Source: Streptomyces lunaelactis
GTDB taxonomy: Bacteria > Actinomycetota > Actinomycetes > Streptomycetales > Streptomycetaceae
Assembly: GCF_003054555.1 (NCBI RefSeq)
Contig: NZ_CP026304.1
Coordinates: 5,952,001 to 6,016,000, forward strand
Direction: 5' to 3'
Length of the DNA: 64,000 nt
Position 1 is the stretch's first letter; each line of letters starts with the position of its first letter. Shown piece after piece: positions 1 to 64,000 of this stretch. The position numbers and the translations under genes were made by a program. Under the pieces are notes generated by a model. It saw only the letters and a list, made by a program, of their open reading frames with translations. It did no database searches and had not been told where the DNA came from.

Positions 1-1843
1 CGACCAGGTCACCGCGCCAGGTGTGGATGATGTCCACGGCCACCTTGAGCGTGCTCGGGGCGTTGCCCGTGCGGCCGGAGACCGTGACCGTCGAGGTGAC
101 CGCACCGGCGTTGTCCGGGATGGAGACGTCGGTGGTGTTCTCGAAGACGGTGCCCGGGTCGGGGTCGCCGCCGCCGGGGCGGCCGCCGACGTTGATGCCG
201 GCCCACGCGTCGGTCACGGCCTTGACCTCGGCGCTGGTGGCTCCGTACAGCTCCGTCGCGACCGCGATGGTGCCGGTGCGGGCGGCCGCGTAGTTGGTCG
301 TGGAGTTGAACTTCGTGGTGAGCGCCTTGAACCAGATCAGCGAGGCCTTGTCGCGGCCGATGCCGGTCACGGGCAGACCGTCGGAGGTCGGCGAGTCGTA
401 GCTGACGTCGTTGATGGTCTTGGCGCCGCTGCCCTCGGAGAGCAGGTAGTACCAGTGGTTCGCCGGGCCCGAGGAGTAGTGGACGTCGATCCCGCCGATG
501 CCCGAGTACCAGGCGTCTTTGGACGCGCCGTCCTTGCTCGGCTTGTCCATGTAGCGCAGCGGGGTGCCGTCGCCGTTGATGTCGATCTTCTCGCCGACCA
601 GGTAGTCACCCTTGTCCTGGGCGCTGTTGGCGTAGAACTCGACGGCCGCGGCGAAGATGTCGGAGGTCGCCTCGTTGAGACCACCGGACTCGCCGCTGTA
701 GACGAGCTTCGCGGTGGCGGCGGTGACGCCGTGCGTCATCTCGTGCGCGGCCACGTCGATCGAGGTGAGCGGCTTGGCGTTGCCCGAGCCGTCGCCGTAC
801 GTCATGCAGAAGCAGCTGTCCTGCCAGAACGCGTTGACGTAGTTGTTGCCGTAGTGGACCCGGGAGTACGCGCCGACGCCGTCACCGCGGATGCCGGAGC
901 GGCCGTGGACGTTCTTGTAGTAGTCCCAGGTGATCCCGGCGCCGAACGCGGCGTCGGCACCCGCGGTCTCCAAGTTGGAGGCCTGGCCGTTGCCCCAGAT
1001 GTCGTCGGGGCCCGAGAACAGCGTCCCGGTGCCGGAGGTGCCGCGGTTGAGGTTGTACGTCTTGGTGCTGCCGCGGCCGGCGTCGGTCAGGTTGTAGGTC
1101 GAGCCCGATTGGGTCGAGCCGAGGGTGACCTGGCCGCTGTACTGGGTGTTGCCGGTGCCGTTCTCGACCGCCTGCCACTCGAAGAGCTTCGCCCCGGTGG
1201 TGGCGTCGGTGACGACGTGCAGCTCGTTCGGGGTGCCGTCGTGCTGGATGCCGCCGACGACGGTCTCGTACGCGAGGGCCGGCGTGCCCTTCGCCATCCA
1301 GACCACCTTGCGCGGCGCGCGGTCGGCCTTGGTCTTCGCCGAACCCTCCGCCTTGGCCGCACCCAGCGCCTGCTTCTCGGCGGTGGCCGGGGCGACGTCG
1401 GCGCTGGTGTCCACGTTCTTGAGGACGGCCGCCGACGCCTTGGTGACCGACTCGGTGGCGCCCGCCTTGGTCTCGGCGACCACGAGGTCGCCGCCGAGGA
1501 CCGGGAGTCCGGCGTAGGTGCGCTCGTAGCGGGTGTGCGTGGTGCCGTCGCGGTCCTGCGTGACGTCCCGGACGACGAGCTTCTCCTGGGCGGTGAGGCC
1601 CAGTTCCTTGGCGGTGGCCGCCGTGGTGGCGCTCTGCTTGCGTATCAGCTCCGCGCGCTGGGCGGGGGAGAGGGTCAGCGGCAGGGCGCCGGGGTCGGCC
1701 TTCCCCGCTTTCGCCGCCGCCGGCACGGCGGTTGACGCCGGGTCGGCCGAGGAGGTGCCGGTCTGGAAGCCGACCGCGAGGAGGGCTGCGGTGGCTATGA
1801 GAGCTCCGGTCGCTGTGGCGCGCCGGCGAGGCGTGGGTCTCAC
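1..1843 (-). CDS. Secreted M4-family (thermolysin-like) neutral zinc metalloprotease, 3' end outside window
   Basis: About 614 residues are visible. The GTG start at 1843-1841 is preceded by AAGGAG and opens a basic then hydrophobic signal peptide (MRPTPRRRATATGALIATAA). A propeptide (FTP/PepSY type) follows, then the catalytic domain with the zinc motif HEMTH at about 745-731, in frame with the start, and the downstream GGLNEATSDIFA segment that supplies the third zinc ligand (Glu). After the catalytic domain comes a Gly/Pro linker (GGRPGGGDPDPGT) and the beginning of a P-type proprotein-convertase-like beta domain (ENTTDVSIPDNAG, ending in IIHTWRGDLV) that is cut by the window edge. Family members are secreted as zymogens and cleave on the N-side of hydrophobic residues. 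The family call is firm; the natural substrate is unknown. Confidence 0.95.
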   Translation of the reverse strand, partial: MRPTPRRRATATGALIATAALLAVGFQTGTSSADPASTAVPAAAKAGKADPGALPLTLSPAQRAELIRKQSATTAATAKELGLTAQEKLVVRDVTQDRDGTTHTRYERTYAGLPVLGGDLVVAETKAGATESVTKASAAVLKNVDTSADVAPATAEKQALGAAKAEGSAKTKADRAPRKVVWMAKGTPALAYETVVGGIQHDGTPNELHVVTDATTGAKLFEWQAVENGTGNTQYSGQVTLGSTQSGSTYNLTDAGRGSTKTYNLNRGTSGTGTLFSGPDDIWGNGQASNLETAGADAAFGAGITWDYYKNVHGRSGIRGDGVGAYSRVHYGNNYVNAFWQDSCFCMTYGDGSGNAKPLTSIDVAAHEMTHGVTAATAKLVYSGESGGLNEATSDIFAAAVEFYANSAQDKGDYLVGEKIDINGDGTPLRYMDKPSKDGASKDAWYSGIGGIDVHYSSGPANHWYYLLSEGSGAKTINDVSYDSPTSDGLPVTGIGRDKASLIWFKALTTKFNSTTNYAAARTGTIAVATELYGATSAEVKAVTDAWAGINVGGRPGGGDPDPGTVFENTTDVSIPDNAGAVTSTVTVSGRTGNAPSTLKVAVDIIHTWRGDLV

Positions 1844-2310
1844 GCGAACTCCTTCTGCGAGGGGGGTACCGGTCGGCTGGGTGGGGCCGGCCGGGCAGAG
1901 CATGCGGAGCACATGTGGAGCGTGGATCGCAGGAAGAGTGGCAGCAGTGAACGGTTGCTGTCAGGACCGCGTCAACAAGTTGGCCGGAAATCGTCCGCTG
2001 CCCGATTGGTCATGTTCGTTAAGCGGACGTTTCGTCGATCATCACCGCGACGCCGTCGAACGTTCGCGCAGGCCGGACTCAGCGAGTGTTTCGAGGTTCA
2101 TCCCCAACTCGTGCTGTGTGAACGGGGTGTTGAGTGCGGGCTGGTTCCCGGTCGTGGCGATCACCTCGAACTGTGGCTCGTTCCGGGCGCCCGTGCGGCA
2201 GCGGAAGCGAGGGGCCCTGCGGCGGCAGTGAAGGTGAACTCCAAGTGAACAGATGGACCGGGAAGTGATCGGCCCGCTTTCCGGGGGAGGGCGCTTCGTA
2301 TGCTGCATAG
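1844..2310. other. Intergenic region between protease and ArsR-type regulator
   Basis: This 467-nt stretch separates two divergent genes and must hold the promoters of both. Short open frames here have no recognisable product and no good ribosome-binding site. The only structured signal I can point to is the small inverted repeat at its right end, listed separately. Confidence 0.6.
2299..2309. promoter_or_regulatory. Candidate ArsR operator abutting the regulator's start codon
   Basis: TATGC-T-GCATA is a perfect 5-bp inverted repeat directly before the ATG at 2311. ArsR/SmtB repressors commonly bind short AT-containing inverted repeats over their own promoter or start. A related element (ATAGAGGC, 4-bp gap, GCCTATAT) occurs at about 2779-2798, between this gene's terminator and pstS. 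That would fit shared control, but this is inference from short motifs. Confidence 0.35.
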
Positions 2311-2682
2311 ATGAGTGTCTTTATACCGGGCCCGCAATCGGGCGAGGGGGTCACCGGGCCGTGCGCACCCTCGCTGACCGCACCCCTCGCGGACCGTGAG
2401 CAGGTCCAGCGCACCGCCCGCGTGCTGAAGGCGATCGCCGACCCCACCCGGCTGCAGCTGCTGCACCTGATACAGACCGCGCCCGGCGGTGAGGCCTGCG
2501 TCGGCAACCTCACCGAGAAGCTCGGGCTGCGGCAGCCGACCATAAGCCACCATCTGAAGACCATGGCCACGGCCGGCCTGCTGTCGCGCGAGAAGCGCGG
2601 CACCTGGGTCTGGTACTCGGTCGACCGGGTGGGCATGGAAGCCGTACGGCGGATCCTGAGCTCACCCGTCGCTTCCCTCTGA
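2311..2682 (+). CDS. ArsR/SmtB-family winged-helix repressor
   Basis: A 123-residue protein with the ArsR fold: a helix around VLKAIADPTRLQLLHLI, recognition helix RQPTISHHLKTM, and wing EKRGTWVWYSVD. The metal-site position reads EACVGNL, so only one of the two cysteines of the classical CVC arsenite box is present. The inducer could therefore differ from arsenite, or the site may be completed by other residues. It is followed by a convincing terminator (2728-2760) and then pstSCAB, so it is a separate transcript from the importer. As first gene of the phosphate/arsenic locus it is a plausible regulator of that locus. The family is certain; target and ligand are inferred. Confidence 0.85.
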   Translation: MSVFIPGPQSGEGVTGPCAPSLTAPLADREQVQRTARVLKAIADPTRLQLLHLIQTAPGGEACVGNLTEKLGLRQPTISHHLKTMATAGLLSREKRGTWVWYSVDRVGMEAVRRILSSPVASL

Positions 2683-2727
2683 AGACGGCCTGGGCGGAGA
2701 CTCAAGCGCTTTCCGAAACGCACGCCT

Positions 2728-2760
2728 GAGGGTGGAGGGAAATAGCTTCCGCCCTCTTTT
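2728..2760 (+). terminator. Rho-independent terminator after the ArsR gene
   Basis: GAGGGTGGAGG (2728-2738) pairs with CTTCCGCCCTC (2746-2756), with G-U wobbles across a 7-nt loop, and is followed directly by TTTT. This separates the regulator from the downstream pst operon. Confidence 0.75.
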
Positions 2761-2825
2761 CTATGCGCCCGACATGCACATAGAGGCGATTGCCTATATA
2801 GATGCACAGCTATAGTTCCCGACTG

Positions 2826-2858
2826 GGTCACCGTTTGTACACCGTGGATTCATATAGT
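2826..2858 (+). promoter_or_regulatory. Candidate PHO box (PhoP direct repeats) upstream of pstS
   Basis: Three adjacent 11-bp units resemble the Streptomyces PHO-box unit (G-T/G-TCAYYYR-SS): GGTCACCGTTT (2826-2836), GTACACCGTGG (2837-2847) and the weaker ATTCATATAGT (2848-2858). They lie about 90-120 nt before the pstS start. Phosphate-limitation control by PhoR-PhoP is expected for pst operons in this genus. The match was made by eye. Confidence 0.5.
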
Positions 2859-2948
2859 CAAAGTTCGATCCAAGGTGTGAGGGGGTCTCCCGTACCGGCC
2901 CCTCGGATGCCGGCTTCGACACCGGCCCGACCTCAAGGATCGAGAAAA

Positions 2949-3926
2949 GTGAACGCAGCCAGTGGTTCCAGAAGGTTTGCCGGGCCCGCCGCGCTGGCCT
3001 TCGCCGCAGCACTGACGCTGAGCGCCTGCGGGGGCGGGGATTCGGGCAGCACCTCGGGCTCCGCTGTGAGCGAAGAACTGTCGGGCAAGGTCACGGTGGA
3101 CGGCTCCAGCACGGTCGCACCACTGAGTACGGCCGCCGCCGAACTCTTCGCCGAGGAGCAGCCCAAGGTCCAGGTCACCGTGGGCACCTCCGGCACCGGC
3201 GGCGGCTTCGAGAAGTTCTGCAACGGCGAGACCGACATCTCCGACGCCTCCCGCCCCATCGAGCCCGACGAGAAGGCCGCCTGCGACAAGAAGGGCATCA
3301 CGTACGACGAACTCACCGTCGCCAATGACGCGCTGACCGTCGTGGTGAACAAGGACGCCGACTGGGTCGACTGCCTGACCGTCGCCCAGCTGAAGAAGAT
3401 CTGGGAACCCAAGTCCACGGTCAACAACTGGAACCAGGTCGACCCCACGTTCCCGAGCGTGCCGCTGAAGCTCTTCGGCGCGGGCACCGACTCGGGCACC
3501 TTCGACTACTTCACCGAGGTGATCAACGGCGAGGAAGGCGCGTCCCGCACCGACTACAGCCCGACCGAGGACGACAACGTCACGGTGCAGGGCGTCGCCG
3601 GATCCGACGGCGGCATGGGCTACTTCGGCTTCTCCTACTTCGAGGAGAACCAGGACAAGCTCAAGGCCCTGAAGATCAACGCCGGTGACGGCTGCGTGGC
3701 GCCCGGTGTGGAGACCGCGCAGAACGGCACGTACAAGCCGCTGTCCCGTCCACTGTTCATCTACCCGAGCGCCAAGGCTCTGGAGCGCCCGGAGGCCGAG
3801 GGGTACGTCGAGTACTACGTCGAGAACAACCAGGACATCGCCAAGGACGCCAAGTTCATCCCGCTCAACGCCACGCAGGAGAAGGAGCTCCAGGCCGACC
3901 TCGAGAAGCTGAAGTCGAGCCAGTGA
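2949..3926 (+). CDS. pstS: PstS, phosphate ABC transporter substrate-binding lipoprotein
   Basis: The 325-residue protein starts at GTG 2949, preceded by AAGGA, which gives a clean lipoprotein signal ending in LTLSAC. Upstream in-frame starts would only add a non-signal leader. Phosphate-contact loops are visible: DGSSTVAPL, VGTSGTGGGF and ISDASRPI; later GAGTDSGTFDYF and the C-terminal FIYPSAKALERPEAEGYVEYY are typical of the family. It binds phosphate outside the membrane for PstCAB. Its sequence type differs clearly from the second PstS in this window (8431-9555). It overlaps pstC by 3 bp (GTGA junction). An unusually phosphate-selective importer in an arsenic locus would limit arsenate entry; that role is inferred from context. 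Confidence 0.93.
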   Translation: MNAASGSRRFAGPAALAFAAALTLSACGGGDSGSTSGSAVSEELSGKVTVDGSSTVAPLSTAAAELFAEEQPKVQVTVGTSGTGGGFEKFCNGETDISDASRPIEPDEKAACDKKGITYDELTVANDALTVVVNKDADWVDCLTVAQLKKIWEPKSTVNNWNQVDPTFPSVPLKLFGAGTDSGTFDYFTEVINGEEGASRTDYSPTEDDNVTVQGVAGSDGGMGYFGFSYFEENQDKLKALKINAGDGCVAPGVETAQNGTYKPLSRPLFIYPSAKALERPEAEGYVEYYVENNQDIAKDAKFIPLNATQEKELQADLEKLKSSQ

Positions 3927-4864
3927 CTGCGCCCGTCCCACCGTCCCCCGCAGGGACTCGCTCCCTGCGGCGGGCCCGGCCACACTACGGCGAGGCGGTC
4001 ATCAAGGCGCTGCTGTTCCTGGCAGCCCTGGTCTCGGTCGGCACCACGGTCGGGATCGTGGTGGCGCTCATCCCGCCGACCGCCGACTTCTTCCAGAGGG
4101 TCGGTGTGTGGGAGTTCCTCTCCGGCACCGAGTGGACCGCCCTGTTCTCCGACCCCAAGTACGGCGTCCTGCCCCTGCTGACGGCCACAGTGCTGATCAC
4201 CGTCATCGCGCTGATCGTGGCGATCCCCATCGGCCTGGGGGCCGCCGTCTATCTCAGCGAGTACGCGAGCCGGCGCACGCGCGGCATCTTCAAGCCGATT
4301 CTGGAGATCCTGGCCGGTATCCCCACCGTGGTCTACGGCTTCTTCGCGTTCGCCTTCATCACCCCACTGCTCCAGGACCACTGGCCCTTCGGCGACCCGC
4401 CCGAGGTCAAGAACGCCCTGTCCGCCGGGCTCGTGATGGGTGTCATGATCGTGCCGACCATCGCCTCCCTCTCTGAGGACGCGATGTCGGCCGTCCCGTA
4501 CTCGCTGCGCGACGGCGCCTATGCGCTGGGCTCCGGCAAGCGCACTGTCTCGGTACGGGTCGTCATGCCGGCCGCGCTGTCCGGCATCGTTGCCGCCTTC
4601 GTCCTCGGTGTCTCCCGCGCGCTCGGCGAGACCATGATCGTGCTGATCGCGGCGGGCGCGAAGCCCGATCTGACCCTCAATCCGCTGCATGAGATGCAGA
4701 CGATGACCGCCTTCATCGCGGGCGCGGCGTCCGGTGACGTCTCGACGGCGTCCTTCGAGTACAAGACCATCTTTGCCGTCGGCGCACTGCTGTTCCTGCT
4801 GACCTTCGTGATGAACGTGATCAGCATCCGTCTGGTGCGCAAGTACCGCGAGGTGTACGAATGA
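3923..4864 (+). CDS. pstC: PstC, phosphate ABC transporter permease
   Basis: The 313-residue inner-membrane protein begins at GTG 3923, overlapping the pstS stop. About six membrane segments are seen, beginning ALLFLAALVSVGTTVGIVVAL, with the conserved segment EILAGIPTVVYGFFAFAF and the ATPase-coupling loop with GAYALGSGKRTVSVRVVMPAA and SRALGET. Together with PstA it forms the phosphate channel. The stop overlaps the pstA start (ATGA), indicating translational coupling. Confidence 0.93.
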   Translation: MTAPVPPSPAGTRSLRRARPHYGEAVIKALLFLAALVSVGTTVGIVVALIPPTADFFQRVGVWEFLSGTEWTALFSDPKYGVLPLLTATVLITVIALIVAIPIGLGAAVYLSEYASRRTRGIFKPILEILAGIPTVVYGFFAFAFITPLLQDHWPFGDPPEVKNALSAGLVMGVMIVPTIASLSEDAMSAVPYSLRDGAYALGSGKRTVSVRVVMPAALSGIVAAFVLGVSRALGETMIVLIAAGAKPDLTLNPLHEMQTMTAFIAGAASGDVSTASFEYKTIFAVGALLFLLTFVMNVISIRLVRKYREVYE

Positions 4865-5769
4865 GCGTCGTGGGCGACCCGATCGCACCACCGGCCCCCG
4901 TGCCGGGCCGCAAGCTGGCGGGCCCGCGCTTCCGCCCGGGCGAAGCCGCCTTCCGCTGGCTTCTGTTCTCCTGCCTGGCCATCAGCATTGCGTTCCTCGG
5001 TGTGCTGTTGATCTACGTCCTGGTCGCCGCGTGGCCGCGGCTGGACTCCCGGCTGTGGACCAACTTCCCCTCGATCCGCCGCCCCGAGAGAGCGGGTGCC
5101 CAGTCGGCGATCTTCGGCACGATCTGGGTGATCTCCTTCACCGCGCTGTTCTGCCTGCCGACCGGAATCATGGCGGCGATCTATCTGGAGGAGTACGCCA
5201 ATCCCGACCGCTGGTACAACCGGCTGATCGAGCTGAACATCCAGAACCTCGCCGCGGTCCCCTCGATCATCTACGGCATCCTGGGACTCGGCCTGCTCGC
5301 CCGCCAACTCGGCCTCGGCACAACGGTGTTGACGGCATCGCTCACTCTGTCACTGCTGGTGCTGCCCATCGTGATCATCTCGGCGCGGGAAGCCATCAGA
5401 GCCGTACCGCAGTCAATCCGGCAGGCTTCGCTGGCTCTGGGGGCGACGCGGTGGCAGACCGTACGGCGCCAGGTCCTGCCCGCCGCTGTCCCAGGCATCG
5501 CGACCGGATCGATCCTCGCCCTGTCCCGGGCGATCGGCGAGGCCGCACCCGTGATCATGCTCGGCGCGGTCACCTATGTTGCGTTCAACCCCGAGGGGCT
5601 GGGGAGCGCGTACACCGTGCTGCCCGTGCAGATCTACGGCTGGATCAGCCAGTCCCGTGAGGAGTTCCACCACCTGGCAGCCGCGGCTATCGTGATCCTG
5701 CTGGGCCTGCTGCTCGCGATGAACGCCACCGCCATCTGGCTCCGCAACCACTACAGCAAGCGCTGGTGA
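4861..5769 (+). CDS. pstA: PstA, phosphate ABC transporter permease
   Basis: This 302-residue membrane protein starts at ATG 4861 within an ATGA overlap with pstC. It shows the PstA pattern: a long first helix ([20 protein letters not shown]), a periplasmic stretch, [20 protein letters not shown], and the coupling loop [19 protein letters not shown] followed by [14 protein letters not shown]. It pairs with PstC. Its own stop overlaps the pstB GTG start by 4 bp. Confidence 0.93.
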
Positions 5770-6635
5770 CCGCCATGACAAAGGACGACACCCCCGAGAG
5801 CCACGGTTTCTCGATCGCGCTCGGTGGCCGGCGGCACGGCAGGCCGTCGCCCTCGCTGGACAACCCGGTCTTCCAGATCGCCGATCTGGATGTCTGGTAC
5901 GGCGACCACCAGGCCGTACGCGATGTCACGCTGACCGTCGGCAGCCGTCAGATCACCTCGATGATCGGCCCCTCCGGCTGTGGCAAGTCCACGGTGATCC
6001 GCTGTCTGAACCGGATGAACGACCTGATCCCCGGCGCCCGTGTCACCGGGAAGGTCGCGTACTACGGGGAGAGTCTGTACGACGCCGAGGTCGACCCGAT
6101 CGAGGTCCGGCGGCGGATCGGCATGGTCTTCCAGAAGCCGAACCCCTTCCCGAAGTCGGTCTACGACAACGTTGCGTACGGGCCGCGGGTGAACGGTGTG
6201 AAGGGCAATCTCGACGATCTCGTCGAAGAAGCCCTGACCGGAGCGGCGCTGTGGGACGAGGTCAAGGACAAGCTGAAGGCGAGTGCGCTTGCGCTGTCCG
6301 GCGGCCAGCAGCAGCGGCTCTGCATCGCCCGCGCCATCGCGGTGAAGCCCGAGGTGATCCTGATGGACGAGCCGTGTTCCGCGCTGGACCCGATCGCCAC
6401 CGCCAAGATCGAGGACCTGATGGCGGAACTGGCCTCGCAGTTCACGATCGTCATCGTCACCCACAACATGCAGCAGGCCGCCCGTATCTCCGACTACACC
6501 GCTTTCTTCACCGCGGACGTCGACGAGGAGGGGGTGCGCCACGGCCGTCTCGCCGAGTACGACACCACGGTGACGATCTTTGAGAACCCGGCCGACCAGC
6601 GCACCGAGGACTACATCACCGGTCGTTTCGGCTAG
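5766..6635 (+). CDS. pstB: PstB, phosphate ABC transporter ATPase
   Basis: The 289-residue ATPase is coupled to pstA by a GTGA overlap; an ATG at 5775 is an alternative start. Walker A is GPSGCGKST, the signature is [14 protein letters not shown], Walker B with catalytic Glu is [13 protein letters not shown], and the switch His is in [10 protein letters not shown]. It carries roughly 40 residues ahead of the core domain, more than a minimal PstB. Its TAG stop lies inside the left arm of the palindrome at 6632-6684. No phoU is linked, so this is a lean secondary Pst system rather than the housekeeping locus. Confidence 0.94.
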
Positions 6636-6684
6636 GCCGTGTCTGACACATAGCGCCAGACGGGATTTGTCAGACACGGCCTAG
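6632..6684. repeat. 53-bp element with perfect 17-bp inverted repeats between pstB and arsC
   Basis: CTAGGCCGTGTCTGACA (6632-6648) is repeated perfectly inverted at 6668-6684, around a 19-nt centre. The pstB stop (TAG 6633-6635) and the arsC stop (cta 6681-6683) both lie in the outer CTAG of the arms. It can work as a bidirectional terminator for the convergent genes, but there is no T-run. The CTAG ends look like a 4-bp target duplication around 13-bp terminal repeats, so a MITE or collapsed IS5-type element is an equally good reading. Confidence 0.8.
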
Positions 6685-7175
6685 GAGGTCCGGGTGCCAC
6701 CAGCGCGGCGCTTCGCGGCCTCGGCGTCGATCTCGGCGATCAGGCCCTCGACGAGCCTCTTGATCTCGTCGCGGATGGGGCGTACGGCCTCGACGCCCTG
6801 CCCGGCCGGGTCCTCCAGCTGCCAGTCCAGGTAGCGCTTGCCGGGGAAGACCGGGCAGGTGTCGCCGCAGCCCATGGTGATGCAGACGTCGGACTCGCGG
6901 ACGGCGTCGATCGTGAGGATCTTCGGGGTTTCGGCGGAGATGTCGATGCCGGCCTCCTTCATCGCCTCGACCGCGGCCGGGTTCACGGCGTCGCCGGGGT
7001 TGGATCCCGCGGAGCGGACCTCTATCCGGTCCCCGGCCAGGTGGGTCAGCCAGGCGGCCGCCATCTGGGAGCGTCCGGCGTTGTGGACACAGACGAACAG
7101 CACGGAGGCGGCAGGGGTGGAGGACATCGGTTCTTCTTCCGGATCAGGAAGGGCGGGGAGCGGTGGGGTGGACAT
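6681..7175 (-). CDS. arsC: ArsC, thioredoxin-coupled arsenate reductase (low-molecular-weight phosphatase fold)
   Basis: A protein of 164 residues from the ATG at 7175, which has GGAGGGGG before it; an ATG at 7127 would give 148 residues and starts closer to the conserved fold. The active loop is VCVHNAGRSQM (Cys-X5-Arg-Ser). The relay cysteines lie in MGCGDTCPVFPGK, followed by YLDWQLEDPAGQ, the pattern of the arsenate reductase branch rather than of tyrosine phosphatases. It reduces arsenate to arsenite in the cytoplasm using thioredoxin or a similar thiol. It is divergent from the ArsR at 7251 and close to the aquaporin-type channel, a layout known from aqpS-arsC loci. Confidence 0.92.
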   Translation of the reverse strand: MSTPPLPALPDPEEEPMSSTPAASVLFVCVHNAGRSQMAAAWLTHLAGDRIEVRSAGSNPGDAVNPAAVEAMKEAGIDISAETPKILTIDAVRESDVCITMGCGDTCPVFPGKRYLDWQLEDPAGQGVEAVRPIRDEIKRLVEGLIAEIDAEAAKRRAGGTRTS

Positions 7176-7216
7176 GGGACCCCCTCCGAACGGGCGCTAC
7201 GGCTCAGTCCAGACTG

Positions 7217-7248
7217 GTATCAGCTCTGGATGATGTGACAGTATCAGC
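7217..7248. promoter_or_regulatory. Candidate operator: direct repeat in the arsC/arsR divergent promoter
   Basis: GTATCAGC occurs at 7217-7224 and again at 7241-7248, 24 bp apart, in the 75-nt gap between the divergent arsC and arsR-type genes. Its position over both promoters suits repressor binding. The assignment is by position and repetition only. Confidence 0.35.
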
Positions 7249-7250
7249 CC

Positions 7251-7565
7251 ATGATGACGTCAGTCGACACTGAACTGATCCGGGTGCTGGCCGACCCGCT
7301 CAGGCTCAAGATCGTGACCCTGCTCGCCCGCGAGACGCTCTGTACGACGCACCTGGTCGAGGAGACCGGTGCACGGCAGACCAATCTCTCCAACCACCTG
7401 AAGGTGCTGCGCGAGGCCGGGGTCGTGGAGACCGAGCCCTGCGGACGGTTCACGTACTACCGGCTGAGGCCCGACGTCATCGAGGCGCTCGCCGGTCAGT
7501 TCGCCGACCTGGCCGTGACCGCGCGTGCCACGGCCGATGCGAACCTCAAGCGCTCCTGCCCCTGA
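7251..7565 (+). CDS. ArsR/SmtB-family repressor, divergent from arsC
   Basis: A 104-residue single-domain regulator: LIRVLADPLRLKIVTLLARE, then the metal-site region TLCTTHLVEE, recognition helix ARQTNLSNHLKVLREAG, and wing TEPCGRFTYYRLR. Cysteines at the alpha-3 region (LCTTH), the wing (EPCG) and the C-terminus (KRSC) could form a thiolate sensor, but the classical CVC box is absent, so its sensor site differs from that of the ArsR at 11380-11739. It is expected to repress arsC and its own transcript, which continues into the channel gene 37 nt downstream. An ATG at 7254 is an alternative start. Confidence 0.87.
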   Translation: MMTSVDTELIRVLADPLRLKIVTLLARETLCTTHLVEETGARQTNLSNHLKVLREAGVVETEPCGRFTYYRLRPDVIEALAGQFADLAVTARATADANLKRSCP

Positions 7566-7602
7566 TCACGTTGTCCCGTCGCATCCGCACGGAGGAGTCC
7601 TG

Positions 7603-8388
7603 TTGAGCACCACCCGGGCCGCCCGCCCCGAGACCGCCGCGGAGTCAGTCATGGCCGCCGCAGAGCCCCGGCCCGCGCCGGGCGCCGCACCGCCCCGCAC
7701 GCCGCTGGTCGCCCGGGCCGCCGCCGAACTGGTCGGCACCGCCGCTCTGGTCGCGGTGGTGGTCGGCTCCGGCATCCAGGCCACCGAACTGACCCAGGAC
7801 GTCGGCCTCCAGCTGCTCGCCAATTCCCTGGCCACGGTCTTCGGACTGGGTGTCCTCATCGCTCTGCTCGGCCCGGTCTCCGGTGCGCACTTCAACCCGG
7901 CCGTGACCCTGGCCGAGTGGTGGACCGCCCGCCGCGGGGGCGCCGGCGTCACCGCCCGCGAGGTGGCCGTGTACGTCCCCGCCCAGGTCGCGGGGGCGAT
8001 TGCCGGTGCCGTGCTGGCCGACGCGATGTTCGGCGAGCCGCTGGTCAAGTGGTCCACGCACGACCGCTCCGCCGGCCATCTGCTGCTGGGCGAGGTCGTG
8101 GCAACGGCCGGGCTGATCCTGCTGATCTTCGGACTGGCGCGCACCGACCGCCTGCGTTTCGCACCGGTCGCCATCGCCTCGTACATCGGCGCCGCCTACT
8201 GGTTCACCTCGTCCACCTCGTTCGCCAACCCGGCTGTGACGATCGGCCGCGCGTTCTCCGACACATTCGCCGGCATCGCACCCGGCTCGGTCCCGGGCTT
8301 CATCGGCGCCCAACTGGCCGGTGCCGTGGTCGGGCTGGCCCTGGTGGCGCTCATCTTCATGCAGGGGCGGGCCGATTCGCGGCCGTGA
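7603..8388 (+). CDS. MIP/aquaporin-family channel, probable arsenite channel
   Basis: The TTG at 7603 has GGAGG seven bases upstream and gives 261 residues with a short Ala/Pro-rich cytosolic head. Six membrane segments and the two half-helix NPA motifs are present: HFNPAVTLAEWW and FANPAVTIGRAF. Family members conduct water, glycerol or neutral metalloids. Lying just after an ArsR gene and opposite arsC, it is likely an AqpS-type channel through which arsenite formed by ArsC leaves the cell down its gradient. No Acr3 or ArsB pump is found in the window, which supports this exit route. The MIP family is certain; arsenite as substrate is inferred from neighbours. Confidence 0.85.
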   Translation: MSTTRAARPETAAESVMAAAEPRPAPGAAPPRTPLVARAAAELVGTAALVAVVVGSGIQATELTQDVGLQLLANSLATVFGLGVLIALLGPVSGAHFNPAVTLAEWWTARRGGAGVTAREVAVYVPAQVAGAIAGAVLADAMFGEPLVKWSTHDRSAGHLLLGEVVATAGLILLIFGLARTDRLRFAPVAIASYIGAAYWFTSSTSFANPAVTIGRAFSDTFAGIAPGSVPGFIGAQLAGAVVGLALVALIFMQGRADSRP

Positions 8389-8430
8389 GGGTGACGCCGA
8401 AGGGTGACGCCGAAGCGTGACGCCGACGCG

Positions 8431-9555
8431 TCAGGACAGGGTGCGGATGACCGTGCGGACCTGGTCGGCCACCGCCTCCGGCAGGGGGGCGTAGTGAATC
8501 CGCGGGAGGTCCTTCTGGCCCTCCGGACCCGCGGTGTAGGTCAGGAAGGACTTCAGGGCGGGCAGTACATCGGCCGGCGTGCCCTTGTCGCAGACGATCT
8601 CGTACGTGACCTGGACGATGGGGTAGGCCCCGGCGGCCTTGGTGCTGTAGTCGAACTTCAGCGTGATGTCCTTGCCGGTGCCTGCCACTTGGCCTGCGGC
8701 GATACCGGCTGAGGCGGTCTCGGCGGAGACGGCGACGGGCTCGGGGGCACCCGTGTCGAGTCTGACCGTGGGGATCTTGCCCGCCTTGGCGAACGAGAGC
8801 TCGAAGTAACCGATCGCGCCGTCAGTGGCGCCTACCTGAGTTGCCACTCCGTCCGAACCGGGCGCGGAGTTGCCGCCCTTGGCCTGCCAGGCTTTCGTTT
8901 TCGGGTAGGGCCACTCGTCCGGCGCGGCCCCGGCGAGGTAGGCGTTGAGGTTCTGGGTCGTGCCCGAATCGTCGGAGCGGTGCAGTGCGCTGATGGGGAT
9001 TGCGGGCAGCCGAAGCCCGGGGTTCAGGCGCTGGATGGCCGGAGCGTCCCACGTCGTGATCTCCGAATTGAAGATCTTCGCGAGGGTGGGGGCGTCCAGT
9101 ACGAGGTTCTCCACGCCCGAGACGTTGTAGCCGATGGCGATGGGGCCGCCGACCATCGGCAGATCGATGGCTCTGCCCCCCGGACACACCTCGCGGGAAT
9201 CCTCGACCTCGTTGGGCTTCAGTGCGCTGTCGGTCCCGCCGAGCACGGTCGCCCCGCGCAGGAACTGGGCGACACCGGCCCCGGAGCCGACGGGCACGTA
9301 GCGGATCTCCACCCCGGGGCACGCCCGCTGGTACTCCCGCATCCAGTGCGCCATCGCGTTCTGCTGGGCGCTGGAACCGGAGGCGGGCAGCTGCCCCTTC
9401 TGCGCGCACGCGATGCGGCTTGTCGTCGCCTTCGTGGGCGGTGGGTCCTCGTCCGCGGCGTCGCCGAGCCCGCAGGCGGTCAGGAGCACGGCGCCCGCCA
9501 CTGCTGTCACACCCGCGCCGAGCAGGTACCTGCGGCTCGTCAGTCGATGCTGCAT
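8431..9555 (-). CDS. Second PstS-type phosphate-binding lipoprotein, stand-alone
   Basis: A 374-residue protein with the ATG at 9555 preceded by GGAAGGG. The N-terminus carries a twin-arginine-like signal (TSRRYLLGAG) ending in a lipobox (LLTAC). Phosphate-binding loops are LPASGSSAQQNAM, GSGAGVAQFLRG and DSALKPNEV, with HRSDDSGTTQNLNAYL in the second lobe. It belongs to the other PstS branch from the protein at 2949-3926 and has no permease or ATPase beside it, so it must serve the pstCAB above, another Pst complex, or act as a phosphate scavenger or sensor. A PHO-box-like repeat lies about 55-75 nt before the start. It runs convergently toward the channel gene. Confidence 0.88.
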   Translation of the reverse strand: MQHRLTSRRYLLGAGVTAVAGAVLLTACGLGDAADEDPPPTKATTSRIACAQKGQLPASGSSAQQNAMAHWMREYQRACPGVEIRYVPVGSGAGVAQFLRGATVLGGTDSALKPNEVEDSREVCPGGRAIDLPMVGGPIAIGYNVSGVENLVLDAPTLAKIFNSEITTWDAPAIQRLNPGLRLPAIPISALHRSDDSGTTQNLNAYLAGAAPDEWPYPKTKAWQAKGGNSAPGSDGVATQVGATDGAIGYFELSFAKAGKIPTVRLDTGAPEPVAVSAETASAGIAAGQVAGTGKDITLKFDYSTKAAGAYPIVQVTYEIVCDKGTPADVLPALKSFLTYTAGPEGQKDLPRIHYAPLPEAVADQVRTVIRTLS

Positions 9556-9609
9556 CCGTGTTCCCTTCCAGAAGCCGGGAAAATAGATGTTCGCCCTATG
9601 CACGAGCGC

Positions 9610-9631
9610 CTGGGGTGACGCGTCGATGAAC
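9610..9631 (-). promoter_or_regulatory. Candidate PHO box upstream of the second PstS gene
   Basis: On the minus strand two abutting 11-bp units read GTTCATCGACG (9631-9621) and CGTCACCCCAG (9620-9610), matching the GTTCAYC core of Streptomyces PHO boxes. Their spacing and orientation toward the gene starting at 9555 fit activation by PhoP. Confidence 0.5.
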
Positions 9632-9752
9632 ACCAGCTGTCGCTCTGCCACTCTTTGGAAGGCGCGAGCGTTCACCCGGCGGAGGCGGGCGCCGGCAGAG
9701 CTGCCGCGGCGCCGTCCAGGCGCGGCGCGCTCATTGGCGGCAGACTGCTGCC

Positions 9753-11363
9753 ATGGCTGCGAGTGAGTCACTTGATGTCCTGGTGGTGGGCGGGGGGCCG
9801 ACGGGGCTGGCTCTCGCGGCTCAGTTGCACGCGTACGGCGCGCGGTTCCGGATCGTCGACCGGAACCTGGACCGGGCCAGGGAGTCACGTGCCCTGGCCA
9901 TCCAGCCCCGGACCCTGGAAGCCCTGGCCCCGTTCGGCGTGACGGACACATTGGTCGCGCGCGGGAATCCGGCCGTGCAGCTGCGGATGCACCTTCCGGG
10001 TCGTCGTACGGTCCGGCTGCCGCTGTTCGACATCGGCGTCGCCGACACCCCGTACCCCTTCCTGCTGTTCCTGTCCCAGGCCGAGACGGAGAGCGTGGTC
10101 GGCAGCCGTCTCGCCGAGGACGGTACGGCGGTCGAACGGGGAACCGAGCTGGTGGAGCTGACTGCCGAAGGGGGTCACGTCGCCTGCCGGTTGAGGCAGC
10201 GCGACGGCACCGAGGAGAGCGTGCGTGCCCGCTATGTCGTCGGCTGCGACGGGGCGCGCAGCACGGTACGCGATCAGGCCGGGATCGGCTTCGACGGCTA
10301 CTCCTACCCGCAGACGTTCCTCCTCGCTGACCTGGAGGTCGACGGTCTGGAACGCGGCGCCGCGCACGCGTACATGACCGAGACCGGGATGCTGTTCTTC
10401 TTCCCGCTGGGCTCGCCCGCGAGCTGGCGGATGCTCGCGATGCGACCGTCCGGAACCCCCGATGCCGGAACCCCGGGTGCCAAGGGCCCGGATGCCAGCA
10501 GCCCGGGTGCCGAAAACCCGGTGGACATCGGCCAGTTGCAGTCGATTGCCGACCGTTACGTCAGCGACCGGCTGCTCCTGCGCGACCCGGTGTGGATGAC
10601 CGACTTCCGGATCCACAACCGCGGCGCCAAGAACTACCGCTCCGACCGCGTCTTCCTGGCCGGTGACGCCGCCCACATCCACAGTCCCGCCGGGGCCCAG
10701 GGCATGAACACCGGCATCCAGGACGCCCTCAATCTCGGCTGGAAACTCGCCCTCGTCTGCCGCGACGCCGCACCGGCCGCCCTGTTGGACACGTACGAGA
10801 GTGAACGCGCCCCGGTCGGCCGGAACGTCCTGCGCTTCACCGACCGCGCCTTCATCATCGCCACCAGCCGCAGTCCACTGCTGCGGCTGGCCCGCACCCA
10901 CCTCGCACCCCGCCTCGCCCCGCTGGTCCTTCGCCTTCCCGCCCTGCGCGCCGCGGCCTTCCGTAGGCTCTCCCAGCTGGCCATCAACTACCGGCGCAGC
11001 CCCGCCACGGCCGAGGGCCCGCATCCACCCAGGCGCGGCCCGCGGGCAGGTGACCGGCTCCCCGACACTCCCGGCGGCCTGCATGCGACGACTGCCGCGC
11101 CCGGGTACCACCTGCTCCTCTGCGGCCCGCACGACGTCTGGGACACCGGCCGGATCGAGGCCGCCACCCGCGGCCGCGATCACCTGATCCATGTCCACAC
11201 ACTCGGTACGAAGGTGCCCTGGCGCGGCATCACGCACTGCCTGGTCCGGCCCGACGGCTACATCGCGTACCGGGCCGGAGGTACGGACCTGACCGGGCTC
11301 GTCGGATATCTCGAACGGTGGCTGCCGCTCTCGGCCGCCGCGGCGCGCACGACCCGCGCGTGA
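9753..11363 (+). CDS. FAD-dependent aromatic-hydroxylase-type monooxygenase (PHBH fold)
   Basis: A 536-residue protein with the dinucleotide-binding motif VVGGGPTGLALAAQL near the N-terminus, the middle DG motif YVVGCDGARSTVRD, and the second FAD motif FLAGDAAHIHSPAGAQGMN followed by GIQDALNLGWKLA. A C-terminal thioredoxin-like domain ending near RPDGYIAYRAGG is typical of phenol/polyketide hydroxylases of this class. Residues of about 234-253 are a low-complexity insert made of four 15-nt repeats. No polyketide or aromatic pathway genes are adjacent, so the substrate is unknown. It diverges from the PstS-type gene and converges on arsR. Confidence 0.85.
   Translation: MAASESLDVLVVGGGPTGLALAAQLHAYGARFRIVDRNLDRARESRALAIQPRTLEALAPFGVTDTLVARGNPAVQLRMHLPGRRTVRLPLFDIGVADTPYPFLLFLSQAETESVVGSRLAEDGTAVERGTELVELTAEGGHVACRLRQRDGTEESVRARYVVGCDGARSTVRDQAGIGFDGYSYPQTFLLADLEVDGLERGAAHAYMTETGMLFFFPLGSPASWRMLAMRPSGTPDAGTPGAKGPDASSPGAENPVDIGQLQSIADRYVSDRLLLRDPVWMTDFRIHNRGAKNYRSDRVFLAGDAAHIHSPAGAQGMNTGIQDALNLGWKLALVCRDAAPAALLDTYESERAPVGRNVLRFTDRAFIIATSRSPLLRLARTHLAPRLAPLVLRLPALRAAAFRRLSQLAINYRRSPATAEGPHPPRRGPRAGDRLPDTPGGLHATTAAPGYHLLLCGPHDVWDTGRIEAATRGRDHLIHVHTLGTKVPWRGITHCLVRPDGYIAYRAGGTDLTGLVGYLERWLPLSAAAARTTRA
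10452..10511 (+). repeat. Four degenerate 15-nt tandem repeats inside the monooxygenase gene
   Basis: Units at 10452-10466, 10467-10481, 10482-10496 and 10497-10511 encode GTPDA, GTPGA, KGPDA and SSPGA (consensus xxP-D/G-A), and a fifth partial unit (ENP) follows. The insert keeps the frame and sits between the substrate-binding strands and the second FAD motif, probably as a flexible surface loop. Confidence 0.8.
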
Positions 11364-11379
11364 ACGGCGATGGTGCGCG

Positions 11380-11739
11380 TCAGGCCGCGTACCGGCCGAG
11401 GATGTGGCCCAGGGCGGCCAGCACGGACGGCTCGACCCGGTAGTAGACCCAGGTGCCGCGCCGCTCGGAGGTGAGCAGGCCCGCTTCCTTGAGCTTCTTC
11501 AGGTGATGGCTGACGGTCGGCTGGGAGACGCCGACGTCGGAGATGTCGCAGACGCATGCCTCGCCGCCCTCGTGCGAGGCGATCGACGAGAAGAGCCGCA
11601 GCCGGACCGGGTCGCCGAGCGCCTTGAACATGGCGGCCGTGCGTACGGCCTCCTCTGCCGTGAGGGGGCGTTCGGTCAACGGCGGGCAGCAGGGGGCGAC
11701 GTCCGGCTCCAGCAGGGGCAGCACCTTCGTATTCGACAT
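11380..11739 (-). CDS. arsR: ArsR, arsenite-responsive repressor with CVC box
   Basis: A 119-residue repressor. The sensor box ACVCDI and the N-terminal CCPP pair supply the cysteines expected for arsenite binding; recognition helix SQPTVSHHLKKLKEAG and wing SERRGTWVYYRVE follow. The ATG at 11739 has no Shine-Dalgarno sequence, and an operator-like repeat covers the start, which suggests a leaderless transcript. The same reading frame stays open far upstream through arsO, but only this portion is coding. It is divergent from arsO and should control both genes. Of the three ArsR-type proteins in the window this is the one with the classical arsenite site. Confidence 0.93.
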   Translation of the reverse strand: MSNTKVLPLLEPDVAPCCPPLTERPLTAEEAVRTAAMFKALGDPVRLRLFSSIASHEGGEACVCDISDVGVSQPTVSHHLKKLKEAGLLTSERRGTWVYYRVEPSVLAALGHILGRYAA

Positions 11740-11820
11740 ACGTCTATGTTGACACACGTCGAACCAAGCGCCCGCGTCGCTCCTCTGTTTCGATGTGTGT
11801 CTATGTTGACGTCCATCGAA
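11732..11820. promoter_or_regulatory. Two copies of an ArsR-operator-like repeat in the arsR/arsO divergent promoter
   Basis: GTCTATGTTGAC, five variable bases, then TCGAA occurs at 11742-11763 and again, in the same orientation, at 11799-11820. The first copy extends leftward into an imperfect palindrome, TTCGACATA (11732-11740) against TATGTTGAC (11745-11753), which overlaps the arsR start codon. A shorter related piece (GGATGTCGAA) lies near 11853-11862, close to arsO. Duplicate operators between divergent ars promoters are the expected arrangement. Confidence 0.7.
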
Positions 11821-11883
11821 GCAGGTGGCATCCTGGCTACGTAAGCCATCGACGGATGTCGAAATAATGCCTGGGGAGTCACC

Positions 11884-13263
11884 GTGACCGTGCCGACCAC
11901 CGAGATGCCCGCCACCGCCCTGCCCACCGTGGTGATCGGAGCCGGCCCGATCGGTCTGGCCGCTGCCGCCCACCTCGTCGAGCGCGGCATCGAGCCCCTG
12001 GTCCTGGAGGCGGGGGACAGTGCGGGCGCCGCCGTACGGCAGTGGAGTCATGTACGCCTCTTCTCCACCTGGGCCGAGCTCGTCGACCCCGCCGCCGAGA
12101 AGCTCCTGGCCCCCACCGGCTGGACCGCGCCCGACGGAGCGACGTACCCCACCGGCGGCGACTGGGCGGAGCGCTACCTGCAGCCGCTCGCCGACACCCT
12201 GGGCGACAGGGTCCGCTTCGGCGCCCGCGTCACCGGTGTCTCCCGCCTCGGCCGCGACCGGGTCGTCGACGCCGACCGCGAGCGGCAGCCCTTCACCGTG
12301 CACATCCAAGGCGCCGACGGGACCGAGCAGCGGATCACGGCCCGCGCCGTCATCGACGCCTCCGGCACCTGGTCGACGCCCGGCCCGATCGGCGGCGACG
12401 GCCTGCCCGCCCTCGGCGAGCGCGCTGCGGCAGACCGCATCTCCTACCGGGTCCCGGACCTCAAGGACCCGGCCGTACGCGCCCGTTACGAGGGCCGGCG
12501 CACCGCCGTCATCGGCTCCGGCGCCTCCGCCTTCACCGCCCTCGCCGACCTTGCCGACCTGGCCGAGGACGCCCCGGGCACCCACGCCGTGTGGGTCCTG
12601 CGGCGCGGCATCGGCGGCTCCACCTTCGGCGGCGGCGAAGCCGACCAACTGCCCGCCCGCGGCGCACTCGGCCTGCGTGCCAAGGCCGCCGTCGACGACG
12701 GATACGCCTCCGCCGTCACCGGATTCCGCACGGCAGCCGTCGAGAGGAGCGGCGGCCGGCTGGTGCTCGTGGCCGAGGACGGGCGCCGTCTCGACCCGGT
12801 CGAGACGGTCATCGTGCTGACCGGCTTCCGCCCCGACCTGTCCTTCCTCGAAGAGCTCCGCCTCGGGCTCGACGATCGTCTCCAGGCTCCGGTCGAACTG
12901 GCCCCGCTGATCGACCCCAATGTCCACTCCTGCGGCACCGTCCACCCGCACGGCGTCCGCGAGCTCTCGCACCCGGAGCAGGACGTCCACCTCGTCGGCA
13001 TGAAGAGCTACGGCCGGGCCCCGACCTTCCTCGCCATGACCGGCTACGAGCAGGTCCGCTCCGTCGCAGCCGCCCTCGCCGGAGACCAGGAAGCCGCCGA
13101 GCGCGTCGAGTTGACCCTCCCCGAGACCGGCGTATGCGGCGGCGCCGGCCTGTTCGACGAGCCCGACGCCGCCAGGGCCGAAGAGGGCGGCGGCTGCTGT
13201 GCGGCCCCCACCACCCTCCAGATCGGCACCGGCACCCCGGCCACCTCCGGCGGCGGCTGCTGA
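11884..13263 (+). CDS. arsO: ArsO-type flavin-dependent monooxygenase of arsenic loci, with Cys-rich tail
   Basis: GTG 11884 follows GGGGAG. The 459-residue protein has a Rossmann FAD motif VVIGAGPIGLAAAAHL, a Baeyer-Villiger-like region, a second nucleotide motif TAVIGSGASAFTALADL, the conserved ATG-like segment VIVLTGFRPDLSFL, and near the end HLVGMKSYGRAPTFLAMTGYEQVRS, characteristic of ars-operon flavoproteins. The last 40 or so residues hold cysteines in VCGGAG, GGGCCAAP and SGGGC, a likely arsenite-binding tail. Family members are linked to arsenic resistance, but the reaction is not settled. Divergent from arsR through shared operators. No acr3 follows it, unlike many homologous loci. 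Confidence 0.88.
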   Translation: MTVPTTEMPATALPTVVIGAGPIGLAAAAHLVERGIEPLVLEAGDSAGAAVRQWSHVRLFSTWAELVDPAAEKLLAPTGWTAPDGATYPTGGDWAERYLQPLADTLGDRVRFGARVTGVSRLGRDRVVDADRERQPFTVHIQGADGTEQRITARAVIDASGTWSTPGPIGGDGLPALGERAAADRISYRVPDLKDPAVRARYEGRRTAVIGSGASAFTALADLADLAEDAPGTHAVWVLRRGIGGSTFGGGEADQLPARGALGLRAKAAVDDGYASAVTGFRTAAVERSGGRLVLVAEDGRRLDPVETVIVLTGFRPDLSFLEELRLGLDDRLQAPVELAPLIDPNVHSCGTVHPHGVRELSHPEQDVHLVGMKSYGRAPTFLAMTGYEQVRSVAAALAGDQEAAERVELTLPETGVCGGAGLFDEPDAARAEEGGGCCAAPTTLQIGTGTPATSGGGC

Positions 13264-13580
13264 CCCGGCGATGACCGGCCTTTGGCGCGAGGGGACCGCG
13301 ATCTTATCGGTGACAATGGGTGACGTCTCGCTGGTCACGGCGAACTCCGGCTCGGCTGACCGGGGTTCACCAGCTGTGCAGTCAGTGCGCGGCTATCTGG
13401 TTGTTACTGGCCCACGTGTCCGCGGTGGTTTCGGCGGTGGTCGGTGGGCAGGTGCCCGCGGGATGCGGAACTTCGATCGGATGCTGGTCTCTGCATTCTC
13501 CATCTCGTGTGCGTCGCGCTTTCGCCTGCTGACAGTCGCCTCGATTGTGGAGAAGGCCGCCGTACATCGGCGCGCGAGAA
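13264..13580. other. Intergenic region after arsO, no gene recognised
   Basis: This 317-nt stretch is less biased in composition than its neighbours. Short frames are open on both strands but lack ribosome-binding sites and recognisable motifs. It may hold decayed mobile DNA, because a clear transposase remnant lies within 1 kb, but I cannot show that. Confidence 0.5.
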
Positions 13581-14108
13581 CTACTTGCGGACTCGGCCCC
13601 ACGGCTTGAAGACCGAGAGCACCATCGCGAAACTCAGCAGCACCATGGCGGTGGTGGCGAGGAACGCGACGAACCAGATGTCCTGCAACGGTTGTTCGCC
13701 CGAGGCGAGTTCGGTGATCGGGCCCAGGAACAACAGCAGCATCACGCAGGCGATGACGTTGAGGGCCAGCTTCACCGATACCCACCAGTAGCGAACGAGT
13801 CCCCACTTGGTCGCCAGCCCCAGCAGGACACCGGTGACAAGGCAGACCACCCCCGCTGCGAGAGCCGACAGCAGCAGGGGAACGACGAAGAAGTCCGCGA
13901 GTGCCCGGTATACGGCGGTGCGGTCGTCGCCCGCGCGTACCCAGCCGATCACCACCAGAACGGTGGAGATGACATCGATGCCGATCCAGGCTCCTGCCGA
14001 CACGACATGCGTGACCAGGATGCTCTTGCGCAGCCGGGCCGGGATGCGCCAGCGGACTCGGTTCACCCGTGCCGGCGGGGTGGTTCGGGGTGTGGTGAGG
14101 GTACTCAT
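13581..14108 (-). CDS. Four-helix integral membrane protein (DUF2269-like)
   Basis: A 175-residue protein with four predicted membrane helices: around ILVTHVVSAGAWIGIDVIST, FFVVPLLLSALAAGVVCLV, YWWVSVKLALNVIACVMLL and IWFVAFLATTAMVLLSFAM. The basic N-terminus and the short basic tail (KPWGRVRK) suggest both ends are cytoplasmic. The pattern His-x3-Ala-x-Trp in the first helix resembles DUF2269-type or haem-copper-related small membrane proteins; no catalytic motif is seen. Function unknown. Confidence 0.72.
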   Translation of the reverse strand: MSTLTTPRTTPPARVNRVRWRIPARLRKSILVTHVVSAGAWIGIDVISTVLVVIGWVRAGDDRTAVYRALADFFVVPLLLSALAAGVVCLVTGVLLGLATKWGLVRYWWVSVKLALNVIACVMLLLFLGPITELASGEQPLQDIWFVAFLATTAMVLLSFAMVLSVFKPWGRVRK

Positions 14109-14157
14109 GATCGTCCTTGTCTGCGGGGTGCATGGGGTACGGGGCAGGTGCGGTCGA

Positions 14158-14442
14158 TCAACCGCGGGAGACCTCTAGGGATCTTTGACGGCGTCGGCGT
14201 CGGTGCCGCTCAGCGCGGCCATCGAGACGCGTTTTGGTCCTTGCGGCGGTGACCCGCACGACGGGGGTGTGGCCACGGCGGTTCCACGTGCGGCCTTCGG
14301 GCGGCCTCAGGCCCCGGCCTGCCTCGTCCAAGTCGGCTACCGCGGAACGGACTTGCTCGCGCCGCGCCCGCTCCTCGGCCGTCAGCCCACCGCCATCGGG
14401 ATGCCTCAGCCCTCCGGCACAGCACCCCACACCAACCGTCAC
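14158..14442 (-). pseudogene. Remnant of an IS630-family transposase, internally deleted and frameshifted
   Basis: The minus strand reads [20 protein letters not shown], the N-terminal helix-turn-helix start of Streptomyces IS630-type transposases, runs through DLDEAG, and then jumps to [19 protein letters not shown], a segment that normally lies near the second catalytic Asp some 150 residues later. Just after ARTK one extra base shifts the frame; the correct frame continues as [11 protein letters not shown]. The middle of the gene and the C-terminal catalytic part are gone. This is dead mobile DNA and marks past insertion activity here. Confidence 0.72.
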
Positions 14443-14535
14443 GACCCGAGTTGACCCGCACCATCAAAGATCTCTGGACCGAAAGCAGAGCCGGCACGGC
14501 TCGCCCGGCCGGGTGCCGGCCGCAACATCAACGGG

Positions 14536-15021
14536 CTACGCACGCCACAGCCAGGTGGCCCGCTCATACAACGGCTCGAAGCCGACGCGCACCATGTTGT
14601 GCAGCGACGGGTTGTGCTCACCGGGACCTTCCACGCCGGTCTCGGCGACGAGCCATCGGCAGCCCTCAGCCGTGGCCGCCCGGACGCGAGCGGTGAGCAG
14701 CGCCGACTGGGCGCCACGCCCGCGCGCTTCCGGGAGCGTCGCCCCGCCGAACATGTCGGCGCACTCCCCGTTCAGGAAGACGCTCCCGACCGCGACGATC
14801 CGCTCACCCCCCCATACCGCGTACTGTTCGGCGCCGAACCCACCCGCCCGGTTGAAGAAGTTGCTCGGGTCCTCGCGGATGGCCAGTGCCCGCGTCGAGC
14901 CGACCTGCAACGAGCCGACGCCCAAGGCCTCCCGTACGGACGCCGACGCGCTGGTCGCGAAGTCGGCGTAGGCCATGATCTCGGTCAGCTCGGCAAGGCC
15001 GGGCGGCACGGTGGTCGTCAT
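14536..15021 (-). CDS. GNAT-family N-acetyltransferase
   Basis: The ATG at 15021 has GGGAGAA upstream and gives 161 residues; an ATG at 15075 would add 18 non-conserved residues. The acetyl-CoA loop is EARGRGAQSALLTARVRAA, with EYAVWGG-like strands before it and NPSLHNMVRVGFEPLYERATW at the end, where the Tyr and GF are typical of GNAT motif B. The N-terminal half is short compared with many homologues of about 250 residues, so part of the substrate domain may be missing. Substrate unknown. The neighbouring IMPase-like gene lies 60 bp away on the same strand and may be co-transcribed. Confidence 0.78.
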   Translation of the reverse strand: MTTTVPPGLAELTEIMAYADFATSASASVREALGVGSLQVGSTRALAIREDPSNFFNRAGGFGAEQYAVWGGERIVAVGSVFLNGECADMFGGATLPEARGRGAQSALLTARVRAATAEGCRWLVAETGVEGPGEHNPSLHNMVRVGFEPLYERATWLWRA

Positions 15022-15081
15022 TCGCGATTCTCCCGTTCGTGGCGGTGATGAGGAAGATGGATCCGGACTTTGCAACTTCCC

Positions 15082-15861
15082 TCAGGCGGTGAGGACTTCC
15101 AGCGCGGCGGCGTGCACACCCGGCGCGGCGGCGAGGTAGCTCTCGCCGGCCAGTTCCCACGGTTTGCCCTCGATGTCGGTCACGACGCCTCCGGCCTCCT
15201 GGACCAGAAGCACACCTGCCGCGTGGGACCGGACGTTGTCGAACTGCCAGTGCAAGTCCATCTGGCCCGCGGCGACCTGGGCGAGATGTTGGGTCACCGG
15301 TACGGAGACCCGCACATAGAGGGCGGCGTTCATCATCGCGGTGAAGGCGGAGCCCATCCGCTTCGCGAGCTCGGGGTCGTGACCCGGCTTGGCCTGGCCG
15401 GTCCCGGCCAGTGCGCCGTCCAACGACGTCTTGACCGAAACCCGCAGCCGTTCACCGTTGAGGAACGCCCCGCCGCCCTCGGTCGCAGTGAACATCTCGT
15501 CGAGGGCCGGGAAGTAGACCACCGCCAGCACCGGGCGGCCGTCACGGACGAGGCTCACGCCGATGTTCCAGTCGGGCATGCCGTGCACGGCGTTGACGTT
15601 GCCACCGACCGGGTCGATGAGCCACCACTCGCCCATGGCCAGCGGTCCCGATCCGTGTTCGTCGTTGAGCCAGCCCGCGCTCGGCAGGGCCTCGGTCAAC
15701 GCCGGGCGCAACGTGTCGACGACGGCCGCGTCATTGGCCTGGAGGTTCACGAGCAGTTCGGGGAGCCCGGGCTGACGGGACTCGGTGGAATAGCGCGTCA
15801 TCATCCGGGCGCCGGCGTGGCGGACGGCGGCGACGGTGGCGGCAAGCAGTTCCTGGTTCAT
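15082..15861 (-). CDS. Inositol-monophosphatase-like protein with altered metal-binding motif
   Basis: A 259-residue protein of the IMPase/FBPase superfamily by overall pattern: DEHG loop, IDPVGGNVNAVHGMPDWNIG, VVYFPALDEMFTATEGGGAFLNGERL, and a C-terminal FDNVRSHAAGVLLVQEAGG. The canonical DPxDGTxNF motif is here DPVGGNVN (D83, then Gly86 in place of the second metal Asp), and the C-terminal WDxAAG is NVRSHAAG. Standard two- or three-metal phosphatase chemistry is therefore doubtful; a divergent subfamily or loss of activity is possible. Starts 55 nt from the divergent LysR gene. Confidence 0.75.
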   Translation of the reverse strand: MNQELLAATVAAVRHAGARMMTRYSTESRQPGLPELLVNLQANDAAVVDTLRPALTEALPSAGWLNDEHGSGPLAMGEWWLIDPVGGNVNAVHGMPDWNIGVSLVRDGRPVLAVVYFPALDEMFTATEGGGAFLNGERLRVSVKTSLDGALAGTGQAKPGHDPELAKRMGSAFTAMMNAALYVRVSVPVTQHLAQVAAGQMDLHWQFDNVRSHAAGVLLVQEAGGVVTDIEGKPWELAGESYLAAAPGVHAAALEVLTA

Positions 15862-15896
15862 GGGATGCTCCTGGAGTTGATCGAAGTGGATCTATG

Positions 15897-15907
15897 TCTT
15901 GTTAAGA
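15897..15907. promoter_or_regulatory. Candidate LysR binding core in the IMPase-like/lysR divergent promoter
   Basis: TCTTG-T-TAAGA is a near-perfect inverted repeat in the 55-nt AT-rich gap between the two divergent genes, immediately before the LysR start. The position is as expected for autoregulation and control of the divergent gene. Confidence 0.4.
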
Positions 15908-15916
15908 TTTACTTTT

Positions 15917-16816
15917 ATGCAACTGGACTTGAATCTGCTGACCGTGCTGGACGCCCTGCTCGAAGAGGGCAGTGTGATGGGCGCAGCCGAGCGGCTGCAC
16001 CTTTCCTCGCCCGCGGTCAGCCGCACCCTCGGCCGACTTCGCGCCGTCACCGGGGACGACATCCTGGTGCGCACCGGCCACTCGATGGCTCCCACCCCGT
16101 ACGCGCTGTCGGTGCGGGAGGACGTGCACCGGCTGGTCAGGCAAGCGCACGAAGTGCTCTCGCCGATCCGTGAGCTGGACCCGGCCGAGATGGAACGCAC
16201 CTTCACGATCCAGTGTCACGACGCGGTGGCCGCGTCACTGCTACCGGTACTGATCGGGAGGATCCAGCAGCGGGCTTCCGGGGTGCAGTTGCGGGTGCTG
16301 GCGGAGAACTCCGTCGACACCGACGACCTGCGACACGGCCGCGTCGATCTGGAACTCGGTGGCGGTAGGCCGAGTCTGCCCGAGTTCCGGTCCGAGCGGC
16401 TCGGCGACGATCGGCTCGTCGTGGCGATGCGCGCGGACCACCCTTGTGCCGCCGGACTCGACCTGGCCTCCTACGCGGCGCAGCCGCATGTGGTGATCTC
16501 CCGGCGTGGCCGCCTCACCGCGCCGATCGACGACATGCTGGCTGCCGAAGGCCTGCGGCGCCGGGTGGTCGCGGCGGTGGCGACGGTTTCCACCGCCCTG
16601 CAGATCGCCGCCCGTGGCGACGCGCTGGTCACCTGCACGGCGATCCTCGGCCGCCCGCTCATCGAGGCGTTCGGACTCCTCGCCCGGCCGCTGCCGATCG
16701 AGTCCCCGGCGGCGACGATCAACTGCAACTGGCACCAGCGCTACGATTCCGACCCCGCCCACGCCTGGCTCCGCGAGCAGGTCCGGGCGTCGATCGAGGA
16801 GATCACCGCCTGCTGA
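15917..16816 (+). CDS. LysR-family transcriptional regulator
   Basis: The ATG at 15917 gives 299 residues beginning MQLDLNLLTVLDALLEEGSV, the standard LysR winged-helix start, with recognition segment HLSSPAVSRTLGRLRAVTGD. The remainder is the two-lobed effector domain (FTIQCHDAVAASLLPVLI to the C-terminus). There is no Shine-Dalgarno sequence before the ATG, so it may be read from a leaderless message. An upstream TTG at 15899 is less likely. By position it probably controls the divergent IMPase-like gene, and perhaps the NAD(P)-binding protein it converges with. Effector unknown. Confidence 0.9.
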   Translation: MQLDLNLLTVLDALLEEGSVMGAAERLHLSSPAVSRTLGRLRAVTGDDILVRTGHSMAPTPYALSVREDVHRLVRQAHEVLSPIRELDPAEMERTFTIQCHDAVAASLLPVLIGRIQQRASGVQLRVLAENSVDTDDLRHGRVDLELGGGRPSLPEFRSERLGDDRLVVAMRADHPCAAGLDLASYAAQPHVVISRRGRLTAPIDDMLAAEGLRRRVVAAVATVSTALQIAARGDALVTCTAILGRPLIEAFGLLARPLPIESPAATINCNWHQRYDSDPAHAWLREQVRASIEEITAC

Positions 16817-16824
16817 CTGCTCCT

Positions 16825-17433
16825 CTACTCCGCCAATGGCAGGGCCACGGCACCGGGAAAACCAGGCGCCTCGGCTTCGTCGAGCATCGCCGCGGCGACG
16901 GTTTCCCGGCTGACCTTCGCACCGAGGTCGAAGGGAGGCGCGGCCTCCAGGCCGACCGTGCGCCGACGGGGGCTTTCCGGCCCGTCAGCGAGCATCCCGG
17001 CGTGGAAGACGGTGCCCCCGGCCGCGAGAACGGTGTTGTCGGCTTCGACCTTGTCCGCGAGCCGGTCGCCCAGCACCTTGGCGAGCACGCCCGCGCCCTC
17101 CCCCGCCACTTCGGCCGACTTGCCCGTGCCGTAGGCACCGAGCCAGATGACGCGCCATGGGCCGGCGGCGACGACGGCCTGGGCGCCGGTCAGGAGAATC
17201 CCGGCCCGGTCCGTACCGAGCGCGGAAAGGACCACGGAATCCCCGTCCACGACGGCGGCGATACTGGCCGCGTCGTTCACGTCGCCCGCCACTTTGCGCA
17301 GGTTCGGGGAGTCGGGCAGGGCGATCCGCTCGGGATCACGCGCGATGGCGGTCACGGTGTGACCACGTCGCAGCGCCTGTCGGGTGAGGGCGATTCCGGT
17401 CTGGCCGGAGGCCGCGAGGACGGTGAGGTTCAT
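16825..17433 (-). CDS. NAD(P)-binding atypical short-chain dehydrogenase (NmrA/SDR-a type)
   Basis: The ATG at 17433 gives 202 residues starting with a Rossmann strand and loop, LTVLAASGQTGIALTRQALRRGH. The pattern GxxGxxG and the following TVTAIARDPER suggest NAD(P) binding. The fold continues with GDVNDAASIAAVVDGDSVVLSALG and WLGAYGTG but lacks a clear Tyr-x3-Lys catalytic pair, as in NmrA-like redox sensors and NAD(P)H-binding proteins. An upstream ATG (17475) adds 14 residues ahead of the conserved strand. It converges with lysR, leaving 8 bp between stops. Function unknown. Confidence 0.8.
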   Translation of the reverse strand: MNLTVLAASGQTGIALTRQALRRGHTVTAIARDPERIALPDSPNLRKVAGDVNDAASIAAVVDGDSVVLSALGTDRAGILLTGAQAVVAAGPWRVIWLGAYGTGKSAEVAGEGAGVLAKVLGDRLADKVEADNTVLAAGGTVFHAGMLADGPESPRRRTVGLEAAPPFDLGAKVSRETVAAAMLDEAEAPGFPGAVALPLAE

Positions 17434-17848
17434 GCCGAGAACGTTAGGGAGTCCCGCACTTAACATCAAGTGCAAGTAACTAACTTGATAAGTTACCCAG
17501 ACGCAATTGACTCGGGCGGCAGGGCGGCGTGCACTCGGGCTATTCCCAGATGTCGGACATGGGCTTTCGTGGGGGCGCGACGACCGGCAGTCGAGGCGGC
17601 TTTTTTCCGTGGTCCGCCAACTGTGGCAAGAGCCTGATCGGACTGTTTCTGACCGTGGGTCAAGGGCCGGTCCGGGCGGCCTTGTAGCCGGTGATCACCG
17701 CCGGGCGGTGTCGGGTTCGCTGTCGTCGAGAGTAGTCGGCCCTGGTAGTCGGCGTCCTTCATCACACCTCAGGGTGAGGTCGAGAAAGCCTTACGATGTT
17801 CGCGAACCGCCCCACCCTCCAGGGCACCTTCGGTATGGAAGCCGCTGC
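17434..17848. other. Intergenic region between the NmrA-like and DedA genes
   Basis: This 415-nt stretch has no convincing gene. A 90-codon minus-strand frame (17493-17765) is open but has no ribosome-binding site and no recognised domain. Composition is more mixed than in neighbouring genes, suggesting decayed or transferred DNA. Confidence 0.5.
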
Positions 17849-18481
17849 TCAACGCTTTCCGGCAACGATTTCATCTGGCTCGACAGGATTCTTGCGGCGC
17901 CGAATATATCGCGAGAACTCCACCACGCCGGTCACCGCGAACGCGAACCCGATGCCGACGGCGATAGCAAGGAGCGCATTCTCCTGGAAGAAGACGCCAC
18001 CGAGGTAGCCCGACAGTGCGGTATAGGCACTCCAAGTGGAGGTGGAAATCGCAACGTACAACATGAACCTGCGTAGCGGGTATTTCACCACCCCCGCCGT
18101 TCCTGTGGCGAGATAGCGCCCGACCGGAATGAATCGCGTGGAGACGAGTACAAAACCGCCGCGTGATTCAAGTTCGCGCTCGAACCAGTCATATGCCGTC
18201 CGGCGTTTGGTGCCAACTGGCAGGCGCTTTAGTAGGCCTTCCCCCATCAGTCGGCCGATGGAGTAGGGAACGAGGTCGCCGAGAAAGGCTCCGACCGTCG
18301 TAGCGGCGATGACAAGCATGATATTCGTCTGCCCGGTTGCGGCAGCGACGCCTGCAAGGATCACGACGGGTTCACTCGGGATCAACGGGAGGAAAGAGTC
18401 GAGTAAGGATACCGCAATGAGTACGGCATAGAGTGTGGGCGACGCTATCAAAGACTCCGTGAGGTCTATCCAGTCCGGCAT
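17849..18481 (-). CDS. DedA-family membrane protein
   Basis: The 210-residue protein shows the DedA (SNARE-associated/VTT) pattern: an early membrane segment with LDSFLPLIPSEPVVILAG, then GAFLGDLVPYSIGR, and FERELESRGGFVLVSTRFIPVGRYLATGTAG, where the Glu, the Arg-Phe-x-Pro-x-x-Arg motif and the Gly-rich re-entrant loop are conserved. Family members act as lipid scramblases or in proton-motive-force and drug tolerance. Third-position GC is visibly lower than in neighbouring genes, which suggests acquisition from a different background. Confidence 0.88.
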   Translation of the reverse strand: MPDWIDLTESLIASPTLYAVLIAVSLLDSFLPLIPSEPVVILAGVAAATGQTNIMLVIAATTVGAFLGDLVPYSIGRLMGEGLLKRLPVGTKRRTAYDWFERELESRGGFVLVSTRFIPVGRYLATGTAGVVKYPLRRFMLYVAISTSTWSAYTALSGYLGGVFFQENALLAIAVGIGFAFAVTGVVEFSRYIRRRKNPVEPDEIVAGKR

Positions 18482-18655
18482 TTACTACCCGTCTTCTGTT
18501 GTGTGGGTATGGGTAAGGAACTTCACGGGTGATTCCCTGAATCTTGGACGTGCTTATGGGGTGGCGGATGGCCGGTCCCCCAAGGTTTTGGTCCAGGATT
18601 CGGGTTGTTGTGGCGGTCGGCCCGGGCAGCGGGCAGGTCGTCCCGTCGGCCGGTG

Positions 18656-19780
18656 TCAGGTGGCGGGCGCCGTGGTGAGCATCCAGCGGCTGAACGCGGC
18701 GTAGCGTTGTGCGAATTCGCCTGCGTTGCTGGCATGTTCGACGGCAGCGGAGTGCTCACGTACCGTTTCGAAGCGGGCGCTGCGAGCGTGCTCGTAGGTA
18801 GCGAGGGCCTTTTCCAGGTCGGCCTCGGCTGTCAGGCTGCTGCGCAGGACGCCGACATCTTCGATGCCGAGAGTGCCGCCGGAAGCGATGTGGGGGGACA
18901 GCCCGTGCGCGGCGTCGCCGATCAGGGCGACGCGCGCGCTGGTCCAATGGGGCAGTTCCGGAACCAGCGTGACCTGGTTCTCCAGGATGGATTCCTCCGG
19001 CGTTTCGGCGATCAGGGACAGGAGATTGTCGTTCCATCCAGCCTCGGCCAGATTCCGTGCGCGTTCCAGTGCCCGTTCGCGCTTGCTTCCGGTGAGCGGT
19101 CCGGCATCGAACTGTTGACCATCCACACGGTCCGGTCACGGGCGATCCTCGCGTACCCGCCGCGGGTTCGGCGGTGGCCGACGGTGAGCACGGTGGCCTC
19201 TGGCTTTTGGTTGCCAGTCGGCACGATCGCGCGCCAGGCGTAGTGGCCGGAGTGCGTTACGGCGTCGCTCCCCGGCACCAGCTGCTTGCGCACATGTGAG
19301 TGGACGCCGTCCGAGCCGATGAGGAGATCCGTGCGAAGTGTCTCGCCATTGGCGAGGTGCACGGCGACGTCCGATCCGGTCTCGGTGTATCCGGTCACGT
19401 GGGCGTCGAGGCGGATTCGGTCGCGACCGATGGTGTCGGCCAAGAGGTTGTTCAACTCGGGGCGCGGCACGAGAAGGAACTGGTGATCGCTGTCGGTGTA
19501 ACCAGGAGCGCGGACCGGATCGCCGGCAGGGTTTGAAGAACCACATGTTCTGTTCGATGCCCATGCCGCGGATTGCCGGGCCGATGCCGAGGTGGTCGAA
19601 CTCTCGCAACGCGTTGGCCCACAGGCCGATGCCGGCGCCGACGGCTCGAATCCGCGGTGCCTGTTCCAGCACGATGACCTCGTGGCCGATGAGTTTGAGG
19701 GAGGCCGTGGCTGTGAGTCCTACCAGGCCGCCGCCGACGATCACCGTGGATCTGTCGGTTCTGATGGCCCATCCCTCCAC
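18656..19780 (-). pseudogene. FAD-dependent monooxygenase broken by two frameshifts
   Basis: Three minus-strand frames together give one coherent FAD monooxygenase of the salicylate/urate-hydroxylase type. The first part (from 19780) has VIVGGGLVGLTATASLKLIG and IGLWANALREFDHLG. An extra base near 19529-19531 moves the reading to DHQFLLVPRPELNNLLADTI, LIGSDGVHSHVRKQL and HYAWRAIVPTGN. A second shift near 19095-19108 leads to GSKRERALERARNLAEAGWN and ALIGDAAHGLSPHIASGG, ending at 18656. All FAD motifs are intact apart from the shifts, so inactivation is recent, or the shifts are sequencing errors. Confidence 0.85.
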
Positions 19781-19830
19781 CGAGTTCCTGGTGGAAACTC
19801 CCCATCAAACGCGGAACCTACACCGGCCCG

Positions 19831-21753
19831 TCACCCCACCACACTGTCCCGCCAGGCCCGGTGCAGACCCGCGAACCGGCCCTCCTCACCGATGAGTTGA
19901 GCCGGCGGACCGTCCTCCACGATCCGGCCGTGCTCCATCACCAGCACCCGGTCCGCGATCTCCACCGTCGACAGCCGGTGCGCGATCACCACCGCCGTAC
20001 GCCCGTGCAGCACCGTGTCCATCGCCCGCTGCACCGCCCGCTCGCCCGGGATGTCGAGCGAGCTCGTCGCCTCGTCGAGGATCAGCACGGCCGGGTCGGC
20101 GAGCAACGCGCGGGCGAACGCGACCAGTTGCCGCTGTCCCGCCGAGATCCGGCCGCCCCGTTTGCGTACGTCCGTGTCGTAGCCCTCCGGCAGGCTGCTG
20201 ATGAAGTCGTGCGCGCCGATCGCCTTCGCGGCACCCTCGATCTCCTCGCGTGACGCGTCCGGGGCTCCGATCGCGATGTTCTCTGCGACCGTCCCGGAGA
20301 ACAGGAACGCCTCCTGCGTCACCATCACCACCCCGCGCCGCAGTTCGGGCGTGGCCAGCTCGCGCAGGTCGACGCCGTCGATCAGCACCCGCCCCTCACT
20401 AGTGTCGTAGAAGCGGGCCAGCAGCTTCGCGAGCGTGGACTTGCCCGCGCCGGTCGAGCCGACGACCGCGACCGTCTGCCCTGCCGGGATGGTCAGATCG
20501 AAGCGGGGCAGCACCTCGCCCCCCGTGCGGTACGCGAAGCGGACGCCCTCGAAGACGACTTCGCGTCCCGGGTGGCCGGAGGCCGGGGAAGGCAGCTCCC
20601 TCGGCTCCCGGGCCTCCTGCACCGACGGGGCCTGGGCCAGCAGCCCCGCGATCTTCTCCAGTGAAGCGGCGGCCGACTGGTAGGAGTTGAGGAACATCCC
20701 GAGCCGGTCGATCGGGTCGTACAGCCGTCTCAGATACAGCACGGCGGCGGCCAGCACACCCAGCGCGAGCGTCCCCGACGCGACCCGGTACGCGCCCCAC
20801 AGCACGATCCCCGCGACGGCGACATTGGCGACGAGCCGCGAGCCGACGACATAGCGGGCCATCTCCAGCAGCGCGTCGCCATTGACGCGCTCATGCCGGT
20901 GGTTGAGGACCCGGAACTCCGCGTCGTTGGCGCGCTCCCTGCGAAAGGCACGCACCGGCCGGATGCCGTTCATGGTTTCCGCGAACTTCACGATGACGGC
21001 GGCGATCGCCGTGGAGCGGCTGCTGTAGACGGCCTTGGCGCGACGCTGGTAGAGCCGTACGAGCAGATACAGCGGTACGAAGGAGACCACGGCGAGCCCG
21101 CCGAGCCCGAGGTCCAGCCAGAGCAGCATCGCCGAGATGTAGACGAAGGCGAGGATGACGGTGATCAGTTCCTGCAGCCCCTCGCTGAGCAGCTCCCGCA
21201 GGGACTCGACGTCGGTGGTCGACCGCGAGATCAGCCGGCCCGAGGTGTAGCGCTCGTGGAAGTCGACGCTCAGCGCCTGGGCGTGGCGGAAGATCCGGCC
21301 GCGCAGATCGAGGAGTACGTCCTGGTTGACGCGGGCCGAGGCGCGGATGAAGGAGTACTGCAGGACGCCGGCGCCGAGCGCGCACACGGCGTACCCGACG
21401 GCGACGGCGATCAGGGGCCCGTAGTCGTGCGCGCGGAAGGCGGGGACACCGCGGTCGATGGCGTACGCGACGAGGAGCGGACCGGCCTGGACGACGGCCT
21501 GCTGGAGCAGCAGGAGCAGCGCGGCGGTGGTGACGCGTGCGCGGCGGGGAGCGAGAAGGGACCGCAGGAGCACACCGGTCGATCCCGGCGGCGCGGGCAG
21601 GGCGTCCCGGTCGAAGGGATCGTCCCGTCCGTCCCGGCCGGGTATGGGAGCCGGTTCCGTCACGGACAGCTCGCCCCGGCCGGTTCCGTCGCCCTCGCCG
21701 TCCCCCTCGCCCTCGCCCTCGGCGTACGGCTTCGTCGTCGTCGATGACGTCAT
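19831..21753 (-). CDS. ABC exporter half-transporter with altered signature motif (partner 1)
   Basis: A 640-residue type IV exporter: six-helix membrane domain then ATPase. The ATG at 21753 overlaps the upstream partner's stop (ATGA). The first 30 residues are an acidic repeat (AEGEGEGDGEGDGTG). Walker A is GSTGAGKST, Walker B plus catalytic Glu is VLILDEATSSLD, and the switch His is in VVIAHRLSTV. The signature is ISAGQRQL rather than LSGGQ. Combined with the non-catalytic Walker B of the partner, this gives one proper and one degenerate ATP site, the hallmark of heterodimeric exporters (TM287/288, BmrCD). Drug or lipid export is likely; the substrate is unknown. Confidence 0.93.
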   Translation of the reverse strand: MTSSTTTKPYAEGEGEGDGEGDGTGRGELSVTEPAPIPGRDGRDDPFDRDALPAPPGSTGVLLRSLLAPRRARVTTAALLLLLQQAVVQAGPLLVAYAIDRGVPAFRAHDYGPLIAVAVGYAVCALGAGVLQYSFIRASARVNQDVLLDLRGRIFRHAQALSVDFHERYTSGRLISRSTTDVESLRELLSEGLQELITVILAFVYISAMLLWLDLGLGGLAVVSFVPLYLLVRLYQRRAKAVYSSRSTAIAAVIVKFAETMNGIRPVRAFRRERANDAEFRVLNHRHERVNGDALLEMARYVVGSRLVANVAVAGIVLWGAYRVASGTLALGVLAAAVLYLRRLYDPIDRLGMFLNSYQSAAASLEKIAGLLAQAPSVQEAREPRELPSPASGHPGREVVFEGVRFAYRTGGEVLPRFDLTIPAGQTVAVVGSTGAGKSTLAKLLARFYDTSEGRVLIDGVDLRELATPELRRGVVMVTQEAFLFSGTVAENIAIGAPDASREEIEGAAKAIGAHDFISSLPEGYDTDVRKRGGRISAGQRQLVAFARALLADPAVLILDEATSSLDIPGERAVQRAMDTVLHGRTAVVIAHRLSTVEIADRVLVMEHGRIVEDGPPAQLIGEEGRFAGLHRAWRDSVVG

Positions 21754-23564
21754 CGGGCACCCTCCTCGGAGTCCGGGCCGGCCTTGGCGACGGCATCCCC
21801 GCCGGACATCAGCCACGCGTACTCCTCATTCGTACGCAGCAGTTCCTGATGTGTACCGACCGCCGCGATACGGCCGCCGGACAGCAGCGCCACCCGGTCC
21901 GCCAGCATCACCGTCGACGGCCGGTGCGCCACCACCAGCGCCGTCGTGTCCTCGAGCATCCGCCGCAACGCCGCCTCCACCAGAGCCTCCGTATGTACGT
22001 CGAGCGCCGACAGCGGGTCGTCGAGCACCAGAAAGCGCGGCTGCCCCACGACCGCCCGGGCCAGCGCGAGTCGCTGCCGCTGGCCGCCGGAGAGGCTGAG
22101 CCCCTGCTCGCCGACCTGGGTCCCGGCGCCGTGCGGCAGCGACTTCACGAACCCGGCCTGCGCGACGTCCAGCGCCCGGCCCAGCTCCTCCGCGCTCGCG
22201 CCCTCCGCGCCCATCAGGACGTTCTCGCCGACGCTGGCCGAGAAGAGTGTCGGCTCCTCGAAGGCGACGGACACCAGTTCACGCAGCCGTTCCCGCGGCA
22301 TCGCGGCGATGTCCTCTCCGTCGAGCGTGATCCGCCCGGCGGTCAGCTCGTGGAGCCGCGGTACGAGCGCGGTGAGCGTGGTCTTCCCGGAGCCGGTGCC
22401 CCCGACCAGTGCCATGGTCTCGCCGGGCCGCACCCGCAGATCGATGCGGGCGAGCACGGGCGCGGCGTTCGCGGGGGCGTCCGGGTAGCGGAATGCGACG
22501 CCCTCGAACCGCAGCCCGCCCGCGTCCCCGCTTCCGCGGACACCCCCGGACACACCCGCCGGCGCCTCCGGCTCCTCCGCCGCGTCCATCACTTCGAAGA
22601 ACCGATCGGTCGCCGTCGCCGCCTCCTGGCTCATCGCCAGCAGAAAGCCGATCGAGTCCACCGGCCACCGCAGCGCGAGCGCGGTCGACAGGAACGCCAC
22701 CAGCGTGCCCGCCGACAGACCGCCGTCCGCGACCTGGATCGTGCCCAGCACCAGCGCGGCGCCGATCGCCAGCTCCGGAATGGTCGTGATCAGCGCCCAG
22801 ATCCCCGCCAGCAGCCGTGCCTTGCCCAGCTCCGTACCGCGCAGCTGCTCCGAGAGCCCCCGGAAGGCGAGGGCCTGGCTGCGATGGCGGCCGAAGCCCT
22901 TGATGATGCGGATGCCGAGCACGCTCTCCTCGACGACCGTCGTCAGATCGCCGACCTGGTCCTGCGCCTGCCGCGCGACGACCGCGTACCGCGCCTCGAA
23001 GACCCAGCAGAGAATGACCAGCGGCACGATGGGCGCCATCAGCACGAGGCCCAGCGTCCACTCCTGCCCCAGCAGGATGACGAATCCGACCAGGATCGTC
23101 GTCGCGTTGACCAGCAGGAAGGTCAGCGGGAACGCCAGGAACATCCGCAGCAGCATCAGGTCCGTCGTGCCGCGCGAGAGCAACTGCCCCGAAGCCCACC
23201 GGTCGTGGAAGGCCACCGGCAGCCGCTGCAGATGCCGGTAGAGATCGGCCCGCATGGAGGCCTCCACCCCCGCCAGCGGCCGGGCCACCAGCCACCGCCG
23301 TAGCCCGAAGAGCAGCGCCTCCGCGAACCCCAGCAACAGCAGCACCAGCGCCCCGAGCCAGACTCCACCGGGGTCCCGCTCGGCGACCGGACCGTCGACG
23401 ATCCACTTCAGTACGAGCGGGATGACCAGGCCCAGACAGGAGGCGACGATGGCGACACATGCCGCACTGAACAGGCGAGTTCGGACGGGGCGTACGTACG
23501 GCCACAGCCGCAGCAGTGAACGTACGGCGGACCGGTTCTTGGTGGCTGCAGGTGATTCGGACAT
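21750..23564 (-). CDS. ABC exporter half-transporter with non-catalytic Walker B (partner 2)
   Basis: The 604-residue exporter has an N-terminal six-helix domain (ACVAIVASCLGLVIPLVLK onward) and an ATPase with Walker A GGTGSGKTT and a normal signature LSLSGGQRQRLALARA. After Walker B the catalytic Glu is replaced by Asp (FLVLDDPLSALDV), so this half binds but should not efficiently hydrolyse ATP at its own Walker site. The switch His is present (LVVAHRPSTV). First gene of a two-gene operon, translationally coupled to partner 1. Confidence 0.93.
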   Translation of the reverse strand: MSESPAATKNRSAVRSLLRLWPYVRPVRTRLFSAACVAIVASCLGLVIPLVLKWIVDGPVAERDPGGVWLGALVLLLLGFAEALLFGLRRWLVARPLAGVEASMRADLYRHLQRLPVAFHDRWASGQLLSRGTTDLMLLRMFLAFPLTFLLVNATTILVGFVILLGQEWTLGLVLMAPIVPLVILCWVFEARYAVVARQAQDQVGDLTTVVEESVLGIRIIKGFGRHRSQALAFRGLSEQLRGTELGKARLLAGIWALITTIPELAIGAALVLGTIQVADGGLSAGTLVAFLSTALALRWPVDSIGFLLAMSQEAATATDRFFEVMDAAEEPEAPAGVSGGVRGSGDAGGLRFEGVAFRYPDAPANAAPVLARIDLRVRPGETMALVGGTGSGKTTLTALVPRLHELTAGRITLDGEDIAAMPRERLRELVSVAFEEPTLFSASVGENVLMGAEGASAEELGRALDVAQAGFVKSLPHGAGTQVGEQGLSLSGGQRQRLALARAVVGQPRFLVLDDPLSALDVHTEALVEAALRRMLEDTTALVVAHRPSTVMLADRVALLSGGRIAAVGTHQELLRTNEEYAWLMSGGDAVAKAGPDSEEGAR

Positions 23565-23598
23565 CAGGCGCGAGCCTACGGTTCACCACTGACAACGC

Positions 23599-25899
23599 TC
23601 ATCCGGTTTTAGCCCGCGACCGCTCGTGTCCGACCTTCAGCAGCAGCACCGAACGCGGCGGCACCGTCACCGTCTCACCGCCCCGATGCACCGTCCCCGG
23701 CGCGGTCGCCTGGTCCTCCCGCGAGGTGTCGACCACCAGCTCGTACGCCTGCGCCCAGGGCGGGCCCGGCAGCTGGAAGCTCGTCGGGCGGTCCGCCGCG
23801 TGCAGGACCGCCAGGAAGCTGTCGTCCGTCACCTCCGCTCCACGCGCGTCACGTCCCGGGATGTCCCGGCCGGAGAGATAGAGCGCCACCGTCGACGCCG
23901 GGGCGTACCAGTCCCGTTCCGTCATCTCCGTGCCGTGCGGGGTGAACCAGGCGAGGTCCCGCAGCCCGTCCGCCTCCCGGGCGCGGCCCGAGAAGAAGGC
24001 GCGGCGGCGCAGCACCGGATGGCTGTGGCGCAGGGCGAGCAGCCGGGTGGTCAGCTCCAGCAGGCCGCGCGGGCCCGGCTGCTCGCGCAGGGACCAGTCC
24101 AGCCAGCTGACCTCGTTGTCCTGGCAGTAGGCGTTGTTGCTGCCGCCCTGCGTACGGCCCATCTCGTCGCCCGCGACCAGCATCGGCACCCCCGTCGACA
24201 CCAGCAGCGTCGTCAGCAGATTGCGCAGCTGGCGGCGGCGCAGCGCATTGATCTCGGCGTCGTCGCTCTCGCCCTCCGCGCCGCAGTTCCAGGACCGGTT
24301 GTCGTTCGTGCCGTCGCGGTTGCCCTCGCCGTTGGCGTCGTTGTGCTTCTGCTCGTAGCTGACCAGATCGCGCAGGGTGAATCCGTCGTGCGCCGTGACG
24401 AAGTTGATCGAGGCGTACGGCCGCCGGCCGCCCCAGGCATAGAGATCACTGGACCCGGAAAGCCGGTATCCGAGATCCCGTACGTCGGGCAGCGCGCCGC
24501 GCCAGAAGTCCCGTACGGCGTCGCGGTACCGGTCGTTCCACTCCGTCCACAGCGGAGGGAACGCGCCCACCTGGTAGCCGCCGTTGCCCACGTCCCACGG
24601 CTCGGCGATCAGTTTCACCCGCCGCAGCACCGGATCCTGGGCGATCACCGCGAGGAACGGGGAGAGCATGTCGACATCGTGCATGGAGCGCGCCAGGGCC
24701 GCCGCCAGGTCGAAACGGAAGCCGTCGACCCCCATCTCGGTCACCCAGTAGCGCAGCGAATCGGTGATCAGCCGCAGCACATGCGGCTGCACCACATGCA
24801 GGGTGTTGCCGCAGCCCGTGTAGTCCGCGTACCTGCGGGCGTCCGACTGGAGGCGGTAGTAGCCGCGGTTGTCGATCCCGCGCAGCGACAGCGTCGGACC
24901 GAGCTCACCCGCCTCCGCCGTGTGGTTGTAGACCACATCGAGGATGACCTCGATCCCGGCGGCATGCAGCGCCCGCACCATCCGTTTGAACTCTCCGACC
25001 TGCTGACCGGTCGTCCCGCTCGCCGAGTACGCGGCGTGCGGCGCGAAGTAGCCGATTGAGTTGTAGCCCCAGTAGTTGCGCAGCCCCCGCCGCAGGAGAT
25101 GGTCCTCGTGCGCGTACTGATGCACCGGCAGCAGCTCGACCGCCGTCACCCCGAGCCGCACCAGATGCTCGATCGCCGCCGGATGCGCCAGACCCGCGTA
25201 CGTGCCCCGCAGTTCCTCGGGGATCCCCGGATGCACTTTGGTGAACCCCCGTACATGCAGCTCGTAGATGACCGAGTCGGCCCACGGGGTCTTCGGCCTG
25301 CGGTCGTCCGCCCAGTCGTCGTCATCGTGGACGACGACGCCCTTGGGGACGTACGGCGCCGAGTCCCGGTCGTCGCGTACCGTGTCGGCCACCTGCTGCT
25401 GCGGCCAGTCCCGGACGTGTCCGTACACCTCCGCGGGCAGTGCGCTGTAGTCATGGGGAGGGGCGCCGTCGACCGCCCGTGCGTACGGGTCGAGCAGCAG
25501 CTTCGCCGGATTCCAGCGCGCTCCGGTCCACGGGTCCCAGCGGCCGTGCACCCGGAATCCGTACCGCTGCCCCGGCCGGACCCCGGGCACGAAACCGTGC
25601 CAGATCTCGTGCGTCAGTTCGCTCAGCGGCAGCCGCGTCTCCACACCGGCTTCGTCGAACAGGCACAGCTCGACCGCCTCGGCCCCGCCCGCCCACAGCG
25701 CGAAGTTGGTTCCGGCGACCCCGTCGGGGCCGATCCGGAAACGTGCCCCGAGAGGCGTCGGCGCCCCCGGCCACACTTCCGGCCCGCGGGCGCCCGTATC
25801 CCTGTGGCGGCCGTTGACCCCGACCGCCGGGAGTGGGCCGGGCAGCACTTCGCCCCGCACCCCCTCCTGCACTGTCTCCTGCTCGGCTGCGCTCGACAC
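23599..25899 (-). CDS. glgX: GlgX-type glycogen debranching enzyme (GH13_11)
   Basis: GTG 25899 is preceded by GGGAGG and gives 766 residues; the open frame extends ten codons further without a ribosome-binding site. An N-terminal CBM48-like domain (TNFALWAGGAEAVELCLFD) is followed by the GH13 barrel with the four conserved regions: DVVYNHT, GFRFDLAAAL (catalytic Asp), LIAEPWD (catalytic Glu) and FVTAHDGFT. It hydrolyses alpha-1,6 branches in glycogen or phosphorylase-limit dextrin. It ends about 35 nt beyond the ABC exporter start region on the same strand but without coupling. Confidence 0.94.
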   Translation of the reverse strand: MSSAAEQETVQEGVRGEVLPGPLPAVGVNGRHRDTGARGPEVWPGAPTPLGARFRIGPDGVAGTNFALWAGGAEAVELCLFDEAGVETRLPLSELTHEIWHGFVPGVRPGQRYGFRVHGRWDPWTGARWNPAKLLLDPYARAVDGAPPHDYSALPAEVYGHVRDWPQQQVADTVRDDRDSAPYVPKGVVVHDDDDWADDRRPKTPWADSVIYELHVRGFTKVHPGIPEELRGTYAGLAHPAAIEHLVRLGVTAVELLPVHQYAHEDHLLRRGLRNYWGYNSIGYFAPHAAYSASGTTGQQVGEFKRMVRALHAAGIEVILDVVYNHTAEAGELGPTLSLRGIDNRGYYRLQSDARRYADYTGCGNTLHVVQPHVLRLITDSLRYWVTEMGVDGFRFDLAAALARSMHDVDMLSPFLAVIAQDPVLRRVKLIAEPWDVGNGGYQVGAFPPLWTEWNDRYRDAVRDFWRGALPDVRDLGYRLSGSSDLYAWGGRRPYASINFVTAHDGFTLRDLVSYEQKHNDANGEGNRDGTNDNRSWNCGAEGESDDAEINALRRRQLRNLLTTLLVSTGVPMLVAGDEMGRTQGGSNNAYCQDNEVSWLDWSLREQPGPRGLLELTTRLLALRHSHPVLRRRAFFSGRAREADGLRDLAWFTPHGTEMTERDWYAPASTVALYLSGRDIPGRDARGAEVTDDSFLAVLHAADRPTSFQLPGPPWAQAYELVVDTSREDQATAPGTVHRGGETVTVPPRSVLLLKVGHERSRAKTG

Positions 25900-25929
25900 C
25901 TGCCGGCCTCCCGCGGCTCGTCGGGCCAC

Positions 25930-25970
25930 GCTGGGGGTGCCCCCCAGGCCCGAAGGGCTCTGGGGGAGTA
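25930..25970. repeat. Dispersed GC-rich palindromic (REP-like) repeat, copy 1
   Basis: CTGGGGG-TGC-CCCCCAG is a perfect 7-bp palindrome, followed by CCCGAAGGG and CTCTGGGGGAG. A related copy is at about 32535-32576. Such elements are scattered between genes in Streptomyces chromosomes and can act as transcript-end hairpins. Confidence 0.6.
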
Positions 25971-26098
25971 GTGCTCACGGCGTCCCGGCCGCTGCACCCC
26001 ACGCGTGGTCCTCCCACCTGTTCTGCCCGCACCGCTCTCATACCAACACGGCCCCGCCTCCACGTTTCCCCTGGAGGGGGGCGGTCGTTGGGCGGTAC

Positions 26099-27346
26099 GT
26101 GAGACACGTACTGAAGCGGGCAGGGCAGGGCACGGCCTTCGCCCTGACATGGGCAGGACTGATGGCCGGTCTGATGGCCGGTCTGGCCGGATGCACCGGC
26201 GGGGTGCTCGACATCGGCAACAAGCCGCGGTCGCCCGAGGACACGATCCAGGTCACCCCCGAGGACGGCGCGAAGGAGGTGGTCCCGGACGGACCCCTCG
26301 TGGTGGAGCTGCCCAGCGGGCGTCTTGAACGGGTCAAGGTGATGCAGGTCGAGGACGAACGGCCGACCGAGGTGCCCGGCAAGATCTCCGAGGACGGCCT
26401 GCGCTGGAACCCGGACGAGGGCACCCGCCTCGAACCGGCCGCCAAGTACACCGTCGACGTGGTGGCGCTGGACGGGCACGGGCGCCGCTCGGCGCGCCAC
26501 ACCACCTTCACCACGGAGATCCCCGAGCGCCGGTTCATCGGCTACTTCAAGCCGGAGAACCGTGCGACCGTCGGCACCGGCATGATCGTCTCCTTCGACT
26601 TCAACCGGGCGATCGAGAACCCCGCGGCCGTCCAGCGCGCCATCCGCGTCACCTCCGAGCCGCCTGTCGAGATCGTCGGCCACTGGTTCGGCAACGAGCG
26701 TCTCGACTTCCGCCCCAGCGAGTACTGGAAGCCGGGCACCAGGGTCACCGTCGATGTGCGGCTGCGCGACGTCCAGGCGGCGCCGGGGGTGTACGGAATC
26801 CAGCAGAAGACCATCGCCTTCACGATCGGCCGTTCCCAGGTCTCGTTGGTCGACGCGGCGGCACACACCATGCAGGTACGGCGCGACGGCCAGGTCCTGG
26901 CGACCCTGCCGGCCACGGCGGGAGCGCCCAAGACGACGACGTACAACGGAAAGATGGTGGTCACGGAGATGTACGACGTGACCCGGATGAACGGTGCGAC
27001 GGTCGGCTTCAAGAAGCGCGACGGCAAGGGCGAGTACGACATCAAGGATGTGCCGCACGCGGTGCGGCTGACCGACTCGGGCACCTTCCTGCACGGCAAC
27101 TACTGGGCCGCGCCGGAGACCTTCGGCTCGGCGAACGTCAGCCACGGCTGCGTCGGACTGCGCGACGTCAAGGGCGGCAGCGAGGACACCCCGGCCGGCT
27201 GGTTCTTCGACCGGACGCTCATCGGCGATGTCATCGAAGTCGTCAACTCGCAGGACAAGAAGGTCGACCCCGACAACGGTCTGGGCGGCTGGAACCTGGA
27301 CTGGAAAGTCTGGAAGGCAGGTTCCGCGCTGAACCGACCTCGCTGA
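26099..27346 (+). CDS. L,D-transpeptidase lipoprotein with Ig-like domains (copy 1)
   Basis: GTG 26099 gives 415 residues with a lipoprotein signal (ALTWAGLMAGLMAGLAGC). Two Ig-like beta domains precede the YkuD catalytic domain, as in mycobacterial LdtMt2. The catalytic motif is SHGCVGLRD with the upstream His in GTFLHGNYW. It makes 3-3 peptidoglycan cross-links outside the membrane. The GGAGG 21 nt upstream is too far for an ideal site, so the exact start is less sure. It shares about half its residues with the next gene, a tandem duplication. Confidence 0.92.
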   Translation: MRHVLKRAGQGTAFALTWAGLMAGLMAGLAGCTGGVLDIGNKPRSPEDTIQVTPEDGAKEVVPDGPLVVELPSGRLERVKVMQVEDERPTEVPGKISEDGLRWNPDEGTRLEPAAKYTVDVVALDGHGRRSARHTTFTTEIPERRFIGYFKPENRATVGTGMIVSFDFNRAIENPAAVQRAIRVTSEPPVEIVGHWFGNERLDFRPSEYWKPGTRVTVDVRLRDVQAAPGVYGIQQKTIAFTIGRSQVSLVDAAAHTMQVRRDGQVLATLPATAGAPKTTTYNGKMVVTEMYDVTRMNGATVGFKKRDGKGEYDIKDVPHAVRLTDSGTFLHGNYWAAPETFGSANVSHGCVGLRDVKGGSEDTPAGWFFDRTLIGDVIEVVNSQDKKVDPDNGLGGWNLDWKVWKAGSALNRPR

Positions 27347-27520
27347 CCTGCAAGGCCCGCACCGTCTCAGGTGAGCCCGACGGACATGTTGGGACTGAAC
27401 GGTGACATTCGCGGGGAGGTTCACCTACTCGCGGTGTGATTGTCTATCGCCGTGCGTGCGTGAGGCGCGCGGGGGTGCGGGCCGTGGCGGGGCCAGGCCG
27501 TGCGAGGGGAGAAGACCATT

Positions 27521-28771
27521 TTGAACGGGCAGCCGATATCGGGGGCGTCGGCCGGGGCCGCAAGCGGACGTGGGCGTGGGGGCGCCACTCTGCCGGCCTT
27601 GGTACTGGGGGCATTGCTGGTGCTGGTCACGGCCTGCGGAGGCGGGGACTCCGGCAAGGGTGACGGCGACAAGGACAAGAAGGACGGCGGGAAGGTCGGG
27701 AACTCGGCCTCCGTGGCGGTGGTGACCATCGCGCCCAAGGACGGTGCCAAGTCGGTCGCCACGAGCGGCACACTCAAGGTCACCGCGGACAAGGGCAAGC
27801 TGGTCACGGTCACGGTCCAGGACGACAAGGGCACCGCGGTCGAGGGCAAGCTCGCCGCGGACGGCGCCAGTTGGCAGCCGCTGCAGCATCTGGCGGGCTC
27901 CACCAAGTACAAGGTGCACGCCATCGCCAAGGACGCGGACGGCCGCGAGTCGGCGAAGGACCACACCTTCACCACGCTCGTTCCGAAGAACACCTTCATC
28001 GGGCAGTACACGCCCGAGGACGGTTCGACGGTCGGCGTCGGCATGCCGGTCTCGATCAACTTCACCCGTGGCATCACCGACCCGGCGGCCGTCGAGAAGG
28101 CCATCAAGGTGACCGCGGAGCCGGCCGTGCCGGTCGAGGGCCACTGGTTCGGCAACGACCGCCTCGACTTCCGTCCGGAGAAGTACTGGGCCGCCGGCAC
28201 CAAGGTGACGGTGAAGCTCAACCTGGACGGCGTCGAGGGCCGACCGGGGGTGTACGGCAAGCAGACCAGGACGGTGAAGTTCACCATCGGCCGCAGCCAG
28301 GTCTCCACCGTGGACGCGCGCGAGCACACGATGAAGGTCGTACGGGACGGAAAGCAGATCAAGTCCATCCCGATCACCGCGGGCGCGCCGTCGACCACGA
28401 CGTACAACGGCCAGATGGTCATCAGCGAGAAGTACAAGGTGACCCGGATGAACGGCGCCACCGTGGGCTTCGGCGGCGAGTACGACATCAAGGACGTGAC
28501 GCACGCGATGCGCCTGTCCACCTCGGGCACCTTCATCCACGGCAACTACTGGGCCTCGTCCGGAACGTTCGGCTCGGCGAACGTCAGCCATGGGTGTATC
28601 GGTCTGCGGGACGTCCGCGGGGGGTACGACAAGGGGACGCCTGCGGCCTGGATGTACGAGAGGTCGATCATCGGCGACGTGGTGATCGTGAAGAACTCCA
28701 AGGACAAGGTGATCTCGCCGGAGAACGGCCTGAACGGCTGGAACATGTCCTGGGCGGACTGGACGAAGTAG
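27521..28771 (+). CDS. L,D-transpeptidase lipoprotein with Ig-like domains (copy 2)
   Basis: TTG 27521 has GGGGAGAAG just upstream and gives 416 residues; a GTG at 27500 would add seven residues and has no ribosome-binding site. The signal ends in LVLVTAC and is followed by a charged linker (DKDKKDGGK), two Ig-like domains and the YkuD domain with catalytic SHGCIGLRD and GTFIHGNYW. Same role as its neighbour: 3-3 cross-linking of peptidoglycan. The 174-nt gap to copy 1 includes its own promoter region. A strong terminator follows. Confidence 0.93.
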   Translation: MNGQPISGASAGAASGRGRGGATLPALVLGALLVLVTACGGGDSGKGDGDKDKKDGGKVGNSASVAVVTIAPKDGAKSVATSGTLKVTADKGKLVTVTVQDDKGTAVEGKLAADGASWQPLQHLAGSTKYKVHAIAKDADGRESAKDHTFTTLVPKNTFIGQYTPEDGSTVGVGMPVSINFTRGITDPAAVEKAIKVTAEPAVPVEGHWFGNDRLDFRPEKYWAAGTKVTVKLNLDGVEGRPGVYGKQTRTVKFTIGRSQVSTVDAREHTMKVVRDGKQIKSIPITAGAPSTTTYNGQMVISEKYKVTRMNGATVGFGGEYDIKDVTHAMRLSTSGTFIHGNYWASSGTFGSANVSHGCIGLRDVRGGYDKGTPAAWMYERSIIGDVVIVKNSKDKVISPENGLNGWNMSWADWTK

Positions 28772-28790
28772 CGGACTTCCGAGCGACGGG

Positions 28791-28829
28791 AACGGACCCG
28801 GTGCTGTGACCCACGGCACCGGGTCCGTT
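28791..28829 (+). terminator. Strong hairpin terminator after the second L,D-transpeptidase
   Basis: AACGGACCCGGTGC (28791-28804) and GCACCGGGTCCGTT (28816-28829) form a perfect 14-bp stem with an 11-nt loop, followed by TGTCGT. Typical of Streptomyces terminators, which often lack long T-runs. Confidence 0.85.
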
Positions 28830-28887
28830 GTCGTGCCGTGCCTACCGGGGGGACCGCCCCAGGCTCCCCAGTACTAACCTCCCCCTC

Positions 28888-29655
28888 ATGACTGTTTCTC
28901 TCGAGGTCTCCGAAGGCGTCGGCACCATCCGACTGGACCGCCCGCCGATGAACGCGCTGAACATCGCCATTCAGGACCGGCTGCGCGAGCTCGCCGCCGA
29001 GGCGACCCGCCGTGACGACGTACGGGCCGTGATCCTGTACGGCGGCGAGAAGGTGTTCGCTGCCGGCGCGGACATCAAGGAGATGCAGGCCATGGACCAC
29101 GCGGCGATGGTCGTACGGTCCCGGGCACTCCAGGAGTCCTTCACCGCCGTCGCCCGTATCCCCAAGCCCGTCGTCGCGGCGGTCACCGGCTATGCCCTCG
29201 GCGGCGGCTGCGAGCTCACCCTCTGCGCCGACTTCCGTATCGCCGCGGACAACGCGAAGCTCGGGCAGCCCGAGATCCTGCTCGGCCTGATCCCCGGCGC
29301 CGGCGGCACCCAGCGGCTCTCCCGGCTGATCGGCCCGTCCAAGGCCAAGGACCTGATCTTCACCGGCCGCATGGTGAAGGCCGAGGAAGCACTCGCGATC
29401 GGTCTCGTCGACCGCGTCGTCCCCGCCGCCGAGGTGTACGAGCAGGCGCAGGCCTGGGCCGCGAAGCTCGCCCAGGGGCCCGCTCTCGCGCTGCGCGCCG
29501 CCAAGGAGTCCATCGACGCGGGCCTGGAGACGGACATCGAGACGGGCCTCGCCATCGAACGCAACTGGTTCGCGGGCCTGTTCGCGACCGAGGACCGCGA
29601 GCGCGGCATGCGCAGCTTTGTGGAGGAGGGACCGGGTAAGGCCAAGTTCCTCTGA
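28888..29655 (+). CDS. Enoyl-CoA hydratase/isomerase family protein
   Basis: ATG 28888 gives 255 residues. The crotonase fold shows the oxyanion segment KVFAAGADIKEMQAMD and the active-site region GYALGGGCELTLCADFRIAA, with Glu in QPEILLGLIPGAGGTQRLSR corresponding to the second catalytic Glu of hydratases. It therefore probably hydrates 2-enoyl-CoA in fatty-acid degradation. It stands alone, with a strong terminator upstream. Confidence 0.93.
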   Translation: MTVSLEVSEGVGTIRLDRPPMNALNIAIQDRLRELAAEATRRDDVRAVILYGGEKVFAAGADIKEMQAMDHAAMVVRSRALQESFTAVARIPKPVVAAVTGYALGGGCELTLCADFRIAADNAKLGQPEILLGLIPGAGGTQRLSRLIGPSKAKDLIFTGRMVKAEEALAIGLVDRVVPAAEVYEQAQAWAAKLAQGPALALRAAKESIDAGLETDIETGLAIERNWFAGLFATEDRERGMRSFVEEGPGKAKFL

Positions 29656-29826
29656 ATTCGGGTCAGTTGGACACATTCTGGCACAGCGTCAACCATGTGG
29701 GCGGCTTAGCCGAGTCTTAAAGGAGTCTTAAGCCGGATCGGCCCACTGTGCTGGGCGATCATTCGCATGCTGGGGCGTCAGTGCAGCTCATCGTGGGTAT
29801 GAGGCTCTGCATGCGCGTGGAGTCAT

Positions 29827-30423
29827 ATGCCACCCGGCCTCAGCGGAACGGCCGATTCCGGGGGCCCTATTCCCCCGGAATGGCCCCGGAAGCGGCTCTT
29901 TGCAGCCATGATTGGGGGCATGGCGGGCCTGGAGGGCGTGGAGCAACCACGGGAGCGCGGCAGTGCTGCCGTCGCGCGGGGGGTGCCGGCCGTCGAGGAT
30001 GAACAGGCGCTCAAGGCGCTGGAGTTGTTCGGCAACCCGACGGACGAAGAAGTCCGACTGCCCTCCCGGCCCGAATCCGCCGCCACCGCACGCCGGCTGA
30101 CCCAGTGCGTGGTGCTGCGCCAGTGGGCGCTCCCCGCGCAGACCTCCGAGCACGCGGTGCTACTGGTCTCGGAGCTCGTCGGCAATGCCGTACGCCACAC
30201 CGGTGCCCGCGTCTTCGGGCTGCGGATGCTGCGCCGCCGCGGCTGGATCAGGATCGAGGTCCGTGATCCCTCGCGGGGTCTGCCCTGTCTGATGCCGGTC
30301 CAGGAGATGGACACCAGCGGCCGAGGGCTCTTCCTCGTCGACATGCTCTCCGACCGGTGGGGAGTGGATCTGCTGCCGCGCGGCAAGACCACCTGGTTCG
30401 AGATGCGGGTCGCCGACCGCTGA
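29827..30423 (+). CDS. RsbW-like ATP-binding (HATPase_c_2) protein
   Basis: The 198-residue protein from ATG 29827 (GGAG six bases upstream) has a C-terminal GHKL ATPase domain: N-box SELVGNAVRHTG, G1 EVRDPSRGLP, G2 DTSGRGLFLVD. The first 60 residues are variable. Proteins of this kind in Streptomyces act as anti-sigma-factor kinases or in related switches; the STAS protein at 32620-33012 could be a partner but is not adjacent. Confidence 0.87.
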   Translation: MPPGLSGTADSGGPIPPEWPRKRLFAAMIGGMAGLEGVEQPRERGSAAVARGVPAVEDEQALKALELFGNPTDEEVRLPSRPESAATARRLTQCVVLRQWALPAQTSEHAVLLVSELVGNAVRHTGARVFGLRMLRRRGWIRIEVRDPSRGLPCLMPVQEMDTSGRGLFLVDMLSDRWGVDLLPRGKTTWFEMRVADR

Positions 30424-30811
30424 GACGGCAGCGACCTGCCGCGCGGCCGGGAAACACTGAAGCCCCCTGAGCGGGGGCTTCAGTGGAGGGCCGTGGATCG
30501 GGGGGGTGTATCCACGGCGGCCTTCGACGACCTGGCCCGGGTCAATGGGGGTCGTGTCATCGACTATGGCAGATGGCGGGCCGCATCGCCAAAAGTACCT
30601 ACTCGGACATAAGCCGCAAAGTGGTACGTCTGGAAAGTGAATCGTAGGTGAATTGCGCAATCTACCTAGTAATCGCTGAGTAATTATAGATCACAGCGGG
30701 TGTTTTATTGAATCGCCCGCCTCAGGAACGGACTCGGCGGCCGCGACCGCAAACGTCGCGAATTGGGTCAATCATGACCTTATGGGCGGCCCGCGCCTAC
30801 TGTGCATTCCC
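30424..30811. other. Intergenic region with terminator and AT-rich promoter area
   Basis: This 388-nt region starts with the terminator at 30455-30485. Beyond about 30600 it becomes unusually AT-rich (for example TAATTATAGAT near 30681-30691, a fair -10 region) and probably carries the promoter for the remnant and beta-propeller genes. No gene is seen. Confidence 0.6.
30455..30485 (+). terminator. Terminator after the RsbW-like gene
   Basis: CACTGAAGCCCCC (30455-30467) pairs perfectly with GGGGGCTTCAGTG (30473-30485) across a 5-nt loop. Confidence 0.85.
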
Positions 30812-31000
30812 GTGACCTCGATCGACCGCCGCAGCGCCTTGCGCGCAGGAGCGGGCGCGGCCATCGCGGGTGCCCTCGCCTCGGGCTGCACCGACGACGG
30901 TCCGGACACGGTCGCCGCACTGCCCGCACTGCCCGCCCTGCTCGCCGACCTCGACCGCCGCGGCCTGCGCGCGGTGACCACCACGGAGCTGCTGAGCTGA
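30812..31000 (+). pseudogene. Polysaccharide deacetylase reduced to signal peptide plus C-terminus
   Basis: GTG 30812 gives 62 residues: a Tat/lipoprotein-like leader (SIDRRSALRAGAGAAIAGAL then ASGC) joined directly to ALPALLADLDRRGLRAVTTT, which matches the extreme C-terminus of Streptomyces NodB-type polysaccharide deacetylases. The catalytic domain of roughly 180-200 residues is missing, and the junction stays in frame. The stop overlaps the next ATG (TGATG), so the remnant may survive because it feeds ribosomes to the beta-propeller gene. The family assignment of the two ends is from memory of homologues. Confidence 0.65.
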
Positions 31001-32190
31001 TGCACCCGACGACTCCCCTCACCCGGCGGACCACCGCGCTGCTCGTGGGCGCACTGCTCGCCCTGCTCGCGGGCTGCGGCTCACCCGCCGAAACGCAGGC
31101 GCGCGGCACCGAGGCAGCAGCGTCGCCCGCCAAGGCCGAGCCCCGAGAGGTGGCCCCGCCCGGGCTGCCCGGTATGCCGCCGGTCCTGGACCCGCACGAC
31201 ATCTACGCGGCGAACCGGCCCAACCAGCTCTCGCCGGCGGTCAGGGGCTTCCCGTCCCGCGTGTACGTCCCCAACACCAACTCCAACACCGTCTCGGTCA
31301 TCGACCCCGCGACGTACAAGGTCATCGAGACGATCCCGGTCGGTGTCCAGCCGCAGCACGTCGTCCCCTCCTGGGACATGAAGACCCTCTGGGTCAACAA
31401 CAACCGCGGCCACACGCTCACTCCGATCGACCCGGCGACCAGCGTCGCGGGCAAACCGATCCAGGTGCACGACCCGTACAACCTCTACTTCACGCCCAAC
31501 GGCAAGTACGCCATCGTCATGGCGTCCCTCGACCGGGAACTGGTCTTCCGCGACCCGCACACCATGAATCCGGTGAAGTCCACCCCGGTCTCCTGCTACG
31601 GCGTCAACCACGCGGACTTCTCGGCCGACGGCCGGTACTTCATCGTCTCCTGTGAGTTCTCCGGCGAGCTGCTGAAGGTCGACACGGAGCGGATGGAGGT
31701 CATCGGCCAGCAGAAACTGCCCTTCAACGGGGCGATGCCGCAGGACGTGAAAATCTCCCCGGACGGCAAGACCTTCTACGTCGCCGACATGATGGCGCAC
31801 GGCGTATGGGTGCTCGACGCCGAGACGTTCACCACCCCCACGCTGCTGCCGACCGGCAAGGGCTGCCACGGCCTCTACATCAGCCGTGACTCCAAGGAGA
31901 TGTACATCCCCAACCGGGGCGAAGGCTCCATCTCCGTCTTCGACTTCGCGCAGAACAGGCTGACGAAGAAGTGGTCGCTGCCGGCGGGCGGCAGCCCGGA
32001 CATGGGCGGTGTGTCGGCTGACGGGAAGGTGCTGTGGCTGTCGGGGCGGTACGACTCGGAGGTGTACGCGATCGACACGACGAGCGGGAGGGAGCTGGCG
32101 CGGATTCCGGTGGGCAGCGGGCCGCACGGTCTTGCGGTGTATCCGCAGCCGGGCCGGTACTCGCTGGGCCACACGGGCGTGTTCCGCTAG
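31000..32190 (+). CDS. YVTN/YncE-type beta-propeller lipoprotein
   Basis: ATG 31000 overlaps the preceding stop. The 396-residue protein has a lipoprotein signal (LLVGALLALLAGC) and a series of propeller blades with the pattern VYVPNTNSNTVSVIDPATYKV, ISPDGKTFYVADMMAHGVWV and VSADGKVLWLSGRYDSEVYA. Such YncE-like propellers are exported and often bind other envelope or cell-wall components; no enzyme motif is seen. It was probably once an operon partner of an intact polysaccharide deacetylase. Confidence 0.88.
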   Translation: MHPTTPLTRRTTALLVGALLALLAGCGSPAETQARGTEAAASPAKAEPREVAPPGLPGMPPVLDPHDIYAANRPNQLSPAVRGFPSRVYVPNTNSNTVSVIDPATYKVIETIPVGVQPQHVVPSWDMKTLWVNNNRGHTLTPIDPATSVAGKPIQVHDPYNLYFTPNGKYAIVMASLDRELVFRDPHTMNPVKSTPVSCYGVNHADFSADGRYFIVSCEFSGELLKVDTERMEVIGQQKLPFNGAMPQDVKISPDGKTFYVADMMAHGVWVLDAETFTTPTLLPTGKGCHGLYISRDSKEMYIPNRGEGSISVFDFAQNRLTKKWSLPAGGSPDMGGVSADGKVLWLSGRYDSEVYAIDTTSGRELARIPVGSGPHGLAVYPQPGRYSLGHTGVFR

Positions 32191-32314
32191 CGCGGGGCTC
32201 GAGCTGCCTCTGTCAGCCGGCCACGAACAGCGCCTCCACCGGCCGCTGCCTCGAGGGCGCATCCGGGCCGTTAATCTGACCCCGTCAGTAATGCACCAAG
32301 AAGGGGCGGAAGCA

Positions 32315-32530
32315 GTGGCGGACATCGAAGAGGCGCGCAAGGCGTTCGAGCGCTACGACCTGAACGGCGACGGCCTGATCACCGCGGCCGAGTACAAGAG
32401 CGTGATGGCGCAGCTGGGCGACTTCCATGTCACCGAGACGGTCGCCGAGGCAGTGATCAAGACCAAGGACGGCAACGGCGACGGCCAGCTGACCTTCGAG
32501 GAGTTCTGGGACTCGCTGAACAAGGCCTGA
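32315..32530 (+). CDS. EF-hand calcium-binding protein
   Basis: GTG 32315 gives 71 residues and fits the known start MADIEEARKAFE of Streptomyces homologues; an ATG at 32291 would add eight residues. Two EF-hand loops are present: DLNGDGLITAAE and DGNGDGQLTFEE, each with the Asp-x-Asn-x-Asp-Gly-x-(I/L)-x3-Glu pattern needed to hold calcium. It resembles small calmodulin-like proteins such as CabB (recalled). Cytoplasmic, with a role in calcium buffering or signalling. Confidence 0.9.
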   Translation: MADIEEARKAFERYDLNGDGLITAAEYKSVMAQLGDFHVTETVAEAVIKTKDGNGDGQLTFEEFWDSLNKA

Positions 32531-32534
32531 TCCG

Positions 32535-32576
32535 CCAGGGGGCACCCCCGGACGCGAAGGCTCTGGGGGAGGCTCC
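32535..32576. repeat. Dispersed GC-rich palindromic (REP-like) repeat, copy 2
   Basis: GGGGGCACCCCCGG followed by GCGAAGGCTCTGGGGGAG resembles copy 1 at 25930-25970. It lies between two convergent genes and may serve as their terminator. Confidence 0.6.
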
Positions 32577-32619
32577 CCGGCCGTGAAGCTGTTCCGGCCG
32601 GGGGACCGCCCGGACTTCG

Positions 32620-33012
32620 TCAGTCCCGTCCGGCCGCCAGGGCCTCATCCAGCGTCGGCAGCGTACGGAACACTCCCAGCACGCCGCCCGCCCTGAAGAC
32701 GCGCAGGATGGAGTGCCGGTCGCAGACCACCCACAGCCGGCCGCCGACCTCCGCGGTGCGCCGCGCCGCCCGGCACAGCAGTGCCAGCCCGGAGCAGTCG
32801 AAGAACTCCACCTGCGTCAGGTCGATCACGACCTCTTCGGCGCGCACCGCGGTGACCACATCGACATACGCGCCGATCAGCGTGGCCGCGGCGATGTCGA
32901 TCTCGCCGTGCAGTTCTACGACGGTGCGTTCCCGGCAGCGGTAGACCTGCCCGTACGGTCCGGGGAGCGGCGCGTGTAAGTCGGAGGACCTGGACGTCAG
33001 CCCCTCGGTCAT
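32620..33012 (-). CDS. STAS-domain anti-sigma-factor antagonist
   Basis: The ATG at 33012 has AAGGAG seven bases upstream and gives 130 residues. The STAS core is RTVVELHGEIDIAAATLIGA, with the phosphorylatable Ser in EFFDCSGLALLCRAAR and the closing strand RLWVVCDRHSILRVF. Such proteins release sigma factors by binding an anti-sigma kinase. No adjacent sigma factor or kinase gene is present; the RsbW-like protein at 29827-30423 is the nearest candidate partner. Confidence 0.88.
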   Translation of the reverse strand: MTEGLTSRSSDLHAPLPGPYGQVYRCRERTVVELHGEIDIAAATLIGAYVDVVTAVRAEEVVIDLTQVEFFDCSGLALLCRAARRTAEVGGRLWVVCDRHSILRVFRAGGVLGVFRTLPTLDEALAAGRD

Positions 33013-33231
33013 TGCCTTGTCTCCTTGCTGCGGCGCGCGCGAACCGGCCACCGGGGCGCGGGTGAACAGATTGCGAGGTTAGTTCGCCGGTTCGGGCACG
33101 CGAAGGTGAAAAAACGTTCGGAGCTTGGAAAACTCCCTCGTGCGGGTGAACTCCTGTTAACTTGCTTGACTTGCTGGGCAGTTGATTCGCCGAGACGCTC
33201 ACGGAGAGCGACAATCGCTACCCAGGAACGC

Positions 33232-34599
33232 TCAGCACTCGATGATGTTCACGGCGAGGCCGCCGCGTGCGGTCTCCTTGTACTTCACCGACATGTCCGC
33301 GCCGGTCTCCTTCATGGTCTTGATGACCTTGTCCAGCGAGACCTTGTGGCTGCCGTCGCCGCGCATCGCCATCCTCGCCGCCGTCACGGCCTTCACCGCC
33401 GCCATGCCGTTGCGCTCGATGCACGGGATCTGCACCAGACCGCCGACCGGGTCGCACGTCAGGCCGAGGTTGTGCTCCATGCCGATCTCCGCGGCGTTCT
33501 CGACCTGTTCGGGAGTACCGCCGAGCACCTCGGCGAGAGCGCCCGCGGCCATCGAGCAGGCGGAGCCGACCTCGCCCTGGCAGCCGACCTCGGCGCCGGA
33601 GATGGAGGCGTTCTCCTTGAAGAGCATGCCGATCGCGCCCGCGGAGAGCATGAAGCGGACCACGCCCTCCTCGTCCGCGCCGGGCACGAAGTTCATGTAG
33701 TAGTGCAGCACGGCCGGGATGATGCCCGCAGCACCGTTGGTGGGGGCGGTGACGACGCGGCCGCCCGCGGCGTTCTCCTCGTTCACCGCCATCGCGTAGA
33801 GAGTGATCCACTCCATCGCGTGGGCCAGCGGGTCGCCCTCGGCGCGCAGCTGGCGGGCCGAGTTGGCCGCGCGGCGGCGGACCTTGAGGCCGCCGGGCAG
33901 GATGCCCTCACGGGACATGCCGCGCGAGACGCAGGCCTGCATGACCCGCCAGATCTCCAGCAGGCCCTGGCGGATCTCGTCCTCGGTGCGCCAGGCCTTC
34001 TCGTTCTCCAGCATCAGGGCGGAGATGGACAGGCCGGTCTCCTTGGCCAGCCGCAGCAGCTCGTCGCCGGTGCGGAAGGGGTAGTTCAGCACGGTGTCGT
34101 CGAGCACGATCCGGTCCTCGCCGACAGCGTCCTCGTCGACGACGAAGCCGCCGCCCACCGAGTAGTACGTCTTCTCCAGTACGGTCCCGCCCTCGGCGTC
34201 GTACGCGAAGAGCGTCATTCCGTTGGCGTGGTACGGCAGCGCCTTGCGGCGGTGCAGGATCAGGTCCTCGTCGAAGTCGAAGCCGATCTCGTGCATGCCC
34301 AGCAGATCGATCCGGCCACGGGTGCGGATGCGCTCGACCTGGGCGTCCGCGGTCTCGACGTCGACGGTACGGGGGGAGCTGCCCTCGAGCCCGAGCAGAA
34401 CGGCCTTCGGGGTGCCGTGGCCGTGGCCGGTCGCGCCGAGAGAGCCGAAGAGCTCGGCCCGTATGGCGGTGGTATGGGCCAGCAGGCCCTCGTTCTTCAG
34501 CCGGCGGGCGAACATCGCGGCAGCGCGCATCGGGCCGACCGTATGGGAGCTGGACGGGCCTATGCCGATCGAGAACAGGTCGAAGACCGAGATGGCCAC
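33232..34599 (-). CDS. sdaA: SdaA, L-serine ammonia-lyase (iron-sulfur type, single chain)
   Basis: GTG 34599 has AGGAG upstream. The 455-residue protein begins [24 protein letters not shown], typical of the beta part, and continues into the alpha part with [20 protein letters not shown] and [24 protein letters not shown], whose cysteines ligate the 4Fe-4S cluster. It deaminates serine to pyruvate and ammonia. It follows glyA after a terminator (34694-34731) and so may have its own promoter, or receive read-through from the glycine-regulated operon. Confidence 0.95.
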
Positions 34600-34693
34600 G
34601 GAAGACTCCTAGCTGGTTGGTAGACGCCGTTGTCTGCCGGGTGGTGCAGAGGTGCAAGGGCGGTACAGGGTGGTTCGGGGCGGTACGTGGTGC

Positions 34694-34731
34694 GGGGCAC
34701 CGCGCGCACTGTCCAGTGTGCGCGGTGCCCC
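34694..34731 (-). terminator. Hairpin terminator between glyA and sdaA
   Basis: GGGGCACCGCGCGCACTG (34694-34711) pairs with CAGTGTGCGCGGTGCCCC (34714-34731), 18 bp with a single G-U type mismatch and a 2-nt loop. It lies between the glyA stop and the sdaA start on the minus strand. Confidence 0.75.
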
Positions 34732-34757
34732 ATGGGTTCGTACAAAGGTGTACGGAC

Positions 34758-36020
34758 TTACTTCAGGCCGGGGTAGAGCGGGAACTTCCCGGCCAGCGCG
34801 GAGACCCGGGCGCTCAGCGCCGTGGTGTCGTACGTCGGCTTCAGCGCCTCGGCGATGATGTCCGCGACCTCACGGAAGTCCTCGTCCTGGAAACCGCGGG
34901 TGGCCAGCGCCGGGGTGCCGATCCGCAGACCCGAGGTGACCATCGGCGGCCGCGGGTCGTTGGGGACGGCGTTGCGGTTGACCGTGATGCCGACCTCGTG
35001 GAGGCGGTCCTCGGCCTGCTGGCCGTCCAGCTGGGAGTTGCGCAGGTCGACCAGGACCAGGTGCACATCCGTACCGCCGGACAGCACCGAGACGCCGTGC
35101 TCGGTCACATCGTCCTGGACGAGACGCGCGGCGAGAATCCGGGCGCCGTCGATGGTGCGCTGCTGGCGCTCCTGGAACTCCTCGGTCGCCGCGATCTTGA
35201 AGGAGACCGCCTTCGCCGCGATGACGTGCTCCAGTGGACCGCCCTGCTGGCCCGGGAAGACCGCCGAGTTGATCTTCTTGGCGAGCTCCTGGGTCGACAG
35301 GATCACACCGCCGCGCGGACCGCCGAGGGTCTTGTGCGTGGTGGTGGTGACGACATGGGCATGCGGCACTGGGTTGGGGTGCAGTCCGGCGGCGACGAGA
35401 CCCGCGAAGTGGGCCATGTCGACCATCAGGTAGGCGCCGACCTCGTCCGCGATCCGGCGGAAGGCCGCGAAGTCCAGGTGACGCGGGTAGGCGGACCAGC
35501 CGGCCACGATCAGCTTCGGCTTCGACTCCTTGGCGAGCCGCTCGACCTCGGCCATGTCGACCTGACCGGTGGCGTCGTCGACGTGGTACGCGACCACGTT
35601 GTAGAGCTTGCCGGAGAAGTTGATCTTCATGCCGTGGGTCAGGTGCCCGCCGTGGGCGAGGTTCAGACCCATGATCGTGTCGCCCGGCTTGAGCAGCGCG
35701 AACATCGCGGCCGCGTTCGCCTGGGCACCCGAGTGCGGCTGGACATTGGCGTGCTCGGCCCCGAAGAGCTCCTTGATGCGGTCGATCGCGATCTGCTCGA
35801 TCACATCGACGTGCTCGCAGCCGCCGTAGTAGCGGCGTCCCGGGTAGCCCTCGGCGTACTTGTTGGTGAGGACGGAGCCCTGGGCCTCCATGACCGCGAC
35901 CGGAGCGAAGTTCTCCGAGGCGATCATCTCGAGGGTGGACTGCTGGCGGTGGAGCTCGGCGTCGACGGCGGCGGCGACATCCGGGTCCAGCTCATGGAGA
36001 GGGGTGTTGAGAAGCGACAT
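34758..36020 (-). CDS. glyA: GlyA, serine hydroxymethyltransferase
   Basis: ATG 36020; 420 residues. The PLP-binding lysine is in [33 protein letters not shown] and [12 protein letters not shown] are conserved family segments. It interconverts serine and glycine with tetrahydrofolate. It lies 23 nt from gcvH in the gcvT-gcvH-glyA operon under the glycine riboswitch. Confidence 0.97.
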
Positions 36021-36043
36021 CTCTATCCCTGTCGTGGTCGTGG

Positions 36044-36421
36044 TCAGTTGCCGGAGAACTCGGTGTACTCGTCCGCGGAGAGCAGGTCCTTCGGCTCCTC
36101 GCTGACGCGCACCTTGAAGAGCCAGCCGCCCTCGAAGGGGGCCGAGTTCACCAGGGAGGGGTCGTCCACGACGTCCTGGTTGGCCTCGACGACCTCGCCG
36201 GAGACCGGCGAGTACAGGTCGCTGACCGACTTGGTCGACTCCAGCTCGCCACAGGTCTCGCCTGCCGTCACCGTGTCGCCGACCTCGGGGAGCTGGACGT
36301 ACACCACGTCGCCGAGCGCGTTGGCCGCGTGCTCCGTGATGCCGACCGTCGACACACCGTCATCGGCGGCCGACAGCCACTCGTGCTCCTTGCTGTAGCG
36401 CAGCTGCTGGGGGTTGCTCAT
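36044..36421 (-). CDS. gcvH: GcvH, glycine cleavage system H protein
   Basis: ATG 36421 has AGGAGA upstream; 125 residues. The lipoyl-lysine motif is [18 protein letters not shown]. It shuttles the aminomethyl group between the P, T and L proteins. GcvP is not in this window, so it is encoded elsewhere, as in other Streptomyces. Confidence 0.96.
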
Positions 36422-36479
36422 GAGCTGAATTCTCCTGTACGCGGGGGAGTGCTGGTGAACGGAGTGAAGGTGCGGACGA

Positions 36480-37601
36480 TCACTTCTGGCGCTTGTAGAA
36501 CGGCAGCGCGACGACCTCGTACGGCTCGTGGGCGCCGCGGATGTCGACACCGACCCCAGAGGCTCCCGGCGCGGCGTGCGCCGCGTCCACGTACGCGATG
36601 GCGATCGGCTTGCCCAGGGTGGGCGAGGGCGCGCCCGAGGTGACCTCGCCGATCACCTTGCCGTCGGCGACCACGGGGAAGCCGGCGCGGGGGACCCGGC
36701 GGCCCTCGGCGATCAGACCGACGAGCTTGCGCGGCGGGCTGGACTCGGCCCGGTCGGCCGCGGCCTCCAGGGCCTCACGGCCGACGAAGCGCCCGTCGTT
36801 CGTGGTCTTCTCGAACTTCACGACCCGGCCGAGACCCGCGTCGAACGGGGTCAGCGCGGTGGTCAGCTCGTGCCCGTACAGCGGCATGCCCGCCTCCAGG
36901 CGCAGCGTGTCCCGGCAGGAGAGGCCGGCCGGGACGAGACCGACGGGTGCGCCGGCCTCGGTCAGGGCCTGCCAGAGCTTCTCGGCGTACTGCGGCTCGA
37001 CGAAGAGCTCGAAGCCGTCCTCGCCGGTGTAGCCCGTACGGGCGATCAGCGCCGGGACGCCGGCGACCGTGCCGGGCAGGCCCGCGTAGTACTTCAGCCC
37101 GTCCAGGTCGGCGTCGGTCAGCGACTTCAGGATGCCGGGCGACTCCGGGCCCTGGACGGCGATGAGCGCGTACGCGTCGCGGTCGTCACGGACCTCGGCG
37201 TCGAAGCCCTCAGCGCGGTCGGTCAGCGCGTCCAGCACGATCTGGGCGTTGCCCGCGTTGGCGACGACCATGTACTCCGTGTCACCGAGGCGGTAGACGA
37301 TCAGGTCGTCCAGGATCCCGCCGTCCTCCTGGCAGATCATGGTGTAGCGGGCGCGGCCGACGGCGACGCCGCCGATGTTGCCCACCAGCGAGAAGTCCAG
37401 GAAGTCGGCTGCCTGCGGTCCGGTGACCGTGATCTCGCCCATGTGGGAGAGGTCGAAGAGACCGGCCTTGGTGCGGACCGCGTTGTGCTCGTCGCGCTCG
37501 CTGCCGTACCGCAGCGGCATGTCCCAGCCCGCGAAATCGGTCATGGTCGCGCCCAGCGAGCGGTGCAGGGCGTCGAGGGCAGTCAGACGGGGGTTGCTCA
37601 T
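36480..37601 (-). CDS. gcvT: GcvT, aminomethyltransferase of the glycine cleavage system
   Basis: ATG 37601 has GGGAG upstream; 373 residues. Conserved segments include [39 protein letters not shown] and [17 protein letters not shown]. It transfers the methylene group to tetrahydrofolate and releases ammonia. First gene of the gcvT-gcvH-glyA operon, directly after the tandem glycine riboswitch. Confidence 0.96.
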
Positions 37602-37639
37602 AGATGTGGCTCCCAGGGCATGGCTGGCGAGGACAATCC

Positions 37640-37845
37640 TCCCCATCTGTCATCGGAACCTGAGAGGTTCGTCGCGACCATACGTATCGATGGTCGTGAC
37701 TTGCACCTTGGGTGGAGCCACTCGACAGCGGCTCGCTTTTCAGATCTGCCTCATCACACGCGGTACGGGGCCTGAGAGATTCAAGGGAGGGACTTGCTCC
37801 TTCGGCGCCCGGCACACACAGTGGCCAGGACTCTCCCGCGTGGAT
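37640..37845 (-). promoter_or_regulatory. Tandem glycine riboswitch in the gcvT leader
   Basis: Read on the minus strand, aptamer 1 has GGGAGAG (about 37837-37831), GCGCCGAAGGAGCAA and AATCTCTCAGGC (about 37770), the classic glycine-aptamer sequence. Aptamer 2 follows with AGATCTGAAAAGCGAG, an extended stem (ACCATCGATACGTATGGT) and CCTCTCAGGTTCCGATGAC, ending about 40 nt before gcvT. It is expected to switch the cleavage operon on when glycine is high. Confidence 0.92.
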
Positions 37846-37998
37846 TCAAGCGGCCGGTATGCAGTTGGCGGGCACATCATTGCACGCATCGCGGCGGAGT
37901 GGGTTGTCCGGCCCTCGACCGCAAAACGGTTGTGCCGCATTACCATTTCTTTACACTTCATGGGCAAGGGTGGATGACCGGACAATTGGGGGAGCGTG

Positions 37999-38682
37999 AT
38001 GACGTTGCAGCGGTCCGAGGCCTACGCGACGACCGCGGGGGGGCCCGCCCAGCCGGGCGTGGCCGTCCCGCGACTGGTCGGGGCGCCCGCGCCCGTACTG
38101 CGCGACCTGAGAGACCGCTCGGGGCGCAGTCCGCGCACCCTGGTCTTCGCCGCCGGTGATGTGGTGGTCGTCTCCGGCCTGCCCGGCAGCGGAAAGTCCA
38201 CCCTGATCCGGCGCGCGGCACGCGGCCTCGGGATCGACTCGCAGGACACCCGGGACCGCTGGGACGCCCGGATGCCGCGGCTGCTGCCGTACGCCGTCTA
38301 CCGCCCGCTCGTCCGCATCGCCCACTACGCCGGGCTGCGGCGCGCGCTGCGCTCCGGCGCGAGCGTCGTCGTCCACGACTGCGGTACGCAGACGTGGGTG
38401 CGGCGCTGGCTGGCCCGCGAGGCGCGGCGCCGTGGCAGCGGCCTGCATCTGGTGCTGCTCGATGTGACGCCCGCGGTCGCCCGGGAGGGCCAGCGCGAGC
38501 GGGGCCGCGGTGTCTCCGGGTACGCCTTCGCCAGACACCGGCGCGCGGTGGGCCGTCTGATCGGCGACGCGGAGGCGGGCAGGCTGCCGTCGGGCTGCGC
38601 GTCCGCGGTCCTGCTGGACCGCGACGCGGCGGGCACGCTGGGCCGGGTCGGCTTCGAGAAATTCAGCCCCTCCGGCCATTGA
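37999..38682 (+). CDS. AAA-family P-loop ATP-binding protein (kinase-like)
   Basis: ATG 37999 follows GGGGGAG; a GTG immediately before (37996) is too close to it. The 227-residue protein has Walker A VVSGLPGSGKSTLIRRA and a segment SVVVHDCGTQTWVRRWL in the Walker B position, with Asp, then a lid-like arginine-rich region (REGQRERGRG). The layout resembles small nucleotide, shikimate-type or zeta-toxin-like kinases. Substrate unknown. It is divergent from the glycine riboswitch operon. Confidence 0.8.
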   Translation: MTLQRSEAYATTAGGPAQPGVAVPRLVGAPAPVLRDLRDRSGRSPRTLVFAAGDVVVVSGLPGSGKSTLIRRAARGLGIDSQDTRDRWDARMPRLLPYAVYRPLVRIAHYAGLRRALRSGASVVVHDCGTQTWVRRWLAREARRRGSGLHLVLLDVTPAVAREGQRERGRGVSGYAFARHRRAVGRLIGDAEAGRLPSGCASAVLLDRDAAGTLGRVGFEKFSPSGH

Positions 38683-38814
38683 GGAGCGGGGTTCGGGGCA
38701 GAGCCCCGCCCGCTCCCGCCGCCGAGCAGGGCCCCTTCTCCGACCCGGAACCCGCGGCGCTAGGGTCGGTGGCGCAAAAGCGTGCGAAAACGCAGGGGGA
38801 GAAGGAAACCGCAC

Positions 38815-39579
38815 ATGCAGATACCTGAGCAGGCCCACCCCCACCGCGGCTGGCCGGCCAACGAGCTCGAAGAGGTCCTCGCCGCGTCCCTCGGCAACCC
38901 CTCCGCCGGAGGCCGCCTCGTCGAAGTGCTCGGCCGCAGCCACATCTGGGTACCGCTCCCGAACGGCGGCGGACCCGACAGCCCCGACCTCGATCTGCCC
39001 ACCCTGGAGATCGACGGGGCCCCCTTCGTCCCCGTCTTCAGCTCCGAGCAGCAGTACCTGAGTTGCGTCGGCAGCCATATCTCCTTCACCGTCGCGCCCG
39101 CCCGCGAATTCGCCCGCGGACTGCCCCCGCAGCTCGGCATCGCCGTCAACCCCGGCGGCACCGTCGGCGCTCCGCTGCCGCCTCCCGCCGTCGCCGAGCT
39201 GTGCCGGGTGGGACGTACTCCTTTCGACGGACCCGCGAGCGGCGGCCGGGTGCGGCTCTTCGAGCCCGACTGGCAGGAGGAGCCGGTCGACTTCCTCGCC
39301 GCCGCGGCCGGCGAGTTCGAGGCCTCCGGCGTCGTCGTCACCGCCCGCCGTGCGCTCGCCTCCATCGAGGGCGACCCGCCGACCCTCTTCATCGGCGTCC
39401 AGCTCTCCTCCTGGGAGGCTGCCGAGCGCAACGCCCCGATGGACGCGCTCGGGCGTGCGCTGGGGCGGGTCCAGGTGGGCTGGCCGGTCAATCTCGTCCT
39501 GCTGGATGTTGCCCAGGACCCCGTCGGCGTCTGGATGCTGGAGCGCCTGCGGCCCTTCTACGAACGACAGCACGGGTAG
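38815..39579 (+). CDS. sseB: SseB-family protein (enhanced serine sensitivity), copy 1
   Basis: ATG 38815 has AAGGA upstream; 254 residues. The N-terminal SseB domain is recognised by LEEVLAASLGNPSAGGRLVEVL, the strand WVPLPNGGG and FVPVFSSEQQYL; a C-terminal domain (SseB_C type) has LFEPDWQEEPVDFLAAAAGEF and a final KPFYxR-like RPFYERQ. SseB was named from E. coli serine sensitivity; its biochemistry is unknown. Its position beside gcvT, glyA and sdaA fits a role around serine/glycine. Confidence 0.85.
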   Translation: MQIPEQAHPHRGWPANELEEVLAASLGNPSAGGRLVEVLGRSHIWVPLPNGGGPDSPDLDLPTLEIDGAPFVPVFSSEQQYLSCVGSHISFTVAPAREFARGLPPQLGIAVNPGGTVGAPLPPPAVAELCRVGRTPFDGPASGGRVRLFEPDWQEEPVDFLAAAAGEFEASGVVVTARRALASIEGDPPTLFIGVQLSSWEAAERNAPMDALGRALGRVQVGWPVNLVLLDVAQDPVGVWMLERLRPFYERQHG

Positions 39580-39660
39580 TCGCCAAGTCGGTGACGAAAC
39601 GGCCGATTAAGCTGGTTTGATGGCCTGACCGAGGCGAGATCGAAGAGGGGCGGAACCAGG

Positions 39661-40452
39661 GTGAGTGCGTCAGGCACCGCGGCGGCCGGGCAGGTCGAGC
39701 ACATGCTGCGCCAGGTGACTCCCGGACGCTACGACGCGTACGAGGCACTGCTGCAGGCGATCGCCGACCCGGCGGGCGGCCAGATCTGGATGCTGCTCTG
39801 GCACGGCCGGGCCGGGTCACCCGACGCCCAGTACGGGAACATGGAGGTCGACGGCGTCGGCTACGCCCCCTGTGTCACCTCCGCCCAGGAGCTCGCCGTC
39901 TCCGGCTGGAACCGCGCGCACGAATTGGTCACCGGCCGGGACATCGCCCGCGCGCTGTACCCGGACCGCTGGGGTATCTGGCTCAACCCGCACGCACCGG
40001 GCGGCGGCGTCGGCATCCCGTGGCTGGACCTGCGCCGGATCGCGACCGGCCTCGACCGGATGCCCGCGGGCCCGCTGCGGCTCTCGGAACCGGCCATCGA
40101 GATCCCGCACTTCTACGGCCTGCTCGCCCAGAACGCCCACCGCACGCCCGCCGTCCGCTCGTTGCGGCGCGCCTGGGTGCAGCCCGCGCTCGGCGCTCCG
40201 TATCTCGCCATCGGGCTCGATCTGTACGACACCAGCCGTACGTCCGTCGACACGGTGCGCGCGATGATGCAGCAGTCGATCGGCGCGGTTCCGGACGGAC
40301 TGCCGGTCTCCACCGTCGCGATGTCCGACGAGTACGACCCGGTGACGATGTGGCTGCGGGCCAACGCCCGTCCGTTCTACGACCGGGACGGCCACGGCGG
40401 CGGAGCGCCGGCCGCCGGCGGGTACGGCTACCCGCCGCCGCACAGCCGCTGA
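39661..40452 (+). CDS. SseB-family protein, copy 2
   Basis: GTG 39661 gives 263 residues. It shares the SseB layout with the preceding gene (81 nt upstream) in diverged form: VEHMLRQVTPGRYDAYEALLQAI, IWMLLWHGRAG, TSAQELAVSGWNRAHELVTG and the ending WLRANARPFYDRD. Gly/Pro-rich tail (GGYGYPPPHSR). Function unknown; presumably co-transcribed with copy 1. Confidence 0.8.
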   Translation: MSASGTAAAGQVEHMLRQVTPGRYDAYEALLQAIADPAGGQIWMLLWHGRAGSPDAQYGNMEVDGVGYAPCVTSAQELAVSGWNRAHELVTGRDIARALYPDRWGIWLNPHAPGGGVGIPWLDLRRIATGLDRMPAGPLRLSEPAIEIPHFYGLLAQNAHRTPAVRSLRRAWVQPALGAPYLAIGLDLYDTSRTSVDTVRAMMQQSIGAVPDGLPVSTVAMSDEYDPVTMWLRANARPFYDRDGHGGGAPAAGGYGYPPPHSR

Positions 40453-40888
40453 GTCGGCCGCAATAACACCACTGACGGCCTGACGCGTCATATTTCCATG
40501 CCATACACCGGCGTTCGGGGCGGGAATATGTGCGCTTGAGGCTCCGTGAGCCTTGCAATCACATGAGCCGCCGTTGTCCGCATGGCGGGGCATCTGCCAA
40601 CTTTCGTCCCTTATGCGCTATTTGGCGTTCCGCTCAGCCAGTGGCTCCGTCCGTATAACGGAATCCCCCTCCCCTCATCACGTTTGAGCAACCATTCCCC
40701 GGGAGGGCTGGCGGGTGATCACAGCAGCGTTGAAGACTCCCGCAACAAGGACCCTTCGGTCCTGTGTACGACCTGCTTCTTCGAGCATTCCTCGCACCAC
40801 GCACACAACTGCACCACTGATGTGAACGAAGCCGCTACAGCGGCGGGCATGGGTCGGTCACCACCGGCCGAGAGGGGTCCCCACCACG
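40453..40888. other. Long leader/intergenic region before the peptide-transporter operon
   Basis: A 436-nt stretch without a gene. It should contain the promoter of the downstream operon; a small hairpin AAGGACC-CTTC-GGTCCT lies near 40746-40762, and GAGGGG before the ATG at 40889 is the likely ribosome-binding site. A long untranslated leader and post-transcriptional control are possible but not shown. Confidence 0.55.
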
Positions 40889-41887
40889 ATGACGGCACCA
40901 CTGCACGACACGAGCGCGGCCGAGACCGCGGCCGTCGATGTCGCCGCCGATGTCCCGCAGAAGGCCATCGAGGGGCGTTCGCCCTGGAAGATCGCCTGGG
41001 TTCGGTTGAAGCGTGACAAGGTCGCACTTGTCGGCGGTTTCGTGGTGCTCCTCCTGATCGTGGTCGCGATATTCGCTCCACTGATCGTGAGCCTGCTCGG
41101 CCACCCGCCGGAGGAACTCCACGAGGACCAGATCGACCCGCTGCTGGGCACGCCGATCGGGGACTGGGGCGGCATCAGCTCCGACTTCCTCTTCGGAGTT
41201 GAGCCGGTCAATGGCCGTGACGTCTTCAGCCGGGTGGTCTACGGAGCGCGCATCTCGCTGCTCGTGGCCTTCCTGTCGGCCTTCGTCGCGGTCGCGCTGG
41301 GCACTGTTTTCGGCATCATGGCCGGCTACTTCGGCGGCTGGATCGACGCGGCGATCAGTCGGGTCATGGACCTGCTGCTCGCGTTCCCGCAGCTCCTCTT
41401 CATCATCGCCCTGATCTCGGTCACCCCGAACGAGCTCTTCGGCTTCTCCGGTTCGGGCCTGCGGATCGCGATCCTCGTCCTGGTGATCGGCTTCTTCGGC
41501 TGGCCGTACATCGGGCGCATCGTGCGCGGCCAGACGCTCTCCCTGCGAGAGCGGGAGTACGTGGAAGCCGCGCGCAGCCTCGGCGCGGGCCGGACGTACA
41601 TCCTCTTCCGGGAGCTCATGCCGAACCTGGTGGCCCCGATCACCGTCTACGCGACCCTGATGATCCCCACCAACATCCTGACCGAAGCCGCTCTGAGCTT
41701 CCTGGGAGTCGGTGTCAAGCCGCCCACACCGTCCTGGGGCGAGACGCTCCAGACAGCGGTGCGCACCTACGAGGACGATCCGCTGTTCATGATCATCCCC
41801 GGTCTGGCGATCTTCATCACCGTGCTGGCCTTCAATCTCTTCGGCGACGGCGTACGAGATGCGCTCGACCCGAAGGGGTCCCGCTGA
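40889..41887 (+). CDS. Peptide ABC importer permease (DppC/OppC type)
   Basis: A 332-residue membrane protein. The N-terminal helix (VALVGGFVVLLLIVVAIFAPLIV) is followed by the five-helix BPD domain with the ATPase-coupling EAARSLGAGRTYILFRELMPN and the C-terminal LFGDGVRDALDPKGSR ending typical of DppC. First gene of a five-gene importer operon: permease, binding protein, permease, two ATPases. Confidence 0.93.
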   Translation: MTAPLHDTSAAETAAVDVAADVPQKAIEGRSPWKIAWVRLKRDKVALVGGFVVLLLIVVAIFAPLIVSLLGHPPEELHEDQIDPLLGTPIGDWGGISSDFLFGVEPVNGRDVFSRVVYGARISLLVAFLSAFVAVALGTVFGIMAGYFGGWIDAAISRVMDLLLAFPQLLFIIALISVTPNELFGFSGSGLRIAILVLVIGFFGWPYIGRIVRGQTLSLREREYVEAARSLGAGRTYILFRELMPNLVAPITVYATLMIPTNILTEAALSFLGVGVKPPTPSWGETLQTAVRTYEDDPLFMIIPGLAIFITVLAFNLFGDGVRDALDPKGSR

Positions 41888-42003
41888 TCCCCCAAGACCC
41901 CCACACCGTCCCTGCGGACACCCAGCCCCTGCCGTCAGTCAGGAGCGACAGCCAAAATCCGCGGCCCTCAAGGGCCGTGACTACTACGGAGGTTGCGAGC
42001 ATC

Positions 42004-43785
42004 GTGACAACCCATCGCACGTCGAAGCGCAGGCTTGCCGCAGGCACGGCTGTCGTGCTCGCGGCCCTGCTGACCACCACCGCATGTGGCGGCAACGGCA
42101 AGGACGACAAGGAGGACGGCGCAGGCAAGGCCCCCGGCTTCAACGCCGGCATCAACAAGGTCGCCAACGCCTCCGACAAAAAGGGCGGCACGCTGAAGTT
42201 CGTCGGCACGCAGGACGCCGACTCGTGGGACCCGCAGCGCGGTTACTACGGCTTCATGTGGGACTTCGCCCGCTACTACACCCGCCAGCTCGTCAGCTTC
42301 AAGCCGGAGGCGGGTCAGGCCAGCACCGAGCTCGTGCCGGACCTCGCGACCGCGAACGCCGAGATCTCGGACGGCGGCAAGACCTACAAGTACACCCTCA
42401 AGGACGGTGTCACGTGGGAGGACGGCTCGCCCGTCACCTCGCAGGACATCAAGTACGGCATCGAGCGCACCTGGGCCCAGGACGTCATCTCCGGCGGCCC
42501 GGTCTACCTGAGCCAGGTCCTCGACCCGAAGACCGAGTACAAGGGTCCCTACAAGGACACCACGCCGGACAAGCTCGGCCTGAAGGCCATCGAGACGCCG
42601 GACGCGAAGACCATCATCTTCAAGCTCCCGAAGCCGAACGGTGACTTCGAGCAGATGCTCGCCATGCCGGCGGCCTCTCCGGTCAAGAAGGAGAAGGACA
42701 CCGCCGCCAAGTACGGCCTGAAGCCCTTCTCCAACGGCCCGTACAAGATCGACTCGTACGCGCCGAACAAGTCGATGACGCTGTCGCGCAACACCAACTG
42801 GAAGCCCGCCACGGACACCATCCGCAAGGCGCTTCCGGACAAGATCACGGTCACCTTCATGGCCAACGCGGACGACATGGACAAGCGCCTGCTCAAGGGT
42901 GACTTCGACGTCGACATCAACGCCACGGGCATCGGTCAGGCCGCTCGTACCACGGCCCTGCGCGAGCACAAGGGCAACCTGGACAACGGCCAGACCGGCT
43001 TCATCCGCTACGCGGTCTTCCCGCAGACGGTCAAGCCGTTCGACAACATCGAGTGCCGCAAGGCAGTCATCTACGCCGCCGACAAGAAGTCGCTGCAGAC
43101 CGCCCGTGGCGGCCCGCAGGCTGGTGGCGACGTCGCCCCGAACATGCTCCCCGCGGGCATCAAGGGTGCGGACCCCACGTACGACCCGTACGAGGTCCTC
43201 AAGAACGACAGCAAGCCGGATCTGACCAAGGCCAAGGCCGCGCTGAAGGCCTGTGGCCAGCCGAACGGCTTCAAGACCACCATCGCGGTGCGTAACAACA
43301 AGCCGGTCGAGGTCGCCACGGCCGTCTCGCTGCAGAACGCGCTGAAGCAGGTCGGCATCGACGCTCAGGTCGACCAGTTCGACGGCGCCCAGACGTCCGG
43401 CATCATCGGTTCGCCGAAGGTCGTCAAGGACAAGGGCTACGGCATCATCATCATGGGCTGGGGCGCGGACTTCCCGACCGGCCAGGGCTTCTCGCAGCCG
43501 CTGGTCGACGGCCGGTTCATCCTGCAGAGCGGTAACAACAACTTCTCCGAGCTCAACGACCCCGCGGTCAACAAGCTCTTCGACGACGCCATCGCCGAGA
43601 CCGACCCGGCCAAGGCCGGCGAGATCTACAAGCAGATGAACCAGAAGGTCTCCGAGGCCGCTGTCTACCTGCCCTTCGTCTACGACAAGACGATCACGTG
43701 GCGCAGCAGCCGACTGACCAACGCCTACACGGCCGACGCCTACAACGGCCGCTACGACTACGCCTCGCTCGGCGTCGTCAAGTAA
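42004..43785 (+). CDS. Peptide ABC importer solute-binding lipoprotein (SBP family 5)
   Basis: GTG 42004 with GGAGG 11 bases upstream gives 593 residues. The signal ends in LTTTAC; the mature part begins with a charged linker (GNGKDDKEDGAGK). SBP_bac_5 features include LKFVGTQDADSWDPQRGYYG near the start, GVTWEDGSPVTSQDIKYGIER, and the FSNGPYKIDSYAPNKSMTL segment. A hairpin immediately downstream (43852-43893) probably allows higher expression than the rest of the operon. Confidence 0.94.
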   Translation: MTTHRTSKRRLAAGTAVVLAALLTTTACGGNGKDDKEDGAGKAPGFNAGINKVANASDKKGGTLKFVGTQDADSWDPQRGYYGFMWDFARYYTRQLVSFKPEAGQASTELVPDLATANAEISDGGKTYKYTLKDGVTWEDGSPVTSQDIKYGIERTWAQDVISGGPVYLSQVLDPKTEYKGPYKDTTPDKLGLKAIETPDAKTIIFKLPKPNGDFEQMLAMPAASPVKKEKDTAAKYGLKPFSNGPYKIDSYAPNKSMTLSRNTNWKPATDTIRKALPDKITVTFMANADDMDKRLLKGDFDVDINATGIGQAARTTALREHKGNLDNGQTGFIRYAVFPQTVKPFDNIECRKAVIYAADKKSLQTARGGPQAGGDVAPNMLPAGIKGADPTYDPYEVLKNDSKPDLTKAKAALKACGQPNGFKTTIAVRNNKPVEVATAVSLQNALKQVGIDAQVDQFDGAQTSGIIGSPKVVKDKGYGIIIMGWGADFPTGQGFSQPLVDGRFILQSGNNNFSELNDPAVNKLFDDAIAETDPAKAGEIYKQMNQKVSEAAVYLPFVYDKTITWRSSRLTNAYTADAYNGRYDYASLGVVK

Positions 43786-43851
43786 AACCCAGTCAATTCA
43801 CGTTCCAGTGCCACACCCGCTAGGCACGAAGGGCAGGTGATGGCCGCGAGC

Positions 43852-43893
43852 GGTGGCCCGGAGCCCTCTCCATAAGAGGGGCCCCGGGCCACC
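43852..43893 (+). terminator. Hairpin between binding-protein and second permease genes
   Basis: GGTGGCCCGGAGCC (43852-43865) pairs with GGCCCCGGGCCACC (43880-43893) with one mismatch. It lies 66 nt after the binding-protein stop. Probably an intra-operon partial terminator or stabiliser that keeps binding-protein mRNA in excess. Confidence 0.75.
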
Positions 43894-43908
43894 GTCGGGC
43901 CAAGCGCA

Positions 43909-44907
43909 GTGCTTGCATATCTCATCAGGCGAATCTTCGCCGTCGTCGTCATGCTGATGGTCATCACTCTGGTGACCTTCGGAATCTTCTTCCTCTTTCC
44001 CAAGATGATCGGGACGGACCCGGCGCTGTACTTCGTCGGCAAGCAGTCCGACCCCGCCGCCATCGAGGGCATCCGGCAGAAGATGGGCCTGGACGACCCG
44101 ATCCTGGTCCAGTTCGGCAAGTTCGTGGTCGGACTGGTGGCCGGGCGTACGTACTCCAACGGTCTCGACGTCACGCAATGCGCCGCGCCCTGCTTCGGGT
44201 ACTCGTTCAAGACCGAGCAGGAGGTCTGGCCGCTGCTGCTCGAGTGGCTGCCGGTCACCCTCTCGCTCGCCGCCGGCGCCGTGGTGCTGTGGGTGGTCGG
44301 TGGTATCTCCGCCGGCATCATCTCGGCCCTCAAGCGCGGTACCCCGCTCGACCGTTCGGTGATGGGCATCGCCCTCAGCGGTGTCTCACTGCCGATCTAC
44401 TTCACCGGCATGCTCGCCCTGGCGCTCTTCTCCGACCAGCTGGGCTGGTTCGGCCGGCCGGACGCTTCGTTCGGCGACGATCCGGCGGCGTGGTTCAACG
44501 GCATGGTCCTGCCATGGGTCAGCCTGGCCTTCCTGTACGCCGCGATGTACGCCCGGCTCACCCGGGCCACCATGCTGGAGGTCCTCAACGAGGACTACAT
44601 CCGTACGGCCCGTGCCAAGGGCCTGACGGAACCCGTGGTGATCGGCAAGCACGCGATGCGGTCGACCATGACCCCGATTCTCACCGTCCTCGGACTGGAC
44701 CTCGGAGCCCTGGTGGGCGGCGCGGTCCTGACCGAGTACACCTTCTCCCTGCACGGCCTCGGCTACAACGCGGTGAGAGCGATCAGTGACCACGATCTTC
44801 CGGTGATCCTCGGAGTCACCCTCATCGCGGCCTTCTTCGTCGTCCTCGCCAATCTCGTCGTGGACCTCATGTACGCAGTGATCGACCCCCGAGTGAGGCT
44901 CTCATGA
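43909..44907 (+). CDS. Peptide ABC importer permease (DppB/OppB type)
   Basis: GTG 43909; 332 residues. The N-terminal helix LAYLIRRIFAVVVMLMVITLVTFGIFFL and the coupling segment RTARAKGLTEPVVIGKHAMR identify the B-type permease. An internal Cys pair (TQCAAPCFG) in the periplasmic loop near residue 85 is a mild oddity. The stop overlaps the next ATG by 4 bp (ATGA). Confidence 0.93.
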   Translation: MLAYLIRRIFAVVVMLMVITLVTFGIFFLFPKMIGTDPALYFVGKQSDPAAIEGIRQKMGLDDPILVQFGKFVVGLVAGRTYSNGLDVTQCAAPCFGYSFKTEQEVWPLLLEWLPVTLSLAAGAVVLWVVGGISAGIISALKRGTPLDRSVMGIALSGVSLPIYFTGMLALALFSDQLGWFGRPDASFGDDPAAWFNGMVLPWVSLAFLYAAMYARLTRATMLEVLNEDYIRTARAKGLTEPVVIGKHAMRSTMTPILTVLGLDLGALVGGAVLTEYTFSLHGLGYNAVRAISDHDLPVILGVTLIAAFFVVLANLVVDLMYAVIDPRVRLS

Positions 44908-46034
44908 CCGCGGTGCCTATCCCGGGCGAGACCCCCGGATCCCCCCTGACGAAGACCGGCGCCGTCGGCGAGCCTGTCTCCGCGGGCTCGGGCCCCTCCA
45001 CCGCCTTCCTCGAAGTACGCGACCTCCAGGTGCACTTCCCCACGGACGACGGCCTGGTGAAGTCCGTCGACGGACTCTCCTTCACGCTGGAGAAAGGCAA
45101 GACCCTCGGCATCGTGGGCGAGTCGGGCTCGGGCAAGTCGGTGACCTCGCTCGGCATCATGGGCCTGCACCGCGTCGGCCAGTACGGCCGGCAGAAGGCC
45201 CACCTCTCCGGTGAGATCTGGCTGAACGGCAAGGAACTGCTGACAGCCGACCCGGACGAGGTACGCCGGCTGCGCGGCCGCGACATGGCGATGATCTTCC
45301 AGGATCCGCTGTCCGCGATGCATCCGTACTTCACCATCGGCAAGCAGATCAGCGAGGCGTACCAGGTCCACAACAAGGTGGACAAGAAGACCGCCGTGAA
45401 GCGGGCCGTCGAGCTGCTGGACCGGGTGGGCATCCCGGAGCCCCAGAAGCGGGTGGACAGCTACCCGCACGAGTTCTCCGGCGGAATGCGCCAGCGCGCG
45501 ATGATCGCGATGGCGCTGGTCAACAACCCCGAGCTGCTCATCGCGGACGAGCCGACCACTGCGCTGGACGTCACCGTCCAGGCGCAGATCCTCGACCTGA
45601 TCCGGGATCTGCAGAAGGAGTTCGGCTCCGCGGTCATCATCATCACCCACGACCTGGGCGTCGTCGCCGAGCTGGCCGACGACATCCTGGTGATGTACGG
45701 CGGCCGCTGCGTCGAGCGCGGTCCGGCCGAGAAGGTCTTCTACGAGCCGCAGCACCCCTACACCTGGGGCCTGCTGGGCTCGATGCCGCGCATCGACCGT
45801 GACCAGACCGAGCGCCTCATCCCGGTCAAGGGCTCCCCGCCCAGCCTGATCAACATCCCCAGCGGCTGTGCCTTCCACCCGCGTTGCCCGTACGCCGATG
45901 TGCCCAAGGGCGGGATCACCCGCACCGAGCGCCCAGACCTGCGGGAGGTGGGCAGCCGGCACCACTCGGCCTGCCACATGTCGCAGGAGGACCGCACGCG
46001 GATCTGGACCGAAGAGATTGCGCCGAAGCTGTGA
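44904..46034 (+). CDS. Peptide ABC importer ATPase (DppD/OppD type)
   Basis: A 376-residue ATPase, coupled to the permease by ATGA. Walker [10 protein letters not shown], signature [15 protein letters not shown], Walker [15 protein letters not shown], and the C-terminal oligopeptide-transporter extension with HPRCPYAD (Cys of the 4Fe-4S-type C-terminal motif). The stop overlaps the next GTG. Confidence 0.95.
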
Positions 46035-47404
46035 GCGAGACAAAGGATTCCGAGATGACGATCCCGGAGCAGGCCACCTCCTCGCCCGAGCCGCTGCTCA
46101 AGGTCACCGGACTGGTGAAGCACTTCCCGATCACGAAAGGGCTGCTGCGCCGGCAGGCCGGTGCCGTCCAGGCGGTCGACGGCATCAGCTTCGACGTACG
46201 TCCCGGCGAGACGCTCGGCATCGTGGGTGAGTCCGGCTGCGGCAAGTCGACGATGGGCCGGCTCATCACCCGGCTGCTCGAACCGACCGGCGGCAAGATC
46301 GAGTTCGAGGGCAAGGACATCACACACCTCGGTGTCGCGGGCATGCGCCCGATGCGCCGGGACGTCCAGATGATCTTCCAGGACCCGTACGGCTCGCTGA
46401 ACCCGCGTCACACGGTCGGTTCGATCGTCAGCGCGCCGTTCAAGCTGCAGGGCGTCACGCCCGAGGGCGGGATCAAGAAGGAGGTCCAGCGGCTGCTGGG
46501 CCTGGTCGGTCTCAACCCCGAGCACTACAACCGCTACCCGCACGAGTTCTCCGGCGGCCAGCGCCAGCGCATCGGCATCGCGCGCGCTCTCGCGCTGAAG
46601 CCGAAGCTGGTCGTGGCGGACGAGCCCGTCTCGGCGCTGGACGTGTCCATCCAGGCGCAGGTCGTGAACCTGCTGGACGACCTCCAGGACGAGCTGGGCC
46701 TCACGTACGTGATCATCGCCCACGACCTGTCGGTCATCCGGCACGTCTCGGACCGTATCGCGGTGATGTACCTCGGCAAGATCGTCGAGCTGACCGACCG
46801 CAAGTCGCTGTACGAGGCGCCGATGCACCCGTACACCAAGGCGCTGCTCTCCGCGGTGCCGGTGCCGGACCCCCGGCGGAGGGGCGCCAAGAGCGACCGC
46901 ATCCTGCTCAAGGGCGACGTCCCGTCGCCGATCTCCCCGCCGAGCGGCTGCCGGTTCCACACCCGGTGCTGGAAGGCCACGGAGATCTGCAAGACGCAGG
47001 AACCGCCGCTGCTGGCACTGAAGACGGGCCACCAGGTGGCCTGCCACCACCCGGAGAACGCGGAGGACCAGGCACCGGACGACGTGGTGCTGTTGTCGGC
47101 GCGGGAGGCGATCGAGATCGTGTCGGCGACCCCGAAGTCGGCGGAGGCGGAGGCGGCGGCGCCGCTGACGAAGGGTGAGGTTACGCAGGACGCGGTGGTC
47201 CTTGCCGAGGCCGAGACCACCGAGGCCGAGCCTGCTGAGGCCGAGCCTGCTGAGGCCGAGGCTGCTGAGGCCGAGGCTGCCGAAGAGGCGACCACCGAGG
47301 CGGAGGCCACCACGGCCGGCTCCGACGAGTCCGGCTCCGACGAGCCCGGCTCCGAAGGCGAGTCGGCTCCTCCCCGGACCTCGGGGGACATCACCAAGGA
47401 GTAG
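46031..47404 (+). CDS. Peptide ABC importer ATPase (DppF/OppF type) with long acidic repeat tail
   Basis: GTG 46031 overlaps the previous stop; an ATG at 46055 with AAAGGA before it is an alternative. The ATPase core has Walker [10 protein letters not shown], signature [15 protein letters not shown], Walker [15 protein letters not shown] and the Cys segment [13 protein letters not shown]. The tail from about residue 355 on is unusual: it contains [21 protein letters not shown] encoded by four near-identical 15-nt repeats (47222-47281), then an acidic Ser/Glu/Gly/Asp run. Total 457 residues against roughly 330-350 for the core family. Confidence 0.92.
47222..47281 (+). repeat. Four 15-nt tandem repeats in the OppF-type tail
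   Basis: Units GAGGCCGAGCCTGCT at 47222-47236 and 47237-47251, then GAGGCCGAGGCTGCT and ...GCTGCC at 47252-47266 and 47267-47281, encode EAEPA and EAEAA blocks. In-frame repeats of this size can expand or contract by slippage without breaking the gene. Confidence 0.85.
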
Positions 47405-47422
47405 AACCGGCACAATCGTCCG

Positions 47423-48082
47423 GTGCTCCTCGAACTGTTCACGCCCTCCGTCCAGCACGCGCTCGACCTCGCCGGGATCTTCGTCTTCGCGATCTCCGGC
47501 GCACTGCTCGCCGTACGCAAGAATTTCGACGTCTTCGGCATCGCAGTGCTCGCAGAGGTCACCGCGCTGGGCGGAGGGCTTCTCCGTGACCTGATCATCG
47601 GGGCCGTCCCTCCGGCGGCCTTCACCGATACCGGGTACTTCGTGATGCCCCTCGTGGCGACGGTCCTCGTCTTCTTCCTGCACCCGCAGGTCGAGCGCAT
47701 CCAGAACGGCGTGAATGTCTTCGACGCCGCCGGCCTCGGGCTGTTCTGCGTCACCGGCACCACCAAGGCGTACGAGTACGGGCTCGGCCTGACCTACTCC
47801 GCGGTCCTCGGTCTGGCCACCGCCGTCGGCGGCGGTGTGCTGCGGGACGTACTGGCCAACGAGGTGCCCTCGCTGCTGCGCTGGGACCGCGATCTCTACG
47901 CCGTGCCCGCCATCGTCGGAGCGGTCATGGTGGTGCTCTGCATCCAGTTCGACGTACTGAACGCGTTCACCAGCGGGCTCGCCGTGGTGACCGCGTTCGT
48001 CCTGCGCCTGCTCGCGATGCGTTTCCACTGGCGGGCACCCCGCGCCTGGAACCGGCGCTCGTCGGCCGTCGAAGAGGGCTGA
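47423..48082 (+). CDS. TRIC/UPF0126-family membrane protein
   Basis: GTG 47423 gives 219 residues with about seven membrane helices and two glycine-rich repeat motifs: EVTALGGGLLRDLIIG and ATAVGGGVLRDVLANEVP, which mark the duplicated TRIC/YicG fold. Prokaryotic members form trimeric cation channels or, in enterobacteria, act in glycine uptake. It starts 18 nt after the peptide importer operon and may be read with it. Confidence 0.88.
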   Translation: MLLELFTPSVQHALDLAGIFVFAISGALLAVRKNFDVFGIAVLAEVTALGGGLLRDLIIGAVPPAAFTDTGYFVMPLVATVLVFFLHPQVERIQNGVNVFDAAGLGLFCVTGTTKAYEYGLGLTYSAVLGLATAVGGGVLRDVLANEVPSLLRWDRDLYAVPAIVGAVMVVLCIQFDVLNAFTSGLAVVTAFVLRLLAMRFHWRAPRAWNRRSSAVEEG

Positions 48083-48167
48083 GCGGCCCTGGGGAAGTCC
48101 GGGCGGAGACAGCCGGCGGATCCGCAAAAAGCTACCGCTCAGTAATAGTCTGTTGTACGGTGCTGCC

Positions 48168-49016
48168 ATGGCACAGGCAGTTCAGGCAACCATCGGGGAC
48201 AGCGAGTTCGACCGCGACACCGCTGTCACCCCGCGCGCACCGGGCGTCTACGACGCGGAGCTCTCGGCGGGCTGGACGATCATCCACGCCGTCAACGGCG
48301 GCTACCTGCTGGCCCTGCTCGGCCGCGCTCTCGGCGACGCGCTGCCGCACCCCGACCCGTTCACGGTCTCGGCGCACTACCTCACGGCGTCGCAGCCGGG
48401 CCCCGCGGTGATCCGCACCGAGCTCGTCCGCACCGGCCGCACCCTCTCCACCGGCCAGGCCTCCCTCTTCCAGTACGCGGAGGACGGCACCGAGGTCGAG
48501 CGCATTCGCGTGCTCGCCTCGTACGGGGATCTGGACGCGCTGCCGGAGGACGTACGCACGACGGCCGAGCCGCCCGCGATCCCGCCGATGCAGCACTGCC
48601 TCGGCCCGTCCGACGGTCCCGCGGCGAAGATCCCCGGCAGCTCGGCGATCACGGAACGTCTGAACATCAAGCTCGACCCCGCGACCGTCGGCTGGGCGGT
48701 CGGCGCGCCTTCGGGCAAGGGCGAGATGCGCGGCTGGTTGGGGCTCGCCGACGGGCGCGACGCGGACCCCTTCTCGCTGCTGCTCGCGGTCGACGCGATG
48801 CCGCCGACCGCGTTCGAGCTGGGCCTGAAGGGCTGGACGCCCACCGTCGAACTCACCACTCACATCCGCTGCCGCCCGGCCCCGGGACCGCTGCGGGTCG
48901 CCATCACGACCCGCAATCTGGCCGGCGGCTTCCTGGAGGAGGACGCGGAGGTCTGGGACAGCGCGGACCGGCTCGTCGCGCAGTCCCGCCAGCTGGCGAA
49001 GGCGCCGCGCAGCTGA
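48168..49016 (+). CDS. Acyl-CoA thioesterase-type protein (double hotdog)
   Basis: ATG 48168; 282 residues. Pattern of a TesB-like double hotdog: VNGGYLLALLGRAL in the first hotdog, HPDPFTVSAHYLTASQPGPA, and a second hotdog with WLGLADGRDADPFSLLLAVDAMPP and GWTPTVELTTHIRCRP. Probably hydrolyses acyl-CoAs. The TetR gene at 49097-49711 converges on it and is a likely regulator. Confidence 0.85.
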   Translation: MAQAVQATIGDSEFDRDTAVTPRAPGVYDAELSAGWTIIHAVNGGYLLALLGRALGDALPHPDPFTVSAHYLTASQPGPAVIRTELVRTGRTLSTGQASLFQYAEDGTEVERIRVLASYGDLDALPEDVRTTAEPPAIPPMQHCLGPSDGPAAKIPGSSAITERLNIKLDPATVGWAVGAPSGKGEMRGWLGLADGRDADPFSLLLAVDAMPPTAFELGLKGWTPTVELTTHIRCRPAPGPLRVAITTRNLAGGFLEEDAEVWDSADRLVAQSRQLAKAPRS

Positions 49017-49096
49017 ACGCCGCCCGGCACATGCACGATTCCTCATGAACCCGCACTCCGACACCCTCACCACCGCGACGGGCGGGCCGCCGTCCG

Positions 49097-49711
49097 TCAG
49101 TCCAGCCAGTGCCGGCGGCCCAGGCTGACCAGACGCAACTGACGACGGGCGACGGAACTGACCTGCTCCTCGCCCTCGGGGCCGGCCTCCAGGAAGTTCG
49201 AGGCCGTCATCACCATGTGGTCGACGTAGGCGCTCGCGAGCATCCGCAGATCCGCCTCGCTCCATCCCGCCGACTCCGGCTCGTCGGCGAAGGCCGCCGC
49301 CACCTCGTCGGCGAACCGCCGCAGTTGCTCGCCAATGGCCTCGCGCACGGGCTGCACGCCGCCGTGGCGCTCGCGGGCGATGAAGCGGACATGTGCGGGG
49401 GAGGTGCGGACGAGGTCGGAGATCAGCGCGACGGTCCGGTCGATCCGCACCCCGTCGCCGCTCTCGGCCAGCGCCTCGCCGATCATCGCGTGCAGGCTGC
49501 CCAGCGCCTCCTCGACGAGCGCGACGCCGAGGTCGGCCGTGTCCCGGAAGTGCCGGTAGAACGCCGTCGGTGCCACGCCCACGGCCCGGGTCACCTCACG
49601 CAGCCCGAGGCTGCTCAGACTCTGCTCCTCGAGCAGCTGCAGCGCTGCGTCCAGGAGGGCCTGACGGGTCTTCTGTTTCTGGGCCTGACGGATCCCGAGG
49701 GTGTGACTCAT
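49097..49711 (-). CDS. TetR-family regulator (FabR/DesT-like)
   Basis: ATG 49711; 204 residues. Helix-turn-helix: KTRQALLDAALQLLEEQSLSSLGLREVTRAVGVAPTAFYRHF, whose SLSSLGLREV and AFYRHF resemble regulators of unsaturated fatty-acid genes. There is no clear ribosome-binding site, so an upstream ATG (49759) or leaderless translation is possible. It is divergent from the small membrane-protein genes across an inverted repeat (49766-49793). Confidence 0.88.
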   Translation of the reverse strand: MSHTLGIRQAQKQKTRQALLDAALQLLEEQSLSSLGLREVTRAVGVAPTAFYRHFRDTADLGVALVEEALGSLHAMIGEALAESGDGVRIDRTVALISDLVRTSPAHVRFIARERHGGVQPVREAIGEQLRRFADEVAAAFADEPESAGWSEADLRMLASAYVDHMVMTASNFLEAGPEGEEQVSSVARRQLRLVSLGRRHWLD

Positions 49712-49765
49712 GCCATTGAGTAAACAACCGTTCTCCGGAGAAGGGAAGCGTAGACTCATCAGTCA

Positions 49766-49793
49766 GTGAACAGTCGTACTCACAAGTGTTCAC
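49766..49793. promoter_or_regulatory. Candidate TetR operator
   Basis: GTGAACA (49766-49772) and TGTTCAC (49787-49793) form a perfect 7-bp inverted repeat with a 14-nt spacer in the divergent promoter between the TetR gene and the small membrane-protein genes. TetR regulators usually bind such sites and repress the divergent transcript. Confidence 0.6.
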
Positions 49794-49815
49794 CCAAAAT
49801 GAGAAAGGAATGACG

Positions 49816-49968
49816 ATGATCGCCCTCGTCGCAGCGCTTCTCCTTCTGGGAATCATGCTGGGCGCCGTGGCCCAACTTCCCCTCTCCGTCACCTTCGTGG
49901 CCTGCTCCGTCATCGGTGCCTGGCTGCTCGTCTTCGCCGTGCGCGAGCGCCGCGCGCGTCAGCACTGA
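49816..49968 (+). CDS. Small two-helix membrane protein
   Basis: ATG 49816 has GAAAGGA six bases upstream, better placed than the ATG at 49810. The 50-residue product has two hydrophobic segments (IALVAALLLLGIMLGAVA and VTFVACSVIGAWLLVFAV) and a basic tail (RERRARQH). No family recognised. First of two small membrane-protein genes under the divergent TetR operator. Confidence 0.68.
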   Translation: MIALVAALLLLGIMLGAVAQLPLSVTFVACSVIGAWLLVFAVRERRARQH

Positions 49969-49989
49969 CCGGGAAGGAGCCGAACCACC

Positions 49990-50283
49990 ATGCAACTCAC
50001 CGCCACCGCACGCGCCGTCCGGGACACCGGCAGCCCCGAGGGGACCCGCGGGGACGCCGACGGCATGGCCGTCGCCTCCTTCGTCCTCGGCCTCGTCGGC
50101 CTGCTCGTGATGAATATCGTGCTCGGCCCGATCGCCATCGTGCTCGCCGGCCTCGCTCTCTGGCGCCGCACCGCACGCCGCGGCCGCGCCCTGCTCGGAC
50201 TCGCCCTCGGCCTCGCCGACCTGGCCGTTCTCGCCGTACTCGTGACCGTGAACGGAACCGTCGCCTGGGGCATCGGCGGCTGA
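49990..50283 (+). CDS. DUF4190-type small membrane protein
   Basis: ATG 49990; 97 residues, with GGAAGGAG before the start. Hydrophobic pattern [21 protein letters not shown] and [21 protein letters not shown], the two-helix DUF4190 arrangement with a conserved ASxxLG start of helix 1. Function unknown; likely co-transcribed with the preceding small gene. Confidence 0.75.
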
Positions 50284-50404
50284 TCGGCCCCCCTGCCCGC
50301 CCCGCTCCTGCCGCACCAGGAGCGGCCCGGCGCGGACGCCGAAGGCCCATGCACCCCTGCGCCGCGTCCGCGCCCCCGCCAGGCCTCGTAGAATCGTGGC
50401 CACC

Positions 50405-51568
50405 ATGGCTTACCTCGACCACGCTGCGACCACTCCGATGCTGCCGGAGGCCGTCGAGGCGATGACCGCGCAGCTCACCGTCACCGGCAACGCCTCCGCG
50501 CTGCACGCCGCCGGGCGGCGGGCCCGCCGTACCGTCGAGGAGGCCCGCGAGACCCTCGCCGAGGCGCTCGGCGCACGGCCCAGCGAGGTGGTCTTCACCT
50601 CCGGCGGCACCGAGGCCGACAACCTCGCCGTGAAGGGCCTGTACTGGTCGAGACGCGACGCCGACCCGGCCAGGACCCGCGTACTGGCCAGCCCCGTCGA
50701 GCACCACGCCGTCCTCGACGCCGTCGACTGGCTCGGCGAACACGAGGGCGCCACCATCGAGTTCCTGCCGGTCGACGCGTACGGACGGGTGCACCCCGAA
50801 GCCCTGCGCGAGGCCATCGAGCGCAATCCGGACGATGTCGCGCTCGCCACCGTGATGTGGGCCAACAACGAGATCGGCACCATCATGCCGGTCACCGAAC
50901 TCTCCGCCGTGGCAGGGGAGTTCGACGTACCGCTGCACGCCGACGCGGTCCAGGCCTTCGGCCAGCTGGACGTCGACTTCGGTGCGTCGGGACTCGCCGC
51001 GATGACCGTCTCAGGGCACAAGATCGGCGGCCCGTACGGCATCGGCGCGCTGCTGCTCGGCCGCGAGTACAGCCCCGTTCCCGTACTGCACGGCGGCGGC
51101 CAGGAGCGCCACGTACGCTCCGGCACCCTCGACGCCCCCGCGATCGCCTCCTTCGCCGCCGCCGGCCGTATCGCCGCCGAGCGCCGCGAGGACTTCGCCC
51201 GCGAGATCGGCGCGCTGCGCGACCAGCTGGTCGACGCCGTCCGTACGGCAGTGCCGGACGCGATCCTCGGCGGCGACCCGGACGACCGCCTCCCCGCCAA
51301 CGCCCACTTCACCTTCCCGGGCTGCGAGGGCGATTCCCTGCTGCTGCTTCTCGACGCCCAGGGCATCGAGTGCTCCACGGGCTCCGCCTGCACGGCGGGT
51401 GTCGCCCAGCCGAGCCATGTCCTGCTCGCCACCGGCACCCATCCGGACCTGGCGCGCGGGACGTTGCGCTTCAGCCTCGGCCACACCTCGACCAAGGCGG
51501 ATGTGGAGGCGGTCGCGGATGCCATCGGCCCGGCGGTGGAACGGGCCCGTACGGCAGGACTCAGCTAG
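50405..51568 (+). CDS. Cysteine desulfurase (IscS/NifS family)
   Basis: ATG 50405 gives 387 residues; an ATG at 50396 adds three. PLP lysine in [16 protein letters not shown], His in [12 protein letters not shown], and the active-site Cys loop [12 protein letters not shown] with the Arg-rich end RFSLGHTST. It takes sulfur from cysteine. MnmA lies 0.8 kb downstream, so it probably supplies sulfur for tRNA thiolation. Confidence 0.94.
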
Positions 51569-51579
51569 GGACAAAGACC

Positions 51580-52338
51580 TTAGGCCCTGTCCGACCTGGC
51601 CCGAGAGGCTTCGGCGGCCTCCGCGGCCTCCGCGGCCTCCGCGGCCTCCGCGGCCTTGCGCGCCGTCGGCAGAGCCGCCCGTACGAGCGCGAGATAGCGG
51701 TTCCAGTCCCAGTGCGGCCCGGGGTCGGTGTGGTCCGTCCCCGGCACTTCCACGTGCCCGATGATGTGCTCCCGGTCGACGGGTATCTCGTACCGCGCGC
51801 AGATGTCCGCCGTGAGCTGCGCCGACGCCCGGTACATCGCGTCCGTGAAACCGGCCGGCCGGTCCACGAAGCCCTCGTGCTCTATGCCGATGCTGCGTTC
51901 GTTGTACGAGCGGTTCCCGGCGTGGAAGGCGACATCCAGCTCGCGGATCATCTGCGCCACATGCCCGTCCTTGCGGACGACATAGTGCGCAGCGGCCCCG
52001 TGCCCCGGGTCCTTGAAGACCTTGAGCGCCGTGAGATAGCTGCCCTGGACGACATGGATGATCACGCGGTCGACGCCGTAGTCGTCGGGCCGGTCCGCGA
52101 GCCGCCAGTTCGCCCGGGACGCCGAGGTCCACTCGGCGCCGACATGATCGATCTCACCCTCCTTGCGAGGCTTGGCCATCCCCGGCATCCGCCACCAGAC
52201 GCGTTTCAGCTCGTCCCTGGCCAGCACGCCCGTGCCCACCACCACCGCCCCGGCGCCGATCAGCACGGCACGCCTGCTGACGCCGCGCTTGCCGCTCTCC
52301 TTGCCGCGCCCCTTGCCCCGCTTCGATTCACTCCCCAT
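51580..52338 (-). CDS. N-acetylmuramoyl-L-alanine amidase (Amidase_2), Tat-exported
   Basis: ATG 52338; 252 residues. Twin-arginine signal [16 protein letters not shown] after a basic Gly/Lys/Arg head. The Amidase_2 domain has [56 protein letters not shown] and [17 protein letters not shown], in which the zinc His residues and the catalytic Glu/His are recognisable. It cleaves the amide between muramic acid and L-Ala. The C-terminus is a repetitive AEAAEAAEA tail encoded by 9-nt repeats. Sits convergently between the cysteine desulfurase and, divergently, mnmA. Confidence 0.9.
51614..51655 (-). repeat. 9-nt tandem repeats in the amidase C-terminus
   Basis: Four full copies of GCGGCCTCC (51614-51622, 51623-51631, 51632-51640, 51641-51649) and a partial fifth encode the (A-A-E) tail on the minus strand. 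Copy number is likely to vary by replication slippage without frame change. Confidence 0.85.
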
Positions 52339-52399
52339 GCGATCCCCAACGCTTACTCGCGAGCTTTCGGTTCCCCGGGCCCCTTACTCTGGTAGGGCT

Positions 52400-53524
52400 A
52401 TGACTCAGACTTCCCAGCGCCCTCTCCGTGTGCTCGCCGCCATGTCGGGCGGCGTGGACTCCGCCGTCGCCGCCGCCCGCGCCGCCGAGGCCGGACACGA
52501 TGTCACCGGTGTGCACCTGGCGCTCTCCGCGAACCCGCAGTCCTTCCGTACCGGCGCGCGCGGCTGCTGCACCATCGAGGACTCGCGCGACGCCCGCCGC
52601 GCCGCGGACGTCATCGGCATCCCGTTCTACGTGTGGGATCTCGCCGAGCGCTTCCGCGAGGACGTGGTCGAGGACTTCATCGCGGAGTACGAGGCCGGCC
52701 GCACCCCCAACCCCTGTCTGCGGTGCAACGAGAAGATCAAGTTCGCGGCACTGCTCGACAAGGCGCTCGCGCTCGGCTTCGACGCGGTCTGCACCGGCCA
52801 CTACGCCACGGTCGTCACCGGCGAGGACGGCCGCCGCGAGATGCACCGCGCCAGCGACATGGCCAAGGACCAGTCGTACGTCCTCGGCGTGCTCGACGAG
52901 CGCCAGCTGGCGCACGCCATGTTCCCGCTCGGCGACACCCTCACCACCAAGGACGAGATCCGGGCGGAGGCCGAGCGCCGCGGACTCGCGGTCGCCAAGA
53001 AGCCCGACAGTCACGACATCTGCTTCATCGCGGACGGCGACACCCAGGGCTTCCTGGCGAACCGCCTCGGCACCGCGGAGGGCGACATCGTCGACGAGTC
53101 CGGTACGAAGCTGGGCAGCCACGACGGAGCTTTCGGCTTCACGATCGGCCAGCGCAAGGGCCTGCGGATCGGCCACCCCGCGCCCGACGGCAAGCCGCGC
53201 TACGTCCTGGACATCTCCCCGGTGAACAACACGGTGACGGTCGGCCCGGTCGAGGCGCTGGACGTGGACGCCCTGACCGCGATCAAGCCCCGCTGGTGCG
53301 GGGCGCCTCCGACGGGCCCGGGGACGTACACCGCTCAGCTGCGCGCCCACGGCGGCGAGACGCCGGTGTCCGCCGAACTGGTCGACGACGAGCTCCGGGT
53401 GAGCTTCACGGAGCCGGTACGGGGCGTGGCGCCCGGCCAGGCGATCGTGCTGTACGACGGCACACGCGTGGTCGGCTCGGCGACCATCGCGACGACCGAG
53501 CGGGCGGCAGCTTCAGCGGTCTGA
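52400..53524 (+). CDS. mnmA: MnmA, tRNA-specific 2-thiouridylase
   Basis: ATG 52400; 374 residues. PP-loop [14 protein letters not shown], catalytic Cys in [14 protein letters not shown] and the second Cys in [11 protein letters not shown], with DQSYVLG and [10 protein letters not shown] typical of the family. It thiolates U34 of Lys, Glu and Gln tRNAs with sulfur from a cysteine desulfurase, likely the one upstream. Confidence 0.95.
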
Positions 53525-53709
53525 CCGGCCGTCTCCTGGTGGCGACTACGGCAAGGCACCTGCATTGAGTTCGCAAACGGGCGTGCCCAAGGCCGAAACT
53601 CACAGCGCTCCGCCGACCAGAACCACGGGCCGCCCGTCGCCCCTGCTGCTCGTACGCGCTGACCGGCGGGCGGCGCGGAGCTCATCGCTCGGTCACAAGA
53701 TTCTTCCGG

Positions 53710-54048
53710 TCAGTCCTCGACGACCTCGGTGTCGTAGAAGCAGAAGTGCCCCTTGATCTCGGCCACCTCGTCGTTGGGCTCGGGATATGCCCACACCAGA
53801 TCGGGTGCGTCCGGCAGTGACCAGTAGTCGGCGTCGCCCTTGAACGGACAGTGCGTGTGGCTGTCCGAAGGGGTGAGCAGGTCGGTGCGTACGTCGTCGG
53901 GCGGGAGGTAGTAGCGGACCGGCAGACCCGTCTCGTGCAGCAGCAGGGGCCGCCGGCTCTCCGCCAGCACCTGTCCGTCGTGCAGAACCCGTACATGGGC
54001 CGTGCCCTGCTCGATGGTGATGCGATGTCCTGTGCGTGCCTGTGTCAT
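53710..54048 (-). CDS. DUF427 protein
   Basis: ATG 54048 gives 112 residues; an in-frame ATG 45 bases upstream is less likely. DUF427 pattern: GTAHVRVLHDGQVLAESRR, PVRYYLPPDDVRTDLL, HCPFKGDADYWSL, and the ending AEIKGHFCFYDTEVV. Beta-rich small protein of unknown function. Confidence 0.9.
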   Translation of the reverse strand: MTQARTGHRITIEQGTAHVRVLHDGQVLAESRRPLLLHETGLPVRYYLPPDDVRTDLLTPSDSHTHCPFKGDADYWSLPDAPDLVWAYPEPNDEVAEIKGHFCFYDTEVVED

Positions 54049-54154
54049 GACAGTTGCAGCGCCGGGGGCGGGCGGGTTCTTCCCGATCCTCACGCGGGAT
54101 CTGTGCTCAGGGTTCCGTGCTCACGGTTCGCGCGGGGGATCGTACGGTGGCCGT

Positions 54155-54694
54155 ATGAACATCTGCGTCTTCCTCTCCGCCGCCGACCTCGACGACCGCT
54201 ACACCCGCCCCGCCCGCGAGTTCGCGGAGCTGATGGGCAAGGGCGGCCACACCCTGGTGTGGGGCGGCTCCGAGAGCGGGCTGATGAAGGTCGTCGCGGA
54301 CGGCGTCCAGCAGGCGGGCGGGCGGCTGGTCGGGGTCTCCGTGGACTTCCTCGCCGCATCGGCCCGTGCGAACGCCGACGAGATGGTGATCGCGAAGGAC
54401 CTCGCCGAGCGCAAGGCGCTGCTGCTCGCCAAGGCCGACGCGGTTGTGATCATGGTCGGTGGTGCGGGAACGCTGGACGAGGCCACCGAGATACTGGAGC
54501 TGAAGAAGCACGGAAAGACCACCAAGCCGGTGGTGCTGCTGAACACGGCGGGTTTCTACGACGGGCTGAAGCAGCAGTTCCGGCGGATGGAGGACGAGGG
54601 CTTTCTGCCGCTCCCCCTGACTGACCTGGTGTTCTTCGCCGAGGACGGCGTTGCCGCGCTCGCCTACCTGGAGGAGTCCGCGGGCGTTCATTAG
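54155..54694 (+). CDS. LOG-family protein (TIGR00730-like)
   Basis: ATG 54155; 179 residues. LOG signature: MNICVFLSAADLDDRYT, GLMKVVADGVQQAGGRLVGV, and the PGGxGTxxE loop present as VGGAGTLDEATEIL, with Val in place of Pro. Members are cytokinin-type nucleoside-5'-monophosphate phosphoribohydrolases. The atypical first residue of the loop may alter activity slightly. Confidence 0.86.
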   Translation: MNICVFLSAADLDDRYTRPAREFAELMGKGGHTLVWGGSESGLMKVVADGVQQAGGRLVGVSVDFLAASARANADEMVIAKDLAERKALLLAKADAVVIMVGGAGTLDEATEILELKKHGKTTKPVVLLNTAGFYDGLKQQFRRMEDEGFLPLPLTDLVFFAEDGVAALAYLEESAGVH

Positions 54695-54724
54695 CCGGCG
54701 TTCAGTAGTGCGAGCATGGCCCCT

Positions 54725-55414
54725 ATGGCTACACATGTGATCACGGGGGCAGGATCAGGCATCGGCGCGGCCGTCGCGCGCCGGCTGCACGAGCGCGGCG
54801 ACGAGCTGGTACTGGTGGCGCGCGACCTCAAGCGCGCGAAGGAGCTCGCCGAGCAGTACCCCGGCGCGCGCACGCTCGTCGCCGACCTGGCCGACCCCGA
54901 CCGCATCTCGTGGGCGCTCGGCAAGCAGGCCCAGCCCGAGCAGGTCGACACGCTGCTGCACATCGCGGGCATCGTCGACCTCGGCCCGATCGGTGAGTTG
55001 CGTCCCAGGACCTGGCACCAGCAGCTCAACGTCAATCTCATCGCCCCGGCCGAACTGACCCGGCTCTTCCTGCCCCAAATCCGCGCGGTCCGTGGCCAGG
55101 TGCTCTTCGTCAACTCCGGCGCGGGCCTCAACGCGCATGCGGAATGGGGCGCGTACGCAGCGGCCAAGCACGGCCTGAAGGCGCTCGCCGACTCCCTCCG
55201 CCACGAGGAGAAGCCCAACGGCATCCGCGTGACGTCCGTCTACCCGGGCCGCACCGCCGGCCCCATGCAGGCCAAGGTGCACTCCCAGGAGGGCAAGGAG
55301 TACGACGCGTCCCGCTGGATCGACCCCGAGTCGGTCGCGACGACGATCCTCACCGCCCTGGACCTGCCGCGCGACGCCGAGATCAACGACCTGACGGTGC
55401 GGCCGGGCCGATGA
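54725..55414 (+). CDS. Short-chain dehydrogenase/reductase
   Basis: ATG 54725 gives 229 residues; an ATG at 54716 adds three. Classical SDR: TGAGSGIGAAVARRL, DTLLHIAGIV (NAG-like), and catalytic Tyr-x3-Lys in AYAAAKHGLKALADSL. NAD(P)-dependent oxidoreductase of unknown substrate. Overlaps the next gene by 4 bp (ATGA). Confidence 0.92.
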   Translation: MATHVITGAGSGIGAAVARRLHERGDELVLVARDLKRAKELAEQYPGARTLVADLADPDRISWALGKQAQPEQVDTLLHIAGIVDLGPIGELRPRTWHQQLNVNLIAPAELTRLFLPQIRAVRGQVLFVNSGAGLNAHAEWGAYAAAKHGLKALADSLRHEEKPNGIRVTSVYPGRTAGPMQAKVHSQEGKEYDASRWIDPESVATTILTALDLPRDAEINDLTVRPGR

Positions 55415-56406
55415 GCGACTTCGTATGGGGCCCCGCCACCGGTGTCGGGTCGATGCCCGGCGGCGACGCTCGCGAGGCGGCGAGGACCGTCACCGGATCC
55501 TTCGACGACTTTCCGTATCTGGCGGAGCTGCCCGCGCGCGGGCCCGGCGCCGACATGATCGGGCGGACCATCGGGCTGCTCGTCGAGATGTACGCGCATG
55601 TGGAGCCCAGCGGCTGGCGGGTCGGCGACCGGCCCGGCCGCGACACCCGCCGCGCACGCTCCTGGCTCGGCGAGGACCTCGACGCGCTGGAGGAGTTCAC
55701 CCAGGGCTACGAGGGCCCGTTGAAGGTCCAGGCGGTGGGGCCGTGGACCCTCGCCGCCGGGCTGGAGCTGCGGGGCGGCGAGGCGGCGCTGGGCGATCCG
55801 GGCGCCGTACGGGACCTGGCGGGCTCGCTCGCCGAGGGGTTGCGGTCGCACTTGGAGGACGTACGCCGCCGGGTGCCGGGCGCCCAGGTGGTGCTGCAGC
55901 TCGACGAGCCGTCGCTCACCTCCGTACTGCGCGGGCAGATCAGGACCGCCAGCGGATACCGCACGCACAGGGCGGTGGACCGCCAGGTCGTCGAGGGCAC
56001 GCTGCGGGATGTCGTCGGTGTGCACGAGGGACCCGTGGTCGTGCACTCCTGCGCGCCGGACGTGCCCTTCGCGCTGTTGCGCCGGGCCGGGGCCGCGGCG
56101 GTCTCTTTCGACTTCGGTCTGCTCACCGAGCGTGATGAGGAGACGATCGGCGAGGCAGTCGAGGCCGGTACGAAGCTCTTCGCCGGAGTCGTGCCGTCCA
56201 CCGATGCTCCATTGTCAGACCCTGCCGGTAGCGTCATGGGTGTCAGGACGCTGTGGCGCAGGCTGGGGCTGAATCCGGGGGCTCTCACCGAGTCCGTCGT
56301 GATCACCCCGTCGTGCGGGCTCGCGGGTGCTTCACCCGCGTATGCCCGTGCGGCGCTCGCCCACTGCGTCAGGGCCGCGAGATCGCTCGCAGACAACCCT
56401 GAGTAA
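55411..56406 (+). CDS. Methionine-synthase-like (MetE C-terminal/UROD superfamily) protein
   Basis: ATG 55411, coupled to the SDR gene; 331 residues. It resembles the C-terminal barrel of cobalamin-independent methionine synthase: VGSMPGGDAREAAR, QLDEPSLTSVLRG, HSCAPDVPFALL and SCGLAGASPAYARAALAHC, in which the His and Cys positions correspond to zinc ligands of the MetE barrel. Being half the size of MetE, it may use a different methyl donor, as proposed for short MetE-like proteins. Confidence 0.82.
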   Translation: MSDFVWGPATGVGSMPGGDAREAARTVTGSFDDFPYLAELPARGPGADMIGRTIGLLVEMYAHVEPSGWRVGDRPGRDTRRARSWLGEDLDALEEFTQGYEGPLKVQAVGPWTLAAGLELRGGEAALGDPGAVRDLAGSLAEGLRSHLEDVRRRVPGAQVVLQLDEPSLTSVLRGQIRTASGYRTHRAVDRQVVEGTLRDVVGVHEGPVVVHSCAPDVPFALLRRAGAAAVSFDFGLLTERDEETIGEAVEAGTKLFAGVVPSTDAPLSDPAGSVMGVRTLWRRLGLNPGALTESVVITPSCGLAGASPAYARAALAHCVRAARSLADNPE

Positions 56407-58617
<2,211 letters not shown>

Positions 58618-58933
58618 CGGAGGGGGCGTGCGCGGGGCTTGGGAGGGGCTCGCGCGGAAGCCTTTCGGGGGCGCACGCGTCGGGAATCAGCCGCGAAAAC
58701 GGGAGCCGGAACATCCGGTACAGGTCACCCGTTCAGCGCATACCAGATGGATAAGGGTGGCCCGGTCGCATTCGGGCAAGAGCTGTAGAGCGCTGCCCGT
58801 CAGAGCCTCCTGCGGCCTACTGTTGAGATGTGCGCCTGTCGTGCACGGCTGCGTGGTGGGATTTCAGTCGTGGTGGCATGACAACGGGAGCCATCGCGAG
58901 GCATCGGCACTGCCGGCTGTGAGAGGGACGGGA
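58618..58933. other. Intergenic region between ligA and the GGDEF-EAL gene
   Basis: 316 nt without a gene. GCGTGCGC (58626-58633) and GCGCACGC (58671-58678) can pair around a long, itself GC-rich loop, possibly ending ligA transcripts. The rest presumably carries the promoter of the downstream gene. Confidence 0.5.
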
Positions 58934-61048
58934 ATGAATCCGACCGAGAGCGCCGCCCCGGTCTCGCGGCCGCGTGGAGCCGCGGCCCTTGCGGGTATGA
59001 CGTCGGGCCTGCCCGTCGCCGTCGTGGTGATCGCCGCGGCCCTGCTCGTCACCGGGATCGTACGGACGGTACAGGAGGGCCATGCGCTCTTCCCCAGCTC
59101 CACAGCGGGCTGGTCGCTCGCCGCCCTCACCGGAATCATCGTCGGCCATCTCGTCGCGCTCGGCCGCGACCGCTGGTGGGGCGGGACGGGCTCCGGCGCC
59201 GCGCTCACCCTCGCGGTCCTGCTGCTTTTTGGCTGGGTGCCCGCCGGTCTGGTCAGTCTGGCCGTCGTCGCCCTGGTCGGCGCCGCCCGCAGGCATCGCT
59301 GGCGCCAGGGCGTACTGCACGGCTCCGTCGACATCCTGGGCATCGGCGCGGCAGCGCTCGTCCTCGCGGTCTTCGGCGTGGAGCCCACCGTCGAGCAGCC
59401 CTGGGAGCCACTCGACTGGGGTGTTGAAGCCGCGCCCGAAGTGGTCCTGGCAGCCACCGCCTATCTCGCCGTCACCCGGCTGCTTCTCTGGTTCGCGCTG
59501 TCACCGCCGGGCGTGGGGCTGCCCACCGTCGCCCGTACGGCCCTGTACCGGCAGGGTCTTGTCGCGGTCGCCCTGCTCGGCATCGCCCCGCTCATCTGCG
59601 TGGTCGCCATCGCCATGCCGCTGCTGCTGCCCCTGTTCGCCGTGCCGTTGATCGCCCTGGACTCCACACTCTGGATCGCCCGGGCCCGAGCCGAGGAGCA
59701 GTTGCGCGATCCGCTGACCGGACTGCCCAACCGGCAGTGGCTCCTTGAGCGGACCTGGGCCGCCCTGGAGGACGCGGAGAGCAGCGGTGCGCGATCCGCT
59801 CTCGTACTGATCGACCTCGACCGGTTCCGGTCGGTCAATGACACCCTCGGCCATCTCGCGGGCGACAGGCTGCTCCTCCAGATAGCCGACCGGCTCCGAC
59901 TGGCCCTGCCGAAAGGGGCGGAGGCGGCCCGGCTCGGCGGCGACGAGTTCGCCGTACTGCTTCCGACGGCCGACTCCACGACCAGCGCCACCCGCGTCGC
60001 CCGTCATCTGGTGGCCGAGCTGTCCTCACCGCTCGACCTGGACGGACTCACCCTCGTGCTGGAGGCGAGCGCGGGCGTAGCCGTCTTCCCCGACCACGCG
60101 CTGGACGCGGAAGGGCTGTTGCGGCGCGCGGACGTGGCGATGTACCAAGCGAAGCGGGACCGTACCGGCGTCGAGGTGTACGAGTCCAAGCGCGACAGCA
60201 ACACCCCCGACCGGCTGGGCCTGCTGGGCGATCTGCGCCGGGCGCTGGACGCCGGCGACGTGGAGCTCCACTACCAGCCCAAGGTCGGCTTCGACGGTCA
60301 TGTCGCGGGCCTGGAGGCCCTGGTGCGCTGGGTCCATCCGGACCGTGGCAGGGTCCCCCCGGACGAGTTCATCGCCATCGCAGAGTCCTCGGGCCTGATG
60401 CCGCATCTGACGGAGTACGTCCTCGACACGGCCCTCGCCCAGGTCGCCAGGTGGCGCGCGCAGGGCCTGGACGTCCCCGTCGCGGTCAATGTCTCGCCGC
60501 GCGACGTCCACACCCCCGGGTTCGCCGGGTCCGTCGCAGCCCGCCTCGCCCGCCACGGCGTCCCGCCGTCCTCCCTGCAACTGGAGATAACCGAGCACGT
60601 ACTCCTCGAGGACCCGCAGCGCGCCGCCGACACCCTCGCCGGGCTCACCGACCACGGCGTGAAGATGTCGCTGGACGACTTCGGCACCGGATACTCCTCG
60701 CTCGTCCATCTGCGCCGACTGCCGGTGAGCGAGCTCAAGATCGACCGTTCGTTCGTGGCCCGCCTCGCCGTCGACAACGAGGACGCCGAGATCGTCCGCT
60801 GCACCGTCGACCTCGCCCACTCGCTGGGGCTGCTGGTGGTCGCCGAGGGTGTCGAGGACGACGAGACCTGGGAGCGGCTGCGGGATCTGGGCTGCGACGC
60901 CGTACAGGGCTGGCTGGTCGCGGCCGCGATGCCGCCGCAGGAGACCACCGCCTGGCTGCGGGCCAGGGGCGAGCGCGGCTGGCACCGTCCGGCGGAACTG
61001 CTCGCCGCCTCGGACGCGGACGAGCCCACCGGCCAGGTCGTCCCCTGA
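58934..61048 (+). CDS. rmdB: Membrane-bound GGDEF-EAL cyclic-di-GMP protein, probable RmdB
   Basis: ATG 58934 with GAGGGACGGGA before it; 704 residues. Several N-terminal membrane helices (about residues 20-245) precede a GGDEF domain with an intact motif (RLGGDEFAVLLP) and an EAL domain with an intact motif (LEALVRWVHPDRG), followed by DDFGTGYSSLVHLRRLPV and the lysine segment KIDRSFVARL. Synthesis and hydrolysis of c-di-GMP are both possible. From memory, S. coelicolor SCO5495 (RmdB, a phosphodiesterase affecting development) lies in the same ligA-gatC interval, hence the symbol. Confidence 0.9.
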   Translation: MNPTESAAPVSRPRGAAALAGMTSGLPVAVVVIAAALLVTGIVRTVQEGHALFPSSTAGWSLAALTGIIVGHLVALGRDRWWGGTGSGAALTLAVLLLFGWVPAGLVSLAVVALVGAARRHRWRQGVLHGSVDILGIGAAALVLAVFGVEPTVEQPWEPLDWGVEAAPEVVLAATAYLAVTRLLLWFALSPPGVGLPTVARTALYRQGLVAVALLGIAPLICVVAIAMPLLLPLFAVPLIALDSTLWIARARAEEQLRDPLTGLPNRQWLLERTWAALEDAESSGARSALVLIDLDRFRSVNDTLGHLAGDRLLLQIADRLRLALPKGAEAARLGGDEFAVLLPTADSTTSATRVARHLVAELSSPLDLDGLTLVLEASAGVAVFPDHALDAEGLLRRADVAMYQAKRDRTGVEVYESKRDSNTPDRLGLLGDLRRALDAGDVELHYQPKVGFDGHVAGLEALVRWVHPDRGRVPPDEFIAIAESSGLMPHLTEYVLDTALAQVARWRAQGLDVPVAVNVSPRDVHTPGFAGSVAARLARHGVPPSSLQLEITEHVLLEDPQRAADTLAGLTDHGVKMSLDDFGTGYSSLVHLRRLPVSELKIDRSFVARLAVDNEDAEIVRCTVDLAHSLGLLVVAEGVEDDETWERLRDLGCDAVQGWLVAAAMPPQETTAWLRARGERGWHRPAELLAASDADEPTGQVVP

Positions 61049-61220
61049 CGGCTCACCGCTCACCGCCCGCGGCTGACGGCTGGCGGCCCGGCCCGGGACT
61101 CCGCTCGGGACCCCGCCCGGCGCCCGGCGGGGGTCCCGTGGGCAAACCGTTTAGTGGGCAGCGGCCCGCGCCCCATAGGATTGGGCCAAACACCACACAC
61201 TCACCCCTGAGGATCGCTGC

Positions 61221-61517
61221 ATGCCTGGCATTACGCGCGAGGAGGTCGCCCACCTCGCCCGGCTGGCGCGTCTGGAGCTGAAGGCCGAAGAGCTCGACCA
61301 CTTCGCCGGACAGCTCGACGACATCATCGGCGCGGTCGCCCGCGTTTCCGAGGTCGCCGACCAAGACGTACCCCCGACCTCCCACCCGCTGCCGCTGACC
61401 AATGTCATGCGCCCGGACGAGGTCCGTCCGTCGCTCACCCCCGCGCAGGCGCTCTCCGGCGCCCCGGCCCAGGAGCAGCAGCGTTTCAAGGTGCCGCAGA
61501 TCCTGGGGGAGGACTAA
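61221..61517 (+). CDS. gatC: GatC, Asp-tRNA(Asn)/Glu-tRNA(Gln) amidotransferase subunit C
   Basis: ATG 61221; 98 residues. Begins [22 protein letters not shown], followed by the belt segment with [20 protein letters not shown] and the tail [10 protein letters not shown]. It wraps GatA and GatB. First gene of gatC-gatA-orf-gatB. Confidence 0.96.
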
Positions 61518-61522
61518 TCACC

Positions 61523-63016
61523 ATGACGGACATCATTAGGCTCACCGCTGCCGAGATCGCCGGAAAGATCGCCGCCGGCGAGCTCACGGCCGTCGAGGTC
61601 ACCGAGGCCCACCTGGCCAGGATCGAAGCCGTCGACGAGAAGGTGCACGCCTTCCTGCACGTCGACCGTGAGGGCGCGCTCGCGCAGGCCCGCGCCGTCG
61701 ACGAGAAGAAGGCACGGGGCGAGAAGCTCGGCCCGCTGGCCGGTGTGCCGCTCGCGCTGAAGGACATCTTCACCACCGAGGGCATTCCGACCACGGTCGG
61801 CTCCAAGATCCTCGAGGGCTGGATCCCGCCGTACGACGCTACGGTGACCAAGCGGCTCAAGGCCGCGGACGTCGTCATCCTCGGCAAGACCAACATGGAC
61901 GAGTTCGCCATGGGGTCGTCGACCGAGAACAGCGCGTACGGTCCCACGGGCAACCCGTGGGACCTGACCCGGATCCCCGGCGGCTCCGGCGGGGGCTCGT
62001 CCGCCGCCCTCGCCTCGTACGAGGCACCGCTCGCCATCGGCACGGACACCGGCGGCTCCATCCGCCAGCCCGCCGCCGTCACCGGCACGGTCGGCGTCAA
62101 GCCCACCTACGGCGGCGTCTCCCGCTACGGCATGGTCGCCTTCTCGTCCTCCCTCGACCAGGGCGGCCCCTGTGCCCGTACGGTCCTGGACGCGGCGCTG
62201 CTGCACGAGGTCATCGCGGGTCACGACGAGCTCGACTCGACGTCCATCGACGCCCCGGTCCCGCCGGTCGTCGAGGCCGCCCGCAACGGCAGCGTCGCGG
62301 GCATGCGCGTCGGCGTCGTCAAGCAGTTCTCGGGCGAGGGCTACCAGGCCGGTGTCGTCCAGCGCTTCAACGAGTCGGTCGAGCTGCTGCGCGCTCTCGG
62401 CGCCACGATCGTCGAGCTGGACTGCCCGTCCTTCGACCTGGGTCTGTCGGCGTACTACCTGATCGCGCCGTCCGAGTGCTCGTCCAACCTCGCCCGCTTC
62501 GACGCCATGCGCTACGGCCTGCGGGTCGGCGACGACGGCACGAAGTCGGCCGAGGAGGTCACCGCGCTGACCCGTGAGGCGGGCTTCGGCGACGAGGTCA
62601 AGCGCCGCATCATGCTCGGTACGTACGCGCTCAGCTCCGGCTACTACGACGCGTACTACGGCTCGGCGCAGAAGGTGCGCACGCTCATCACCCGGGACTT
62701 CGAGAAGGCCTTCGAGCAGGTCGACGTGATCGTTTCGCCGACCACGCCCACCACGGCCTTCCCGATCGGCGAGCGCGCCGACGACCCGATGGCGATGTAC
62801 CTCGCCGACCTGTGCACCATCCCGACCAACCTGGCCGGCAACGCGGCGATGTCGCTGCCCTGCGGTCTCGCGCCGGAGGACGGCCTGCCGGTCGGTCTGC
62901 AGATCATCGCCCCCGCCATGAAGGACGACCGGCTCTACAAGGTCGGCGCCGCGGTCGAGGCCGCGTTCGTGGAAAAGTGGGGCCACCCGCTGCTCGAGGA
63001 GGCACCGTCGCTGTGA
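61523..63016 (+). CDS. gatA: GatA, amidotransferase subunit A (amidase)
   Basis: ATG 61523, 5 nt after gatC; 497 residues. Amidase signature: catalytic Lys in [11 protein letters not shown] (about K80) and the Ser/cis-Ser loop [14 protein letters not shown] with [12 protein letters not shown]. Releases ammonia from glutamine for transfer to misacylated tRNA. The stop overlaps the GTG of the next gene by 4 bp. Confidence 0.97.
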
Positions 63017-63252
63017 GCACACTTGCCAAGGCCAAGGGCTTCAAGAAGTCCAAGACCGGTACGTACCTGTCCATCGGCACCACCGCGTTCGGCGCGATCA
63101 GCGTCGTCAAGCAGGCCAAGAAGGCCCGCTTCGAGGGCGACACGCTCCGGCTGATCGATGCCGCCGTATCCGCTGCCGCCATCGTTACCGGCCTGGCCCT
63201 GCTCTACCGCGAGCTGAGGCGCCTGGGCGACGACGACGTCCTGCTGGGCTGA
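63013..63252 (+). CDS. Small membrane-associated protein between gatA and gatB
   Basis: GTG 63013 overlaps the gatA stop; 79 residues. A basic N-terminus ([11 protein letters not shown]) is followed by one or two hydrophobic stretches ([13 protein letters not shown] and [15 protein letters not shown]) and an acidic end (GDDDVLLG). No family recognised. Its tight coupling inside the gat operon suggests it is real. Confidence 0.72.
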
Positions 63253-63268
63253 GAGGGAAAGTTTCACC

Positions 63269-64000
63269 GTGACCGTCACTGAACTGGTGTCGTACGAGGA
63301 CGCCCTCGCTGCCTACGACCCCGTCATGGGCCTCGAGGTCCATGTCGAACTCGGCACCAAGACCAAGATGTTCTGCGGCTGCTCGACCGAGCTGGGCGCC
63401 GAGCCCAACTCGCAGACCTGCCCCACCTGTCTTGGCATGCCCGGTTCGCTCCCGGTCGTCAACGCGATCGGCGTCGAGTCGGCCGTCAAGATCGGCCTCG
63501 CGCTCAACTGCGAGATCGCCGAGTGGTGCCGCTTCGCCCGGAAGAACTACTTCTATCCGGACATGCCGAAGAACTTCCAGACCTCGCAGTACGACGAGCC
63601 GATCGCCTTCAACGGCTATCTGGACGTCCAGCTGGAGGACGGCGAGATCTTCCGCGTGCAGATCGAGCGCGCCCATATGGAGGAGGACACCGGCAAGTCG
63701 CTGCACGTCGGCGGTGCCACCGGCCGTATCCACGGCGCGTCACACTCCCTGCTCGACTACAACCGCGCCGGCATCCCGCTGATCGAGATCGTCACCAAGC
63801 CGATCGAGGGCGCGGGCGCGCGTGCGCCGGAGGTCGCCAAGGCGTACGTCGCCGAGCTGCGTGAGCTCATCAAGGCGCTGGGTGTCTCCGAAGCCCGCAT
63901 GGAGCAGGGCCAGATGCGGTGCGATGTGAACCTCTCGCTGCGGCCGCACGGCCGGGAGAAGTTCGGCACGCGCTCCGAGACGAAGAACGTCAACTCGCTT
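63269..64000 (+). CDS. gatB: GatB, amidotransferase subunit B, 3' end outside window
   Basis: GTG 63269 with GAGGGAAAG upstream; 244 residues visible before the edge. GatB start [20 protein letters not shown], zinc cysteines [40 protein letters not shown], and [19 protein letters not shown]. Phosphorylates and positions the misacylated tRNA for amidation. Confidence 0.97.

What the first reader, a model, noticed from the sequence alone, without database searches (positions are those of the whole stretch)
2311..13263. Phosphate-importer plus arsenic-detoxification locus with three different ArsR-type regulators
A complete pstSCAB, a second unrelated PstS, arsC, a MIP channel, arsO and three ArsR/SmtB repressors lie within 11 kb. 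The three repressors have different sensor boxes (EACVGNL, TLCTTHL, EACVCDI), so the locus may read more than one signal. The idea that fits best is a combined program: raise selective phosphate uptake while arsenate is reduced and arsenite leaves by a channel. pst genes occur in some bacterial arsenic islands (established), but this set with an aquaporin-type exit, dual PstS types and layered ArsR control in Streptomyces looks unusual.
Basis: partly seen in the sequence, partly recalled or inferred. Interest (0 to 1): 0.85.

Follow-up and report, generated by a model that had tools for sequence, protein, structure and literature searches.

The report
Arsenic-repressor switch on phosphate importer genes
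In this Streptomyces chromosome a set of phosphate-import genes sits in an arsenic-defence island, and a conserved pair of DNA sites in front of the importer, found almost only where one particular ArsR repressor gene is a neighbour, suggests that arsenic and phosphate shortage jointly control phosphate uptake.

Summary
In detail: arsR1, pstSCAB, arsC, arsR2, a MIP channel, pstS2, arsR3 and an arsO-like gene lie in 11 kb. The set is not unique: PstS1 relatives occur in 28 of 392 Streptomyces genomes, 11 of them with an ArsR1-type gene within 6 kb. The new result is a promoter circuit. A 16-bp site (ATAGATG-N5-CTAT) lies 151 bp before the inferred pstS start, a second site exactly 56 bp further on, with PhoP-type repeats between. 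Site 1 (at most 1 mismatch) is at pstS in 12 of 15 Streptomyces loci with ArsR1 and 1 of 18 without; in other genera, not used to define it, in 7 of 10 with an ArsR1-clade gene and 0 of 60 without. ArsR2 and ArsR3 have other boxes at their own promoters. I conclude that ArsR1 represses pstSCAB (probably also pstS2 and itself), so arsenic and phosphate shortage act together; arsC-MIP and arsO look like separate modules. Agrobacterium ArsR1 is a published precedent, so this is a new variant. Oddest: most pst-linked ArsR1 relatives in Micrococcales have no cysteine, so their signal is unknown. Nothing was tested by expression or binding.

The parts
2234..2250 (-). PHO-box-like direct repeat GTTCAC-N5-GTTCAC upstream of arsR1
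   Evidence: the one exact match in the window; similar element at arsR1 in 14 of 15 loci scored (shuffle P <= 0.04 each)
2307..2322 (+). ArsR1-type site over the arsR1 start codon, 1 mismatch to ATAGATG-N5-CTAT
2311..2682 (+). arsR1, ArsR-family repressor with two Cys (18, 65)
   Evidence: PF01022, NF033788, tree, Cys count
2728..2756 (+). terminator-like hairpin between arsR1 and pstS
   Evidence: 1 found, 0.3 expected
2798..2813 (+). operator site 1, ATAGATGCACAGCTAT; the only exact match in the 8.57-Mb genome
2815..2858 (+). four 11-bp PHO-like repeats of uneven quality (GTTCCCGACTG GGTCACCGTTT GTACACCGTGG ATTCATATAGT), between and partly under the two operator sites
   Evidence: sequence; scores
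2854..2869 (+). operator site 2, ATAGTCAAAGTTCGAT, 56 bp after site 1, overlapping a possible -10 (TATAGT 2853-2858, read by eye)
2949..3926 (+). pstS1 (TIGR02136 type, lipoprotein-like N terminus); GTG start inferred
3923..4864 (+). pstC
   Evidence: TIGR02138 over cut-off
4861..5769 (+). pstA
   Evidence: PF00528; 87% identical in L031, 86% in L038
5766..6635 (+). pstB
   Evidence: TIGR00972 over cut-off
6681..7127 (-). arsC, LMWPc-fold arsenate reductase; best solved match 3t38; start inferred
   Evidence: below NCBIfam arsenate reductase cut-offs
7231..7247 (+). ArsR2 box TGATGTGACAGTATCAG
   Evidence: found at the arsR2 promoter and nowhere else, in 9 of the 33 Streptomyces loci scanned
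7251..7565 (+). arsR2
7603..8388 (+). MIP channel; two NPA motifs, Val directly after the second NPA (read from sequence); TTG start inferred
   Evidence: PF00230; below the NCBIfam MIP cut-off
8431..9555 (-). pstS2, orphan PstS of E. coli type (TIGR00975)
9583..9599 (+). operator-like site upstream of pstS2, ATAGATG-N6-CTAT (spacer one base longer than elsewhere)
   Evidence: sequence; sites with N5 spacer before pstS2 in L140 (exact), L146 and L151 (1 mismatch)
11380..11739 (-). arsR3, Cys pair plus CVC box
11732..11763 (-). ArsR3 box, imperfect palindrome TTCGAC...GTCGAA
   Evidence: sequence; core pattern
11884..13263 (+). arsO-like flavin monooxygenase, divergent from arsR3
   Evidence: 82% relative beside arsR3 in L148; below NCBIfam ArsO cut-off

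Best explanation
ArsR1 is a dedicated repressor of the island's extra phosphate importer. Its dimers bind two sites 56 bp apart in the pstS promoter; the sites flank a PhoP (phosphate-starvation regulator) repeat array and the downstream one covers a likely -10, so bound ArsR1 would block PhoP activation or RNA polymerase. An arsenic signal releases ArsR1; full pstSCAB transcription then needs phosphate shortage as well (an AND gate). The same repressor probably controls arsR1 itself and the orphan pstS2. ArsR2 separately controls arsC and the MIP channel (arsenate reduced, arsenite leaves by the channel), and ArsR3 controls arsO. Purpose: keep phosphate coming in while arsenate competes for uptake. 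Shown: genes, recurrent linkage, conserved sites, their co-occurrence with the ArsR1 clade, PHO-like repeats. Inferred: binding, repression, inducer, PhoP action, AND logic, purpose.
For: Site 1 occurs exactly once in the 8.57-Mb genome, at pstS; of the 4 distinct places with at most 1 mismatch, 2 lie at arsR1/pstS and 2 elsewhere (the reversed control pattern also gave 2). Streptomyces: site 1 (at most 1 mismatch) in 12 of 15 ArsR1 loci versus 1 of 18 others, Fisher p 1.4e-5; the one exception, L043, ends 4.7 kb downstream, so a neighbour may be unseen. Non-Streptomyces, site-1 motif fixed beforehand: at most 1 mismatch in 7 of 10 ArsR1-clade loci versus 0 of 60, p 1e-7; at most 2 mismatches 9 of 10 versus 2 of 60. 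Tandem pair at exactly 56 bp in 12 of 15 Streptomyces ArsR1 loci (1 of 18 others, L043), at 55-57 bp in 7 of 10 other ArsR1-clade loci (pair score at most 2), 0 of 60 without. Loci with ArsR2 or ArsR3 but no ArsR1, such as L148, lack the site. pst-linked ArsR1 fall in one clade, 26 rows, 99/95 support. Sites also between arsC' and arsR1 and before pstS2 in several relatives. PHO-like repeats at pstS in 13 of 16 loci and at arsR1 in 14 of 15. Precedent: A. tumefaciens ArsR1 represses pstS1/phoB1 and binds two places between them (PMC7965956, passages read).
Against: No binding or expression data. Three Streptomyces loci with ArsR1 (L034, L038, L139) lack site 1; L034 and L038 keep site 2, L139 neither. 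L071 has a clade member 3.4 kb upstream and no site. The Streptomyces test is circular in that the motif came from those promoters, and loci are related, so Fisher p values overstate the case. The second-site variants were widened, so the tandem test outside Streptomyces is not blind. Window ArsR1 has only two Cys, and seven of the eight Micrococcales rows of the clade plus L051 have none (L082 has one), so an As(III)-thiol signal is doubtful for part of the clade. No consensus sigma-70 promoter was found. The PHO consensus was recalled; window-wide, PHO-like pairs with up to 2 mismatches are not clearly in excess (8 found, 3.67 expected, 7 of 100 shuffles reach 8), and shuffle P values are per locus, uncorrected. 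PHO-like repeats at pstS2 were clear in window, L151, L033, L143 but not in L140, L146. In 396 phylum-level and 393 class-level genomes the exact tandem pattern gave no case outside Streptomyces.
Confidence: 0.72

Rival explanations
1. ArsR1 controls pst, but as an independent arsenic switch: As(III) alone derepresses pst and the PHO repeats add only a parallel phosphate response (OR or additive logic, as in Agrobacterium where ArsR control is insensitive to phosphate).
For: [quoted passage not shown] The geometry alone does not fix the logic.
Against: The repeats lie between and abut the two sites, and PHO-like repeats also sit at arsR1, which fits cross-control better than independence.
Confidence: 0.2
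2. The island pst is an ordinary second phosphate importer picked up with arsenic genes; the tandem site belongs to another regulator such as the OmpR-type protein often encoded after pstB.
For: A pstSCAB-regulator block exists without ArsR1 in many of the loci examined.
Against: That regulator is found in loci that lack the site, and the window has the site but the same test found no such regulator after its pstB; the site tracks ArsR1.
Confidence: 0.08
3. PstS1 is tuned to import arsenate (for example for organoarsenic synthesis), not to exclude it.
For: PstS1 shows ASR, as C. perfringens 4gd5, where E. coli-type PstS has an Asp; a review says the C. perfringens protein lacks the low-barrier bond and has higher arsenate affinity (PMC7866108, passages; that 4gd5 is that protein is recalled).
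Against: No organoarsenic gene was recognised among the 20 ORFs scanned to the right of the island, though the rest of the genome was not searched for them; PHO-like repeats point to phosphate need.
Confidence: 0.1

Closest known systems
ArsR1-controlled pst1/pho1 of the Agrobacterium tumefaciens 5A arsenic island (PMC7965956, passages; Kang 2012 and 2016 as cited there)
   Same: An ArsR encoded in an ars locus represses an extra, island-borne pst operon and binds two places upstream of pstS; a separate pho/pst2 exists elsewhere.
   Different: Other phylum; arsenite oxidase genes there; other motifs (TCGTCG-TGTC is named near both promoters); no PHO array between sites in the passages read; ArsR control there said to be phosphate-insensitive; here the clade includes Cys-free members.
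Arsenic islands with pst1 (Li 2013, PMC3834237, passages)
   Same: ars plus pst linkage (10 pst1 operons in 21 islands), extra pst besides a distant one.
   Different: Those islands were chosen around aioBA; the main text has no word beginning 'actinobacteri', and the passages read name no pst operator.
AqpS-ArsC pathway of Sinorhizobium meliloti and the Salinispora tropica fusion (PMC6205960, passages)
   Same: A MIP channel in an ars locus, proposed to replace ArsB.
   Different: Here inside a larger island with pst, pstS2 and two more ArsR.
arsRBOCT of Streptomyces pHZ227 (only the reference title seen, in PMC6205960)
   Same: ArsR, ArsO and ArsC in Streptomyces.
   Different: No ArsB or Acr3 found here; pst and MIP present.

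Membership tests
ArsR/SmtB repressors (all three) | ArsR-type HTH over curated cut-off | tested here: met
   PF01022 over cut-off for ArsR1 and ArsR2, NF033788 over cut-off for all three
As(III)-sensing ArsR of the CgArsR kind (for ArsR1) | three Cys ligands (Cys15, 16, 55 in CgArsR; PMC13236881, passages) | tested here: not met
   ArsR1 has only Cys18 and Cys65. ArsR3 has a Cys pair that aligns to the pair of 6j0e, plus a CVC box; its ligands not testable
Phosphate ABC importer pstSCAB | all four subunits adjacent and family-assigned | tested here: met
   (PstA by Pfam and gene order only)
ArsR-controlled pst (Agrobacterium kind) | ArsR site in the pst promoter | tested here: inconclusive
   sequence and co-occurrence only
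ArsR-controlled pst (Agrobacterium kind) | pst induced by As(III), derepressed without arsR | not testable with these tools
   needs expression data
Streptomyces PHO regulon | 11-nt direct repeats bound by PhoP | tested here: inconclusive
   repeats present; binding not testable; consensus recalled
AqpS-type arsenite channel | MIP gene linked to arsC/arsR with no ArsB or Acr3 in the genome | tested here: met
   MIP beside arsR2 and arsC; no ArsB match, no Acr3 over cut-off; other pump types not tested
AqpS-type arsenite channel | conducts arsenite | not testable with these tools
   needs flux assay; similarity to AqpS itself not tested
ArsO flavin monooxygenase | NCBIfam ArsO cut-off 425 bits | tested here: not met
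   53.6 bits

The most novel reading that the evidence does not exclude
A clade of pst-dedicated ArsR repressors in Actinobacteria works through a conserved 55-57-bp tandem operator and, in most Micrococcales members seen, has lost every cysteine while keeping the operator. These would be ArsR proteins in arsenic islands that do not sense As(III) by thiols but read another signal, for example arsenate, phosphate or a partner protein, making pst an arsenic-and-phosphate gate with a non-thiol sensor; the two-Cys window protein would be an intermediate or an organoarsenic-selective form.
Probability: 0.35. Interest if true: 0.8.

Novelty: new variant of a known kind. Interest (0 to 1): 0.6.

Why it matters
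Phosphate and arsenate enter by the same route, and how soil actinomycetes keep phosphate uptake going under arsenate is open. Here is a concrete, conserved promoter in which an ArsR site pair surrounds a PhoP-type array, so the question becomes a gel shift and a reporter assay. It also resolves 'three repressors' into three boxes with separate targets, and it points to ArsR-family proteins without cysteine at arsenic loci, whose signal cannot be guessed from the family name.

Tried and rejected
Organoarsenic biosynthesis cluster nearby: of 20 ORFs scanned to the right of the island, 19 had ordinary families (ABC exporters, serine hydroxymethyltransferase, gcvT, an opp-type transporter, NAD-dependent DNA ligase, amidase and others) and one had none, so dropped. 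A paper search on Streptomyces arseno-organic clusters and pstS (20 of 5,717 papers listed) showed no title on this locus. FAD monooxygenase 9753-11363 as an island member: no other locus had it at the 35% identity filter used, so treated as an insertion (inference). The pstS site as an ArsR2 or ArsR3 site: rejected by L148 and by their own boxes. An existing report of the circuit: six searches of the held open-licence library; only capped listings were seen (20 of 93, 15 of 56, 13 of 13, 12 of 45, 12 of 20, 2 of 2), plus passages of five papers; no actinobacterial ArsR-pst operator in them, which is not proof of absence. AqpS pore residues: the search listed unrelated aquaporin papers; the Val after the second NPA is only noted. 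The search for the C. perfringens PstS paper did not list it. Sigma-70 promoter scan empty. Phylum and class scans for the tandem pattern hit 1 of 396 and 2 of 393 genomes (G000, and G000 plus G218), each at pstS, reversed control 0 in every row shown: good specificity, no new lineage, low power because the module is rare. Structure prediction, fold search and the large protein search were not run.

In one search ArsR1 presence used 50% identity and missed L082, L087 and L094, which the tree places in the clade; one search uses the tree. One search scored 12 of the 17 Streptomyces loci that have neither ArsR1 nor the site; L043 was put with the ArsR1 group there although no ArsR1 was in view.
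Full report
What is there. The window is G000:C1:5952001-6016000 of an 8.57-Mb genome in 3 contigs, listed as 100% complete. It is a Streptomyces: genomes listed as the same genus have contigs that match named Streptomyces records in length and content, such as G281 and L039 (inference). Between 2311 and 13263 lie arsR1, pstSCAB, arsC (minus), arsR2, MIP, pstS2 (minus), a FAD monooxygenase, arsR3 (minus) and an arsO-like gene. The island pst is an extra system: a PstS 55% identical to PstS2 lies at C1:4074818 with PstC-like frames at 29% and 27% after it. The genome shows no ArsB match and one weak Acr3-family match, 36 of 282.8 bits, so the MIP next to arsC is the only candidate arsenite exit among the families tested. 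The 20 ORFs scanned further right are ordinary chromosome.

Is the gene set recurrent? PstS1 relatives at E <= 1e-60 occur in 28 of 392 Streptomyces genomes; in 11 of these 28, the window's included, an ArsR1-type gene lies within 6 kb. The kit pstSCAB, arsC', arsR1, arsC, arsR2, pstS2, arsR3, arsO is seen in L151 (without a MIP match), and large parts of it in L144, L145, L146, L149 and L148; the MIP was matched only in L144 and L148 among the other Streptomyces loci. Besides Streptomyces, pst with ArsR1-like genes and arsC appears in Actinomadura, Allonocardiopsis and several Micrococcales, while Nonomuraea, Salinispora and most of the others show the same pst without matches to the ars queries in the stretch held. 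So pst and ars parts can occur apart, but their linkage recurs. In the nearest relative, G123 (PstS1 80%), arsR1-pstSCAB stands without matches to the other ars queries in the 20 kb read, which suggests that arsR1-pst is the basic unit.

The promoter. Upstream of pstS, most Streptomyces loci with ArsR1 share ATAGATG-N5-CTAT followed by 11-bp PHO-like repeats. In the window, site 1 is 2798-2813, the repeats run 2815-2858, and site 2 (ATAGTCAAAGTTCGAT) is 2854-2869. Site 1 is the only exact match in the genome; with at most one mismatch there are 4 distinct places: pstS, the arsR1 start (2307) and two elsewhere; the reversed control pattern gave 2 matches, so the two elsewhere are what chance gives. 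In the window, 8 matches with up to 2 mismatches against 1.35 expected. A longer pattern with the first PHO half gave exact matches in 5 of 392 Streptomyces genomes, each 117-140 bp before the PstS1 match, reversed control 0; the window itself does not match this longer form. Because the pattern was derived from such loci, the point is the absence of others.

Association with ArsR1. Streptomyces, 33 loci: site 1 (at most one mismatch) in 12 of 15 with ArsR1, 1 of 18 without, p 1.4e-5; the one is L043, whose contig ends 4.7 kb downstream. Outside Streptomyces, 70 loci, site-1 motif already fixed: 7 of 10 with a clade member, 0 of 60 without, p 1e-7; with two mismatches 9 of 10 and 2 of 60. Tandem arrangement: exactly 56 bp in 12 of 15 Streptomyces ArsR1 loci, 55-57 bp in 7 of 10 others, 0 of 60 non-Streptomyces loci without ArsR1, and L043 alone among the 18 Streptomyces loci without. 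These p values treat related loci as independent and so overstate the strength. Counter-cases are L034, L038, L139 (no site 1; the first two keep site 2) and L071. Sites also lie between arsC' and arsR1 (L144, L145, L146, L149, L151, L041, L044, L047) and before pstS2 (L140, L146, L151); a few further one-mismatch sites lie elsewhere in these loci and were not followed. In the window the pstS2 site has a spacer one base longer (9583-9599).

Three repressors, three boxes. ArsR2's box TGATGTGA-N-AGTATCAG appears at the arsR2 promoter in 9 of 33 Streptomyces loci scanned, the 9 in which an arsR2 was matched, and nowhere else in them; the ArsR3 box at arsR3 in 3 of 33 (arsR3 of L149 is cut by the end of the stretch). 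The tree puts ArsR1, ArsR2 and Streptomyces ArsR3 in separate supported clades (99/95, 97/97, 98/98), several rows having long branches of unsure place; the window ArsR1 pairs with that of G123 at 95/77.

What ArsR1 senses. Of 15 Streptomyces ArsR1, ten have five Cys, L034 three, and four (window, G123, L040, L140) two; seven of the eight Micrococcales rows of the clade (including the long-branched fusion L091 9347) and L051 have none in the first 130 residues, L082 has one, L042 three, L071 five (starts inferred). CgArsR uses three Cys, and a two-Cys-site ArsR from Shewanella responds to methylarsenite but not As(III) (PMC13236881, passages read). The same paper reports a one-Cys ArsR with As(III) affinity comparable to a three-Cys one and suggests that residues other than Cys may contribute. 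So the signal of the window ArsR1 is uncertain, and the Cys-free ones cannot hold As(III) by their own thiols, though As(III) binding by other residues is not excluded.

Phosphate side. PHO-like repeats: 13 of 16 loci at pstS (shuffle P <= 0.035 per locus; in L140 and L040 the best match was on the other strand), 2 of the 12 Streptomyces loci without ArsR1 that I scored, and 14 of 15 at arsR1 itself, on the opposite strand; at pstS2 in window, L151, L033 and L143 but not L140 and L146. Window-wide, such pairs with up to 2 mismatches are not clearly in excess (8 against 3.67). The review PMC7866108 (passages) describes 11-nt PhoP repeats at the S. coelicolor pstS; the consensus letters I used are recalled. 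By a motif test an OmpR-type gene follows pstB in 44 loci, with or without arsR1; one was checked by Pfam (L151: Trans_reg_C over the cut-off, receiver domain below it). The test found none after pstB in the window. PstS1 matches 4jwo best (277 bits) and aligns with 4gd5 at ASR; PstS2 aligns with PstS3 4lvq and E. coli-type entries with the Asp kept. If the review's account of that Asp holds, PstS1 may discriminate less against arsenate than PstS2; this is inference.

Known or new. ArsR control of an island-borne pst is published for Agrobacterium (PMC7965956, passages), and arsenic islands with pst in PMC3834237 (passages). The actinobacterial clade, its tandem operator around a PHO-type array and the loss of Cys were not found in the searches made (open-licence library only, capped listings). 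Hence: new variant of a known kind, with one unexplained feature, the Cys-free members.

Noticed in passing
6636-6683: Long inverted repeat (GGCCGTGTCTGACA...TGTCAGACACGGCC, read by eye) between the convergent pstB and arsC, perhaps a shared terminator or a mobile-element scar.
   Followed up: no
9753-11363: FAD-dependent aromatic hydroxylase-like monooxygenase inside the island, not matched in the other loci compared.
   Followed up: partly
L083, L151 and 42 further loci, after pstB: OmpR-type regulator gene (by a motif test; L151 checked by Pfam, weak receiver domain) encoded after pstSCAB, also where no ArsR1 was seen; not found in the window.
   Followed up: partly
L042, L051, L083, L092, L106 upstream of pstS: Two ArsR1-type sites 55-57 bp apart although the ArsR1 relatives in L051, L083, L092 and L106 have no cysteine.
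   Followed up: yes
L082, L087, L091, L092 (minus strand near arsR1): ArsC proteins with an N-terminal ArsR-like stretch, degenerate in several (seen in the translations).
   Followed up: no
G000:C1:6715666-6719261: Third set of PstC-like and PstS-like frames, possibly another phosphate-type importer.
   Followed up: no
1-2230: Left edge of the window: the long plus-strand frames 23-1735 and 1533-2231 match no Pfam family and may be shadows of a minus-strand gene; not annotated.
   Followed up: no
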